Source of the DNA: an uncultured Mycoplasmataceae bacterium
Lineage (GTDB): Bacteria > Bacillota_I > Bacilli_A > Mycoplasmatales > Mycoplasmoidaceae
Direction of reading: 5' to 3'
NCBI GenBank assembly: GCA_947429165.1
Contig: CANEON010000001.1
Coordinates: 124,001-188,000 of the forward strand
Length of the DNA: 64,000 nucleotides
Shown here piece after piece: positions 1 through 64,000 of this stretch (the first letter of the stretch is position 1; the number at the start of each line of letters is the position of its first letter). The notes under the pieces were generated by a model that saw nothing but the letters and a program-made list of their open reading frames with translations, was not told where the DNA came from and made no database searches. The translations under genes and the position numbers were made by a program.

Positions 1-750
1 ATATTTAGTAAGTAATTCTTCTTTAGTTCCTGAATATACAATTTTTCCACCATCTAAGATAGTAGCAGAATCAAAGTATTGATTTAATTCTGCAAGAACG
101 TGACTTGAGATAAAAATTGCTTTGCCTTGTTTTTTTAAATCAATTAATGTTTCAAAGAATTCAAGTCTTGCTTTTGGATCTAGGTTAGCTACCGGTTCAT
201 CCATGATAATGATTTCTGGATCATGAATTAAAGCTTGTGCTAATAATATTTTTTTCTTTTGACCAGAAGAAAAAGTATTTGGTGAACGATTTCTTAAGTT
301 TCACATATTAAGTTCTTTTAGTTTCTTAGAAACTATTTTTTGAGCTTTCTTGTGTTCAATTCCAGAAAGCATAATCATTCATAACAAATATTCTTTTGAA
401 GACATTTGTTCTGGGAATCTAGCGTTTTCTGGAATGTATCCTATTTTAAGTTTTGCTTCTTCTTTATCATTTCTTATTCCATCAATAAGAATAGTTCCTG
501 ATCATTTAAAATAAGCACCAATTAAAGATTTAATTGTTGTAGTCTTTCCAGCACCGTTTGCACCAATGAATGCATGAAATTGTCCTGGATATACATTGAA
601 TGTTAAATTATTTATTGCTGGTACTTTTTTACCAGAATAAATCTTTGTTAGGTTTTTAACAAATAAAATTGGCTTATTTTTTAATTCGTTATAAGCGTTG
701 ATATCTTCCTTTTTAAATTTCTTTTGGATGTATTTATTTAATGCTTTCAT
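1..750 (-). CDS. ABC transporter ATP-binding protein (3' end outside window)
   Basis: Cytoplasmic ATPase of an ABC-2 type exporter. Read with UGA=Trp from the ATG at 750 (minus strand), it shows a Walker A motif GANGAGKTT near residue 65, a signature FSSGQKKK, and Walker B IIIMDEP followed by the D-loop, then SSH for the switch histidine. An N-terminal extension of about 28 residues precedes the ABC domain. The gene runs off the left edge, so its C-terminus is missing. It starts 5 bases after the end of the permease gene at 756, so the two almost certainly form one transporter. The substrate cannot be told from the sequence. Confidence 0.93.
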
Positions 751-755
751 AATTC

Positions 756-2927
756 TTATTTAAAATCTATTCTACTATAAATTACATATGCTATAGCATA
801 TGATACAATTGCAAAGAATGATCAGAATAAATATAAACCTGCGGTTGTTATCTGATCAACTGATTCAAATGTGAATCCCATAAAGTTTGCAGTTAGTAAT
901 GTATCTTGGTTTGTAGAAATATTTCCTGTGTTTCCTCCTTTTCGTAATGCAAAATCAAACGGATCTAAATACTCTTTGCCATCTACTGTATATGTTTTCT
1001 TTCCTGCAAAACCATTTTTGTCTTGTAGTAAACTGAAATTCTTAACTAATGTACTTGTTGCTATATATTCTGGATCGAAAAACATAGGGTTAGCACCAAA
1101 TGCAAGGCTGTCTCCGTTTTTTTGCATATCAAATGGAGCGACTATTGGTCCAAAATGTTTATCATTTAAAAAAGTATTAGGAGAATCTGCATATGCAGTC
1201 AATATTGGATTTAAATATTTTTCTTGTTGTTGAAAATATTTATTTGCCAATATAAAATACTTAAATTTTAGAGTTTCCTTCATTAATTGTTCATTCGAAG
1301 TGATATCCAGTTTTATTCAAGATGAATTATCAGTAGAAATTTGATTTAATAAGCAGAAGTGAACATATTCGTTAATACTTGTAAATGCTGGTGCATCTTG
1401 AACACTAGCGTTTGCTTTTACTAAAGTAAAAGCTGGATCAGAATAAATAATAGAGTTGCTAGAATTTATAAATGTTTTATTGTCTGAAGAAATATTTATA
1501 AAAGGTTTTGTGTTGCTAGATATTTCAGAGGCAATAAGTCCTTTTGGTAATGAATATTCATAACTGCTTGAACCATATTTTTTGAAATAAATTTTTGAAT
1601 CAGAATCCAATAAAACATTAAAAAAATCTTCTTCTTGTTTAGAGATTTTAAAATCTTTTGGATTTGCACCTACTTTTCCTCTTGAGTCAGGATATGTAAT
1701 AACAAACGAATAGTTATCATTACCTTCCATAAAAATTGACATTCCTGAAAAAGCGGAAGTTTGAGCCGTACTATTTCCGATAGTAATAACACCTTCACCA
1801 AAAATAGAAGCTATATTTTTTTGGTCCATAAAATATGCCATAATTTTTGCTTGTTGTGAGGCATCAGTTTCAGACATGAAAGGAACTTTATTGTAATCAA
1901 TAAACATTAAAGGAAATGTTTGAACATTTGAATTAAATTTATCAACTAAAAAACTGCCTGTAATATTGTAATCAACATCTCTGTTTCAACCAAATCCTTT
2001 GTTCGAAACATCATATACATTTTGTCTTAAACCAAATGCATTTCCCATTTGATTCATTTGGCTTGTAACGTTAAAGTAATTAGCAATTACATAATTTGAG
2101 TTTGCTACTCTATTGTCATAATCTTGTTTGCAATCAAGATAAGGCTGTAATGGCGAAATAGATGGATTAAGAACTGATTGTGAAATGACTGCTGCTGCAT
2201 CTGCAGCACTTTTTTCACTAACGATGTTTGCATATTGACTATATGAAGACCCGTCTGAATTTAAATAATTCATCGTTACAATTTGTGTATCTCCGTTTTC
2301 CAAATATCCATCTGTTGGAGTTTTAACTACATTAGCATATTTAATAATTACATAATAAATATTTGAAAATGCACATAGCAAAATAGAAAACAAAATTATT
2401 CAAATTTTATTTAAATAAATTGAAACAATTAATGAAATAGCACCAAATATTACCAAGAATATAAGTGTGGTAAAAAACATACTACCAACTAATCCGGATT
2501 GTTGGCTACCAGGAACATCAAAACAATATATAAATAATCCCAATAGCATTGCTACAAAAGATAGCAATATACAGAAAGTTAAATAAACTCCCGCTTTTAC
2601 TAATAACATTTTTTCTCTTGAGATTGGTTTTGATACTATTAATAATTCGGTTCCATCATCTCTGAAGTTCTTATAAATTGCAAGAATCAATAATGAAGAA
2701 AATATTGCAGATATATATGAAAGAACAGACTGAATACTCATTACAGTTTGAGATCATATTAAAAATGGTGATTGGTGCATTATTGATGGAACAATATATA
2801 AATACAAAGCTAAGGCCAAAAGATATAGAATAAAAATTGCTCAAACAGATTTTTTCTTACAAACATTGAGCATTAAAAATGGATAGTACTTTCTAGCAAT
2901 CCTTGCTTTATTAATATTAGTTTTCAT
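756..2927 (-). CDS. ABC-2 type transporter permease
   Basis: Membrane partner of the preceding ATPase, about 723 residues. The N-terminal third has several hydrophobic segments: one near residue 30, and a group in residues 60-215 including SLLILAIY and the LLSFVAMLLGLF stretch. A long extracytoplasmic Ser/Asn/Thr-rich region follows, and a final membrane helix lies close to the C-terminus. This layout of clustered helices with a large outer loop is usual for Mollicute ABC-2 exporters. The start overlaps the end of ileS by 11 bases. Several UGA codons lie inside the frame. The substrate is unknown. Confidence 0.85.
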
Positions 2928-5607
2928 TTATTACACTAGCACAACGTTTACATATGTTGTCGTCATGCATTTCCTCTTTTGAAAAATAATTTCAACAACG
3001 TTGACATTTAATTAATCCTGAATTTTCTACTTTTACTGATAAATTGTTTGAGTTACTAAATTCAACAACCGCAACATTTAAATATTTTTTCATTGTTACA
3101 ATATCAAATGGTAAACTTTCACATGAAATTATTAATTTAGCTTCATTATTTTTGTTAATTGTTTTTTGAGCACGAGCATTTTCTAGTGCTGAGTATATTT
3201 CTTTCTTAATGTTTAAGAATTGTTCTCATTTCTTTATATCTACATTTACTTCGAAAGGAATTTCATCAACTCACTTTTCCAACATCACTGATTCTTTTTT
3301 ATTTTCAACATTGAAGAACGAATAAACTTCTTCACATGTGTGAGGAATAATTGGAGTCAAACACATTAAATAAGTTTTTAATAGTGTATATAAAACAGTT
3401 TGAATTGCTCTTCTTCTTGTGTCATTAACTTTTTCGCAATATAAAGTATCTTTGATTACATCAAAGTATGAAGAGGACAAATCGATTACATGTAAATTAA
3501 TTGTTTTAACAACAATTGAGAAATCAAATTCATCGTATGCTTTATTAATTTTTTCTAAATTTTGTTTTAAGCAATGTAAAACATACTTATCATATTCATC
3601 AAAGTTAGTCGATTTATTTGTAGAATATTGGAAATCAGAAATATTTGAAAGAACAAATTTAAACAAACTATTTCTAATTCTTCTGTATATTTCAGCAGTT
3701 TGAACAAGAATATTTTTAGAAATCCTTACGTCTTCAGAATAATTAGACATACCAGCTCACAATCTTAAGATGTCTGCACCAAATTCGTTGCAAACAGCTA
3801 AAGGATCAATTGTGTTGCCTAAAGATTTAGACATCTTTCTTCCTTGATCATCTAGCGTGAAACCATGACTAATTAATTGTTTGTATGGAGCTTTATTATC
3901 AAGAATTGTTGAGTTAATAATCGAAGAGTTAAATCAACCACGGTATTGATCGTTTCCTTCGAAATATAAATCTGCTGGATAGTTTAATCCTTTTGATTTT
4001 AATAAAGTAAATGAACTTCCTGAATCAAATCAAACATCCATGATGTCTTTTTCTTTTGTATATTTTTGTTTGTTTTCAAGATATTTTTTAGTTAAGAAAT
4101 ATTCAGCGGGTTTTTCAAATCAAACATCACTACCTTCTTTGTTAATAATGTTAATAATATTTTGAATTAATTCAAAATCATAGATAGGCTTTTTTTGTTC
4201 ATCAAAAATAATCGGAATTGGAACACCCCAAACTCTTTGACGACTAATACATCATTCCTTACGGTTTTTAATCATGCTAGTAAGTTGATTTTTATTTAGT
4301 TCGTTATTGAATTTTATTGATTCGATTTCTTTAAGAATTTGTTCTTTAACTGGATGAATGTTAACGAACCATTGTTTAGTAGCACGATAAATTACTGGTT
4401 TCTTTGTTCTTCAGTCAATTGCTGCAGAGTGAATAATGTTAGAGAATTTTAAAACTGAATTAGAAGCATATAAACGTTCAACGATTAAATCGTTTGCTTT
4501 TTCATAAAAAACACCAACTAATTGTTCATCATTTACTTCTTTTGTAAATTTACCAAATTCATCAATTGGACAAAAAACAGGAATTCCGTAAGCTTTGCAT
4601 GCAATATAGTCTTCTGATCCAAAACCAGGAGCATTATGTACCAAACCTGTACCATTATCGTTTGTTACATAATTTGCAAGAATTACAGGATTGTTTTTTT
4701 CATATAAACAATGTTTGTATTTAATGTTTTCTAAATCTTTTCCATTAAATTCAGAAACAATTTTGAAATCTTTTCAATTAAACTCGTTTGCTAAAAATTC
4801 TAATCTAGATTTTGAAACAACATAATTTGCATTATTAACATTAACTTTTACATATTCAAAATCAGGATGAACAGCAATAGCCAAGTTAGATGGAATTGTT
4901 CAAGGGGTTGTTGTTCAAATTACTAACTTATCTCCTTTTCCAATCTTTGAATTTCCTTCAACAACTTCAAATGAAATATAAATACTTGGAGCTTTTATAT
5001 CTGCATATTCAATTTCAGCTTCTGCTAATGCAGTATGAGAAGATCACGATCAGTAAATTGGTTTTAAGTCTTGATAAATCAATCCTTTGTTAACAATTGC
5101 TAAAAACAATTCTAGCTGTCTAACTTCAAAATCTGTAGTTAGAGTAAGATATTTGTCTTTTCAATCTGTTAATAAACCTAAACGTTTAAATTGTTCAAGT
5201 TGTCTATTTACGTTATTAATAGCAAATTCACGACAATTTTTTCTTTTGTCTGCAACAGATAAACTTGGATCTTTGTTAATTCCTTTTTTTAAAAGTGCAT
5301 GCTCGATAGGAAGACCGTGAGTGTCTCATCCAGGAATATAAGGTGAGTAAAAACCTTTAAGAGATTTTTGTCTAACAATGATGTCTTTTATAGTTTTATT
5401 TAAAGAATGTCCAACATGAATATCACCATTTGCATATGGAGGACCATCATGTAAAATTCATTGTTTGTTGTCTTTGTTTTGACTTAAAACTTTTTGATAT
5501 ATACTGTTTTCATCTCAAAACTTTTGAATAGAAGGTTCTTTTTTATTTAAGTTTGCCTTCATTTCAAAATTCGTTTTTAGAATGTTAAGACTTTCTTTAT
5601 AATTCAT
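2917..5607 (-). CDS. ileS: Isoleucyl-tRNA synthetase
   Basis: Class I aminoacyl-tRNA synthetase, about 896 residues, charging tRNA-Ile. Visible landmarks are the HVGH form of the HIGH motif near residue 65, the GWDTHGLP motif, a [10 protein letters not shown] motif near residue 590, and a C-terminal zinc ribbon with two CxxC pairs (CQRC and CKRC) just before the stop. This C-terminal ribbon is normal for bacterial IleRS. The ATG at 5607 gives [14 protein letters not shown], a typical N-terminus. Only 57 bases separate it from the divergent gene at 5665, so there is no room for a T-box leader. Confidence 0.97.
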
Positions 5608-5664
5608 AAATTGTATTTAAAATTATAATCTTAATATAAAATATTAATCATTAAATATAAGAAT

Positions 5665-6180
5665 ATGATAACACTCCAAGAAAGAGACAATGTTAAATTA
5701 GCGAAATTTAAATATTATTCGTCTTTTTTACTTATCTATCCTTTGTTTGTTAAATCAAAAAAAGAAAAGTTTTTATTTGAAAAACTACAAATCTTAGCAA
5801 CTTACAAAAAAAGACTAATTGAATTAGTATCTGAAAAGCAAAAAATTTTAGTTAAACTTTATTCAGCTAATAAATCTTTAGAAAATGAAAAAATTAATAG
5901 CTTATTTGTTTCTTGTGCGTATACAAAAATTACAGAAAAAAATTTTTGCAAAACAAATGCTCAAATGGATCAAATTGGAAATCTTATAGTTTTTAAAAAA
6001 TCATTTGCAAAAATTAAAAACGAATATGCTCAAATGATTTGACCTTATAGTGATGAAATTAAATTAGTTTCCCAATACTACTATTCAATTCTTGGTATGG
6101 TTAAATATAAATACAAATCTTTCCCATGAAACTCTCTATTAGAAATGAATAATTTTTCTAATTTTCAAATAACTATTTAG
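5665..6180 (+). CDS. Hypothetical protein
   Basis: A 171-residue lysine- and tyrosine-rich soluble protein that I do not recognise. It has no clear signal peptide; the only hydrophobic run is a short YYSSFLLIYPLF near residue 20. One UGA falls inside the frame, in the segment MIWPYSDE. It is the first gene of a plus-strand set with the membrane protein at 6182 (1 base away) and ispH, and is divergent from ileS. Tight packing suggests co-transcription with ispH, but that says nothing firm about function. Confidence 0.7.
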
Positions 6181-6181
6181 T

Positions 6182-6823
6182 ATGACTTTTAACAAAGAAG
6201 CAAGCATTGGATTAATAAACCGAACTCTTTATTCTAAAGAGTTCTATAGAAAAATACAGAAAACTCGTATGATTACTTCTTCAGTAATGATTGCTTGTAT
6301 TTTTTTGGCAATCGGCTTGTTGATTTCTTGCTTTTTAATTACTCACGATATTGTTTGAGTTGTATTGATGTCTATTGCATGTGGACTAATTGCTTTTCAA
6401 GTATTATTTTCACTTTTTATGGCCATTATTAATAGCATTAGAATTAAAAAGTTTGTTTTTGATAGATACCACAAATGAATTATGAAATACTATGTAATTT
6501 GTTCTGAAAATTTTTCTAACTTTTCAATGGGAGAAACAGAAAAACCTAACGAGTTCCTTTGCAGTTTTGGTACAAATAAATTCGCATTAAGAATCGAACC
6601 TGATTGCATAAAGATAGCAAAAGAAAATGGACCAGCACCATTAAAAATAGACAATACTCAACTTCGTTTATTTAATCATGATATTTCCCTTTCTGAAACT
6701 AAATTACTTTATGTTAGAAGAGATTTATATTTCGAATGTAACAGAATAGTTTCTAAGTCTGTTGCGACTTTTATTGAAAAAGATATTGAGTATATTTTAG
6801 AAAAAGCTTATGGAAATTGTTAA
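6182..6823 (+). CDS. Two-helix membrane protein of unknown function
   Basis: A 213-residue protein with two adjacent transmembrane segments at about residues 30-52 and 60-85 (containing IACIFLAIGLLISCF and IACGLIAFQVLFSLFM), followed by a soluble C-terminal domain of about 120 residues. It begins 1 base after the preceding gene and its end overlaps the ispH start by 14 bases, so it is probably translated from the same mRNA. I know no family for it. The two-helix plus cytoplasmic-domain plan is common in Mollicute hypotheticals. Confidence 0.72.
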
Positions 6824-7655
6824 TATTCCAATAATCGGTTGATGCAATGGGGTTAATTGCATCTTTAACAATGTTAAAAAAATCGTTAAAGATAATCCTA
6901 ATACCAAATTTTATTGTTTTAAAGAATTAGTTCATAACAAAGCTTCAAATCAAATATTAAAGCAATACAAAATCAAAATAATTACTAGTTTGTCTGCAAT
7001 TAAAGATAAGAAAAATTCTATTGTTTTATTGCAAGCTCATGGAACCACTCAAGAATTAATAAACAAACTTAAAAAAAATAGAATTAATTATGTTGATCTA
7101 ACTTGTAAGTTTATTAAGTTTAATGAATCAAAATTACTAAAAAAGCAACAAGAAGGCTACAAAACTTACTTCATTGGTAATCCTAATCATCAAGAAACAA
7201 TTGCAACCGCTTCAAAGTTTAAAAGTACAGAAATTATTGATATTTTTTCATGAAAAAAAACAAAATTTCTAAAAAATAAAAAGTCATTTATTACTAATCA
7301 AACAACACTAAATTCAGACAAAATTTTTGAAATTAAAAACTCACTAAAATCATCAAACATTCTTTTTGATAACGGATGCTGTCCAGAAATTTTGTTAAGA
7401 CAAAAAAATCTTAAAAAAGTTGTAAAAGATATCGATTTATTGATTGTTATTGGGGATAACAATTCTAACAACGCAATTGAATTAACTAATATTGCAAAAG
7501 CAAACAATACAAAATTCTATTTGATAAATACACCAACTAAAATTACAAAAAAATTATTAAAAGGTTATACAAAAATTGGTGTTTGTACAAGTGCTTCTGC
7601 ACCAAAGAGTTTATATGAAAAAATATATAAAAAATTAGTTAGCATAGCTAACTAA
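6810..7655 (+). CDS. ispH: 4-hydroxy-3-methylbut-2-enyl diphosphate reductase (IspH/LytB)
   Basis: Last enzyme of the MEP isoprenoid pathway: a [4Fe-4S] protein that makes IPP and DMAPP. At 281 residues it is slightly shorter than the E. coli enzyme. The cluster cysteines are present at C12 (GWCNGV), C99 (DLTC) and C190/191 (NGCCPE). The substrate-binding features are there too: AHG (H77), PNHQET (H127, E129), NQTTL, GDNNSNN and CTSASAP. The start overlaps the preceding gene by 14 bases. The last 21 bases are shared with the convergent manA gene and form a palindrome. ispG lies elsewhere in the window at 53322, so at least the two Fe-S steps of the pathway are encoded. Confidence 0.93.
7635..7655. 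terminator. Palindromic bidirectional terminator inside the ispH/manA overlap
   Basis: A perfect inverted repeat with 9-base arms (TTAGTTAGC / GCTAACTAA) around ATA. It contains the stop codons of both convergent genes, so ispH ends LVSIAN and manA ends LVSYAN. T-rich sequence follows on each strand, which fits intrinsic termination in both directions. The symmetry makes two coding ends and a terminator share 21 bases. Confidence 0.6.
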
Positions 7656-8552
7656 AATTTTAATTTTTCCTTTTACTGCTAGTTCCATTTTTTGTTTACC
7701 AACAACTAAGAAAGAATCTCCTTTTTTAAGTTTTTGGTCGAAGTTAACTAACTCACCAAATCCATCAATAACGGTACATTGCAATCATTTTGCATTTTTA
7801 TATTCATATGTTTTTTTAGTAGTGTTATTAATCTTTTTAAGAGTAAAACTTTTTGTCTTGATGATTGTGTCTTTGTTGTTAAAGAATTTTGGTGTTTTAA
7901 ACGGAGCTGAAATATTGTCTAATGATTCTTGAATGTGGAGTTTTCTTGAAGGGTCAATTTTTTGGCGATCATAATCATACAATCTGAATGTAACATCTGA
8001 AGATTGTTGAAGTTCATATATAAGCAATCCTGATTTAAGAGCATGAATAGTACCAGTTGGAACGTAGACAAAATCTCCTTCTTTAACTTTTTTATCTTTT
8101 AATAGTTTCTTTCATTCACCGTTCTTAACTTGTGAAACAAGTTCTTTTTTTGTTTTAGCGTTATGGCCATAGATGATTGAACTATTTTTCTTTGCACCCA
8201 AAACATATCAACATTCATTTTTACCAAATTCATTAAAATGTTCATTAGCATATTTATCTTTTGGGTGCACTTGAACACTTAAATCATCATTACAATCTAA
8301 TAACTTAACTAATAACGGATATTCTTTTGTTTTTGGATTGTTAAATAATTTCTTATTCTTTCTATATAGGTCATATAAAGATGTTCCCTTGTATTCGCCA
8401 TTAGTAATAACGGATGATTTTCCTTTATACCCACTAACTACTCATGCTTCACCTGTGTGTTTAGATGGTAATTTATATCCAAATTTTTTTAAGTTGTCAG
8501 ACCCTCATATTTTTTCACTAAAATATGGTGCTAAAAATAGTAATTTATTCAT
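7635..8552 (-). CDS. manA: Mannose-6-phosphate isomerase, class I
   Basis: Interconverts mannose-6-phosphate and fructose-6-phosphate in the cytoplasm. The 305-residue protein matches the short Firmicutes form. It begins MNKLLFLAPYFSEKIWGSDNL, contains the QVHPKD zinc-binding motif near residue 98, NECWYVL, and the GTIHAL motif in the cupin core. It is divergent from the fructose/mannose-type PTS gene at 8634 with 81 bases between them, which suits a shared role in hexose use. Its 3' end overlaps ispH by 21 bases. Confidence 0.92.
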
Positions 8553-8633
8553 ATATATTGATTTTAATATTTAATGTTTTATTATTAATAATTTTATTTA
8601 TACTAATAACTATATATATTGATAGGAGAAAAA

Positions 8634-10772
8634 ATGGGAATATTTAGTATTAACCACTTAATCCTTAATTCTGATTGCAAAACACAAAAGCAAGCTTTTG
8701 AGTTAATTGCAAAACAAGCTAAGAAATTAGGTGTAATTAATAATGAATCTAACCTTGTTAACGGATTAATTAGACGTGAAAAAGTTTCTACTACTGGAAT
8801 GAAGCAATCTTTTGCTATTCCTCACGCTATGAACTCTGATATTAACAAACCAGCAATCATTGCTGTTAGATTCAAAAACGGAATAGACTGAAAGTCATTC
8901 GATAAGAAACCAGTAAAATTTGCTATTGCTCTATTGATTCCAAAGCAAAATCTATCTGATTTGCATATGGAATATTTAGCAAGAATTTCAACTGCATTAA
9001 TGGATGAATCAGTTTGCGAAAAATTATTAAAAGCTAAAGACAAGAAAGTTGTTTACAACTTAATTGCTAAAGCTATTAATGAAAAAGACAAATCTTTAGC
9101 TATTACTAAATCTACTAAAAAAGAATCTAAACCTAAGAAACTAGATTCATCTAAACCATTAATTATTGGTGTGTCTGCTTGTGCTACAGGTATTGCACAT
9201 ACATTTATGGCTAGAGAAGCACTTGAAAAAGGTGCAAAAACATTAGGTTACAACATTCATATTGAAACCGAAGGACAAAATGGTCGTGAACACGCTGTTA
9301 CTCCGGAATTAATTGAAAAAGCTGATTATGTTGTAATCGCTGCCGATATTTCTGTTGATACAGAAAGATTTGCAGGAAAGAAAATTTACTTCTGTGATAC
9401 AAATGCAGCTATTAACAACCCTGAACAAACTTTAAAAAACGTTGTTGCTAAAGCTGCTATTGGTGGACAAGAAACTTCTAAGAAAGGTGCTCAAGCATCT
9501 ACTAAAGGAGAATCTACTGGTCTTGAATTTAAAGCTAGTGGTAAGAAAATGGATAAATTCATGAAACCTTTCTTATCTGGTGTTTCACACATGATCCCTG
9601 TAATTGTATTTAGTGGTATTGTTTATGCTTTACTAAATGCAATTAACATGGCCCTTAAAAATACTGGTGCTAGTGGTGATATTGAAGGCACTGCAATGTG
9701 ATATGCAATGCAAGCTGCAAATATCGGTTTCTCACTATTTACAGGCATTATGGGTGCATATATTGCTGAAGCAATAGGTGGTAGAGCAGCTTTTGCTCCC
9801 GGATTAATTGCTACAACCGCAGCATCAACTCCTTCTCTTTATTGGTTCTGACCTGGATTACCAAAAGAAATTACTTATCAAACTCATGGTCAAGACGTAA
9901 CAATTTCTGGTATTAGTTTAGCAATATTTGCTGCTATTACTATGGGATTTGCTGCTGGATATTTAGTTAAATGAATTAACTCTTGAAAAATTAAACCAAT
10001 TTTCAGAAGTTTAATGTCTATTATTTTCATTCCAGTTGTTGCTACATCTGTTCTTGTGTTCCCATTTGTATTCTTATTATCTGGTGTTTTAGGTTGCTTC
10101 ATGAACTACTTTGCATACGGATTAGCAATCGCTGGATCAATACCAGGAGTTAACTTCCTTATTGGATTCTTATTAGGTGCCATGGTTGGTGTTGATATGG
10201 GTGGACCAATCAACAAGATTGCTGTTGCTACAGGTTCATGTTTAATTTTAGTTGACCCAAGACTAATGGGTGCATGTGCTGCTGCTATTCCTGTTGCCCC
10301 ATTAGGATGCGGTTTAGCTACAGTTCTATTTAGAAAAGTATTTAATGAAGAAGAAAGAAAAGTTGGTGTTTCTGCTATGGCATTAGGATGCATGGGTATA
10401 TCTGAAGGTGCTATTCCTATGTTCTCTAAGAACCCTAAGCAAACATTAATTGCTAACATTGTTGGTTCAGCAATTGCTGGTGGACTTGCATTCTGTTTCT
10501 TCTGTGGTGGTCATGTTTCAATGTGAGGTGGACCATTAATTGCGTTGTTCTTAGGTGTATATGCTGACCCAGGACAAATTCATGAATTCATTCCTTCATT
10601 ATTCGGTGGTAGTGAAGACACTCCATTAAAATACATTTCAATTCTTTGATATTTCTTAGCAATTGGTGTTGGTATGATTGTTCAAATGTTTATTTATGGT
10701 GCTTTAGTTGGAAGAACTCGTAACTTAAGTATCTTTGGACGTCAATTGAAAGTTAAAAGGGCAAGTAAGTAA
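8634..10772 (+). CDS. fruA: PTS fructose-family transporter, fused IIABC
   Basis: Membrane sugar permease and phosphotransferase of 712 residues. IIA is N-terminal with the phospho-histidine in AIPHAM (H64). IIB starts near residue 172 and has its active cysteine in SACATGIAHTF (C183). IIC occupies residues 275-700 with about ten membrane helices and a GVDMGGPINK motif. This A-B-C order is typical of FruA-type permeases of Mollicutes and Firmicutes. A GATAGGAG ribosome site precedes the ATG. The next gene starts 2 bases after the stop. Adjacent manA makes mannose an alternative substrate; fructose is the default guess. Confidence 0.93.
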
Positions 10773-10774
10773 TT

Positions 10775-11029
10775 ATGGCCGATAGACAAGTAAGTACATA
10801 TGTAAGAAAAGAAGGTGCTTCTAGCTACAACTGAATAGTAACTTTATTACTATGTTTAATAGTTGGTGGTTTAGGAATTCACAGATTCTACGTTGGTAAA
10901 ATTGGTACAGGATTACTTTACTTATTCACTTTTGGATTATTCGGTATTGGTGTTCTAATTGATTTAATATTAATCGTTTGTGGAGCATTCAGAGATAAAG
11001 CGGGATTCAAAATTAAAGCTGTTGTTTAA
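10775..11029 (+). CDS. TM2-domain membrane protein
   Basis: An 84-residue protein with two transmembrane helices joined by the TM2-domain signature GIHRFYVGKIGTG. The second helix continues as LLYLFTFGLFGIG. It is translationally coupled to the PTS gene (2-base gap) and followed by a strong terminator. The protein at 61167 has a nearly identical core, so the two are paralogs. TM2 proteins are widespread but their role in bacteria is unclear. Confidence 0.88.
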
Positions 11030-11032
11030 AAT

Positions 11033-11059
11033 AAAAAGCAAGCACTCGCTTGCTTTTTT
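11033..11059. terminator. Intrinsic terminator after the PTS operon
   Basis: Inverted repeat AAAAAGCAAGC / GCTTGCTTTTT around ACTC, followed by a T run on the plus strand. Its A-rich side serves as a T run on the minus strand, so it probably also ends the convergent dnaG transcript, whose stop codon lies at 11058. Confidence 0.85.
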
Positions 11060-13007
11060 AATTCTTCTTTGACTTGATGGTTTGGTTAATATCAACCAGT
11101 TGTTTTATCTTTTGGTCTCTCGTATCTGCATCAGAAGTTAATGTTTCATTAATCTTGCATCATTTTATATAGTTTGCTTTTGAAGTAGTAATTGTTTTTA
11201 ATAATGAACCATATTTATTAACTAAACGCTTTTTGTCTGATTTTTTTGAGAAAGTAAATTCATCATCTTGAGCTATTTGTGAGAATATCTCTTTATCTAT
11301 ATTTGGTGAATGTAACATTAATGAATCTAACGTTACAGATCCATCCTTACTTAATAGATAAGATAGATTATTAAATATCTTAATCTCTGGTAGATTGATA
11401 AAGTATTTACCAAAAGATAGATCGTCGTTATATGCTCTATCAATGAACTCGTTATGGTTTAACAAGAATGCAATCAAACTTCTTGTAGCATTCAATACTC
11501 TTGAAAGAACAAGCTGTCCTGACATCTTTAATGAAATATCTACAGATTTCTTTAAGTCTTCTTTAGAAGAGTTATCAATTTCTATGGCTTGTTTTTGTTC
11601 TAATTCAAAATTGAAGTTTTGATTTTTTCTTGGAGGATTGTAGTTTTTAATTTGATTAGAATATCTAGTTGGTTGTTTGTTAAACTCATTAAATTTTGTT
11701 TGTAAATCATTAACTTTGATTCCTGCTAATTGTTCAATTAATTCAAAATGTTTAGTTCTTAATAAAACATCACCATAATCAGCCATTTCTTTTAAAACGT
11801 AGTTGATATTAGATTGAATTTCATCTAATGATTTTTGGTTTGATAGTTTGATATCAATTAAGTATGAAATAAAGTCTCTTCTTGTATCAATTATTTGATC
11901 AACAGACGATTTACCTTTGTGCTGCATTAATTCATCAACGTCTTTGTTTTGATTGTCATATTTACCAACGACATAAACATTGAAACCATTAGACATTAAT
12001 TTTCTTCCATTTTCAGTTGTTGCTAGTTGACCAGCATTATCGTTATCAAAACACAAAATAACTGTATCTAATTCTAAAGAATTAAGAAGGCTTAAATGTT
12101 TATCAGTTAAAGCAACGCCCATTGTAGCTAATACATTTTTGTGTCCGCAATTATATAAAGCAATTGCATCCATGAATCCTTCTACAATAATTACACGTTT
12201 TTCATTTAATTCTCTAACCCTATTAAAGTTAAATAATAAATTTCCTTTTGAGAATACTTTTGTTGATCCTGTGTTTAAGTATTTAGTGGAAGAATTTCCT
12301 GTGGTTCTTCCGCTAAAACCAACAACATAGTTATTGTTGTCATAAATTGGGATTGTAATTCTATCAATTAAAAAATCAACTGGTTTTTCTTCTTCATTTA
12401 GATAAATGATTCCTGCATCTAATAATTCTTTTTCGTTTCAAGTTAATTCGCTTGAACGTTGAGAACCTAAGAAATTATTATTGTTAGTTAAGATGTTATA
12501 AATTAAATCATCTTCTTTTGGAGCATATCCAAATTCAAAGAACTTAATTGTCTCTTCGTTTAAACCTCTATTTTTTAGATATTCTAAATATTTAGAATTT
12601 TTAGGATCAGTTAAGAATGATTTATATAAATCATTTACATAAGCGTTTGCTTCAACTAATCTTTTTCTTTCAGGATTTAAAAAAGAAACATTATTGTTTA
12701 TAAATGATAATTTTGAAACATCAAATCCAGTTTCTGCTGCAACTTCTTTTACAGCTTCTAAAAAAGAAATCTTTTTATATTTTTGAACAAACGTAAATAC
12801 ATTACCTTTAGCACCGCATACAAAACACTTTCATATTTTTTTAGAAGGTGAAACTACTAATGATGGGTTGTGGTCGGCATGAAAAGGGCAGATACCAAAA
12901 TAGTTTGCTCCTCTTCTTGAAAGTTTAATATATTTGCTGATGATTGAAACTATGTCTGCTTTATTTCTAATTTCCTCTATTTGATTAAAGTCAATTTTAT
13001 TGCTCAT
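11058..13007 (-). CDS. dnaG: DNA primase
   Basis: Makes RNA primers for replication. At 649 residues it is a full-length bacterial primase. The N-terminal CHC2 zinc finger shows C40, H43, C61 and C64. The TOPRIM core follows with VEGFMDA near residue 280 and the acidic DNDNAG motif. The C-terminal third would be the helicase-binding domain. It overlaps the end of glyS by 11 bases; glyS-dnaG is a common Firmicutes/Mollicutes pairing, usually followed by rpoD, which is absent here. UGA codes Trp several times. Confidence 0.96.
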
Positions 13008-14370
13008 AGTTTTTTATAAAGTTAGATAACTCGCTAATCTTGATTCTTTCTTGCTTCATTGAATCACGATATCTGATTGTGACATCTTTGTTTTCAATAG
13101 AATCAAAATCAAATGTAATACAGAAAGGTGTACCAATAGCATCTTGTCTACGGTATCTCTTACCAATTGAACCAGATGTATCAAAAGTACAACTAATAGA
13201 TTCTTTTAATAAAACATCTAATACTTCTTTTGCTTGATCATTTAACTTATTAGTTAAAGGCAATACAGCAGCTTTATACGGCGCTAATACAATTGGTAAT
13301 CTTAAAACTTCTCTTGTATCTTTTTCAAGTTGTTCAACTTCATAGAAGTTACAAATAATTGCATATAACAATCTTTCAACACCAACAGAAGGTTCAATTA
13401 CATATGGAATATATTTTTCATTAGTCTTTGGATCTAAATACATTAAATTTGCTTTGGAAACTTCCATATGTGACTTTAAATCAAAGTCTGTACGGTTTGC
13501 AATTCCTCATAATTCTCCAAATCCATGTGGGAAGTTAAATTCAAAATCTACAGTACGTTTAGAATAGTGAGACAAATCGTCCTTTGGGTGTTCATACATT
13601 CTAATATTGTCTTTAGACAATTTAAGAGTGTCAAATAAAAAGTTTTGAATGTTTGACAATCAGAATTCAAAATCTTTTTCTGATTCACTAGGAACGCAGA
13701 AATATTCTAGTTCCATTTGTTCAAATTCTCTTGTTCTAAAAATAAAGTTTCCTGGAGTAATTTCATTTCTAAAAGCTTTACCAATTTGACCAATACCAAA
13801 TGGAACTTTCATTCTTAATGAACGTTGAACGTTCATAAAGTTAATAAAAATACCTTGTGCTGTTTCTGGTCTTAAGTACAAAGTACTTGTAGTATCTTCT
13901 GTAACACCTTGGAATGTTTTGAACATTAAATTAAATTTTCTAATTCCTGTTCAGTCTGTTCCACCACAATTAGGACATTTAATGTTGTTGTCTTTGATAG
14001 TTCTTTCTAATTCTTCAAATGGAGTGTTATCACCTACATTTGCATTTTTAACATTTTGTTCGATTAACTTGTCTGCACGAAATCTAGACTTACATTTCTT
14101 GCAGTCAATTAATGGATCAGAGAAGTTAGATAAGTGTCCAGACGCTTTTCAAACTGTCGGGTTTAAGATAATCGAAGAATCAAGTCCAACAACATTTGAT
14201 TGTTTAGTAACAAATTCATTTCATCAAAGATTTTTAATATTTTGTTTTAATAAAACACCTAATGGTCCATAATCTCAAGCATTAGCTAAACCATTATAGA
14301 TTTCGCTTGATTGAAAAACGAATCCATAATTTTTTAAATAATTTACTATTTGCTCTTGAGTGTATTTCAT
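12997..14370 (-). CDS. glyS: Glycyl-tRNA synthetase (class II, alpha2 type)
   Basis: Charges tRNA-Gly. The 457-residue size and sequence match the single-chain dimeric GlyRS. Motifs seen include NAWDYGPLG near the N-terminus, CxxC pairs CKKC and CPNC of the zinc-binding insertion, [16 protein letters not shown] with the motif 2 arginine, REFEQME, and the anticodon-binding C-terminus starting around LAPYKAAV. The ATG at 14370 gives [13 protein letters not shown]. It leads a minus-strand pair with dnaG. A matching tRNA-Gly(UCC) is at 55492. Confidence 0.96.
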
Positions 14371-14431
14371 GACTTTATATTCTTATATAAATATAAGATA
14401 TATTTTAAAATATTAAATTAATATTGCTACA

Positions 14432-16642
14432 CTAAATGTAAACTTTGTTGTCGTTTCCACTTTGTGTGTATACAGCTTTAACATTAGCTGAGAAATTAAC
14501 TCCACCAATATTGATGTTTTTGTTATAAGTTCCTACTGGTAATCAAATTACACCAGAATATGAACAACCAGTTCAATAAGTAGCAAGATTACATAAGTTT
14601 GTTGTGTATCCTATTGAAGGAATGGTCAATGTTTTATTAATTGTAGAAGCACCATTTAAAGTTACAGGAACAAAGCAAGGATATAATGCCTGTCCTTTTG
14701 AATTTGTTGGAGTCTTAGTAAATGATCCTGTACCAAATCCATTAATATATGCAATACTTCCACCATCAACAAGCATCTTTGTTGTAGTTCCGTATGTTTT
14801 TTGAGTTAAATTGTCTTCTGATTGACATCCACCGCGTCCAATTGTGTGCGAACCAATTGTTGTATCTGTTCTTGCCGAATCATTGTAAATCAAGATGTTC
14901 CCGCCAGTTAATTCAAAAGAATTAAGAGAACCGCTTATATCTTTTGAATTTCTAACTTGTGATGAACCTTTGTTAACGGACCCGCCTCCGCCACCGCCAA
15001 TTACGGCACTTAATTTGTTAGAAATAGTTGACATGTGTCCATTGCATCCTTTTACAGATAAATATCCACCAGTCATCTTAAAAGAATTTAAGTCTCCGCC
15101 TCTATTATTCAAAACCACACTTGTTCTAGCACAAGCACCAACAGCAGCTCCACCACCTATAACTGAAGATGACCCAACAATAATTGCAGCTGATCTTTGT
15201 ATACAATTGATGTTTCCTGAACCAATTATTATTGATTCTAAATCTCCACCAACAAACATTTTTGTGGTACCGCCATCATCGCCTTTATATGAGCCGCTAC
15301 CACCACCGCCTATTGCTGGTCCCGGACCAGAATAACAATACCCAGTTGTTCCTCCAGCGCCTTCACAAATGAATGTTCCATTTGTGTTGATTTCTACAAG
15401 TTTACAACTACCAGCATAGCCGCAAACACAGCCTCCGCCGCCAATTCCAGCAGAAGCACCGCCTTTATCTGACTCACTTGAGTTCCCTGCTTTAATATCA
15501 GCATTTAAATAACCTAATATTCTTACAGTACCACAAGATAAATCTGAGGTTGTTCTATTTGACGGTCCTGGTGTATCTCCGTTTGATCCGTTTCCACCAA
15601 TACCAGGTCCGGCAATATAACCGGTTCCACCAGTTACATTTAATGAACCATTGTTAGAGCCTGTAATAACAATTTCTGAAGTGTAAGGAACTCTTATACC
15701 AGCATAAACCGCCGCAGCTTTAGCACCATTTCCAACTGCTGTTAAATTTGCATTAGTAGATAAATTTAAATATGCATTTTTACCTAATGTAATTGCATTA
15801 TTACCGGTAGGTTGTAATGTCATATTACCATTAACTGACATTTCAACTTTTTTACCATCAGGTATAGTTATGTTTCTATCCGTTACTCCTGTACCATCAT
15901 CAGTAATTGCATAAAATCCACCAGCATTAATTTGAATTTTATTCCCACTTACAGTTGGGGCAGCTAATGTACTGTTATATTTAAACTTTAATCCTAATAA
16001 AGTTGTTTCCTTGGTTAAATTAAGTTGAAATGTAACTGTTCTAGTTCCGGTGTAAAAATATGAATCATCTGGAGCATACACATTTAATCTATACGATCCA
16101 TTTGTATAAACAATATCTTCAACGTTACAACGTAGTTGGTTAACACCAACTGAAGGGTTTAATTCTTTTATTCTTTGGAATAATTGTGCTGGTGTTGGAA
16201 TTGTTTTTCAAGTGCTTTGTGATTCTGAAGAAAATAATGTTGTATTTGTAATTGCTGTCGAAAGATCTTCTTTCCCTTGAAGAGAGTATGAAAAAGTTAA
16301 TTGTCCTTCATAAGAATATGAATGAATATCTGCTGAAATTGTAATTCTTCCATTTTGAATACTGTTAATGACAATATCATTTAAAACGGATAAATATCTA
16401 GTTTTATTATTTTGAACTAAATATGTGTGTAAGAACGAATAAGCATCTTCGTTTGTTGGAGTGTGAAATAGATTTTTATATACAGGAATATCTGGGTTAG
16501 AAAATATCTGAGTTAATGTTGTTTTTGAATTTACTACGGAGGTATTAAGTAAATTACTATGACCCCCCCCTGTTGGACATAAACCAAAGGTTGGAGTCAT
16601 AGTTAATATTAGTTTGCAAAAATGTTTAAATTTTTTCACCAT
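14432..16642 (-). CDS. Large glycine- and cysteine-containing surface protein, probably phase variable
   Basis: A 736-residue protein with no family I can name. Residues 1-20 look like a signal sequence (KFKHFCKLILTMTPTFG) but there is no standard lipobox. The middle holds many glycine-rich loops of the type GIGGGG, GPAIGGGG and GGGAAVG, spaced by beta-strand-like segments (ITGSNNGSLNVTGG), suggestive of a beta-helical exported adhesin. Cysteines are unusually common for an exported Mollicute protein. Glycine codons raise its GC above its neighbours. Codons 25-27 are encoded by a run of eight G, and gain or loss of one base would truncate the protein soon after. It starts 2 bases after the upstream lipoprotein ends. 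Confidence 0.75.
16563..16570 (-). repeat. Eight-base G homopolymer in coding sequence
   Basis: Eight consecutive C on the plus strand, read as G8 in the gene starting at 16642. In a genome this AT-rich such a run is very unlikely by chance. Eight G keeps the frame open. Nine would meet TAG within two codons, and seven would stop after about a dozen codons. This is the usual architecture of slipped-strand on/off switching. Confidence 0.75.
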
Positions 16643-16644
16643 TT

Positions 16645-17421
16645 TTAATGACTACTCATTAAAACATACAGTTCATGACCTAAAGGCATTAATATCGTTA
16701 GGTCAATCATTAAATCTATCAATAAATGAAGTTTTAATTGTGAAATAAGGTCCAATGATCAATTTCTACCTATGATAAATTGGCCATTACCTTGCACTGA
16801 TTCACCACCTTTACTATTCTCTTTTAACGAAAAGGTGTTTGCGTCAAATTTAGATATGTTTTCAGTAACGTTATCTGTAGAATTTCAAGCAATTTTTTTT
16901 AATGTTGGCGCCATAAAACCATATCTTTCTACAGCTTGTATTTTTTTAGGCAATGAAATCTCTTTAAGAACACTACTATTGAAACATTGATATTTTACTT
17001 CAACGTTTTCAGCATTATGTAAATCAACAATTTCTATGTTAGTATAATTGAAGGCATATTTACCAAACGAAAGATCAGCAGAACCAGCTTCCACCGAAAG
17101 TATTTTTATGTAATCTGGAGTATTAGTGTCCCTGAAAGCACTTTCACTAATTGATTTAATGTTAGCAGGAATTATAATTTCGTTATAAGATGAATATTTG
17201 TCTTTATTCTTCGTGAATCAAGCTGAAAATCCGTTAAGTGTAGTGCCGGTGATGTCAAAAACATTATTGCCATCAATAGTTGATGGAAGCGGATTTCCTT
17301 CATAAGAAGGGTCAACTGGAGTACCTCCATTTTGGCATGAAGTCAAACCTGAAATAGCTATAGCTCCTCCTGTAATAAGAGGAATAGCATAAGATGCAAT
17401 TTTAAATATTTTTCTTTTCAT
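16645..17421 (-). CDS. BspA-like lipoprotein
   Basis: Surface lipoprotein of 258 residues in the annotated frame. The signal peptide ends in the lipobox LTSC with the cysteine at position 29, the same position as in the other three lipoproteins of this window. Degenerate leucine-rich segments follow (IKSISESAFR, LKEISLPKKIQAVERYGF). After residue about 218 the annotated frame reads as an unusual Leu/Met-rich tail. Another frame gives a more protein-like tail (PYFTIKTSFIDRFND) ending at 16652, so a one-base indel near 16760 is possible. It lies 15 bases downstream of nfo. Confidence 0.8.
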
Positions 17422-17436
17422 AATATTAATATTATA

Positions 17437-18309
17437 TTATCTTTTTTTCTTAATATCAAATCACTTGTTTAATTTAAGCATTTCAATTTCTTCTTTATAA
17501 ATACAAGTGTCGCCAATTCATGGAGTTTCAAGAATTTTAGGAATATTTTCAAGTTTGGGGTGAATCACTCATTTGTGTAAGGTTTCAAATCCAATTTTTC
17601 CATAACCAATATTCTCATGCCTATCTTTATGTGCACCAACATCATTCATAGAATCATTTAAGTGAATTACTTTTAGATAATTAAGACCTATAACTTTATC
17701 AAACTCATTTAAAACTCCATCTATTTTAGACACATCTAGTCCGCTATCGTTTACATGACAAGTATCAAAACAAACACCTACAAGTTTTTTATCATTTACA
17801 AGTTTAATAATTTCGGCAATTTCATTAAAATCTTTTGCAATTTCACTTCCCTTGCCGGCCATCGTTTCTAAACAAATTACTACACCTGGGCACTTTGTAT
17901 TTAATTCATTTATTGCGTTTGCAATATTTTTTATAGATGTCGGTCTATCACAAGTTGTTGCGTACCCAGGATGAAGAACAATATATTTAGATCCTATCGC
18001 TTTTGTTCTGTTTAATTCATTTAATAAAATGGATTTCGCTGTATAAGATTTCTTCGAATCATTAGTCGCTAAATTAACAATATATGGAGCATGAACAATA
18101 ACGTTTGCTAAATCAATGTTATACTGTTTAAGATAATCTTGATATTCTTTTATCTTTAAAAATTTAAGATCAATTCTTTTTGCGTTTTGTGGTGCACCCG
18201 TATAAATCATAAAACAATTGCAACCATAACTAATTGCTTCTTTAGCACTACCTAATAAATATTCGGGTGAATGCATTCCGATATGACTACCAAGTAAAAT
18301 ATGTTTCAT
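17437..18309 (-). CDS. nfo: Endonuclease IV (AP endonuclease)
   Basis: Cuts DNA at abasic sites in base-excision repair. The 290-residue protein carries the three-zinc active-site motifs of the family: GSHIGM near the N-terminus, VHAPYIVNLA, VLHPGYA, CLETMAGKG, CFDTCHVNDSG, HLNDSMNDVGAHKDRHENIG, and LETPW. These supply the His, Glu and Asp ligands. The start overlaps the stop of the upstream membrane gene (shared A in TAATG), showing translational coupling. Confidence 0.96.
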
Positions 18310-19055
18310 TATTTTGCTTTCTTATTAAATTTTACAAAAGCTAAACGATATAAAATTAAAACTAAAACAAATCCAGCAAGAGCACCAAAGATGTATATAA
18401 GTGCACTAGCATTACCAGCAACTCCGTTGATCTCTAATTTAGGATCTAAATTAGTAAATGCACCATAAACTGAATATTGGTGATTAGACATAAATGGTAA
18501 TAAGCATGCATATGCTATGTAAATACATGGATAAATTAATCCCATACCCATTGAAGATCATAGTTTTCATTTAGAGTTAAAATCGTTCTTATGTTGTCAA
18601 ACATATAAACCATAGAAAACAAAAGCCGAAACAGGAACTAAATAGTGTTGAATAATGTTTGTTGTGTATCCAACTCAACCTCAATATTGAACATCGCCGT
18701 TTTTAATTGCTGCTGGTAAAAGTAAAGCACTATATAGTGTAAATGTTATAGTGATATAAGCAACCATATAAACTAAGAAGTTACCATTTACTGCTTTGTG
18801 TTTAGGATTTAATAAATATCACAGCAAATAAGCTCCAACAACAATATTAGATTGAACAGTGAAATATCCAAATCATTTTATTCAGATCATAACAAAGATG
18901 TTTGGATCAGTTACTCTTGCGTCAGGACCTTGAAAAACAAACATGAACATCGAACCAATAAAAAAGATAGTGCCAACAAAGGCAGCTCATCTTGTTAAAT
19001 CGTAGCTTTTAAAATCTCAAACTTTGTTTTTAGTACAAAACTGTTTGATAGGCAT
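18309..19055 (-). CDS. Multi-helix membrane protein
   Basis: A 248-residue integral membrane protein with about six hydrophobic helices and a Trp-rich sequence largely written with UGA codons. The segment YTTNIIQHYLVPVSAFVFYGLYVW, with a His followed by VP, recalls the Pr6Pr/FAR-17a-like group and the Mollicute DUF1600 proteins, but I cannot decide between them. It starts 3 bases after rpmA ends and is coupled to nfo, so it belongs to the rplU-prp-rpmA transcript. No function is proposed. Confidence 0.8.
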
Positions 19056-19058
19056 AAA

Positions 19059-19346
19059 TTATTTAGATATTACTTCAGCTTTTGTTTTATCTGCACCAAA
19101 TTTTTTGTATTTTACAACACCATCAATTTTTGCAAATAAAGTGTGGTCTTTACCCATTCCAACATTAGCACCAGGATAAATTCTTGTACCTCTTTGACGG
19201 TAAATAATTTGTCCGGCTCTTGCTGGTTGACCATCAGCTATTTTAGCACCTAAAAATTTAGGCTGTGAGTCTCTACCGTTCTTTGTAGAACCTACTCCCT
19301 TTTTAGAAGCAAATAATTGTAAATCTAATTTAATGTAATTTTTCAT
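19059..19346 (-). CDS. rpmA: 50S ribosomal protein L27 with cleavable N-terminal extension
   Basis: Large-subunit protein near the peptidyl-transferase centre, 95 residues. The conserved core [13 protein letters not shown] and QRGTRIYPG is present. The protein starts with the Firmicutes/Mollicutes extension LQLFASKK, which is normally removed by the Prp protease between A and S so that L27 can work. The prp gene lies immediately upstream. A TTAGGAGATAA ribosome site precedes the ATG and overlaps the prp stop codon. Confidence 0.97.
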
Positions 19347-19349
19347 AAG

Positions 19350-19640
19350 TTATCTCCTAATAATTTTAATGTATTTTTTGTAATGTTTTTGAACGAATTG
19401 AAGTTGTTTAATTATTAAATTAATCTTGTCTTTGTTCTCTTTTTTGTCATTAATTAAAGTCAATTCAAATAAAGGCGTTTTTTTATTTTGTTTTATTTTG
19501 ATATCTTTTTTTGCAAATCAAGTTGTTGATGATTGGATGATTGCACTTATTGCAGCACATACAATATCATTTCCTTTTTGTGCATAATTAGCATGACCGC
19601 TAATTGCTATTGAATTTTCTTTAATTTCAACTTTAATCAT
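19350..19640 (-). CDS. prp: Ribosomal-processing cysteine protease Prp
   Basis: A 96-residue cysteine protease (YsxB family) that trims the N-terminus of L27. The catalytic histidine is in GHA near residue 15 and the cysteine in GNDIVCAAIS near residue 28, the two family hallmarks. It sits between rplU and rpmA, its standard place in Firmicutes and Mollicutes. Its ATG overlaps the rplU stop (ATTA arrangement at 19638-19642). The L27 of this genome keeps the LQLFAS cleavage site, consistent with an active enzyme. Confidence 0.93.
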
Positions 19641-19936
19641 TACTTAATCTCTTTAACCACTAATTTTGTATATGGTTGACGGTGGCCTTGTTTCTTAGTG
19701 TGATGTTTTTGGCTAATATGTTTAATAATTGTAATTTTTGGTTGTTTACCTTGTTTTACAATTTCACAAACAACTGATGAACCTTGTACGTAAGGCATAC
19801 CAATTTTGTCTCCACACATTAAAACTTTATCGAAAGTAATCTTGTCTCCAACTTTACCTTCAATTTTTTCAGCATAGATAGTGTCATTAACACTAACTTT
19901 GTATTGTTTGCCGCCTGTTTCGAATATTGCGAACAT
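19640..19936 (-). CDS. rplU: 50S ribosomal protein L21
   Basis: Large-subunit r-protein of 98 residues starting [14 protein letters not shown], the canonical L21 N-terminus, and ending with the basic [14 protein letters not shown]. The ATG at 19936 has a strong AAAGGAG site 6 bases upstream. The in-frame ATG further upstream (19981) is rejected because it would precede the Shine-Dalgarno and add non-homologous residues. It is the first gene of rplU-prp-rpmA. Confidence 0.97.
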
Positions 19937-20012
19937 AGTTTTCTCCTTTAAATAATTAGACTCACCTAAATTAGGTAACACAATGTGTTTTTAACCTATT
20001 CAGTGTGGTTGA
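19937..20012 (-). promoter_or_regulatory. Candidate structured leader of rplU
   Basis: Upstream of rplU the minus strand can fold two adjacent hairpins: a perfect palindrome ACCTAA/TTAGGT at 19964-19976, and AGGT-TAAA-AACACA / TGTGTT-ACCT covering about 19974-19998; they share the ACCT bases, so they are mutually exclusive. Firmicutes rplU genes commonly have an L21 autoregulatory leader. I cannot match a specific consensus, so this is only a candidate. The remaining bases to 20221 hold an AT-rich divergent promoter region, including TATAAT at 20085-20090 for the plus-strand lipoprotein. Confidence 0.35.
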
Positions 20013-20221
20013 ACTATATAAATGTCTAAAGATATATAGTAAATATATATTACAACATAATTATTGTTATTTTCTACTTTTTTTTATAATATAGATATGA
20101 CAAACATTTTTTTAGTTAAATATATATATATAACAACTACAAATTTGAGTTTATTAACTAATTTCTGTTAGGCATTTTTGCTTAGCAGATTTTTTTGTCT
20201 ACATAATTAAGAGAGGAAAAT

Positions 20222-21286
20222 ATGAATAAAAAATTAATTAAAACTTTGGCAAGTATAACTTGTGGTTTAGGAATGGCATTAACAATTCCTTCATTTGTAT
20301 CAAGTTGTGGAAACAGTACATTTGATACCGACCCGGAAAAACTTAAAATTGAATATCAGGGAAACTATTTGTTGTGAGGTTCTACACAATTTGATATCAC
20401 TGAGGATCATGTAGTTTCAGCGGACTATGATGGAACAAATTTAAAAGACGGATTTAAGATATCATATGAAAGTAATAATGAAAATTTAATATTGAATTTT
20501 GAAAAAATTATAGGCGAAGGATATAAATTTAAAGTTGATAACAACACACCAAGTGGTGACTATGAATTCAGAATTGGTGTAACATATGGTGATGAAACCA
20601 TTTATTCAAGAGTTTTTTATTTAGGTGTAAGGGATTTCGTTCCACTTAGTAATTTTTCTGTATCTAACAACGGAGAATTGTCAATAAATCTTCAAAATGA
20701 CTATAGTAAATATGACGGCATTTACGTTCCTGATAAACTAAATGATATTGTTGTTAAGTCCATTAAATTTCAAAATTCTTCCAAACATTTGACTTCTATT
20801 AAAACTTTAGCTTTTGATTGCGAATCAGAAGTAACTACTCTTGACCACTACAATTATTTTGACAATTTGGAAGTTGTTGAACTTCCTAAGAAATTACAGG
20901 CAGTAAATTCTTATTCTTTATGTTGTTCAAAATTTAATGAAGAACATACACATGAATATACTCCATTAAAGAAAGTTATTTTTGACAATGTTAATTGGTC
21001 AACATGTTTTGCAATAAATACTTTTTTATCAAGTAGTGGATATATGGCTCCTGCAAATGAAAATCTTTCAGAATATGTATTTAACAATTTAAATAATTTG
21101 GAGCCTGCTGCAGCAGATAACACTTACTTTCGAGCCTTACAAACTGACTATAAAGGTAATGGAAAAGTAACTTTAATCAATTGCGGTTTCGAAATTGATG
21201 ATGCAAAAAATTTCATGAATAAGACAAACCGTTCAATGTTTAACACAAATGCTGATAGTTCTAAGTGAACATATATTGAAAAATAA
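20222..21286 (+). CDS. BspA-like lipoprotein (paralog of the one at 22495)
   Basis: Surface lipoprotein, 354 residues. The signal peptide ends in VSSC with the lipid cysteine at residue 29. An Ig-like beta-rich N-terminal half (FDITEDHVVSADYDG) is followed by degenerate leucine-rich segments such as IKTLAFDCESEVTTL and LEVVELPKKLQAV. The C-terminal block holds VTLINCGF and RSMFNTN. The gene at 22495 is clearly a paralog over its whole length. GAGAGGAAAAT precedes the ATG and an intrinsic terminator follows. Likely role: host or matrix adhesion, or antigenic diversity. Confidence 0.88.
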
Positions 21287-21307
21287 AATATAAATTTTTA
21301 AAAATAT

Positions 21308-21332
21308 AAGTGTGGTTACACCACACTTTTTT
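21308..21332 (+). terminator. Intrinsic terminator
   Basis: Stem AAGTGTGG / CCACACTT with loop TTACA and a T tail. Nearly the same hairpin follows the paralogous lipoprotein at 23412, so the terminator was duplicated with the gene. Confidence 0.85.
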
Positions 21333-21344
21333 ATAATAAATAAC

Positions 21345-22448
21345 ATGAAAAACCCTATCAACATAGTTTATTCTACAGACGAAAACGGAGTTGAACAGTT
21401 GTATGTTTCGTTATTTTCTTTACTAAGAAACAAGAAACAAGAAACCTCTTATACCATAACAATTTTTTGTAAAAATTTTAATGACTCTATTGAAAATAAC
21501 CTTTTAAAAATAGTGGGTTTATTTCAAAATTCATCAATTAATTTTATTGATTTCAAACAATATGAAGATGAATATCAATTAGCAAATATTGAAATGAACA
21601 AAGAACATTTCCTAGATTTAAAATGACCAGCTCCGACATACTATCGTCTTTTTATACCTTGGATTTTTCCCGATGAAGAAAAAGTAATATATATAGACAT
21701 TGATACCTTGGTTTTAAAAGATTTAACAAATTTATATAACACAGATGTAACCGGTTATGTTGCCGGTGTTCAGGAATATGCTATCTCATCATGAATACAA
21801 TGAAACAACGAAGCTAAAAGAAATGGTGAATATGTAAATCCAAAACATATATATAACCACTTTGATGATGGGTCAACAGATTATGACAAACACGTTCAAG
21901 CTGGGGTTTTAGTATTCAATATTAAAAAATGATTAAATCTTGATTTAAAAAAATTTATTGATGTTGCTAGAAAGCTTAATTTAAATGATCAAGATTTAAT
22001 GAATTATTTATTTAGAACGGATATTACTTTTATTCCTGATGTGTACAATTTGTGTCTTAATTTATGATCAGATAAAAATATAGATTTATTTAATGAATGG
22101 TATAGAATAACCCCCGAACAAGTTTTAGAAAATTTTCAAAATGGGTATATTTACCACTTTTCTATAAAAACTAAACCTGATTGAATTTTGAATAGTACAA
22201 CATTTGATGTTTTACTAACTGTTGGCTCTGTTGAAAAGTTTACTAATTTAATGCTCGATTGGAATAAATATTCAATTGAATACGGTTATAAAGATAATAT
22301 GGATTTACAATGAAAATTTAAACAATTATCTGAACCATATAAATTTGAAGTAAACTTTTCTCCAAAATATAAAATTTATAAATTAGCTTTTGATAAATGA
22401 TTTGAATATGCATTTGAGCTATATCAAAAAACTAACATTAAATCATAA
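21345..22448 (+). CDS. Glycosyltransferase family 8
   Basis: Cytoplasmic retaining glycosyltransferase of 367 residues. The N-terminus NIVYSTDENGVEQL and the metal-binding DxD motif in VIYIDIDTLVL near residue 118 are typical of GT8, as are VQAGVLVFNIKKW, LNDQDLMNYLF and the IYHFS segment. There is no signal peptide. It stands between two paralogous lipoprotein genes, so it may glycosylate surface proteins or lipids; that link is inferred from position only. The acceptor is unknown. Confidence 0.9.
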
Positions 22449-22494
22449 TTTTTTTTATAATTTTTATTATTGAAAATTATTTAAAGAGTAAAAA

Positions 22495-23406
22495 ATGAGT
22501 AAAAAAATAATAAAAATTTTAACTAGCATTGGCTATGGATTAGGAATGGTTTCAACTATTCCGTCTTTTGTGACAAGTTGTAGCAAAGAAACTTCTAGCA
22601 AACTTGAGGTAGTTTATGAAGGCAAATATCTTTTGTGGGTGGCTAAGGAATTTGATATTACAGAAGATCACATTGTTAGCGCAACTTTTGAAGGTGAAAC
22701 TGTTACTGATGAGTTTGACATATCATTTAAAATAAACAGCAACGGTTTAAAAATTAATTCTCAAAGGGTTGATGATAAAGGCTATAAATTTACAATTGAT
22801 AATGCTGGTTGTGCTACAGTATCAGAAGATGCATTTGGTAATTACGATGGAATATATATCCCCGACAAAATCGATGGCAAGACAGTAACTACTTTTAGTA
22901 TCCCTGGCCAAAGTCACCCAAACATTAAGACTCTTGCTTTTGATTGTGAGTCAGAAGTTACTTATTTAGGAATGCACGCTATTCAAGGCTTGTTTAACCT
23001 TGAAACGGTTGAAATTCCAGCAAAATTACAAGGTGTTAAAGAGTACTCTATTGCTACAGTACCAAATTTGAATGATAGTGTAACAAAAATTAAAAAAGTT
23101 ATTTTTGATAATGTTAATTTTCCTCGAATTTTTTCAAAAGATGCCTTTCTTATGGGCTATCGGGACGATGGGAGAAATCCTGATCTTAAAGAATTTGTTT
23201 TTAATAATTTAAACAACTTACAACCTTTTGATACTGATGATCAATATTATAGGGCTTTTAGAACTTCTTATAACGAATCTGGAACAGTAACACTGATCAA
23301 TTGTGGTTTTAACATCGAAACTGCAAAGGCTTTTATGGAAAAACCTAATCGTTCTTTATTTAATACAGGCTCTGACAAGACCAAGTGGAGATATATTGGA
23401 AAATAA
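22495..23406 (+). CDS. BspA-like lipoprotein (paralog of the one at 20222)
   Basis: Surface lipoprotein of 303 residues with lipobox VTSC (C29). It shares with the 20222 protein the signal sequence GLGM..TIPSFV, IKTLAFDCESEVT, KKVIFDNVN, FVFNNLNNLQP, VTLINCGF and the Lys-Trp C-terminus. It is about 50 residues shorter, mainly in the N-terminal beta-rich half. Unusually it uses only TGG for tryptophan, while its paralog uses TGA at the same two positions. A terminator like that of the paralog follows. Confidence 0.88.
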   Translation: MSKKIIKILTSIGYGLGMVSTIPSFVTSCSKETSSKLEVVYEGKYLLWVAKEFDITEDHIVSATFEGETVTDEFDISFKINSNGLKINSQRVDDKGYKFTIDNAGCATVSEDAFGNYDGIYIPDKIDGKTVTTFSIPGQSHPNIKTLAFDCESEVTYLGMHAIQGLFNLETVEIPAKLQGVKEYSIATVPNLNDSVTKIKKVIFDNVNFPRIFSKDAFLMGYRDDGRNPDLKEFVFNNLNNLQPFDTDDQYYRAFRTSYNESGTVTLINCGFNIETAKAFMEKPNRSLFNTGSDKTKWRYIGK

Positions 23407-23411
23407 ATCAT

Positions 23412-23437
23412 AAGTGTGGTTCCACCACACTTTTTTT
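23412..23437 (+). terminator. Intrinsic terminator
   Basis: Stem AAGTGTGGT / ACCACACTT with loop TCC and a run of T. Near copy of the hairpin at 21308. Confidence 0.85.
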
Positions 23438-23455
23438 ATAAAATATTAATGTATT

Positions 23456-23950
23456 ATGAAAATTAATTTATCAAACATCTTTGAAATGCAATCAAAATTG
23501 GATAAAACAATCCAATCAAATCACAATGTTACTTATCCTGTAATTTTTGAAAAATTAAAATTAGCTTTATTGGTAGAATTATGTGAATTAGCTAACGAAG
23601 TAAGATTCTTTAAATATTGGTCAAATAAACAACCATCACCAAAGAATGTTATTCTCGAAGAATATGTTGATGGAATTCATTTCATTACTTCAATTTGTTT
23701 GGCAAAAGGATGTGATTCAATAATTGAAATAGAAGAAAATTATCCAATTGCCAACAAAGATGAATTGACAGAAATTTTTCTTGATTTATCTTCATCAATT
23801 AAAGGTTTAGATACTCAAGAAAAGATTAAAGAATGATATAAAAAATATTTAATTCTAGGAATTAAATTGGGGTTAACAACGAAAGAAATTGTTGATTCTT
23901 ACATTAATAAAAATAAAATTAATTTTGAAAGACAAGAAAACAATTATTAA
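23456..23950 (+). CDS. Dimeric dUTPase (all-alpha NTP pyrophosphatase family)
   Basis: Hydrolyses dUTP to dUMP and keeps uracil out of DNA. The 164-residue protein carries the all-alpha dUTPase motifs: ELCELANEVRFFKYWS (the ExxE and KYWS elements) near residues 41-56 and EEYVDGIHFI (the ExxD element) near residues 68-77. This is the type-2 (MazG-related) fold, not the trimeric dUTPase. The next gene starts on its stop codon (TAATG). Confidence 0.9.
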
Positions 23951-24669
23951 TGACTGATAACTTCAACATTGGTTATGAAATAAAGTATGTTTATTTAGAC
24001 GGTAAAATGACAATGTATCGTCTTTTTTATTGAAAAAAACATTACATTTATGTCGATGTTAATCGCAATGCAGAAATTAGAGTTTATGCGAGACAAAAAG
24101 ACTCAATTGAACAAATTGAAACTGCTATTTTAGATAGAAAATATACAATTCTTTGGTGACAAGAACATCAAGAAAAATTGTTGATGAATTTGAACCAAAA
24201 TTTCATCACAATTTTAAATAAAAAATACTACTTAAAACCTATTTCAAGAAAGCTAAAAAACAAGTTTGAAATATTAGGAAATACCATTTATATCAATGCA
24301 AACACTGAAGAACAAAAGAAAGAAATTGTACCAGCAATTTTTGATGTCACTGCATGTGAATATATGCGTAAATCAACATTAAAGTGAGCTAAAAAAATGG
24401 GATATACAGTCAACAAAATAGTATTTGGTTGATCAAAAAGAATTTGAGGTTGTTGTTGACCAACATTAAAAAAAATTAAGTACTCATACAACCTATGTTT
24501 TTTTGAAAAAGATGTAATTGATTCAGTCATTATTCACGAATTATGCCATTATGCTTTTTTGAGACATAACAAAGACTTCTGATTGGAAGTTGCAAAGTGA
24601 TGCCCTAAGTATAAAGACTATGATAAAATATTAAATTTGTCTTTCATGGAAGATATTTCACACGATTAA
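23950..24669 (+). CDS. YgjP-like zinc metallopeptidase domain protein
   Basis: A 239-residue soluble protein. Near residue 195 it has HELCHY followed about ten residues later by a further His (RHNKDFW), the HExxH + H pattern of the YgjP/DUF45 metallopeptidase family. The segment containing WGWWWP-like tryptophans (written with UGA) just upstream fits the family's GSC-like strand. Substrate is unknown. It is translationally coupled to the dUTPase gene. Confidence 0.85.
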
Positions 24670-24715
24670 TTAATATTAATTATGTGTTCTTAAATATTTA
24701 TATAATTAAGTAATT

Positions 24716-26065
24716 ATGCAAACATTTGAAATTATAGAAATATTAAGTGGAAAACTTATTGAGCTTACTCCTGTTGTTGTTAGAGGATGAGTTCGTTTTA
24801 ATCGTGTAAGTGGAAAAATTGCTTTTATTGAATTAAATGATGGGTCAACAATTAAGAACCTTCAAATAGTCTACAAAAAAGCTACTACAGTTGGATTTGA
24901 TCAAGCAAGCAAATTAAGAACTGGAAGTGCTATTTTAGTTAAAGGTAAAGTAAATAAAAACAAATCAACTTTTGAAGTTGTTGCTGATGAAATATCTATA
25001 TTAAAAGAATCTTCAGAAGATTACCCTTTACAAAAGAAAGAGCACTCAATGGAATTCCTACGTGACATAGCTCATTTAAGAACTAGAACTCAAACTTTTA
25101 GTGCAATCATGACAGTTCGTAGTAAATTAGCATTTGCTATTCACAAATTCTTTAATGAAAATGGTTTCAAATGAGTTGCTACTCCATTAATTACATCAAA
25201 TGATGCTGAAGGTGCTGGTGAAAACTTCGTAATTGAACAAACTAAAGAAAATCCTTTCTTTGATAAAGAAGCAAAACTTACAGTGTCTGGCCAATTAAAT
25301 GCTGAATCTTATGCTCAAGCTTTACAAAAAGTTTATACATTTGGTCCAACATTTAGGGCAGAACGTTCACACACTAACAGACACTTATCTGAGTTCTGGA
25401 TGATCGAACCAGAAATTGCTTTTATTGATCTTGAACAATTAATGGCAATTATTGAAACTTTCATTAAAAGTATTGTTAACTACATTTGCATTCACTGCAA
25501 AGATGAACTTAACTTCTTTATTGAACAAAAACCTTGATTAAACGAAAGAATTAACACATTGTTAAAGAAATCATTTATTAAATTGGACTATAAAGATGCA
25601 ATTGAAAAATTAAAAGAAGTTGCCGAAAAAGAAAAGTGTTTCGAAGATAACAACATTTTCTTTGGAAAAGATATAGCAAGCGAACACGAAAGATACTTGT
25701 GCGAAAAAGTCTATAACGCGCCAGTATTCTTATACAATTTCCCAAAGGAAATTAAAGCTTTCTATATGAAAGTTAATGCTGACAACGCTACAGTTGCTGC
25801 TACAGATTTATTGGTTCCTGGCGTTGGCGAAATTGTTGGTGGAAGTCAAAGAGAAGATGATTACGAAAAATTACTATTAAGAACTAAAGAGCTTGGTATG
25901 GATGTTTCGTCAATTCAATGATATTTAGATTTAAGAAAATATGGATACTATTCATCTGCTGGTTTTGGTTTAGGATTCGAAAGGTTAATTATGTACATCT
26001 TAGGATTAGATAATATTCGTGATACTATCCCATTCCCTAGATACAACGGAAAATTAAATTTCTAA
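24716..26065 (+). CDS. asnS: Asparaginyl-tRNA synthetase
   Basis: Class IIb synthetase of 449 residues charging tRNA-Asn. The N-terminal OB-fold contains VRGWVRFNR. The core shows [10 protein letters not shown] with the motif 2 arginine, [11 protein letters not shown], and the C-terminal motif 3 [12 protein letters not shown]. The substrate-pocket segment [10 protein letters not shown] is typical of AsnRS. pgsA starts 2 bases after the stop. Confidence 0.96.
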
Positions 26066-26067
26066 TT

Positions 26068-26718
26068 ATGAGTTTTCAACTTAATAAATCATCAATTCCA
26101 AATTACCTAACTGTATTAAGAATTTGCTTGGTTCCACTAATTATTGCTTTTTCTTGCTGTAATTTCGGTCCAATACTTTATTCTTCAAAATTACCTAATT
26201 CCGATATTAGCCAACCTTTTTACCTTTCTTGATTTTTAGCGGGTATATTTTTTGTAATTGCTTCAATTACAGATTTCCTTGATGGTTTCTTATCTAGAAA
26301 ATACAATTGAGTTTCAGACTTTGGAAAACTATGAGATCCAATCGCAGATAAAATTTTAATAAACTCAATTTTAATTGTTTTTGCTGGTGCAAATCCAAAT
26401 AGAGCTATGACAGTTTATTTCATAATTCCTGTAATTATGATAATTAGAGACACCATTGTTGATGCGTGTAGAATGTATGCTGCAAGTAAGGGTATTGTTG
26501 TTGCTGCTAACATTTATGGAAAGATGAAAACATTCACACAAATTATCGCTATTGCTTTAATTTATTTCTTGTATTCATGAGACTATGCTTATGCATCAAA
26601 CAACATTTGATGATGACTTGTTCAAAACTTATTTATGTGAATTTCATTATTCTTATCTGTTTTATCTGGAACAATCTATGTTTACAAAATTACAAAACAA
26701 TTAAAAGTGAACAAATAA
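26068..26718 (+). CDS. pgsA: CDP-diacylglycerol-glycerol-3-phosphate 3-phosphatidyltransferase
   Basis: Membrane enzyme making phosphatidylglycerol-phosphate. The 216-residue protein has the CDP-alcohol phosphotransferase signature spread over DFLDGFLSRK and GKLWDPIADK near residues 70-95, and about five membrane helices. NYLTVLRICLVP at the N-terminus is also typical. It is coupled to the downstream cinA-like gene by a TAATG overlap; pgsA-cinA is a standard Firmicutes order. Confidence 0.94.
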
Positions 26719-27200
26719 TGAAGGACTCATACGTTGAATTAGTAGATTTATTAAAAAAACATGAGTTGACTATTTCAACTTGTGAATCTATCACCGGTGG
26801 AATGATTGCATCAATGATAGTAGAAGTTTCTGGTGCTTCAAAAGTTTTTAAAGGTGGATTAGTTGTTTATACAAATGAAGCTAAACAAAAACTTGCAAAC
26901 ATTTCTGAAAAAACTCTAAATGAATATGGAGCAATTTCAAAACAATGTGTTATTGAAATGGCTAATAATACAAATAAAAAACTAAGATCAGATATTTCAA
27001 TTGCAGTTAGTGGAAACGCCGGACCAGTAGTTGATGAAAATAAACCTGTCGGCATGAGCTATTTAGCTATATCAATAATCGATAAAACATACTGATATGA
27101 GATTCATACTAAATCTACTTCAAGAAATGATATCAGAATTGAAACTACTGCTATCTGTCTTGAAAAGACAATTAAACTAATAAAAGACTCTATTAGATAA
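26718..27200 (+). CDS. cinA: CinA C-terminal domain protein (nicotinamide-nucleotide amidase family)
   Basis: A 160-residue stand-alone CinA C-terminal domain. It carries STCESITGGMIASMI, GGLVVYTNEAKQ, GAISKQCVIEMA and VSGNAGP, matching the PncC/CinA-CTD family that deamidates nicotinamide mononucleotide. The N-terminal molybdopterin-binding-like domain of full CinA is absent. It follows pgsA, as in many Firmicutes. Biochemical activity is inferred from the family. Confidence 0.88.
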
Positions 27201-27201
27201 T

Positions 27202-27840
27202 ATGAATTACACTTTGCTAGTATTACTTATATTAATAATCTTGCTAATTTCCATTTTTGGTGTTCCTATATATGGATATTCTTTTTATTACAAACACTTG
27301 TATTACAAAACTTTTAAATATCGTTTGTATTCAATATGGCCATTATGCTTATTAAGTCTTGTCTTTTTTGCTTTAACAGTAACTTCATTAATTTATCGGT
27401 TCGATTTTAAAAACCAATTCTTTATTGATAACCAATTCATACTTAGTTTATCTGTTATTGCCTTTGTTGAGTCAACAATAATTGTTGTACTTGCTTTCTT
27501 TTTGAAGAAAAAAGCAATAGTTAAAGAACATGAGATTAAGAATTTTTGAACAGAAGATTTTGAAAGCCAACTTATTGCAATTAATACATATAAGAAAAAA
27601 TCTTTATATGAAAAAAGATTAAATAAATATCATTCGTCTTATTACAAGAGGATGAAAGATGAATACCTTGAAATATCTAAATTGATTGAAAATAAAACAA
27701 GTTTTGATCAATTAATGATTAGACTTTTAGATTTTGATGAAAAGTTTAAACCAAAATTTACTTATGGATACTATATAGTTCAAATAGATTTATTCTTAAA
27801 CTTGTGTATAAAAACAAGGAATACATATATAGGTAAATAA
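27202..27840 (+). CDS. Membrane protein with cytoplasmic C-terminal domain
   Basis: A 212-residue protein beginning one base after the cinA-like gene. Three transmembrane helices occupy roughly residues 3-26, 45-66 and 78-100. The remaining 110 residues are Lys/Tyr-rich and probably cytoplasmic. I know no family for it. It ends its operon at a strong bidirectional terminator. Confidence 0.75.
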
Positions 27841-27866
27841 AAAACACAGCACAAATGCTGTGTTTT
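27841..27866. terminator. Bidirectional intrinsic terminator
   Basis: Inverted repeat AAAACACAGC / GCTGTGTTTT around ACAAAT, lying between convergent genes that end at 27840 and 27879. Confidence 0.85.
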
Positions 27867-27878
27867 ATTAATTTGCTG

Positions 27879-29612
27879 TTAGTTGCCTGCTCGTCATACA
27901 CTTGGTAAACCCTTAGATTTAAGAAATGTTAAAAGTTTATTACTGTTATATGATAATTGAGCATCATCTGCATAAACATAACCTAATTGATCATAGATAT
28001 TGCCAAAGCAATCAGATGCAAATGTTGTTTGTGGGTCAGAAGACAAACCTACCCAATGAATCTCATTACAGTTACTGTACATAAAAGCATAGCTTTGGAT
28101 TTGTGAAACACGTTTAAAAATTAACTTTTTAATTTTTGATCTATATGTAAATTCTCTTTTAATTGTTATTGAACCACACATTGAAAAGTCTAAAACAATT
28201 TGTTGATTAAAATCGCCAAAAGCAGAAACACCAATTGTGGTTAAAGAAGTCGGAAATTTAATAGAATAAATTGAACATCCATTTTCAAAGGCAGAATCGG
28301 CTAATTCAGTAATATTTGTTTTTGACAAATCTACATCTCCAACACCTAATCCACCAACTATTGTTGTTTTATTTGTTCATAGGTTATTAGGGTTATCGGA
28401 AGTTCTTTTTATTAACACTTTTGCATTTACAAAACTTGCACATATAACAAAATTTTGGTTAGATGAATCAATTTCAAAGTCTTCCACTTCGGCATCTAAA
28501 AAAGTGTCCTTAGCAATTTCTTCTAAGTTTTTTGGTAAGACTAATTTTTGGACTTCTACACCTTTAAACGCTCGTCCTAAAATAGTTGTTAAATTGGTGC
28601 ATTTTGACAAATCGATTGTTTCAGTTTTTAAACCTTCAAAACAATATTGATCAATAGTTTGCAAATTTGTTGCATTTGAAAAATCAACATTACGAATATT
28701 AGCATCGTGAAGGACATATTGGTCTAATTTTGATAAAGTCGGAGGAATAACTAATTCATCAATTGTCGCTCCTTGAAAAGCATTTTCCTTGAAGAAGTCG
28801 GGATTAGAAAATTCAATTTTACCTAACATTAAGCATCCAACCGCTGTATTTTGTAAACTATATAAACATTTTTTGTTTTCATCTTTTTTTACAAGAATAA
28901 AGGAATTGTCACCGGTGTTTGTTGCTCTTCCATAATAATTATTTTTTGAATCAATTGATACATTATTAACATTAAGGTTAAAGCAATCATAAAATGCTTT
29001 TGCACCAATGTTATTTACATTTCTTGGAATATATAAATTAGACAAAGACTTGCATGAATAAAAAGCATTTTCTCCAATATGTTGCAATTGGGTACATTCA
29101 GACAAATTAACTAGTTTTAAAGATGTACAGTTTTTAAAAGCATTGGCATAAATTTGTTGTATTGTTCTAGGCAAAGATATTTTTTGTAGTAATGACATTG
29201 ATAAAAATTGGCCATTACTAATTTCATACAAATTAATACAGTTTGATATGTCAATGTCAATAATATTTGCAAAAACCGTTCTGTTCAATACGAATTTATT
29301 TAATTTTGATTCTTTTTCGAAAGCTAAAAACTTAATATTGGAGTTCAATGGTTTATTTTTAAAAGAACTCACGTTAATTGTTATTACTTCTTTTGGAATT
29401 AATAGTGTGTCATAAGAAGAATAGTCTTCTGGAAAATCACTCTTAAAACCAATAATTGTCCCTTCAGAATCAATTTCTAAGTATTTTTTTGGTATAGCAT
29501 TATTTGGTCATGCTTCTGATGTTTTACAGCTAATAGCAGTAAATGGTATAGAAGAAGCTGCACCTAATCCTAATGCAACACATGTGATGGTTTTAATTAA
29601 TTTTTTATTCAT
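27879..29612 (-). CDS. Large BspA-like leucine-rich-repeat lipoprotein
   Basis: Surface lipoprotein of 577 residues. Signal peptide MNKKLIKT...AISC places the lipid cysteine at residue 29. The body is a series of LRR_5/BspA-type repeats of about 23 residues, for example IGENAFYSCKSLSNLYIP, IGAKAFYDCFNL and IQSYAFMYSNC, with the typical AF..C and L..I.LP spacing. Such proteins in anaerobic gut and oral bacteria mediate adhesion. An AAGGAGAT site precedes the ATG. Terminators flank it on both sides, so it is transcribed alone. Confidence 0.92.
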
Positions 29613-29647
29613 ATTAATCTCCTTATATAAATTATATATATGCAAAA

Positions 29648-29680
29648 TAAAAAAGCATAGTTTTTAACTATGCTTTTTTT
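29648..29680. terminator. Intrinsic terminator downstream of the ferredoxin gene
   Basis: Stem AAAAAAGCATAG / CTATGCTTTTTT with loop TTTTTAA. It separates the ferredoxin gene (stop at 29693) from the lipoprotein gene; both are on the minus strand, where the A run at 29648-29653 reads as the T tail. Confidence 0.8.
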
Positions 29681-29692
29681 CTTATAAAAGAA

Positions 29693-29893
29693 TTACTTGT
29701 TGAATTCTACTTCTTTAATTTCGATACATTGTACAGGGCATCCACCTACACAAGCACCACAAGCAATACATTTTTCATCAGCGTATGCTTTACCATCGAT
29801 TATTTTAATAGCACCAACCGGACATACTGCTTCACATGAACCACATCCTACACAAGAACCTTGGTTTACAAATGCATTTGTTTTCTTTGCCAT
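29693..29893 (-). CDS. 2[4Fe-4S] ferredoxin
   Basis: A 66-residue clostridial-type ferredoxin with two classic cluster motifs, [12 protein letters not shown] and [12 protein letters not shown], giving the usual eight cysteines. It is the expected electron carrier between pyruvate:ferredoxin oxidoreductase (33308) and the [FeFe]-hydrogenase whose gene lies 40 bases upstream on the same strand. An AGGAGATA site precedes the ATG. Confidence 0.96.
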
Positions 29894-29933
29894 ATTTATC
29901 TCCTATATATAACTTTCCTAATTATACAATATA

Positions 29934-31682
29934 TTACTTAATTTCTCTCTTTTTGAAAACTGTATGTAAGTTTTCGTGAGCTAAATGACTATTAGGTTTT
30001 TCATAATAGTCTTTGTATAAAGCAATAATGTCAGGGTTTAAATGAGATTTACGAATAGTTTTTCTTTCATCATCTGTATATAAAGATTTAGCTCTTAATT
30101 TAGCACGTTCTTCAAAACTAATTTCATTTGGATCATGGATTAGCATACCACCACCGTTAACACATCCTCCTGGACAAGCCATAATTTCAACGAAATCATA
30201 TTTCTTTGCACCACTCTTGATACTTTCTAATACTGTTTGAGCATTCTTTAAACCGCTCGCTACACAAACATTAACTGTTTTACCAGCAACATTAATTGTT
30301 GCTTCTTTAATACCTTGAGTGCCTCTCACAGCGTTGTAATCAATTTTATCCATTGATTTTCCTTCAAGAGTGTCAGCAACTGTTCTAAGTGCTGCTTCCA
30401 TAACTCCACCAGTTGCACCAAAGATAACGCTAGCACCACTAGAATCACCCATAACTTTATCAAATTCAGATTCTTTTAATTTAGGTAAATTAATACCTTT
30501 TGATTTTAATAATTTAGCATATTCTCTTACAGTAATTGATGCATCAACATCTTTAACACCTTCAACAGCATTCTTACCTCTTAAAATTTCACCCTTCTTT
30601 GCAATACATGGCATTACTGTTACAAAGAAAATTTTCTTAGGATCAATATTATTTTTCTTTGCTCAATAAGTTTTAAGAGCGGCACCAAAAATTTGTTGAG
30701 GTGATTTTGTTGATGATAAATTAGTGATAAAGTCAGGATAGAAAGCAGTTAAGTATTCTGTTCATCCCGGACAGCAAGAAGTGAACATTGGTAAAACTCC
30801 ACCATTTGTTAATCTATCAACAAATTCAGCAGCTTCTTCCATGATTGTTAAGTCTGCACCCATATCAATATCAAATACATGATCAAATCCTAACATCTTT
30901 AAAGATGTTACTAATTGTCCTTGAACAAACTCACCAACTTTACCACCGAATTCTTCTGCAATTGCAACTCTTACACTTGGGGCAGGGGCTACAACTGTAA
31001 TTAAATCAGGATTTTTAATTGCATCTAATACTTCATCTACATTAGATTTTTCAGTTAATGCAGCAACCGGACAAACCAATGTACATTGACCACATCCAAC
31101 ACAGAAAGTATCCTTTAAAGGTTTATCTGCAGGTGTACCAATTTGGTTGTTAAATGGCATTTTTTTACATACTGCATTAACTGTTTGCATTTGTGTACAT
31201 ACACCGTTACAACGGTTACACAAAATACATTTACTATCATCTCTTACAATGTAAGGATTTGAATCATCAAAAAAAGTTCTCTTAGAATTTTCACTAAAAA
31301 TATCATCTTGTGCTTTCATTTCTGAAGCTAAACATTGTAAAGCACAATTGGTGTTTCTTTTACAACTTAAACAATTCTTGTTATGATCTTTTAAAATCTT
31401 GTTTAAGTTCATTTTTCTCATATTTAGAACAGCTTCAGTGTTTGTTCTAATCTTCATACCGTCATTGTTTATTCTCATTGAACATGAAGGCACAGGAACT
31501 TTAATTCCTTCTACTTCAACAACACAAACACGACAAGAACTAATTACGTTGTAATTCTTTAAATAACAAAGTGTTGGAATCTTGATTCCAATCATCTTTG
31601 CTGCTTCAAGAATTGTAGTTCCTTTTGGAACCATAATTTCTTGACCATCAATGGTAACTTTAACTTTTTCGATGTTTTCCAT
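29934..31682 (-). CDS. hydA: [FeFe]-hydrogenase, group A, M3 type
   Basis: Cytoplasmic hydrogenase of 582 residues, reducing protons with electrons from ferredoxin. Domains in order: N-terminal [2Fe-2S] (C39, C50, C53, C67), the His-Cys3 [4Fe-4S] site (H100, C104, C107, C113), two [4Fe-4S] motifs (CILCNRCNGVC, CVGCGQCTLVCP), and the H-cluster domain with TSCCPGW, MPCIAKKGE and MACPGGCVNGGG. All three H-cluster signatures are intact, so it should be catalytic. The maturases HydE, HydF and HydG are not in this window. Three UGA codons lie in frame (TSCCPGW, TYWAKK region). Confidence 0.96.
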
Positions 31683-31753
31683 AAATATCCTTTAAAAACT
31701 TTTAATTATTATATTTTTAAAACTCTTATAGTATTTAATTAAAATTAAATATT

Positions 31754-33226
31754 ATGAATAAGAAAAAGTTAAAACCATTTTTATCACCGATGGCAATCAT
31801 CTTTTTCTTACTATTAACAACCATTGTTATTTCGTGAATTTTATATTGATCTTTGCCAAGTGATAAATATGATTTTCATCCTGCTGGATTATTAGAAGTT
31901 TTTACTGCCCCAATCAAAGGATTTGTTAATTCTGCTACTACATTAATATTTTTATTATTTGTTGGTGCGTATATGCACTTATTGGAAACAACTCATTCTA
32001 TTGATGCGTTGATATCAAGATTGTTTATTAAATTAAGAAACAAGGAATTATTCTTTATCGGAATTATCTTTGTGTTGTTTGCAATACTTGGATCTTTTTT
32101 AGGAGCGTGAAGTGTAATGGCTTTACCATTTTATTTCTTAATAATTCCATTATTAACTTCTGCTGGATATGATAAATTTACTTCCTTTTTAATTGTATTT
32201 TTTGCAAGTGAAATAGGAGTGTTTGCTTCAACAATTAATCCTATTTTAATAAGTAATGCAATTGATGCTACAAACGTAGCTGTTGGATCAATTGTTTGCA
32301 ATTTTTCAGACGGGATTTTATGAAGATTTATTTCATTTTTTGTAATGTGCACTATAGGATTAATCTTCACTTTAAACTACGCTAAAAAACACAAAAATGT
32401 TAGTTTAGTTACTGATTTAAATTTGTTAGAAAAGAGTGAACAAAATCTAATGACCGGAAAGAAAAAAGCGACATTATGAATAATGTTTTTTACTTTTAGT
32501 TTTATGTTTGTTGCTATGTTTCCTTGAGATAACGTTGCTGGATTAAATGGATTTGAACTATTAGGTAATATATTAGCTAAATATTTTCCATATTTAGGCG
32601 GACAAACAAGTGGTCCAGATAAAATAGTTTCAAATATCCCAAACATTGGATCTTGATCTTTATTACAAATTTCTTTTTTATTTTTTGTTTCAATGTTTAT
32701 TACATCTTTAATTAACTGAAAAGGCGAAAAAGAATTTGGTAATGACTTTGTTAAAGGTGCTAAAACAATGATTCCTGTTGTTTTTATAATCTCTTTAGCT
32801 AGCGGAATATCAGTTATTCTTGATGAAACAGGATTGCAAAAAATCTTGATTGATACAATTTCAAGTATTTCGAATATGAATCCAATACTTTTAGTCTTTG
32901 TAATGTTCCTAATTTTAACCTTAGTTTCATTATTTATCCCTTCAATTGCATCTATGACAAAAGCGGTGTATCCTACACTTGGGCCATCATTAGCTACAGG
33001 CAATAGTTCAGTTAGTGTTTCAAGCTCAATTCTTTGTGCTTCTTTTGGTAATGGTTTAATCCATTTATTTACACCTATATCAACTATGTTGATATATGGT
33101 CTAAACAAGTGTGAAATTAGTTTCAAGGAATATTACAAGAAAATTTGAATAGTAATGCTTGTAATTTTTGGTAGTTCTATCGTCCTATTATTTACTGGGA
33201 CAACACTACCAAATAAGTTTTTTTAG
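31754..33226 (+). CDS. YfcC/DcuC-like membrane carrier
   Basis: Integral membrane transporter of 490 residues with about 12 hydrophobic helices. The overall pattern (ALPFYFLIIPLLTSAGYDKFTS, SIASMTKAVYPTLGP, ILCASFGNGLIHLFTPIS) matches the YfcC/C4-dicarboxylate anaerobic carrier family, which includes arginine/ornithine exchangers and dicarboxylate carriers. The substrate cannot be chosen from the sequence. It is divergent from the hydrogenase and 81 bases upstream of nifJ, so a link to fermentation by position is possible but unproven. Confidence 0.85.
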
Positions 33227-33267
33227 TTTATTAATCTTTGTATATTTTTATTCTTATAATGATATTG

Positions 33268-36796
<3,529 letters not shown>

Positions 36797-36815
36797 TTCT
36801 GTTTATTCCTTATTA

Positions 36816-36847
36816 AAAACGTGCATTTGTGTGCGTTTTTTTTTTGA
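36816..36847 (+). terminator. Intrinsic terminator after nifJ
   Basis: Stem AAAAACGTGCA / TGTGCGTTTTT (two G-U pairs) around TTTG, followed by a long T run. Confidence 0.75.
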
Positions 36848-36866
36848 TATATCATTATTTTTATGT

Positions 36867-38492
36867 ATGAACACTTCTCATTTTAAATTTACTGATTATC
36901 AAAAGAAAAAAGGTGCAACTGTAGGTTATATTTCTTTAGTTATTTACCTTGTTTTTATGGGAATTGTTTATTATTACTCAGTACAAGCAATAATTAGATC
37001 TTCTAATAATTGAAGTGTAATTTTATACATGTCATTTTCATTACTTACTCAAACCATATTTTTTTATCCGGGTATATTCTGTCTAATAACCACATTAATA
37101 TCTATTTTTCTTGGAAAAAAATCATTTAAGTTTTCTACAAGCGTTTGTAGTTTGAAAAAGTTTCGAGATTTATCGAATGCTAAGATAGCAATTTTATATG
37201 TTACAAAAGATGATTTTATTAATGATGCAGCTTTAACTATGTTAAATCAACAAACCCTTGAAGGAAAAGTAAATAAAAAATGAGTCCCATATATTCTTGA
37301 TGATTCAACAAAAGAACAATACATCAAAGCGGCTGATGAGTTTGCTAAAAGACATAATGTTAAAGTTATTAGAAGAGGAAATATTGGTCCTAGAATGAAG
37401 TGTGGGAATATAAATTATTTCCTTGAGAATTATCTAAATAATTTTGATTATTTTGTGATTCTAGATTCAGATACATATATTGAAGACAAATGATGTGCTA
37501 AAGCAATCCAATACTTTGAACGTTTTAAAGATATCGGAATAGTACAGGGTTTGAATTCAATAATATCTCACAATAAAAATTTATTCCAAGACATAATCAC
37601 TCCAAACAACAAGCAAGATAAAATGTTTTGGGCGATGAATGAAGAAATTAATAATCTTTACTCTACGTCACCGTGCACAGGACATGCGTGTATGTTATCA
37701 TCTGAATTAATCAAAAAAAACGGTGGAAAATTTAAAGAATTTATATCTGAAGATTGATGTATTTTTATTGATGCGAAAAAATTAAAATATGAATGTTCTT
37801 ATACAAGTAACTGTTTAGCAACAGAAGAAACACCGCCTAATTACTATGCCTATAAAAAAAGACACCTTAGATGGGAAGATGGGTCTTTTCAATTTTTTCA
37901 TACATATTTTTTTAAGATTTTATTTTCAAAATTCCATTTCTGACAAAAATGAAACATCTTTAGTCTTTGCACAAACATATTTTTTACAACTTTCAATTTT
38001 TTCACAGGAACAATATTAACGTATTTAATGATGTTTTTTATTCCGACAAATTTAATCTATACATTTTTCCCGTATTTTGGTTTTGTAATTAATATTGTTC
38101 TTTATGTTTTATCTATCACAACAGTACCTGGTAAAGCTGTTGTTTTAAAACAGTCTGTGTCAAGAGCTTTTTTAACATCTTTTTCTAGCGCTTTTGTTGT
38201 TACGTCTTTAATGCCTTCTTTTTTAATTGAATACTTTATGTTACTTTTAGGAAAAAAGATTACTTTCAAAGTAACTATTAAAGAAAACAAAAAAATAACA
38301 TTCAAAGATTTTATTAAAGGTTCTTGAATGGATTTATTAATTTGAACTTTATTATTTGTTTATATTTTCACTGCTTGTTGATATGGAAACGGATGATTTT
38401 TCTTATTAAACCCTTGAATGATTGTCGTTTTATTATCAATCGTTTCAATCTTTATTTTCCCTTTCTTGTCAAACATACCTCTTAAAAAATAA
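36867..38492 (+). CDS. Processive family 2 glycosyltransferase (cellulose synthase-like)
   Basis: Membrane polysaccharide synthase of 541 residues. Two N-terminal helices (around residues 18-38 and 50-72) lead to a cytoplasmic GT2 domain with YILDDS, the DxD motif LDSDTY near residue 195, TGHAC, the catalytic ISEDW, and KRHLRW, the (Q/R)xxRW motif of processive enzymes. At least six C-terminal helices follow, presumably forming a translocation channel. The second of two close ATGs (36867) is in frame. The product polymer is unknown; capsule or biofilm glucan are possible. Confidence 0.9.
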
Positions 38493-38510
38493 TTTTTAAG
38501 CATTTTTATT

Positions 38511-38536
38511 TATATATTTTTTTAAAAATATATAAT
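38511..38536 (+). promoter_or_regulatory. pflB promoter region with overlapping inverted repeat
   Basis: TATAAT at 38531-38536 lies about 30 bases before the start codon. It overlaps a perfect inverted repeat TATATATTTTT / AAAAATATATA (38511-38534). A strong AGGAGG ribosome site (38552-38557) follows. The repeat could be an operator, but base composition makes it weak evidence. Confidence 0.4.
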
Positions 38537-38565
38537 ATAGACTTAAAGCAGCAGGAGGTCAAACG

Positions 38566-40683
38566 ATGAGCAAAATTTGATTTAAAGAATGAGATGGTTT
38601 TAAACCAGGACAATGGTGTGATGAAATTGATACAAGACAATTCATTCAATTAAACTACACACCATATGAAGGTGATGATAGTTTCTTAGAAGGTCCTACA
38701 TCTAATACAACAAAGTTATGAAATAAAGTTAGTGAACTAACAAAGAAAGAACTTGCTAATGGTGGAGTTCTTGACATGGATAAAAGAGTTTCTTTTATCG
38801 ATGCATATGGTCCAGGATATTTAGATAAAAAATTAGAAAAAATTGTTGGTATTCAAACAGATAAACCATTTAAACGTGCTTACATGCCAATTGGTGGTGT
38901 GAGAATGGCTCAACAAGCTGCTAAAACTTATGGATTTGAATCAGATCCTAAAATAGATGAAATCTATACAAAATATCGTAAGACTCACAACCAAGGTGTG
39001 TTCGATGTTTATACAAAAGAAATGCGTGATGCAAGACACACTCACATTATTACTGGTTTGCCTGATGCTTATTCTCGTGGTCGTATTATTGGTGACTACC
39101 GTAGAATCGCTCTATATGGTATTGATTATTTAATTGCTGCTAAAAGAGCAGATGTTAATGCATTAAGTGAAGAAATGCGTCCAGAAATCATCAGACTTCG
39201 TGAAGAAGCTGCTGATCAAGTTAGAGCATTAAATGCTATGAAAAAAATGGCATTAGCTTATGGTCATGATATTTCTAAACCTGCAAAGAACGCTCAAGAA
39301 GCAATTCAATGAACTTACTATGGATACTTAGCTGCAATTAAAGATCAAAATGGTGCTGCTATGTCTATTGGACGTACATCTACTTTCTTAGATATATATA
39401 TTGAAAGAGATTTGAAAAAAGGTTTAATTACTGAAAAAGAAGCTCAAGAATTAATGGATCATTTCGTAATGAAATTACGTATTGTTAAATTCATGAGAAC
39501 TCCTGACTATAACTCATTATTCTCGGGTGATCCAATTTGAGCAACTGAATCAATTGGTGGTATGGGTATTGACGGAAGAACATTGGTAACTAAGAACTCT
39601 TTCAGAATGATTCACACTTTATCAAACATGGGTCCTTCACCAGAACCTAACTTAACAATTCTTTGATCAAAAAACTTACCTCGTTCATTTAAGTTGTTCT
39701 GTGCAAAATATTCAATTAAATATTCTTCAATGCAATATGAATCTGATGATTTAATGAGAGTAACTCATGGTGATGATTATGGTATCGCTTGTTGTGTTTC
39801 TCCGATGAAAATCGGTAAACAAATGCAATTCTTTGGTGCTCGTGCTAACTTAGCAAAAGCTTTATTGTATGCAATAAACGGTGGTTATGATGAAATGCAC
39901 CCAGAATATAGACTTGGTCCTGTATTAGGTCAATTAGATACTAAAAAAGCACTAAATTATGACGAAGTAGTTGAACGTTATAAATTAGTAATGAAATGAT
40001 TAGCTGGCTTATATGTTAATGCATTAAATGTTATTCACTACATGCATGATAAATATTATTATGAAGCAGGTGAAATGGCTTTATATGACTTACACGTTCA
40101 CCGTTTCTTTGCAACTGGTATTGCAGGATTATCTGTAGTTGCTGACTCATTATCTGCAATTAAATATGCAAAAGTAACTCCAGTTTGAAAGAAACTTCCT
40201 AACGGAAGATCAATTGCGGTTGATTTCAAAATTACTGGTCAGTTCCCTAAATATGGAAATGATGATGACAAAGTTGATTTACTTGCAGTTGATGTAATTA
40301 AATTCTTCATGGGAGAATTAAAGAAACTTTATACATATCGTAGTACTGATATCACAACATCAATCTTAACTATTACTTCAAACGTAGTTTATGGTAAAAA
40401 TACTGGTGCTACTCCAGACGGAAGAAAAGCTGGTATTCCTTTTGCTCCTGGTGCAAACCCAATGCATGGACGTGATGATTCTGGTGCAGTTAACTCTTTA
40501 TCTTCTGTTGCTAAGATTCCATTCAAATACGCAGGTGATGGTATTTCAAATACTTTCTCAATCATCCCTGGTGCTTTAGGAAAAGATGATGAATTAGTAA
40601 TTATGAATGGTGAATTAGATATTGATAGATTACCAAAGAAAAAATCAACTAAAAAAACAAAAGCAAAAACTAACAAAAAATAA
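38566..40683 (+). CDS. pflB: Pyruvate formate-lyase, large subunit lacking the glycyl-radical domain
   Basis: Catalytic body of pyruvate formate-lyase (pyruvate + CoA to acetyl-CoA + formate), 705 residues; typical PflB is about 740-760. The catalytic cysteine pair is present in YGIACCVSP (C409, C410). Homology follows PflB to GALGKDDE and then stops. The protein ends in a lysine-rich tail ([15 protein letters not shown]) before TAA. The C-terminal block with the radical glycine is absent here and encoded by the next gene, 35 bases downstream with its own AGGAG site. This is therefore a split enzyme, not a frameshift. UGA is Trp many times. Confidence 0.95.
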
Positions 40684-40718
40684 TAAATTTTAATATATTA
40701 AAGACGTAGGAGAATAAT

Positions 40719-40994
40719 ATGGCTAAAAAAGTAAATAAAAATGATTATTGTAATCAAGACAACCAAGTAAGAGATGAAAATCTTGTAAACTTAATGGACG
40801 GATATTTTGATAAAGGTGCTTATCATCTAAATGTAAATGTTTTAACAAAAGAAACATTATTAGACGCACAAAAACACCCAGAAAAATATCCTCAATTAAC
40901 TATTCGTGTTAGTGGCTATGCAGTTAACTTCATCAAGTTATCTAAAGCACAACAAGACGACGTTATTGCTCGTACATTCCACAAATCAATTTAA
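40719..40994 (+). CDS. Stand-alone glycyl-radical subunit of pyruvate formate-lyase
   Basis: A 91-residue protein that continues PflB exactly where the large subunit ends. After 20 residues of its own ([16 protein letters not shown]) it has [38 protein letters not shown] and a C-terminal [15 protein letters not shown] is the glycyl-radical motif; the radical glycine is G66. It resembles the spare-part protein GrcA/YfiD of enterobacteria, but here the intact copy in the partner is missing, so this subunit should be required for activity. A GTAGGAGAA site precedes the ATG and a terminator follows the stop. Confidence 0.95.
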
Positions 40995-41000
40995 TTAATT

Positions 41001-41026
41001 CCCACTCTTTGAGTGGGTTTTATTTT
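41001..41026 (+). terminator. Intrinsic terminator after the split pfl genes
   Basis: Stem CCCACTC / GAGTGGG with loop TTT, followed by TTTTATTTTT. It closes the pflB plus radical-subunit transcript; pflA starts 26 bases later. Confidence 0.88.
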
Positions 41027-41051
41027 TGTATTGTATAACTTAATATATAGT

Positions 41052-41795
41052 ATGCAAAAGGAAATAAGAGCACCATATTTTAAAATTGAAAGTTTTGGTG
41101 CGGTGGATGGACCAGGAATAAGATTGGTTTTATTCTTACAAGGTTGTCCTTATAGATGTTTATATTGTCACAATCCTGAATCATGAAAAATAAACGGTTC
41201 TAAAACTTTTATTACGCCTACAAAATTAATAGAAAGATATAGACATAATGAATCTTATTACAAGAATAGCGGTGGAATAACTTTGTCAGGTGGAGAACCA
41301 TTAATCCACATGGATTTTTGTTTAGAAGTTTGTAGACTTGGATATGAAAACAATATAAGTATTGCTTTAGACACTTCTGGAGCTACTTTTAATTCAATAA
41401 ATCTAAGTTTCTATAAAAAAATAATTAAATATAAACCTTTATGATTAGTAGATATTAAACATATTAATCCTAAAAAACACAAGGGATTATGTGGTGTTGA
41501 AAATCAAAATGAAATTAACTTAATAAAATTCTTAGAAAAAAACAAACAGCATTATTGAATACGACAAGTTTTACTTCCGGGTTATACCGATGATCCAAAA
41601 GATTTAGAAAAGCTTGGTAAATTTCTTAAAACATTAAAATACAATGATAAATTCGAATTGCAACCATACCACACAATGGGTGTTCAAAAATACAATCAAC
41701 TAAAAATGAAATATAGAATTGTTAATGTTCCTGAACCTTCTAAAGATGAAATATTAGATGCAATTCAAATAATTACTAGCAACATTAAAAAATAA
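41052..41795 (+). CDS. pflA: Pyruvate formate-lyase-activating enzyme (radical SAM)
   Basis: Installs the glycyl radical on pyruvate formate-lyase using S-adenosylmethionine. The 247-residue protein has the radical-SAM cluster motif CPYRCLYC (C32, C36, C39) after [15 protein letters not shown], the GGEP-type motif SGGEPL, and LDTSG. The second half ends with LQPYHTMG, typical of PflA. It sits directly after the split pfl genes, and its substrate here must be the glycine loop of the 91-residue subunit. Confidence 0.96.
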
Positions 41796-41913
41796 TTGCA
41801 ATTTTTGACTTTTATATATAATCTATATACTATTACTTGGTTTTGAAACCCTTCCATTCATTACTAGGTAAATAGCACATAGTCATATAAAGAAAGGAAG
41901 TAAAAAAACAATT

Positions 41914-42183
41914 ATGGCAGTAACAAGTAAAAATAAACAAGAAGCTATCAAGAAATTTGGTGGAAGCGAAATCAATACCGGTTCAATTCAAACTCAAGTT
42001 GCTTTATTAACACTTGAAATTAACGAAATTACTAAACATGTAGTTAAGAACCCAAAAGATTTCTCAACAAAAAGAGGGTTATTCCAAAAAGTTTCTAGAC
42101 GTAAATCTTTACTAAGATACTTAGAAAAGAAAGATATCGAAGCTTACCGTAAATTGATTAAAAACTTAGGTCTTAGAAATTAA
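41914..42183 (+). CDS. rpsO: 30S ribosomal protein S15
   Basis: Small-subunit r-protein of 89 residues binding the central domain of 16S rRNA. GSEINTGSIQTQVALLT and the C-terminal KRGLFQKVSRRKSLLRYL are characteristic. An AAAGGAAG site lies upstream. The 118-base gap before it includes TTGACT (41805-41810) and TATACT (41826-41831), a plausible though short-spaced promoter. The rest of the leader contains no hairpin I trust. Confidence 0.97.
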   Translation: MAVTSKNKQEAIKKFGGSEINTGSIQTQVALLTLEINEITKHVVKNPKDFSTKRGLFQKVSRRKSLLRYLEKKDIEAYRKLIKNLGLRN

Positions 42184-42186
42184 TTT

Positions 42187-42218
42187 AAAAAATGATGGAC
42201 AAGTTCCATCATTTTTTT
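42187..42218 (+). terminator. Intrinsic terminator after rpsO
   Basis: Stem AATGATGGA / TCCATCATT with loop CAAGT and a long T run. Confidence 0.85.
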
Positions 42219-42247
42219 ATTTCTTTCTTATTATTTTTTTAAACTTA

Positions 42248-42300
42248 TTTTTAACTATTTAAGGTACTTTTTTATCCCAAAACTATGGTAACATATTACT
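42248..42300 (+). promoter_or_regulatory. Candidate alternative-sigma promoter upstream of the sigma gene
   Basis: TTTTTAACTATTTAAG (42248-42263) is identical to 16 bases at 55074-55089. Similarity continues as GGTAC, TTTTTA, CCAA and a GTAA-like element nearer the gene. The segment lies 48 bases before the sigma-factor start; the partner lies 40 bases before its gene. No standard TATAAT box is evident in between. This suggests a shared, non-housekeeping promoter class. Confidence 0.55.
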
Positions 42301-42311
42301 ACAAAAAAATT

Positions 42312-42887
42312 ATGAGTAAGTTTAGAATAACTATTAGTCAAATTAAACAATACAAAATTACAAAAAACATATCGTGAAGAAATCGAGTATTTCTATCTAA
42401 TCTTTCTATGATGAGATGTTATGCAATACACATTATTAATCAATATTTCCCATACTATAAATTACCAAAAGTAGAAATGGATTCAATATTGTATATTGCG
42501 TTTACAGACGCAATAGAAAGATTTGATGTTGAACAAAGCACATACAATGTTGATCAAGCGCTTTTCTTAAATATAAAGAGCAAGATAGTAAAAGAGGCAG
42601 TAAGAAATATTAAACGTAATTGTTTAGATAAAAAAATGCTTGAAAGCTTAAAAAATGAACGTTATTTTGTTGAGTTACCAGAATGAATTAAATTAGAAAA
42701 AGTAGATAGTATTTATGACTATATTGAAGCACATTGTGATCCAATATTGAAATCTTTCATAAGGATGAAGTTAAAAGGATATTCTGTTAAAACAATTGCG
42801 TTATTGCATGATACTACTAGCGCAAAAGTGAATAGTAAACTTTATTCTCTGTATGGCATAATCAAAAGATCTGGAATACAAGTATAA
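42312..42887 (+). CDS. SigH-like alternative sigma factor
   Basis: A 191-residue protein with a sigma-70-like layout. AFTDAIERFDVEQ, FLNIKSKIVKEAVRN and a following Lys/Arg patch match regions 2.1-2.4. A C-terminal helix-turn-helix-like segment (LKGYSVKTIALLHDTTSAKV) matches region 4. It precedes rpmG-secE-nusG, exactly the place of sigH in Bacillus and relatives, so synteny supports the call. Mollicutes often have only RpoD plus one divergent small sigma. Its own upstream region carries the motif shared with the 55130 gene, which implies autoregulation. Confidence 0.72.
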
Positions 42888-42917
42888 ATTTTTATTATTT
42901 TTTTATAAATATGTATA

Positions 42918-42923
42918 TATAAT
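42918..42923 (+). promoter_or_regulatory. Promoter -10 element for rpmG-secE-nusG
   Basis: TATAAT 43 bases before the rpmG ATG, downstream of the sigma gene stop. The predicted RNA start near 42930 would place the hairpin at 42942 inside the leader. Confidence 0.5.
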
Positions 42924-42941
42924 ATGAATACATTTAATTGG

Positions 42942-42962
42942 AAGGAGCCAAAGCTCCTTTTT
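42942..42962 (+). promoter_or_regulatory. Terminator-like hairpin in the rpmG leader
   Basis: Stem AAGGAGC / GCTCCTT with loop CAAA, followed by four more T and then the rpmG start. It lies between a -10 box and the first gene, so it may act as an attenuator or hide the only Shine-Dalgarno-like sequence (GGAG). As a terminator it would be weak to moderate. Confidence 0.5.
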
Positions 42963-42965
42963 TAA

Positions 42966-43124
42966 ATGTCTAAAAATATGAAGGTTAAAGCAATATTAGT
43001 CTGTGAAGAATGTAATTCACGTAATTACCATATTCAAAGAAATAAAGTAAGTGAAAAACGTTTAGAACTTCGCAAATATTGCCCTCACTGTAAGAAAACA
43101 ACCTTACACAAGGAAACTAGATAA
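42966..43124 (+). CDS. rpmG: 50S ribosomal protein L33
   Basis: A 52-residue ribosomal protein with the zinc-ribbon cysteines intact: CEEC near residue 17 and CPHC near residue 41, followed by LHKETR. This is the C+ form of L33. A second in-frame ATG at 42978 would give the more usual [12 protein letters not shown] start and is possible. Neither ATG has a well-placed ribosome site. First gene of rpmG-secE-nusG. Confidence 0.93.
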
Positions 43125-43150
43125 TTTTTAGTTTATATTGCTTATTCACT

Positions 43151-43393
43151 ATGAAAGACAAATCAAAAGTAGTAACTGAAGACAATAAGTCTAAGGTAAA
43201 GGTAAAAGACCCAAAGAAAAAACTTTCTTATCGTCTTAAGAAATGATTCTTTGGTGTTGGTAAAGAATTTGGAAGAATTACTTGACCTACAAAGTCAAGA
43301 ATTGTTCGTGATTTCTTTACAGCAATCATTATTGTTGCTTTATTGTGTTTAATTTTCTTAGGGTTTGATCAAATTAGTGGATTAATAAAATAG
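43151..43393 (+). CDS. secE: Preprotein translocase subunit SecE
   Basis: An 80-residue single-span SecE. A charged N-terminal 35 residues leads to the conserved amphipathic segment KEFGRITWPTKSRI (Trp written UGA) and one membrane helix DFFTAIIIVALLCLIFLGF. Its position between rpmG and nusG is universal in Firmicutes. It stabilises SecY in the translocon. Confidence 0.95.
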
Positions 43394-43401
43394 AGGTTAA
43401 T

Positions 43402-44079
43402 ATGCAAAACTCATCATCTCAATGATTTATTATTACTGCTATCGGTGGTAAAGAAGATTCAATAGTTGAATCTTTAGTAGAAAAGATTCGTAATTTTGGT
43501 TATGAAGATCATGTAAAAGAAATCAAGATCTTCAAAGAAAATAAAATTAAAGAAGAAGTTTTCTCTAAAGATGATCCATCATTGCCAAAAACAATGAAGA
43601 ATACAAAAACAACTAAGTGAGAAACTTTACCAGATGGTAGGTATAAAAGAATCAAAATTAAAGTTGTAAACAAATTCCCTGGTTACATTTTCATTAACAT
43701 GATTATGGACCAAAACATTTGATATACAATTCGTAACACCAACGGTGTTATGGGATTCGTTGGTAGTAGTGGTAAAGGTGCAATGCCTATTCCAATTACT
43801 ATTGAAGAATTTGAAGCAGTTACTGAAACAAAACAAGAAGAACAAGTTCAACAAACTGAACAAACTTCAGTTGAACAACCAACAGTTGCTCCGAAACAAG
43901 TTTATGAAACAAACTTGAGAATTGGTGATACTGTTCAAATTACGGTTGGTCCTTTTGCTGGAACTTGTGGTGATATTAAAGCCATCGATCTTGATAAAGG
44001 AACCGCTTCAGTTGAAGTTGAATTTTTCGGAAGAGCTACAACAATTGATGCTGCATTCACAGATTTAAAAATTGACTAA
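43402..44079 (+). CDS. nusG: Transcription termination/antitermination factor NusG
   Basis: A 225-residue NusG. The NGN domain begins WFIITAIGGKED and contains FPGYIFINMIMD and NTNGVMGFVG. The C-terminal KOW domain has RIGDTVQITVGPFAGTCGDI. Between the two domains lies a Gln/Glu-rich linker (around residues 140-165), and an insertion near residues 45-80 makes it longer than the roughly 180-residue standard form. It binds RNA polymerase and couples to ribosomes or Rho. Confidence 0.95.
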
Positions 44080-44117
44080 TATTGCAATATTAAAACACAT
44101 TTATAAAGAAAGGTTAT

Positions 44118-45158
44118 ATGACAAATACTAAAGATGAATCAGTTGTAGTTACAACTGAAAAAGCAAAATCAGAAGTTAAGAAACCAAGAAAACCATCTAC
44201 TAAGAAGGTTGCTTCTGAAAAAAAATCACTTGATGCAAATTCATCAAAAGATTTTCAGGCAGTAAACAAGAATATCGAAGCTAAAATCGATGCATTCTTT
44301 GAAGCAAACAAGGATTCTGGAATTAAGAAACTTGTTTCTGCTTCTAAATTAATGGAATCAGGATGCCACATTGGTATGTCTGCTAAATGATGAAACCCTA
44401 AGATGAGACCATTCATCTACCCAGGTAAAGGTGGAAAGAATCAAATTATTGATATCTTAAAAACTATCATTTTCTTAGACAGAGCTTACAACTTCTTAAG
44501 AGATATTACTAAAGAAGGCGGAAGAATCCTATTCGTTGGTACTCGTGGTGATTATGTTAAGAACTTAATTAAAAACGAATGTACAAGAAGTAAATCATTC
44601 TACATAAACCAAAGATGATTAGGTGGTACTTTGACTAACTTCAAAACCATTTCTAAGTCTATTGATAAATTAAATAACTTAATTTCTCTTCAAATGTCTG
44701 ATGAAATTAAACGTTATTCTAAAAAAGAACAATTAGACATGTCTAAAGAAGTAGAAAAAATGTCTAAGTTCTTAAATGGTATTAGAACTATGAGAGGCTT
44801 ACCACAAGCTATTGTAGTAACTGATCCAATTGCTGAACACAACGCAGTTAGCGAAGCTAAGAAATTAGGAATTCCTGTAGTTGCTATTGCAAATACAAAC
44901 ACAAATCCTGACGTAATTGACTTCTTAATTCCAGCAAACACTACTTCAATTAGAACAATCTTCTTAATTGTTACAATCTTAAACGACGCAATTTGTGAAG
45001 CTTTAGGTGAACCATTAAGTATCGTTGGTAAGAAAGATGAAGAAATCATCCTTCCAGAAGTAGCTAAGAAGAAATTTGATCAAGGTTTCATTGCTCACAA
45101 GAAATTTGGAAGAAGTTTCCAAAAATCTAACGAAGAAAAACCTGTAGAAAAGAAATAA
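44118..45158 (+). CDS. rpsB: 30S ribosomal protein S2 with N-terminal extension
   Basis: Small-subunit r-protein, 346 residues. The core begins near residue 73 with LVSASKLMESGCHIG and WWNPKMRPFIY, and includes QRWLGGTLTNFKTI, RTMRGLPQAIVV and GIPVVAIANTNTNP. A lysine-rich extension of about 70 residues precedes the core (KKPRKPSTKKVAS), not found in typical S2 but in line with extended r-proteins in some Mollicutes. AAAGG lies before the ATG; a strong terminator follows. Confidence 0.95.
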
Positions 45159-45174
45159 TTCTTCTAGAAAGCTT

Positions 45175-45206
45175 AAAAAAACACGCTAATCAAGCGTGTT
45201 TTTTTA
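45175..45206. terminator. Bidirectional intrinsic terminator after rpsB
   Basis: Stem AAAAAAACACGCT / AGCGTGTTTTTTT with loop AATCA between the convergent genes ending at 45158 and 45224. Confidence 0.88.
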
Positions 45207-45223
45207 TTTTTTTTGGTTATTTA

Positions 45224-45925
45224 TTATTCCCTTACAAATTGAATAATTCCTTTAATTCCAGGAACAGCACCAACGATTTCTCCACCAATTAAAACAGCCA
45301 TAACAAGATTAGCTATAGTACTTAAGTGGGCAGTTACTGTGGCACTAACATTCCCTGGAGACACTGAACCAGAAACGGCGTTGAAACCAAGTTTTCATAA
45401 TCATGGAAGCGGTACTAAATCAGGAATAACGCCTTCATCTGAACCGTGAGAAGCAATATTAATATAATCTTGAATTGCTTTTGCGTTAGGTAATGATGCC
45501 ATTCCGATAACAAGTATAATTGCACATAAAATCATAGTAATGACAATTATCATACCAAAGTTGAAATCAGTTTCAAGACCAGATTTTTTATTTAGGTATA
45601 AATAAACTCCAGAAGCAACAAAATATAAAGATAATGCTACAATTGCAAAAATACCAGCTTGATTTAATACACGTGTGACTTGAAAATCTTCACTACCTTC
45701 AGTGTGGTAAAGCAGATTCAATGATCAGAAACCTAAACCTACATTTCCTCTTATATCATAATGTTGAGCTTCACCTTCAGCATTATAGTGGACATAAATA
45801 CCATCACCATTGATTGATCAGCAAAATAAAAGATATGCTAGCATTCCAAAAATTACAACACTGGCAATACCCATTACTAAACCATAATAGTTTTTTCCAT
45901 TTTTTCCAAAATTTTGAGTTTGCAT
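45224..45925 (-). CDS. Four-helix membrane protein of unknown function
   Basis: A 233-residue integral membrane protein with hydrophobic segments near residues 15-36, 85-108, 122-142 and 205-225, and an extracytoplasmic loop containing HYNAEGEAQHYD. I recognise no family. A strong AGGAGGAAA ribosome site precedes the ATG. It is divergent from the YiiX-like gene at 46035 across a 109-base gap that contains a 14-base A tract. Confidence 0.75.
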
Positions 45926-45964
45926 ATATTTCCTCCTTTCTCCAATATTTTAGCAAAAAAATTC

Positions 45965-45978
45965 AAAAAAAAAAAAAA
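45965..45978. repeat. Fourteen-base poly-A tract between divergent genes
   Basis: An uninterrupted run of 14 A, followed by further A-rich sequence, in the promoter region of two divergently transcribed envelope genes (starts at 45925 and 46035). Length change here would alter promoter spacing, a known way to vary surface gene expression. Long A runs also occur by chance in AT-rich genomes. Confidence 0.6.
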
Positions 45979-46034
45979 CAACAAACATTTAAAAAAACAC
46001 TTTTTTGTGTTAAAAATAATGTGTAATATTTATT

Positions 46035-47201
46035 GTGAAAAAAAAGACTTTTTTTCTTTTAAATTTGGTGTCACAGGGTAGTTTGGTTTTTCAAACGCCA
46101 TGTCTTTGTTCGTGCTCACACAAAGAAGTTTTTCCTTATAGTTTTTTCATAAAACAAACAATTCAACATACAAAAACAGAGATTGATTCACAAATAGACA
46201 TTGCGAATGAACTAGTAGAATCTGAAACTGGTGAAGATTATTTTAGTGAAGCAAAAACAATACTTGATTTCGTATTAGATGAAATTGCATCAAAATGTGA
46301 AGATGTTTTGTGTAATAAAGATCCTGTTGATATTTTGCAAGATCAATTAATTCTAAATAAAGATCTTGTAATTGAAAATACAAAAAAAATACTTAATGAA
46401 ACAAGAATTAAAGAATTGCTTACAGAAAAACAACGTGATTATGTTCTTTCCTATATAAAAAATATTTGCAACAACTTGTTAAATTTTAAAGACAGTATTA
46501 AAAGAGCATGAACGTTAAAAAATATTTTTAATTATTTTTTAGTTCCATACTGCGATGACAGCAAAGAAGATGCCTGAAAATTAATTTATAAAATTTGAGA
46601 TGATAAATACTATACAGGAATTAATCATAGTCATTTGGATGGTAGCGAACTTAAAACTCCTATTGATCAAATTTGTGTATCTGAAAATACCACATACAAA
46701 TTATATGATTGAGAAAATGTTCAACCTGGTGATCTGTTTTTTAGCGAAATTGGTTTTGAAGACAAGGGACAAAATATTGGACATTTAGCAATAATTGAAG
46801 GTAAATATAAAGATCCAAATAATAGAGAGTATTACAGAACAATTGAGTGTAATCAATATGGTATTTCTTATGGTTTAGTAGATGATATACGAATGTCGTC
46901 CGCCGAAAATAAGGGACATATTTTTAGAATAAATAATATGAGTCAAAAGCAAATAAACAAAGTGTTGAGTTTTGCAAGACATGAAGTGGATAAAAAATCA
47001 GGTTACTCATGCCCAATTATGTTAACTATGTCAACATCATATCAACCTTCTTGATATTGCTCTGAGTTCATTTGAGCTGCATATAAAAGTGCTGGGATTG
47101 ATTTAAATCAATACAGTTATGATCCAAATACTCCAATAATTACACCATACGACATTTGGGATTATAAAGACAAAACAATTATTTTAGATTATCTGAACTA
47201 A
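46035..47201 (+). CDS. Putative lipoprotein with YiiX-like (permuted NlpC/P60) cysteine hydrolase domain
   Basis: A 388-residue protein starting at GTG (46035). The N-terminus is hydrophobic and ends with CLCSC, so export or lipidation is likely. Residues 30-190 are helical and acidic. The C-terminal half has GDLFFSEIG, GHLAIIEG and WYCSEFIWAAYKSAG, the His and Cys elements of the circularly permuted papain-like YiiX/NlpC group. Related enzymes cleave amide or lipid-ester bonds, often in peptidoglycan, which Mollicutes lack, so another target such as host or competitor material is likely. No clear ribosome site is seen. Confidence 0.7.
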
Positions 47202-47274
47202 CATTAAAAATTAGTTTTATTCTTTATATATAAAATACTTTATAATTTTAATATTAATTTATTAGGAGTGTATT

Positions 47275-49893
47275 ATGGCTGATGTCAAAAAAATAGTAGA
47301 CAGCGTACGTGAAGCTCAAAAGAAATTCGCTAACTTTACACAAGAACAAGTTGACGAAATTTTCTACCGTGCTTCATGAGCTGCTAACAATGCACGTGTT
47401 CCTTTAGCTAAACTTGCAGTTGAAGATACAGGAATGGGTGTAGTTGAAGATAAAATTATTAAGAATCATTTTGCTTCTGAATATATCTACAACAAATATA
47501 AAGCATTTAAAACTGTTGGTACTTATGAACAAGACCAAGCAGATGGTTACGAATATTTATACGAACCAATGGGAGTGGTTGCTGCAATTATTCCAACAAC
47601 TAACCCTACATCTACAGCAATCTTTAAATGTTTAATTTCATTAAAGACTCGTAATGGTGTAGTTATTTCTGCTCACCCAAGAGCTTTTAAATCAACAATT
47701 GAAGCTGCTAAGATTATTCTTGAAGCTGCTGAAAAAGCTGGAGCTCCAAAGGGAATCATTAGTTGATTACCTCAAGGTGCTTCAATGGAAGATACTGCTA
47801 CTTTAATGAAAGAAGCAGATATTATTCTAGCAACTGGTGGTGGTGGTTTAGTTCGCGCTGCTTATTCATCTGGTACACCTGCTATCGGTGTAGGTGCTGG
47901 TAACTGTCCTGCAATTATTGATGAATCTGCTGATTTAGAAATGGCTGTTGCATCAATTATTCAGTCTAACACATTTGATAACGGTGTAGTTTGTGCAACT
48001 GAAAACTCAATCGTTTGTGTTGCTTCTGTTTATGACAAGTTTGTAAAAGAACTTAAAAAACAATATGCACATGTTGTAAGTGATCAAAAAACTTGTAAAA
48101 AAATTGGACAAAAAATGTTCAAAGAAGGAAAATACGGTTTGTTAAACCCTGATATGGTTGGTCAAAACCCACAAGGTTTAGCAAAAGTATTTGACATCAA
48201 CGTTCCAGCTGATGCTAAATTATTAGTTGTTGAAGCTAAATCAACTGCTTATGAAGAACCATTAGCTCATGAAAAACTTTCATGTTTTGTTTCTTTATTC
48301 AAAGCAAAAGACTTCAATGATGCTTTAAGAATTCAAACTGAATTATTAAAACTTGGTCCTGGTCACACAGCTTCATTATTTGTTAATGAATGAAAACACC
48401 CTGAAAAAATTGATCTATTTAAAAACTCAGCTAAGACTGCAAGATTAGTTGTTAACTGTCCATCAGCATTTGGTGGTATTGGTGATTTATATAACTTCCA
48501 CTTAGATCCATCTTTAACATTAGGATGTGGTACATGAGGTGGTAACATGTTCAGTGAAAACATTGGACCTAAACATTTATTAAACAAAAAAACTGTTGCT
48601 AAAAGGAGAGAAAACATGCTTTGATTACGTTTACCAAGCAAAATTTACTTTAAATACGGATGCTTAGAAGAAGCATTAAGAGACTTACAAGAAGACGGAG
48701 TTAAAAAAGTATTTATCGTTACTGATGGATTCATTTGACAAACATTTGGAACTAAACTTACAAATGTATTAGAAAAATACGGAATTAAGTCTCAAGCTTT
48801 CACAAGTGTTGAACCAAACCCATCATTATCTACAACATTAAAAGGTGCTGCTGAAATTAAATCATACAACCCAGAAGCTGTTATTGCTATCGGTGGTGGT
48901 TCATCATTAGATGCTGCTAAATTAATGTGATTGTACAACGAATACCCAGAAGCTAAATTCCAAGACTTAGCATTAAGATTTATGGATATCCGTAAACGTA
49001 TCTGTAAATTCCCTAAAGTTGGTAAGAAATGTCAATTAGTATGTATTCCAACTACAGCTGGTACAGGTTCTGAAGTTACTCCATTTGCTATTATTACAGA
49101 TGACAAGACTCACGTTAAATATTCTTTAGCTGACTATGCATTTACTCCAAACATGGCTGTTATCGATGCTCAATTCATGATGGGATTACCTCCAAGAATG
49201 ACAGCTGTTACAGCTGCAGATGCATTCAGCCACTGTTTTGAATCATACGTTTCAATCTTAGCTACTGAATTTACTCGTCCATATTCTTTAGAAGGTATTA
49301 AGTTAATTCACAAATACTTAGAAAGAGCATACAAGAATGGTGCTAACGACAAAGAAGCAAGAGAAGCAATTGCTCATGCTGCTACAATTGCTGGTATTGC
49401 ATTCGGTAATGCATTCTTAGGTGTAGTTCACTCATTATCTCACAAGATCGGTGGACACTTCGGTGTAATGCACGGTGCTGCAAACGCAATCTATTTACCA
49501 CATGTTATTGCGTACAACTCAGAAGTTGGTGTAAGAGAAAAACAAGCATACTGATCTCAATATGACCGTCCATTAGTAAGACAAAGATATTGTGAAATTG
49601 CTGATGTTTTAGGAATTAAAGGTAAAACTGAAGCTGACAAGATTAACAATTTAATTAAAGAAGTTCAAAGATTATTTAAAGCTGTTAACTTATGACAATC
49701 AACACAAGAATACGGTGTTAATGATAAAGAATTTGAAAAGATTCTTGATCAAATGTCAACTGAAGCTTTTGATGACCAATGTACAAATGCAAACCCAAGA
49801 TTCCCTGCAATCAAGGATATGAGAGAATTATTCATCGCTGCTCACTACAACAAACCAGTTAGAAAAGTAACAAACAAAAAAGAAGTAAAATAA
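47275..49893 (+). CDS. adhE: Bifunctional aldehyde-alcohol dehydrogenase
   Basis: Reduces acetyl-CoA to acetaldehyde and then ethanol, regenerating NAD. The 872-residue protein has an N-terminal aldehyde dehydrogenase domain with PTTNPTSTAIFK and the active cysteine in NGVVCATE (C240), a linker, and a C-terminal iron-dependent alcohol dehydrogenase domain with GGGSSLDAAKLM, TTAGTGSEVTPF, DAFSHCFE and HSLSHKIGGHFGV. AdhE forms spirosome filaments in other bacteria. TTAGGAG precedes the ATG, and TATAAT lies near 47240. It pairs functionally with pyruvate formate-lyase and PFOR, which supply acetyl-CoA. Confidence 0.97.
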
Positions 49894-49912
49894 TTTCTTT
49901 CTTTTGCAAAGT

Positions 49913-49940
49913 AAAATCTCACTTTTAAGTGAGATTTTTT
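49913..49940. terminator. Bidirectional intrinsic terminator between adhE and pheT
   Basis: Inverted repeat AAAATCTCACTT / AAGTGAGATTTT plus extra T on the plus strand. Its right end overlaps the pheT stop codon (49939-49941), so it serves both convergent genes. Confidence 0.83.
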
Positions 49941-52281
49941 ATTTTCTAACTTCGCAATGTTCAGTAATTAAAGCGTGTTGAAGTTCTTTTATGTATTGAT
50001 CGATTTCTTCAGATGAATATTTTTTGTTGTTTTTGAAATAAACTCTTAATGTGTAAGAATACTTGTTGCCTTCAATTTGATAGATGTCAATGTATTCAAA
50101 TCTGTCAATGAAATGAAGTTTCTTTAATTCTTCAATTACATTAGTTGTATTTGAATTTATTGTTGAAACATAAGATATATCTTTATATACAGGCATCAAA
50201 TTAGATTTATATTCAACTTTATAACTAGATGGATGATACATGTTAAATAATAAATTTAAATTAATAGTAAATGTATAAATTTCTTTACCATTTAATCCGT
50301 ATTTATTTACCTTAGAATCTTTAATTCTTCCAATATAACCTATTAATTGACCACTACAATAAATAGCTAAAGTTTCATCAGCATAAAATACATCGCTGCT
50401 TTTAATAGGGAAATAATCAAAAGTAGCATTAAAGATATTTGCAACGGAATTTGTAATAGATTTTAATGAGTCTACATTGTAAACAATTTTAGATTTATTT
50501 ACTTTATCTAAAACTAAATTAGAGAATGTTAATCCTGTTAAATTTCATTCTGATTTATTAGAATAATAAATTTTTTGAATTTCAAATATAGGTTGAAGAT
50601 TGTTTTTATAAGATAAATTGAATTGGTAAACGTCAAGTAACGACTCAATTAAATTTGATCTCATGTATTCGTGATTAGAATTTAATGGATTAGCTATCTT
50701 TACTGAGTCTGTTACATGGAATACATTAAATTGATCTAGTGATTGTTTGTTAACAAGGTTATATGATCTAGTTTCTGTAAAATAATTTGAATTCATTAAT
50801 TTTCTAATTTCATCAATCTTATTAAATTCAATATTGTGGTCATTTAAAACAATTTCAGTTTTAATTGAAGAACCTTTAATTTTATCAATATCAGCAATTT
50901 TTAAAATTTCTTCATATACATCTTGATAAATTTGAACATCTAAACGATATCCAGGAACAACAATGTTGTTACCATCAAAATCATATCCGTATTTATTTAG
51001 TGATTTCTTAATGTTGTCTTGGATTTCATTAATTCCTAAGAACGCATTAGCTTCATTGAAGTCAATAGCAATTTTTCTTTCTTCTTCTATTTTAAGGTCT
51101 AAAAAAACTGTTGTTATTTCAGCGTTTTCAAAAACATTTGTAAATGACGAAAGTGCTTTTGAAATATATCAGTTTGACAACGGCTTTGTTAATCTCTTTC
51201 CGTTTTCACTTGATAAGTTTAATCTGACCATAGAAGTTCTAATACTTCTAAAGTCATAATTTCCAATTTCAATTAACGCATTCTTTGTTGAACTAGAAAC
51301 TTTAAATTCATCAAAAGGACAGATACCAGCTAAACCTATGATGTTGTTTTTGTTTTTAATGATTATGTCATTATTATTTAATTCAATTTTTTTACCACAA
51401 ATTAATGAGCTTACTTGTTCTGAATTTTTTTGGATAGATAAACTTGTTCCAACTTTTTCATAATCGTATGCAACGATTGAAATATTTGTAAATAAAGAAA
51501 TAATAGCTAATCTATCAACCAAATTATTGACAGGAATAATTCCATTATTCATTAAAAACGATTTAATTTGTCAAGATGATTCAGCAACACTTACATTTTT
51601 AACTTGTAAGAATGTTGCACTTGAACAAATATTTTTATCTATTGATACATTTAATAAACTTTCAATTTTCAAATTTGGTTGTTTTTTGTCATTAATGAAA
51701 CCCAAATCAAAATATCCATTTAATTCTTGACAAATAGAATAGACACTATTTAAATCATTTCTGTTTGAAGGTAAGGATAAATCATATATTGTATCCTCTA
51801 AATTAATGTATTTTAATGGGTCTGTGTCTCCAAGTTTAGCATCATCTAACAAGATTACACCATTACTATCAGATTGACTTAAAAAATCAACAAAATTTGT
51901 TAATTCACTATAAGCACAGATCATTCCTTGAGAAAGAACTCCACGTAATTCTTTGTATTGTATCTCTCTACCATCAACCGTTTTTGCGCCTTGAAGAGCA
52001 ACTATTACATATTTACCTACGACCAAGTTTGTAGCCCCACAAACTATTGTGTGTTGAGTGTTATTGTCATCAAGCAAAACAGTACATACATTTAATTTGT
52101 CTGCATTGGGGTGTCTTTCAATTTTTAAAATTTTACCAATAACCAAGTTATTAACTTTATTGTGCTTAATAACTCTTTCTACTTCACATCCAGAGTTATT
52201 AAAAGCTTTAATGATTTGATCATCATTAATTTCATTTATTCTTGGAATTAAGTAACTTAACGCTTTCTTTGAAACTATCAT
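49939..52281 (-). CDS. pheT: Phenylalanyl-tRNA synthetase beta subunit
   Basis: Large subunit of the PheRS heterotetramer, 780 residues. The N-terminus IVSKKALSYLIPRI and the tRNA-binding (EMAP-like) domain with KHNKVNNLVIGKIL and CGATNLVVGKYVIVA are clear. SYSELTNF-like and LPSNRNDLNSVYSI segments follow, and the C-terminal ferredoxin-like anticodon-binding domain covers the last 95 residues. It starts 2 bases after pheS ends. Several UGA codons lie in frame. Confidence 0.96.
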
Positions 52282-52283
52282 AA

Positions 52284-53300
52284 TTATTTTTTAAATTGAT
52301 TTAACACTCTAAAGTCATTTGAATATAAATCACGGATGTCTTTTATACCATATTTAATCATTGCTAAACGATCGATACCAAATCCAGCTGCTAATCCGGT
52401 TTTAATATTTATATTAGCTGCTTTTAAAACGTTTGCATGAAGCATACCTGCTCCTAATAATTCAATTCAACCAGTTTGTTTACAAATAGGACATCCTTTG
52501 CCTTCACAATAAGGGCAAGTCATATCTACTTCAAATGAAGGTTCAGTGAATGGGAAATATGAAAGTCTAAATCTTGTTTCAACTTTCGATCCAAAAATAT
52601 ACTTTAACATTTCATGAACTAATCATTTTAGATTTTGAAGTGATAATCCCTCTTTAACTCAAACAATATCAATTTGATTGAATTGATGTGAGTGAGTTGC
52701 ATCATCATCATCCTTTCTATATACATTACCAAAAGAAAGAACTCTGATATCTTTAGAATTATTATTTGCAATAACTTTTGCAGTTGTTGCAGTACAGTGA
52801 GTTCTTAACATGTAGTCTTCATCTATATAGAAAGAGTCATTACCTTGTCTTGCTGGGTGATCTTTTGAAATGTTTAATTTATCAAAGTTGTCTAAACTTC
52901 TAACTACTTCATCACCTGACTCAATTCTAAAATTCATTTTTTTAAAGAATGAAATAACTTCGTTTGCCATCATTGATAAAGGTGTTAATGTACCTTTTTT
53001 AAGATCAGCGGCATTTAAATAAATATCGTAATTAATTACATGGTTAGCAGATTCAAGTTCTGATTTAATTTGTTGAATTCGTTCTTCAGTAATTTCTAAA
53101 ATTTTATTTTTTAATAAATTAATTGAGATTCCTAATTCCTTCTTTTTATCATTAGAAGCAATTTTAAGTTCATCATACAAAGGTGCTAAATGTTTCTTAG
53201 TAAAAATATTACGACACTCAATAGCTAGTTTTTCGTTCTTAATATCTTTTAATTGACGAGATAAATCATCAACTAGTTTATTTATTTCAGCAGCTTGCAT
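52284..53300 (-). CDS. pheS: Phenylalanyl-tRNA synthetase alpha subunit
   Basis: Catalytic alpha subunit, 338 residues. An N-terminal coiled-coil arm (residues 1-85) precedes the class II core with [44 protein letters not shown] and a motif 3 region [14 protein letters not shown] near the C-terminus. A CPYC/CPICK-like Cys motif lies in the insert ([11 protein letters not shown] read backwards from 52450-52520). It is encoded upstream of pheT and just after ispG on the same strand. Confidence 0.95.
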
Positions 53301-53321
53301 AATATTTAATAATTATATTAA

Positions 53322-54365
53322 TTAAAGTTTGTTGTATTCATTAATAAATACACTTAGTATTTTTTTAGTAGAGAATTTGCCCAATTGTTTACCTTTTACC
53401 ATTAGCATACATTCTGTTTTAGAAACACCATATAAACCAATATCAGCATTTTTAGATTCTCCAATACCATTAACAACACAACCCATAACTGCAACAGTTA
53501 GGTTTTTTGGATTCTTAAGTGTATATTGTTCAATTTCTTGTAGTATTTCATTAAAGTTAAAAAGAGTTCTTCCACATGTGGGACATGAAATTATATTAGT
53601 TGAGTGTTTGTCTGCACCAGATGCAGCTAAAAGTTTTTTAGCTACAATCGGTTCTTGCAAAGGATCTCCTGAAATAGAAATTCTTATTGTATCGCCTATC
53701 CCTCTTTGAAGAACTTCATGTAATCCGATTGTTGATTTGATAGTAGAAGATATTAAACTTCCTGCTTCTGTTACACCTAAGTGTAATGGATACTTAATTT
53801 TTGAAGCGCCCGTTAAATAAAGTTGTTTTGTCATGTTTGGGTCAGAAGACTTTAATGAAACGACCAAATTAGTAAATTTATTTTTTTCAAAAAAACGAAT
53901 TCATTTAATTGCAACATCTACAATATTCTTACATGTATCTTTTACACCTTTTGGTAATGATCCAGAATTAATGCCTATTCTAATAGCTACTCTATTTTGC
54001 TTTGCAACTTTAATTATTTCCTTTAATTGTTTTTCATCTGAAATATTTCCTGGATTAATTCTAATTTTTTTAGCACCCGCTTGTATTGCTTTAATTGCAA
54101 ATAAATAATTAAAATGAATATCGGCAACAATAGGACATTTTGCTTTTTTACATATTTGTTTTAAACCAACTAAATCAGTTTCATCCAAAATAGCGACTCT
54201 AACTAATTCGCATCCATTATTTATAAGTTGATTAATTTGACTCAACGTATCACTAACATTAGAAGTTTTAGTGTTAGTCATACTTTGAATCACCACTTTA
54301 TTTTGACCGCCGATGGTTACATTGCCGACGCGGACTCTTTTTGTTTTATTTCTTAGATAAATCAT
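53322..54365 (-). CDS. ispG: 4-hydroxy-3-methylbut-2-en-1-yl diphosphate synthase (IspG/GcpE)
   Basis: Penultimate enzyme of the MEP pathway, a [4Fe-4S] reductive enzyme that makes HMBPP for IspH. The 347-residue bacterial form has VGNVTIGGQNKVVIQSMTNT, PIVADIHFN, KIRINPGNIS, the cluster cysteines in SCPTCGR and MGCVVNGIGES, and the glutamate ligand in that last motif. It lies 21 bases upstream of pheS, probably in one transcript. Fe-S chemistry requires a low-potential donor, which the local ferredoxin could supply. Confidence 0.95.
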
Positions 54366-54409
54366 TAAAAAAATTATAATTTAACTAATTAAATAAAAAC
54401 ATAGTTTTT

Positions 54410-55051
54410 ATGGCTAAAAAAATAAATCCAGATCCAAATAAAATATATCCGGTTAAAAACTGTAAAACCGTCACACATATTAAACCAACTATTAAAAATA
54501 AAAACATTATTGTTGGTGAGTTTTCATATTTTAGTGACATAGATTTTGAAAAACATGTTACACACCATTATGACTTTGTTGGAGATAAATTAATTATTGG
54601 AAAATTTTGTCAAATTGGTAAGGGTGTAGAATTTGTAATGAATGGAGCCAATCATAAAATGAATTGTGTATCTACTTACCCTTTTTACATTATGGATTCT
54701 TGAAAACAGAACGCTCCTAAACTTTCTGAATTACCAATTAAAGGTGATACAGTTGTAGGAAATGATGTTTGAATTGGACAAAATTGTACAATTCTTCCTG
54801 GTGTACATATAGGAGATGGTGCAATAATAGGATTAAATAGTACTGTTGCTTCAGACATTCCTCCTTATTCAATTGCAGTTGGTAACCCAGCAAAAATAAT
54901 CAAGAAAAGATTTGATGATGAATTAATAAAAATTCTCTCAAAACTAAAATGATGAGATAAAAAACCTGATGAAATTAATGAATTAATTCCATTATTAACC
55001 TCTGACAATATTTCTTTAATAAAGAAAGAATTAAGAAAAAAGTTGAAATAA
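54410..55051 (+). CDS. Hexapeptide acetyltransferase of the Vat/CatB (XAT) family
   Basis: A 213-residue left-handed beta-helix acetyltransferase. [20 protein letters not shown] followed by ANHKMN supplies the family's catalytic histidine region. [27 protein letters not shown], and [11 protein letters not shown] with a WWD motif close the domain. This is the layout of streptogramin (Vat) and chloramphenicol (CatB) acetyltransferases. Family members also acetylate other substrates, so resistance is possible but not shown. The gene is plus strand, divergent from ispG by 44 bases. Confidence 0.85.
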
Positions 55052-55073
55052 TTTTGAAAATTAATTGATAGAT

Positions 55074-55123
55074 TTTTTAACTATTTAAGTACCTTTATTT
55101 ACCAACTTTTGTATTAAGATTAT
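55074..55123 (+). promoter_or_regulatory. Candidate alternative-sigma promoter (second copy of motif)
   Basis: TTTTTAACTATTTAAG at 55074-55089 is identical to the segment upstream of the sigma gene at 42312, and is followed by TACC, TTTATTTA and CCAAC in similar order. It ends 40 bases before the start codon of the gene at 55130. Confidence 0.55.
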
Positions 55124-55129
55124 TTCGCT

Positions 55130-55441
55130 ATGAATAATAAGTGTAACGAAAAGTATAGGTTAGGTAAACCAAGAAGATCTCTTATAGAGATCATCAAGTG
55201 TGTAAATAATAAGAAATACATTGTTGATATAATGAGTATTAAGGGAATTGGTGGAATCATGAAAAAGCCAGAGTGATTTATTGATTATGAGAAAAAACAA
55301 GATCAATTTAACAATCGTGTTTTAGATTTTATCAACAAACAGCAGGAATTTAATAAACAAGTGTTAAATCGTTTGGACAAGCATGACCAATTGTTTAAAG
55401 TAGTTATTAATCAATTTAAAAAACACAAATGAATTAAATAG
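55130..55441 (+). CDS. Small coiled-coil protein, putative sigma regulon member
   Basis: A 103-residue basic protein that I do not recognise. Residues 1-45 are rich in Lys/Arg and hydrophobic residues (GKPRRSLIEIIKCV). From about residue 52 there is a heptad-like helix (QQEFNKQVLNRLDKHDQ), suggesting a coiled coil. A second ATG at 55259 (MKKPEWF) with a better ribosome site could give a 60-residue product. An inverted repeat GATCTC / GAGATC occurs in the coding region near 55177-55193. It shares a promoter-like motif with the sigma gene and is followed by its own terminator. Confidence 0.7.
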
Positions 55442-55447
55442 AAAATT

Positions 55448-55478
55448 AAAAAAGTCCTAGAAACTCTAGGACTTTTTT
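55448..55478. terminator. Intrinsic terminator
   Basis: Stem AAAAAAGTCCTAG / CTAGGACTTTTTT with loop AAACT. It follows the gene at 55130 and also faces the end of the minus-strand tRNA cluster. Confidence 0.88.
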
Positions 55479-55491
55479 GATTATTTTTTAA

Positions 55492-55566
55492 TGGAGCGGG
55501 TAATCGGAATCGAACCGACATCAATAGCTTGGAAGGCTATGGTTCTACCACTGAACTATACCCGCT
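55492..55566 (-). tRNA. tRNA-Gly (UCC)
   Basis: Seven-base acceptor stem AGCGGGT / ACCCGCT, anticodon loop CTTCCAA between ATAGC and GCTAT, TTCGATT in the T loop, and CCA encoded at the 3' end. Last of five tRNA genes on the minus strand. Confidence 0.96.
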
Positions 55567-55571
55567 TAAAA

Positions 55572-55658
55572 TGGTGCTGAAAGAGGGACTTGAACCCTCA
55601 CGGTGTTGCCACCACAGGATTTTAAGTCCTGTGCGTCTACCATTCCGCCACTTCAGCA
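55572..55658 (-). tRNA. tRNA-Leu (UAA)
   Basis: 87 bases with a long variable arm (type II). Acceptor TGCTGAA / TTCAGCA, anticodon loop CTTAAAA between CAGGA and TCCTG, and encoded CCA. Confidence 0.96.
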
Positions 55659-55662
55659 TAAA

Positions 55663-55738
55663 TGGTGTCCCACCGGAGAATCGAACTCCGGACCCCTTCA
55701 TTAAAAGTGAAATGCTCTACCGCTGAGCTAGTGGGACA
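55663..55738 (-). tRNA. tRNA-Lys (UUU)
   Basis: Acceptor TGTCCCA / TGGGACA, anticodon loop CTTTTAA between TTTCA and TGAAG, TTCGATT T loop, encoded CCA. Confidence 0.96.
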
Positions 55739-55741
55739 TAA

Positions 55742-55816
55742 TGGCTGGGTAGGTTGGATTCGAACCAACGCATGTCAGAATCAAAATCTGATGCCTTACC
55801 GCTTGGCTACAACCCA
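55742..55816 (-). tRNA. tRNA-Gln (UUG)
   Basis: Acceptor TGGGTTG / TACCCAG (one mismatch or wobble at the inner end), anticodon loop TTTTGAT between TCAGA and TCTGA, TTCGAAT T loop, encoded CCA. Confidence 0.95.
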
Positions 55817-55819
55817 AAC

Positions 55820-55904
55820 TGGTGGACGAGAGTGGATTCGAACCACTGAAACCGGAGGTGGCTGATTTACAGTCAGCTGCGTTTGGCCGCTTCGCTACCC
55901 GTCC
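55820..55904 (-). tRNA. tRNA-Tyr (GUA)
   Basis: 85 bases with a long variable arm as usual for bacterial tRNA-Tyr. Acceptor GGACGGG / CTCGTCC, anticodon loop CTGTAAA between GCTGA and TCAGC, encoded CCA. First gene of the five-tRNA cluster. Confidence 0.96.
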
Positions 55905-55912
55905 GTTGCGGA

Positions 55913-55940
55913 TACTATACCAAATAAATATAGTATTAAA
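55913..55940 (-). promoter_or_regulatory. Promoter of the tRNA cluster
   Basis: On the minus strand TATAGT (complement of 55913-55918) lies 8 bases before tRNA-Tyr, with a TTTTAA element 16 bases further upstream as a weak -35. Between here and 56100 I see only AT-rich sequence. Confidence 0.45.
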
Positions 55941-56100
55941 ATTATAATAACAAATTAGTTTATAGTTTTATTTTTTTATATATGGTTATATAAAGATTGA
56001 ACTTTAGATACTTATACAGAAATATTCTTTTTTTAATCAAGGTGAAATTCTAATTTTGAACACATTATTTGTTCAGCAAAAAATATAGATGTTAATAGTA

Positions 56101-56131
56101 AAAAAAGAGCCATTAAATTTGCTCTTTTTTT
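56101..56131 (-). terminator. Intrinsic terminator after greA
   Basis: Stem AAAAAAGAGC / GCTCTTTTTT around CATTAAATTT, 5 bases past the greA stop on the minus strand. Confidence 0.83.
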
Positions 56132-56135
56132 ATAA

Positions 56136-56618
56136 CTAATTTTTAATTTTTTCTACTTTAACTTTGTAAGGGTTTTCAACTCCATGAACTTCAACTGTTG
56201 TACCAATAGTTTTGTTTAAAATAGCTTTAGCTAATGGAGATAAGTTTGAAATCTTGTTGTTGTCTGGATCCGCTTCTACTTCACCTACGATTTCATAAGT
56301 AAAACTTGTTTTTTCAGCGAAATCATAAATTTGTACTTTTGAACCAATCTTAACTCTAGCATTAACATCTTTAGGTTGATCTTCAATAACTTCAGCATAG
56401 TTTAAGATCTCTTGAACTTCTTTAATTCTGCCTTCGATTTCAGCTTGTTGGTTTTTAGCTGCATCATAATCAGCATTTTCAGATAAGTCACCTTGTTCTC
56501 TAGCTTCTTTAATTAATTTAATAACTGCAGGACGTTTAACATCAATTAATTCACGAAGTTCTGCTTCTAATTTTTCAATACCTTCTTTTGAAAGTAAATA
56601 TTTCTTTTGTTCTTCCAT
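56136..56618 (-). CDS. greA: Transcript cleavage factor GreA
   Basis: Rescues backtracked RNA polymerase by stimulating cleavage of the nascent RNA. The 160-residue protein has the N-terminal coiled coil with EAREQGDLSENADYDAAK, whose acidic tip (D and E) acts at the polymerase active site, and the C-terminal domain with ISNLSPLAKAILNKTIG. Length and motifs are standard. It is monocistronic. Confidence 0.97.
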   Translation of the reverse strand: MEEQKKYLLSKEGIEKLEAELRELIDVKRPAVIKLIKEAREQGDLSENADYDAAKNQQAEIEGRIKEVQEILNYAEVIEDQPKDVNARVKIGSKVQIYDFAEKTSFTYEIVGEVEADPDNNKISNLSPLAKAILNKTIGTTVEVHGVENPYKVKVEKIKN

Positions 56619-56701
56619 TGTTACTCCATTCTTTCAACAAATAATATGTTGGTAATGTTGTTTAATTATAATAATTAAATCAATTATTTTATTAGTAAAT
56701 T

Positions 56702-57841
56702 ATGCCTGGGTTACAATGACTAGATAATTCGGTATTTGAAGGTTGATGAATTATCTTTTGATTCATCTTGTTTGCTGGTTGCGTTGTCTTTATGGCAAAA
56801 TTTCTAACAATGACTCTTGAAAGTCTTACTGATAAGATTAAAATATCAAAGATATTTATGGGTGGGGTTGTGATGAGTCTTGTAACTTCATTTCCAGAAC
56901 TTGTCGGAAGTATTTATGGAGCAATAAATCAAGACCCTTTATTCTCGATATATAACGAAACAGGGTCAAACAGCATTCAAATATTCTTGTTATCCATAAC
57001 TATGGTTTGCTTTTTTTTCATTAATTTTTGTAAAAGCAAAAAAAATCACAACAAGAAAACAATCGGTGAGATTTATGATAATTGTCTTGTAAAAATGGAT
57101 AAAGAAAATAAAGTATTAATTTATTTATTGCTAGTTTTCTATTTCATATTTATCTTTTTTGCATTGGTTCCGGATGTAGGAAAATATTTATATATTCCGG
57201 GATGAAACATCTCAATTATTTCTATAATTCCTTTTGTTTTTTGAGTTGGTTTCATAATATGAACCTTATGTAAAAAAACAAACGTTCGTGCTCCAGCAGA
57301 AAAACAAAATTTCTTCCACCGTTTTAATAAGTCACTTCTTTGGTTATTCTTTATATTATTTTCTGTAGGACTAGTTTGATTCTCTTTCGTTAACTCAGGA
57401 ATTGTAGATAAAATGAGTGGAATATACAATATCCCAACTCAATCGGCTGCAAGTATCTTACTAAGTATTCCCTCTGCTCTACCAGAGACATTAACTATGA
57501 TTTTCTTATTTAAAAACAAACAATATTCTATGGGTTTTTCAGCCCTGGTTGGTAGTGGATTAACAAATTCTTCTTTTATGTTTTATGTAGATTCTATTTA
57601 TAGAGAGCCAATCTTTAAAGAGCTTTATACTTCATATCTTAATTCTGATAACCACGATTTGTATTTGAGCGCAATTAGAATGCAATATTGAATACCTATA
57701 ATTCTAGTTATCTATGGCATCTTAGCTTTAACTTCAATTAAAAAAATTGCAAGATCAAATACTTTTTCTACAATCAATTTGTCTGCAATTTCTATTGTTT
57801 ATATTGTCGGGTTTACACTTATTTCAACTTTAGTAAATTAG
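56702..57841 (+). CDS. Ca2+/cation antiporter (CaCA) family protein
   Basis: Integral membrane protein of 379 residues with two homologous helix bundles joined by a charged loop. Each half has a reduced alpha-repeat signature: VTSFPELVGSIYGA near residue 60 and SIPSALPETLTM near residue 258, with Pro-Glu at the ion-binding centre as in YrbG-like sodium/calcium exchangers. The ion is not determined. The gene overlaps the convergent gene at 57838 by 4 bases. Confidence 0.85.
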
Positions 57842-58581
57842 TTTTTAAGATTTTTAAAACTAAATAAATTATTAATTCATGCTAAGAAGTTTTTATCTGG
57901 CTTAATAGAATCATTAAAATGAGAACGAATATACATAAGTATATTTTCTCCTAATTCTTGTTTTGTGTAAGGAGGCCTAGAACCAAAATAATATTCATAA
58001 CAAAGTTTTAGTGTATATGAAGCTAATGGCATTAATGATGGTTCTTTAAATAATTCCTTTTCTAAAAATTTTGTAATGTAAACATAATACATATCTTGAT
58101 CAATTTCAAAGTTAGAAGAAGATTCAATTGTCAATTCTTTATTTGTCATATTGTTATAGAATTGAAAAGTGTGATTTATTTCGCATAACTTAATTTGTTC
58201 TAGAGCAAAAATCTTTAAATCATTAGAAATGGATTTATTAGCAAACATTTGTTCAAGGACTACGAAGTCTAATTTGTCTAATTCACTGCTAAATTTAGCT
58301 AGAAAAAAACTTAAGACATTTACATTTAATACTTTTCCGTTATATGCTTCAATGAGCAATTGGCTTTTTTCCATTGAGTTGTATTTCTTCTCAATAGCTT
58401 CAACATTAACTCTTTCTGATAAGGTTATATATAGTTGTTCAAAATTGTCAATATATTCTTTAGGAATATAAGGTGCTGCAATTTCTGCTGATACAATCTC
58501 TAATGCTTCTTGATATTTTTTTTGATCTATAAGTAAATTAATTTCTTTTATTTTTTCTTTGTAATAGTTGTTTTTTGGCAT
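57838..58581 (-). CDS. Helical protein, possibly Mollicute DUF3196-like
   Basis: A 247-residue all-helical soluble protein. The start INLLIDQKKYQEALEIVSAEIAAPYIP looks like a TPR-type helix pair, and the size and composition recall the Mollicute DUF3196 proteins, but this is a weak resemblance. It starts within the 3' end of the DUF402 gene (44-base overlap), so its translation is probably coupled. Confidence 0.7.
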
Positions 58582-59125
58582 CGTATTCCTCTCCTGATCT
58601 ATTAAGTAATTCTTGGTTAAAATATTTATCTAACTCTTTGTTTTTAAGTTTTTCTTCAATCGATTTAGCTGTAAGAATTATTTTATTCTTTAAAGCATTT
58701 GGATAATTAAGAAGTTTTGAGTTTGTAATAAATTCATTGTTATCAATTCTTATCAATTGATGGTTTTTATCAAACGATCTGTTAACATAGTCTAAATCGA
58801 AATCAATATATTTAAGAGTGTCATTTTCATAATAATAAGGACTAGCAAGATTTATATAAACTCTAACGTGTTGATTTCTTTTTTGATAAATTAAATTAAA
58901 TCATTCATCCTTGAAAAAATATCAAATTGATGGTTCAATTACTTTTGATTTATAGTGTTGTTTTGATCCAATTCTATTTGTTATTATTCTTGCCCCTTGG
59001 CTAGAAACACAAACATATTCATCATTTGATTCAAGAACTACAGGGAATTCTCAAGTTCTATATAATCAACCGTTAAACTTGTATGCATGAATCGCTATCT
59101 TTTTGTTTATCTTTGGTTTTTCCAT
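58538..59125 (-). CDS. DUF402 family nucleoside di/triphosphatase (Ntdp-like)
   Basis: A 195-residue protein. HAYKFNGWLYRTWEFPVVL, GARIITNR and WYFFKDEWFNLIY match the DUF402/Ntdp family, which hydrolyses nucleoside di- and triphosphates and binds metal through acidic residues (DFDLDYVNR here). The ATG at 59125 gives MEKPKINKKIAI before the conserved part and overlaps thiT by 53 bases; no ATG between there and the conserved segment is in frame. Second gene of the thiT transcript. Confidence 0.8.
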
Positions 59126-59693
59126 AATATGCAATATAAATTTTTTGCAAAGAAGGATAACTCAACAATATTAATGGAATGTCTACAGCGTAGATTAAGA
59201 AAATTATTTCAGTATTTATTACCATTGATGCATATCAATTGCCGGGAGTGTACCATATATAACCTGCAATTAAGTGGAATACAAACTTAATGGTGAATAA
59301 AATTAATACAATTAGTGATAGAACAATTAATTCAATTGCTATCTTTGTTTTTTTATTATTGACCTTCTTTGTCAATAACCTTATTATAGGGGAAAAATAT
59401 ATTAGTGGAAAAAATACATATAAAGGTAATATGTATTCCAGTAAAAGATCAAAAAAATTAATCATACCGCTTGGAACGATTAGCAATACTCATGGTGTAA
59501 GAATTAAGAAAAATCATTTGTATTTATATGAATTTATCATCAAAATTCCCAAAATAAATACAACTATGTAAAAATCTAAGGGATATCCGTTAAGCACAGG
59601 AATAAAATTAAAAATCGCTTTCATGATTAATGTCAAGCTCATCAAAATTCCTATTAATGCTATGTTAAATACTCTTGTTCTGTTATCTGACAT
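59073..59693 (-). CDS. thiT: Thiamine ECF-transporter S component, ThiT-like
   Basis: A 206-residue membrane protein with about six helices that probably binds thiamine and docks on an ECF energy module encoded elsewhere. The main support is the TPP riboswitch directly upstream. Sequence features include PSGMINFFDLLLEYILPLYVFF, resembling the conserved loop and helix 4 of ThiT, and AGYIWYTPGNW near the C-terminal third, as in ThiT's GxxYW segment. TPP is the cofactor of NifJ, so uptake matters here. GGAGGAT lies 7 bases before the ATG. Confidence 0.82.
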
Positions 59694-59698
59694 AAAAA

Positions 59699-59732
59699 AT
59701 ATCCTCCGTCTTTGTAATATTACGGAAGATAT
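59699..59732 (-). promoter_or_regulatory. Expression platform: hairpin hiding the thiT ribosome site
   Basis: On the minus strand ATATCTTCCGT pairs with ACGGAGGATAT (one G-U), enclosing 12 bases. The right arm contains the thiT Shine-Dalgarno GGAGGAT. CTTCC in the left arm can also pair with GGAAG at the end of the TPP aptamer, giving a simple either/or switch of translation. Confidence 0.7.
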
Positions 59733-59742
59733 TCTTATTTTG

Positions 59743-59825
59743 TTAAGCTTCCTCCGCAAGTATTAACTTGATCAGGTGTGATGGTATATCTCAACTACTC
59801 AATATGAGTAGTACCCATGCTTTTT
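59743..59825 (-). ncRNA. TPP (THI-box) riboswitch
   Basis: Minus-strand leader of thiT. It contains the THI-box core in order: a P3 hairpin ACTACTCA..TGAGTAGT, TTGAGA, then CACACCTGATC, AGTTAATACT, and GCGGAGGAAGC. These match the TPP-binding consensus (CUGAGA; ACCUGAUC; GUUAAUAC; GCGNAGGGAA). P1 can form from AAGC and GCTT at the ends. Confidence 0.92.
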
Positions 59826-59835
59826 ATTTTATAAA

Positions 59836-59913
59836 TGGGGCGGCTAATGGGACTTGAACCCATGAGTGCCTGAGTCACAGTCAGGTGCGTTAGCCAGCTT
59901 CGCCATAACCGCC
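59836..59913 (-). tRNA. tRNA-His (GUG)
   Basis: Acceptor GCGGTTA / TAGCCGC with an encoded extra G at -1 opposite C73, the tRNA-His identity element. Anticodon loop CTGTGAC between CCTGA and TCAGG, TTCAAGT T loop, and encoded CCA. It lies upstream of the TPP riboswitch on the same strand. Confidence 0.95.
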
Positions 59914-59943
59914 ATATGTAAATAAGATTATAACAATAATGAT

Positions 59944-60780
59944 TTAATTCTTAGTTACTTTATTTATCTTTACAAAGTTATCTTTTATTATCTGTTTTAA
60001 ATCTTCTAAAGATTTTGGTTTTTTAATTTCATTAATATATTTTTTAGGATGAACTGTAATGTCTTTACCATAAAATTCTGGTAGGTCTTGACCGATCAAA
60101 TGCACTTCAATTAATTGTCTACCATCTTCTATGTTACGGATGGTTGCTGAAGATGGATATTCTCTCTTGTATCCGTCCATCGGTAGTGTGGTGGTTGCAT
60201 AATATACTCCGGGACAAACCTTTAATAATTTCTTACTTCTATATATATTTGCTGTTTTATAACCAAGTTTCCTACCAAGTTGCTTACCTTTAACAACTTT
60301 ACCGTCTATTCTAAATGAAGTAATCAAGTCCTTTTGAGCTTTTTCAATTTGCCCATTTGCAATGTGTTCTCTTATTTTTGTAGTTGAATATCTTTTATCT
60401 CTTTCCACTACATCAACATTGAAATATTTTGATAAATATTTAACATCTTTAAAATCTGATCCAAATTTAAAATCTGAACCAACAATGATCTTTGTTGGAT
60501 TTATTTGTTTTTTAAGGAATTTAACAAAAGATGCAGCTTTTTTGTTTTCTTTTTTTAAATCCATAATAAAGATGTCGCTATCTGGATTATTAAGAAAATA
60601 ATACAGGTGTCTACACTTATCTTTGAACGAAAAGATAGGAAGGTCTTTTTTTCTAGGAATATTATTAAAAGTTAAAACTGTTGGAGAATCAGTTCTCTCA
60701 AACAGTTTTCAATGCCCTTGATGTATAACTTCAAAGTTACCGATTATTAAATCGACTTTCTTACCTTTTCATTCTTCCAT
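59944..60780 (-). CDS. ribF: Bifunctional riboflavin kinase/FAD synthetase
   Basis: Makes FMN and then FAD. The 278-residue protein starts with the nucleotidyltransferase motif IIGNFEVIHQGH (residues 12-23), continues with IIVGSDFKFG and RYSTTKIREHI, and has a C-terminal kinase domain from residue about 168 with GRKLGYKTANIY, GVYYATTTL, and IEVHLIG. truB-ribF linkage is common; here two TM2 genes lie between them. It starts 3 bases after the upstream gene. Confidence 0.93.
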
Positions 60781-60783
60781 AGT

Positions 60784-61161
60784 TTATTGATAACAAACGT
60801 AGTTTCCGTTATTATCTTTAAACTTACCACAGCATAAAATAATAAAGTCTACAAAGACTCATATATGATAAGCAATAAAAGATAACACTCAAACTATTCA
60901 TGGTCATGTAGCAAATTCATATAGTTCTCTACCGTCTTCTGTAATGATTGTGTGTCCATTACAAGTAAAAACAATTGCAACTATTAAAAGAATAATAGTT
61001 AAGAATTTACATACAAGTTGGGGAATTGCACTACTTCATTTCTTTAGAAATAATCTGTGTGCGCTTCAACCTCCTAGAAAAAAACAAAGAAGCACCGCAG
61101 CAATATACTGTCCGCTATCTTTGTTTTTAACTGGAGTGTGTTTAACAACTTCTCCGTTCAT
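60784..61161 (-). CDS. TM2-domain membrane protein
   Basis: A 125-residue protein with at least three hydrophobic segments. The TM2 signature lies near residue 30 (FFLGGWGAHRLFL), followed by LVCKFLTIILLIVAIV and a third helix WIVWVLSFIAYHIWVFVD. The C-terminus is short and Asn/Lys-rich. It lies between two TM2/ribF neighbours with gaps of 3-5 bases, so it is co-transcribed. Function unknown. Confidence 0.8.
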
Positions 61162-61166
61162 GTTAA

Positions 61167-61379
61167 CTAAGCAGCTACTTTAGCACCGCTCTTAGTAGTG
61201 AATTTACCAATAACGATCATGATAAGGTCGTAGATTCATCCAATACCGAATAATCCAAAAGTGAATAAGTAAAGTAATCCTGTACCTATTTTACCAACGA
61301 AGAATCTGTGAATTCCTAATGCACCTACAAAAATACACAATAATAGTGTTATTAATCAGTTAGCTTTAACACCAGCCAT
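61167..61379 (-). CDS. TM2-domain membrane protein
   Basis: A 70-residue, two-helix TM2 protein with ALGIHRFFVGKIGTG and LLYLFTFGLFGIG. The core is nearly identical to the protein at 10775. AAGGAGAAAAA precedes the ATG and a TATAAT-like box lies about 30 bases upstream on the minus strand. It heads a transcript with the gene at 60784 and ribF. Confidence 0.85.
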
Positions 61380-61434
61380 TTTTTTCTCCTTAATTTTTAT
61401 ACTTTTATTATATAAGGAACATAATGGTTTTTTG

Positions 61435-62085
61435 CTACTTAAAATTAATATTTATTGCATCAGATAATAAGAAGTTTCCAGATGAAGTTCTACACAAAGA
61501 AAAAAGACATCCAACCGTATTAAGAACTTTAGCTAAATCATAAGCAAAACTTCTTATATAAAATCCTTTTGAAACATTCATTTTTATTTTAATAATCTTA
61601 CTTTTGCTGTCGTATTCTAAATCGCTAATAAAGTTAATTTTTACAAGTCTTGGTTTTATTTCAACGTTCTCATTGTTTCTTGCATATTCATATAATTTTT
61701 TACCATTAATTTTTATTGCAGAAAATTTCGGAGGATATTGATAATAATCTTTCAAAAAATTATCTTGAATTTTTTCTCTAATTAAATCAATATTTATTGA
61801 TGGAACTTCTGTTCTTTCCATTATTTTCCCTGTAATGTCATATGAATCAGTACAAACACCTAACTGGATTTGTGCTTCATATGTTTTATCTTCAAGAGTT
61901 AACTTGCCCAACTCTTTTGTTCCGTCATTAACACCGATTACCAACACCCCTGTAGCGTTAGGATCTAAAGTTCCTGCATGTCCTACTTTTCTATATTTAA
62001 ATTTTCTTTTAATATATTGAACAACATCGTTTGATGTTCATCCAATTGGTTTATTAACACAAAATACTTTTTTATCAGTAAGCAT
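61435..62085 (-). CDS. truB: tRNA pseudouridine-55 synthase
   Basis: Converts U55 of the tRNA T loop to pseudouridine. The 216-residue protein has NKPIGWTSNDVV, the catalytic HAGTLDPNATGVL with D41, YPPKFSAIKINGKKLYEYAR, and GFYIRSFAYDL. It is shorter than E. coli TruB because the C-terminal PUA-like domain is missing, as in other Mollicutes. Confidence 0.95.
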
Positions 62086-62140
62086 ATATAAAAATATATC
62101 ATTTTTATAATAACATACTTGGATTATAATTTTCTTAATA

Positions 62141-62923
62141 ATGAGAGAACTTGTTGGTGGAATTATCAAGTCTAATAAAGTCTTTGATCTTATAAGAGAC
62201 AAAGACAGAATTTGTGTTGGAGTGTCTTGTGGAAAAGACTCTACGCTGTTATTACTTGCTTTAAATTTATATAAGCAATATGTAAAAAATAAATTTGGAT
62301 GAAATATTAAAATTTATGGTGTTCATATTAAGATGAATTTGTATCCTAAATTAGATTACTCAAAATATGAAAGTTATTTAAAATCAAAAAAACTAGATTT
62401 TAAACTTGTTGAATCTAATATGAATGAAATTCTTTTAGCTAAAAAGAAAAAAGGTGTAATTCAGTGTTCGCTTTGTGCAAAACTTAAAAAAGCAATCTTA
62501 GTAAAAGAAGCTAAGAAATTTAAATGTAATAAGATTGCTATGGCTCATCACGCTGATGACGCAATCGAAACCTTATTTATGAATATGATTCATGAAGGAC
62601 GTATTTCTACATTTAATCCTAAAAATTATTTTGATAGAACAGATATGACTTTAATACGTCCTTTCTGTTTAATTAGAGAAGATGTATTAATTAAAGAGTT
62701 TAAAAAACAAAGAATACCAATAATTGAAAGAGATTGTCCTATAGATGGCAAGACAGAAAGAACTTATATGAAAAAGTTTTTAAAAGATAATTTCTATTCT
62801 TCTAAGAAATTCGGTATGAGTTATGAAAACTTTCTTATTGCATTGTTAAACGGAAAACAATCTAAACTTTGATTCAATGAAAAAGAAAATAAAGACTTAT
62901 TAAAAGACTATAACGAAAAATAA
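62141..62923 (+). CDS. ttcA: TtcA-like tRNA 2-thiolation enzyme (PP-loop ATPase)
   Basis: A 260-residue PP-loop ATPase. The PP-loop is VGVSCGKDST (residues 27-35; Cys replaces the second residue of SGGKDS). CSLCAKLKK gives C109 and C112, AMAHHADDAIETL is a TtcA hallmark, and RDCPIDGKTER supplies a third conserved cysteine. TtcA thiolates C32 of tRNA using a [4Fe-4S] cluster bound by these three cysteines. TilS is the nearest alternative but lacks the CxxC, so TtcA-like is preferred. It is divergent from truB. Confidence 0.82.
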
Positions 62924-62955
62924 AAAAATCTCAAGAAAGCTTGAGATTTTTATTT
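62922..62955. terminator. Bidirectional intrinsic terminator
   Basis: Stem AAAATCTCAAG / CTTGAGATTTT with loop AAAG between the convergent genes ending at 62923 and 62954. Confidence 0.85.
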
Positions 62956-63637
62956 ATTGACCGCCGGTGTCTCCACCTGAATCGCCACCACCTGAGTCTG
63001 GTTTTATATAAGCGTTAAACATTCAATAATCACCAAATTCGATTCAACAGCAAATTGAGTCAGCTATCAATAATAATAAACAGAATGCCAATACTGATCA
63101 GAATATATAGTGGAATATTCTCGAGTAGTAAACACCATTAATTCCAATAAATCACGAAGTGATTAAAAACAATATAGGGAGTGTTGGAAGAATAACAGAG
63201 ATATAAGACAATATCATTCCAGCAAACAATGTATCGTGAGCTGATTTAAAAGCTAAAGGACCACCATTTATATTCTTTAATAAGTTGTGAGATTCAACAA
63301 TATAAAAGATTTGGAAAGAATATAGAACAGCAATTACTAAGAAAATAATTCCTCAAATTAAAGCAAGTTTCTTAGGATTTGAAAGTCATCCTTCAACTTT
63401 AACACCGAAAGATGTTTTAGATCCTTTAAAATGTTTTTTCTTTGTCTTAGAAAATTTCTCAAAGTTAATTTCTGGAGACTCTTCTTGTTGATCAGCTTTT
63501 ACTTTTTTAGTAACAGCAGGAGCCTTTTCTGGTTCGGTGATTGCAGGAACTACAGAATTAGAAAAACTACCAACATTTTTGTTGATATCCTTTGAATCTT
63601 CTTCTGGTTTAATTTTTAGTTCTTTATTGTCTTCCAT
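62954..63637 (-). CDS. Membrane protein with charged N-terminal region
   Basis: A 227-residue protein. The first 80 residues are hydrophilic and rich in Lys, Glu and Pro (probably disordered and cytoplasmic). About four hydrophobic helices follow, then a Gly/Asp tail ending GGGDSGGDTGGQ. No family recognised. It lies downstream of rbfA with a 42-base gap. Confidence 0.75.
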
Positions 63638-63679
63638 ACTAATGTATTATTAATTTTAATATAAATATATATTTATTTA

Positions 63680-64000
63680 CTATTTTTCTTTGTCGTGAAT
63701 TTCATTAATTAATTCATCTATTCTTAAAGAATTTTGAATTGTCATATCTTTTTCAAAAAGAATTTCAGGGATTTTTCTAATGTTCATATTATGTGCTAAT
63801 TGATCTCTGAAAACACCTTTAGCAACATTAAGTTGTTCTACAACTTTATCTAAAACTTTTGGATCATAATAGTCAACACTAACAATTATTTTTGAATAAT
63901 CATCTAACAATTTTACATGTGTAAAACATGACATTCTTAATAACTTATCATTTATAGAGTTTTTTAATGCATGATTTAAATTATTAAGAATTTCTGATTC
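63680..64000 (-). CDS. rbfA: Ribosome-binding factor A (5' part outside window)
   Basis: C-terminal 106 residues of a small-subunit maturation factor; the start lies beyond the right edge. The visible part contains SCFTHVKLLDDYSKIIVSVDYYD, matching the conserved VT.V.LS.D...A.V strand region, and QLAHNMNIRKIPEILFEKD, matching the RbfA motif of arginine/lysine-x-x-P-E-L-x-F. Position near truB fits the usual translation cluster. Confidence 0.82.
   Translation of the reverse strand, partial: ESEILNNLNHALKNSINDKLLRMSCFTHVKLLDDYSKIIVSVDYYDPKVLDKVVEQLNVAKGVFRDQLAHNMNIRKIPEILFEKDMTIQNSLRIDELINEIHDKEK

Follow-up and report, generated by a model that had tools for sequence, protein, structure and literature searches.

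What is the small gene that stands directly before rpmG-secE-nusG in the window (the whole 64,000-nucleotide stretch of DNA analysed here), and which genes may it control? The first-pass annotation had taken it for a retained, highly diverged SigH of 191 residues with region 2-like and region 4-like segments, possibly controlling DNA uptake, recombination or surface genes, in a group of bacteria credited with very few sigma factors. In what follows, reading frames of the window genome were translated with TGA as tryptophan (table 4), G000 is the window's own genome, other G-numbers are related genomes, and C- and L-numbers are contigs and loci, respectively.

The span given to the gene by that annotation, 42248-42887, includes the promoter region besides the sigma gene itself (Table 1). 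The frame 42285-42887 on the forward strand would encode 200 amino acids without a stop when TGA is read as tryptophan; on comparison with relatives, however, ATG 42312 is better supported as the start than ATG 42285, because the two closest relatives begin at the matching position and ATG 42285 lies inside the putative -10 element. The gene is preceded by rpsO and followed by rpmG, secE and nusG in that order. Before rpsO, at 38566-41795, are ORFs read as pyruvate formate-lyase, a glycyl-radical spare part and an activating enzyme, and an ORF at 47275-49893 is read as an AdhE-like fusion; named by reading only, the pyruvate formate-lyase-type and AdhE-like ORFs make the organism read as a fermentative anaerobe.

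Table 1. Features of the window around the sigma factor gene and a putative target
Feature	Position	Strand	Basis or remark
Putative autoregulatory promoter, ACTATTTAAGGTAC - 16 nt - TATGGTAACATATTA	42254..42298	+	PWM, relative G032
Alternative upstream start, ATG 42285, would give 200 aa	42285..42311	+	probably unused
Sigma factor gene, SigH-type, 191 aa, table 4	42312..42887	+	ORF, profile, model, hhalign
Sigma-2 domain	residues ~5-105		191-aa numbering
Sigma-4 domain	residues ~122-190		191-aa numbering
rpmG (ribosomal protein L33)	42966..43124	+	conserved neighbour
secE	43151..43393	+	conserved neighbour
nusG	43402..44079	+	conserved neighbour, anchor for synteny
Putative regulon member: element AACTATTTAAGTACC-N16-TGTATTAAGATTATT (55079-55124) before 103-aa coiled-coil-like ORF (55130-55441)	55079..55441	+	

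Taken alone, the window protein gave nothing useful in single-sequence Pfam and PDB searches, with no significant Pfam sigma family, and in NCBIfam only a weak match to the SigF model (E 0.001); an initial search with it found homologues in 20 of 149 related genomes. A profile built on 25 sequences (alignment A2), obtained from the DNA surrounding nusG in 60 genomes and by profile iteration, found a homologue in 83 of the 95 genomes of the bacterial family at E<=1, most of them far below 1e-6, and its extension to 42 sequences (A3) found one in 138 of the 198 genomes of the order. TIGR02937, the general model of the sigma-70 family, was matched by 22 of the 25 A2 members (best 4e-13). Against the PDB the top match of the A2 profile was SigH of Fusobacterium (3mzy, E 5.5e-11), with FliA, SigW and others lower, and hhalign aligned the family with Bacilli sigma factors over 186 columns (probability 99.3%, E 8e-21); the Bacilli SigH set used was taken mostly at the rpmG-secE-nusG locus, and most of those loci adjoin these three genes. 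The equivalog cut-off of the spore_sigH model TIGR02859 was not reached, three of the 25 members matching it weakly (best 0.0017), and a scan of G000 with this model found the main sigma factor alone. The same cut-off was also unreached in all 60 sampled genomes of the class, and the model therefore does not separate non-sporulating SigH; our claim is limited to a SigH-type factor and does not extend to spore SigH.

The AlphaFold model of the protein (mean pLDDT 88.7, pTM 0.58) consists of a sigma-2 domain, which is helical, and a sigma-4 domain, with a poorly predicted linker between them, and all 50 listed structural matches of the model are sigma factors. Single domains superpose with an rmsd of 1.8 A over 69 residues on domain 4 of SigH and of 2.7 A over 90 residues on domain 2 of sigma-E; the long-range rmsd is large because the arrangement of the domains differs.

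In 48 of 110 Mollicutes genomes a homologue was placed ahead of nusG, in the same orientation and no more than 4 kb away (13 of 33 in the genus, 13 of 40 in other genera of the same family and 22 of 37 in other families of the order). Only genomes in which both genes could be placed were counted, one further genome of the genus having no nusG match, and in many of those without the gene before nusG the assembly is broken or the gene has moved. The order in G042 and G051 is cysS, rlmB (SpoU), sigma gene, amino-acid permease, rpmG, secE, nusG, which is the Bacillus order cysS-rlmB-sig-rpmG-secE-nusG with one insertion; the window itself lacks cysS-rlmB upstream and has rpmG-secE-nusG directly downstream. 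In other genera a gene of 500 amino acids separates the sigma gene from rpmG; cysS was considered for it and rejected, since it is the amino-acid permease, which in some members of the genus is found just upstream of the sigma gene (L060, L077, L052). SecE ORFs of the genus range from about 70 to more than 300 amino acids, with long N-terminal extensions in many genomes (L005-L011, L024-L082), and NusG is longer in the genus than in other families of Mollicutes.

The profile-profile match to locus-matched SigH, the best PDB match to SigH, the predicted fold and the gene order support, as far as sequences and a model can, the identification of the gene as a retained, highly diverged SigH, and the window protein adds a new member to that group. 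The presence of homologues across the family, the shared locus in 13 genus members and the purifying selection described below confirm that it is more than a chance ORF. Thus, the first-pass annotation was borne out on the 191-residue protein before rpmG-secE-nusG, whose two segments correspond to domain matches in the family and to folds in the model, and on its SigH ancestry, as well as by three of the checks that it had named (profile searches against sigma-70 regions 2 and 4, structure prediction, and synteny in relatives).

A common TATAAT box was not found in the recA upstream regions of the genus. In G006, G024 and G027 recA is preceded by AGYCAAA-N12-GTAAATWA, a pattern which overall is no commoner than its reversed control, only exact or intergenic matches being informative; one other gene, for a membrane protein of 123-128 amino acids, has it in the intergenic DNA upstream in G024 and G027, and the remaining one-mismatch matches fall within ORFs or before a 34-codon frame. 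The upstream regions of recA and of this small membrane-protein gene, compared over 16 genomes, match within genomes with a mean of 23.4 as against 14.6 between genomes, none of 100,000 permutations being as good (p 1e-5). The same holds for recA with comEC (p 1e-4) and for the small gene with comEC (p 5e-5; 14 genomes), whereas the control regions upstream of rpmG, secE and nusG gave no within-genome matching (p 0.03-0.9); in these permutations related genomes count as exchangeable. The recA and small-gene regions share 30 identical bases in G023, TTTTTGCACATACTATTAT in G002 and CAATAAAGATA with AAGTAAATTT in G001, and no clear sharing between these two regions was seen in G003, G031 or G025/G026/G035.

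In G002 a 17-letter core, TTTTNNCACATACTATTAT, occurs in 19 exact copies and one one-mismatch variant (20), against no exact match and two weaker matches in all in the reversed control, and each exact site is followed by an ORF at a distance of 0-18 nt. The genes behind these sites are recA, ruvA, comEC, an ssb-like OB-fold protein and a C39-peptidase ABC exporter (C39, ComEC, OB-fold and RuvA being identified by domain matches), together with a peptide bearing the GG leader LTKEEKQNINGG, the small membrane protein, a lipoprotein-like ORF and paralogous small-protein families. At L343, L346, L349, L350 and L354 of G002 paralogous proteins of ~160 amino acids (MTFLLQLQTN...) are each preceded by a competence-type element. 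Paralogous small-protein families, which may have been copied together with their promoters, account for about half of the sites in G002 and most of those in G000.

The window's own genome (688 kb) carries the element TTTAAGTACC-N16-(G/A)GT..TA..ATT before the ssb-like gene, the small membrane-protein gene and the C39 exporter, and a TTTAAGTACC-type element also precedes about six paralogous small genes, among them the window ORF at 55130-55441, with nine strong sites in all. The recA, comEC and ruvA upstream regions of G000 are without the TTTAAGTACC element; comEC and a GG-leader gene share a different, short and weaker element, GAAATAGTAATTA. The exporter (G000:C2:30320-32182) and an 82-aa peptide with the GG leader KKKSINGG (G000:C5:9945-10193), both outside the window, suggest that a mollicute exports a bacteriocin or a signal peptide.

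The 103-aa ORF of Table 1 is one of about eight paralogues in G000, and a member of this family stands directly before the sigma gene in G029 and G032, where the latter is second in an apparent operon. The operon of G032 has upstream CTTTTCTTGTGCC-N16-TGTAGTAAGATTA, almost the variant found at two other G000 sites, and the small membrane-protein gene of G029 has TTTTAGATACC where G000 has TTTAAGTACC. A PWM trained on seven other G000 sites, with the sigma gene's own site left out, ranks the site upstream of the sigma gene 19th genome-wide, with the exact 16-nt spacing. This is a weak match (13.3 bits), and since some five positions in the reversed genome reach or exceed this score, the chance of such a match within 100 nt of the start is about 4 in 10,000. 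No autoregulatory element was seen at the sigma gene in G002 or G023.

We infer that the window sigma factor recognises these elements, because sequence searches of G000 found no other full alternative sigma factor, because the sigma gene has such an element in its own branch, and because the targets agree with those of two characterised factors: MG428, published as sigma-20 of Mycoplasma genitalium, controls recA, ruvA and ruvB (PMC9262362), and comEC is among the com genes activated by SigH of Lactobacillus sakei (PMC3364868). These searches of G000 returned the main sigma factor, a short YlxM-like region-4 ORF and, by way of its own profile, the window gene; the short ORF (G000:C5:909-1073, with equivalents of ~103 amino acids in relatives) has sigma region 4 only and is probably YlxM-like. 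A SigH-type factor could nevertheless exist while the co-varying elements are read by something else, for example the main sigma factor with an activator or a repressor, given that no direct protein-DNA link is available, that a TATAAT-like sequence is found at recA in G000, G029 and G025, and that the sigma gene of G002 has no element. We consider such a reader unlikely, although it cannot be set aside, as paired blocks with a constant spacer, immediately ahead of very short leaders, are consistent with a sigma factor, and the lack of a further full alternative sigma factor in sequence searches, the element at the sigma gene in the window's branch and the gene content shared with known sigma-20 and SigH targets all point away from it. 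The explanation that we prefer, and hold to be probable, is a SigH-descended sigma factor directing the polymerase to uptake and recombination genes with promoters that diverge along with it, in which recognition of the elements is inferred without binding or expression data.

The rate at which the gene changes was then compared with that of the genome. The window protein is 41-42% identical to its G029 counterpart, the median of 115 reciprocal best pairs being 91%, and its dN of 0.54 is the sixth highest of the 115 gene pairs (median 0.05), with a dS of 1.2 and a dN/dS of 0.45; between G029 and G032, the two closest relatives, identity is 84% and dN/dS 0.22. Since dS (1.2 to 1.7) is close to 0.94, the median of the genome, fast amino-acid change accounts for the low identity, and allelic replacement of the sigma gene was rejected; positive selection was rejected as well, dN/dS staying below 1. 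Judged by the two dN/dS ratios together with the high dN, the gene is under constraint yet fast-changing. The core of region 2 is kept, with the motif DSILYIAF..RFD..Q..YN.DQAL, and the recognition helix of region 4 differs. A sigH relic without present function, diverging through lost constraint, would be in line with the dN and dN/dS against G029 and with the poor conservation of that helix; the open frame, the values for G029 and G032, the homologue in most genomes of the family and the conserved region-2 motif speak against decay, which we regard as very improbable. sigH is also fast-changing between species in staphylococci and lactobacilli, for a reason that is unknown (PMC3364868).

That the protein is another DNA-binding regulator, of the LuxR/GerE or some other helix-turn-helix type, is hardly credible, for the weak GerE matches in 16 of the 25 members (best 5e-6), the LuxR-type chains lower in the PDB list and the lone weak SigF match of single-sequence searches are outweighed by an N-terminal half that folds as sigma domain 2 and matches region 2 of SigF, FliA and SigH, by the SigH locus, and by the confinement of GerE-type PDB matches to the C-terminal helix-turn-helix, which is similar to sigma region 4. 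The SigH assignment would have been refuted by a confident model without a sigma fold or by a better match to another DNA-binding family, and neither was encountered.

Thus, we propose that a gene descended from Firmicutes sigH has been kept at its ancestral place before rpmG-secE-nusG, and that its product, a small sigma factor with domains 2 and 4 only, would join core RNA polymerase and direct it to two-block promoters made of roughly a -35 block, 12-16 nt and a -10 block without TATAAT, followed by a very short leader. Targets in the genus would be recA, comEC, ruvA, the ssb-like gene, the small membrane protein and the C39-type peptide exporter, and in the branch of the window genome the sigma gene itself. 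Sigma factor and promoters would diverge together, so that each species of the genus would have its own promoter code. Binding to core polymerase, the nature of the elements as promoters with transcription starts, and natural transformation or recombination as the output are inferred, while homology, predicted fold, gene order, fast evolution and the sharing of genome-specific elements are observed. The control of DNA uptake and recombination anticipated by the first-pass annotation is thereby supported only indirectly, by the genome-specific elements at recA, comEC, ruvA and ssb-like genes, and that of surface genes in part, by the C39 exporter, the GG-leader peptide, the lipoprotein-like gene and the small membrane protein. 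For the broader idea that the sigma factor and the whole competence/recombination regulon shift promoter specificity together, species by species, within one genus, we see the balance tipping only slightly in favour. As far as the literature searched shows, a co-diverging, species-specific promoter set has not been described for SigH.

Despite the view that Mollicutes are nearly devoid of alternative sigma factors, they commonly keep SigH at its original place. The first-pass annotation had overlooked that the gene is widespread among them and no rarity, and that this bacterial family offers a functional precedent, MG428/sigma-20, which becomes tied to the SigH lineage. The predicted regulon (recA, comEC, ruvA, ssb-like gene, C39 exporter and GG-leader peptide) makes natural transformation searchable in uncultured wall-less bacteria. 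Why sigH diverges so strongly is a published open question (PMC3364868), to which matched divergence of sigma factor and promoters makes one answer testable. If true, a private promoter code per species would explain the fast evolution of SigH, and might stop regulon genes acquired as new copies from functioning across species boundaries.

Among known systems, the ECF (group 4) sigma factors such as SigW and RpoE also consist of domains 2 and 4 only and account for part of the fold and profile matches, but no gene for an anti-sigma partner was recognised beside the window gene, and the locus and best matches favour SigH. ComX (sigma-X) of streptococci is likewise a small alternative sigma factor for competence, and a C39 exporter and GG-leader peptide, both preceded by the element in G002, accompany competence signalling in streptococci. 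It is encoded at another locus, however, and has one conserved promoter box across streptococci, whereas the elements described here are species-specific, and there is no evidence here for the peptide being a pheromone.

The SigH factors of non-sporulating Firmicutes (such as L. sakei, Staphylococcus aureus and Listeria) differ from the window protein in their very low sequence identity to it, and the elements described here vary between species and differ from the Bacillus SigH consensus. The cysS...nusG locus, the size and domains 2 and 4 are shared with these factors, as are the fast divergence between species and the targeting of comEC along with other competence genes (PMC3364868, PMC3486894).

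The comparison with MG428 is based on a 171-aa ORF of a 580,076-bp genome, which matches a family profile built without it at E 6e-8, and at 1e-26 after inclusion. This ORF lies between OsmC-like and PtsI-like ORFs and after a DEAD-box helicase, all named by reading, a context that we take to be MG425-MG429 of M. genitalium G37, so that the 171-aa ORF would be MG428. On this profile match MG428/sigma-20 apparently belongs to the same family as the window sigma gene. The two differ in that MG428 lies away from nusG while the window gene has stayed at the ancestral position of sigH, in a pairwise identity of only about 20%, and in that the predicted regulon here includes comEC, the ssb-like gene and the C39 exporter. 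They are alike in profile homology, as small two-domain sigma factors of the same bacterial family, and in that, of the sigma-20 targets recA, ruvA and ruvB, the first two overlap the genes preceded by elements here: in G002 recA and ruvA carry one shared element, and in many relatives recA carries a shared element, though in G000 this is not clear.

Follow-up and report, generated by a model that had tools for sequence, protein, structure and literature searches.

An identical stretch of 16 bases stands before two genes of the DNA analysed here, one of which encodes a sigma factor. This raises the question whether the two genes have a dedicated promoter in common, and whether the sigma factor itself recognises it. 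The window, which is the whole stretch of 64 kb that was analysed (G000:C1:124001-188000), belongs to a genome of 709,615 bp in 7 contigs, all of which was searched. The first-pass annotation had placed the 16-mer TTTTTAACTATTTAAG 40 to 48 nt before two start codons; both copies are indeed exact and on the + strand, with a gap to the ATG of 48 nt at the sigma gene (start 42312) and of 40 nt at the coiled-coil gene (start 55130). A search with nusG gave only MAGs of uncultured Mycoplasmatota, Mycoplasmatales and Mycoplasmataceae as the nearest named relatives of the genome. TGA codons within both genes are read as tryptophan. The features concerned are these:

42248-42263, + strand: 16-mer TTTTTAACTATTTAAG, upstream half of the promoter-like element of the sigma gene
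42248-42303, + strand: promoter-like element of the sigma gene, with the 16-mer, GTAC, a T-rich/CCCAA spacer and a -10-like GTAACAT at 42288-42294 (6.3 bits)
42312-42887, + strand: alternative sigma factor gene, 191 aa, at the SigH locus
55074-55089, + strand: 16-mer TTTTTAACTATTTAAG, upstream half of the predicted promoter of the coiled-coil gene
55074-55129, + strand: full predicted promoter element, with the 16-mer, TACC at 55090-55093, a spacer and GTATTAAGAT at 55111-55120 (45.8 bits)
55130-55441, + strand: gene for a small coiled-coil protein, 103 aa, one of at least nine in the genome with the same promoter
55451-55482, + strand: terminator-like hairpin (AAGTCCTAGAAACTCTAGGACTT, then a T run) 3' of the coiled-coil gene, from a reading of the sequence

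The 16-mer and the element around it

The whole genome holds four exact copies of TTTTTAACTATTTAAG, two inside the window and two outside, where Markov models of order 1 to 3 give an expectation of about 0.001 per 64 kb and 0.011-0.016 per genome. Among the 63,974 different 16-mers on the + strand of the window only 11 are present twice. One copy lies before sigma, and each of the other three stands 5' of a coiled-coil paralogue (window 55130-55441, C1:277391- and C3:13955-); these three are not independent because the genes downstream form one duplicated family. As a check, the first-pass annotation had proposed searching the genome with up to three mismatches. The counts obtained in this way are at chance level: the window has 10 matches where 10.7 are expected, and the genome has 62+78 where a reversed control has 86+99. 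Inexact matches to the 16-mer show no excess over the controls and are therefore uninformative.

From alignment of the upstream regions, TTTTTAACTATTTAAG is only the upstream half of a predicted promoter of about 50 bp, ACTWTTNNNGTRCC-N16-RGTDNTAWNATT. The idea of the 16-mer as the promoter captured a shared element and was too narrow, as the 16-mer is one lineage's form of the upstream half; the sister species mostly have ACTTTTCTTGTGCC at its position. The TAC, TTT and CCAA blocks which had been noted downstream exist, and the family alignment describes them better as GTRCC, a T-rich spacer and RGTDNTAWNATT. These blocks 3' of the 16-mer are the less conserved part in the sigma copy. When the downstream part is written as a 34-bp pattern, GTRCCTNTATTTNNNCANTTTGGTAGTAAGATTA, and up to three mismatches are allowed, nine places are found in the genome and none in the reversed control, and all nine precede coiled-coil genes.

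A promoter profile, R1, was made from 13 coiled-coil-gene promoters, with the upstream regions of the window's sigma gene, the C39 gene and the SSB-like gene held out; one of its training sequences, from the sister species G032, precedes a coiled-coil gene directly 5' of sigma. Within the window's own genome R1 ranks nine coiled-coil promoters, then C2:32173- (E=7.5e-5), which precedes a C39 peptidase gene, then C2:108554- (E=0.06), which precedes an SsbB-like gene, and then noise. The 16-mer and the profile search together bear out a dedicated promoter common to the sigma gene and the gene at 55130, and the expected targets outside the window exist as eight more coiled-coil genes, the C39 peptidase gene and the SsbB-like gene. 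In the alignment GTRCC and RGTDNTAWNATT are 16 nt apart in each of the three mutually unrelated gene classes. The pattern TTTAAGTRCC-N17-GTNNTA has nine exact matches in the genome, namely six coiled-coil genes, the C39 gene, the SsbB-like gene and one chance match. By profile search the C39 and SsbB-like orthologues of the sister genomes G029 and G032 have the same promoter; the window's genome has TTTAAGTACC in its C39 and ssb promoters where the two sisters mostly carry TTCTTGTGCC. The -10-like part is conserved and most copies of it are not TATAAT-like, and the ssb promoter contains TATATTAT.

The weakest match of the set is the upstream region of the window's sigma gene, with 6.3 bits against the coiled-coil promoter profile. 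Its 16-mer is intact and, counted out, its spacing is AAG-24 nt-GTAA, but it has GTAC instead of TACC. As additional targets, low-scoring profile matches were rejected, since they are mostly intragenic; C2:105217 is a hairpin, and C2:167852 overlaps the start of an rpmG gene in antisense. A weak match (15.3 bits) at C1:267835-267863 lies 5' of a gene for a putative secreted protein of 297 aa, a possible further target.

The genes downstream of the element

The coiled-coil family has spread by duplication together with its promoter. Two N-terminal types can be distinguished. One is apparently leaderless (MNNKCNEKY...), as at 55130, where the start codon directly follows the promoter element, and the other is preceded by a 33-nt leader containing a Shine-Dalgarno-like GGGAG (MKKEYKYSNLKQETNTSG...). 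Both types share their tails, which look shuffled, and the copy at C2:191003 looks frame-disrupted. Tails such as QFKKHKWIK and RNNLK are interchangeable among the paralogues, and the paralogue at G000:C1:3113-3170 and downstream carries tandem seven-residue repeats, HSEILER/HSEILQR; sequences of this kind suggest length change and recombination within the family. The family resembles DUF16 of M. pneumoniae in being multicopy and short, with a coiled-coil C-terminal half and variable combinations. Membership in DUF16 was rejected, as a G032 member reaches 11.4 bits against a Pfam cut-off of 40 and the coiled-coil protein of the window has no match. The proteins were also considered as substrates of the C39 peptidase with double-glycine leaders, and this was discarded because the GG is not conserved in the family. 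A phage origin of the coiled-coil gene was considered as well and dropped, as a search of phage records gave no match. At G025:C7:2034-2091, the counterpart of window 55074-55441 with the same terminator and tRNA genes after it, the promoter is kept and the coiled-coil gene is broken by a stop codon. Together with the absence of a recognisable sigma from that genome this hints at a joint loss.

Homologues of the C39 and SsbB-like genes are found in most genomes of the genus, and both genes sit at conserved places. The C39 gene (G000:C2:30323-32152) encodes 610 aa with matches to PF03412 (2.9e-18) and PF00664 (1.1e-4). Like C39 ABC exporters of the ComA/LcnC type, its product has an N-terminal C39 domain and an ABC transmembrane region, but it has no recognised ABC ATPase domain: up to E = 5 no match to an ATPase model appeared in the C-terminal third, and no Walker A motif was seen by eye. 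The protein may work as a membrane peptidase without active export. The SsbB-like protein has 87 aa and stays below the cut-off of Pfam SSB. Its AlphaFold model (pLDDT 89) is matched by Foldseek to PriB, B. subtilis SsbB and S. aureus SsbB with E about 1e-5, and the protein is, by its model, a predicted OB-fold, SsbB-like protein. The predicted fold is like that of known SsbB/PriB proteins, whereas the protein is shorter and without a C-terminal tail.

The sigma gene, its locus and the genus

The product of 42312-42887 is an alternative sigma factor of the sigma-70 family, as homology in regions 2 and 4 and the predicted fold show. Its homologues agree on the start at 42312, and they favour it over an in-frame ATG at 42285 (9 residues more), which lies inside the -10-like region and was rejected as the start. 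In an alignment of 12 family members TIGR02937 is found in 11 (best 3.3e-13) and Sigma70_r4_2 in 9. The best PDB profile match of the family is 3mzy, sigma-H, at 1.1e-7, and the next sigma follows at 4.9e-3; this margin for SigH is moderate because single members also give good matches to a general sigma model and to WhiG. All top Foldseek matches of the predicted structure (pLDDT 82) are sigma factors, B. subtilis SigH included, with probability near 1 and E-values of 4e-3 and worse. Homologues occur in nearly all genomes of the genus, in several other genera and in other families of the order; the homologue search found no recognisable sigma of this family in G025 and G026. The neighbours of the gene in the window are as follows:

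41914-42183, + strand: rpsO (S15), the 5' neighbour, also in G029 and G032
42978-43124, + strand: rpmG (L33), the 3' neighbour typical of the sigH locus, from a reading of the sequence
43151-43393, + strand: secE, an orthologue in the same order
43402-44079, + strand: nusG

The window thus has the order of the SigH locus, with rpmG-secE-nusG downstream of sigma (42312-44079), and secE and nusG are found 3' of sigma in distant relatives too. In G038, from another family of the order, the genes, with names read from their sequences, run cysS-rlmB-sigma-rpmG-secE-nusG, which we take to be the sigH order of Firmicutes. The sigma homologue at the cysS-rlmB locus of G055 and G044 has a TAA stop in one or both, as if it were decaying. 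At the sigma locus of G025 and G026, before secE-nusG, lies an operon for proteins of 107, 347, 156 and 196 aa, the last of which, with a helix-turn-helix-like stretch at its end, is possibly a strongly diverged sigma.

The two sister species have the order rpsO - coiled-coil gene - sigma - (rpmG) - secE - nusG, so that one promoter stands before both the coiled-coil gene and sigma. This sigma-operon promoter of G032 scores 51.5 bits with R1 and 45 bits with profile R2, being in both training sets, and the upstream regions of sigma operon, C39 and ssb have about 70-80 bp in common in G032. The rpsO-sigma intergenic region of the window aligns with the rpsO-coiled-coil region of the sisters, and the sigma element at 42248-42303 with their sigma-operon promoter. 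In G029:C65 about 13 bp of this promoter, including the -10-like part, are missing relative to G032, through a real change or an assembly error. Judged from these promoters, autoregulation of sigma has good support in G032 but no more than moderate support in the window's genome, where the sigma copy scores only 6.3 bits. In outline the first-pass annotation, with its dedicated promoter, self-control and targets beyond the window, is borne out; the self-control has its best backing in the sigma operon of G032, the G029 copy being damaged and the window's own copy weak.

Across the genus the same genes are also met as neighbours: sigma and C39 are operon-like in G009 and divergent in G021, and ssb and C39 adjoin in G008. 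A comparison of sigma and ssb upstream regions in 19 genomes of the genus gave a mean local score of 17.0 within genomes against 11.2 between them, an excess reached in 0 of 20,000 permutations, or in 9 of 20,000 once the two strongest pairs are left out; base-composition differences between genomes may contribute to it. Direct repeats at lag 11 have a mean z of 2.27 upstream of sigma (n=21), 1.33 upstream of ssb (n=23) and 0.65 upstream of C39 (n=17), against 0.06 +/- 0.10 in 160 control upstreams. Their sequence varies between lineages, and in G027 the repeats 5' of sigma are GGACAAAAACC GGACAAATTTA GGACAATTTG. Such 11-bp phasing normally points to a protein bound on one face of the helix, and a second regulator beside sigma is therefore possible. 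The C39 and ssb genes of G025 and G026 have an upstream repeat in common despite the lack of a recognisable sigma. The sigma-locus operon of these genomes gave no convincing match to the C39 repeats, and in G026 its match to the ssb repeat lies above all shuffles but resembles A/T tracts. We regard it as plausible, if somewhat short of probable, that a rapidly evolving SigH orthologue changes in step with its promoters genus-wide. The architecture, some three direct repeats in 11-bp phase and a -10-like element, would then persist, as would the core targets (sigma, the SsbB-like protein and the C39 membrane peptidase), while the motif is rewritten; by lineage it reads GGACA, CGAAA, CGTAAT, TTAAAAA or TTTAAGTACC.

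The observations have to be weighed against other explanations. The chance-level counts with three mismatches would suit a mere coincidence in an A+T-rich genome, but four exact copies against about 0.01 expected and the 9 to 0 result of the 34-bp pattern already refute a chance repeat, whose probability we take to be negligible. Common descent without regulation would make the region upstream of sigma the remnant of a lost coiled-coil gene's promoter. The ancestor would have carried a coiled-coil gene between rpsO and sigma, as G029 and G032 do at this very place; the alignment of the rpsO-side intergenic regions and the duplication of the family with its promoter fit as well. Such a descent accounts for sigma and the coiled-coil genes, but not for the unrelated C39 and ssb genes at their conserved places. 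The 16-mer moreover stays perfect while its surroundings diverge, and a remnant would still serve as the promoter of the sigma gene, so that we find this explanation quite improbable.

The element could also be the operator of a separate regulator that binds the 11-bp-phased direct repeats, with transcription by the housekeeping sigma and the sigma gene as one target. The genus-wide repeats 5' of sigma and ssb speak for such a protein, as do the TATATTAT of the ssb promoter, which the housekeeping sigma could use, and the sharing between C39 and ssb that G025 and G026 have kept. We nevertheless consider it unlikely, as the -10-like part is conserved too and mostly not TATAAT-like, and as no candidate regulator gene was found linked to the targets, whereas sigma is linked to C39 and coiled-coil genes. 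The reading that we prefer, and hold to be fairly probable, takes the element as the promoter through which the SigH-locus sigma at 42312-42887 drives a small regulon. The sequences show a private promoter at fixed spacing before unrelated genes, the sigma operon of a sister species among them, together with its targets, their conservation and linkage, and the co-variation; the direct recognition of the element by this sigma, the feedback and the physiological role we infer. Against the sigma regulon stand the weakness of sigma's own promoter outside the 16-mer and the missing -10-like part in G029, the 11-bp repeats, which suggest that another DNA-binding protein also acts, and the C39/ssb repeat kept in G025 and G026 without a recognisable sigma.

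A putative sigma regulon and its known relatives

In the proposed mechanism the sigma factor on RNA polymerase would start transcription at ACTWTTNNNGTRCC-N16-RGTDNTAWNATT, close to the start codons. Its targets would be the sigma gene itself, as positive feedback, the nine coiled-coil genes, the membrane C39 peptidase and the SsbB-like protein, and sigma would thereby amplify its own expression and activate the whole module. A state of DNA uptake or recombination is suggested by the SigH ancestry and by the SsbB-like member, whose kind serves DNA uptake in other bacteria, and is probably the output by analogy with SigH/ComX and with mycoplasma sigma-20. The coiled-coil proteins, which in two sister species have one promoter with sigma, may be its accessory proteins.

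Among known systems SigH (Spo0H; its relative ComX/SigX serves competence) is alike in the sigma-70 fold, in sigma-H as the best structure match, in an SsbB-like target and in the locus order rpmG-secE-nusG, with cysS-rlmB upstream in G038. The differences are that the sigma of the window is very divergent in sequence and that its predicted targets add the coiled-coil family and the C39 membrane peptidase. The promoters found here do not seem to show the SigH consensus, and comE/comG-type DNA-uptake genes are not among the targets found here.

The second comparison is with sigma-20 (MG428 of M. genitalium, MPN626 of M. pneumoniae), which in M. genitalium is reported to control recombination genes and to be sustained by the accessory proteins RrlA/RrlB (PMC9262362). 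Both are a second sigma in a mollicute, and sigma-20 has a small regulon of its own, tied to DNA recombination, and a feed-forward loop in which accessory proteins take part (PMC9262362), as the sigma of the window would; a part like that of RrlA/RrlB for the coiled-coil proteins would be speculation by analogy. Compared by their target lists, the two systems differ, since sigma-20 acts on recA, ruvA, ruvB, rrlA and rrlB and the targets here are the SsbB-like, C39 and coiled-coil genes. The promoter search of the window's own genome gave no further strong targets, which leaves recA and the ruv genes without the promoter unless an assembly gap or a divergent form hides it.

Taken together, the sequence evidence supports a dedicated regulon, probably that of an alternative sigma factor, in this mollicute. 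Transcription regulators are scarce in mycoplasmas, and little is known of how these bacteria turn on recombination or DNA uptake. The present reading ties an alternative sigma at the ancestral SigH locus to defined targets and to a testable promoter. It also suggests that SigH, a sigma linked to competence in Firmicutes, may be the ancestor of the alternative sigma factors of mollicutes. If sigma and its promoters do change together across the genus, minimal genomes would hold a competence-like, self-wired module in which coiled-coil proteins are the partners of sigma, and the rewriting of promoters lineage by lineage alongside their regulator would give a natural series for the study of sigma-promoter co-evolution.
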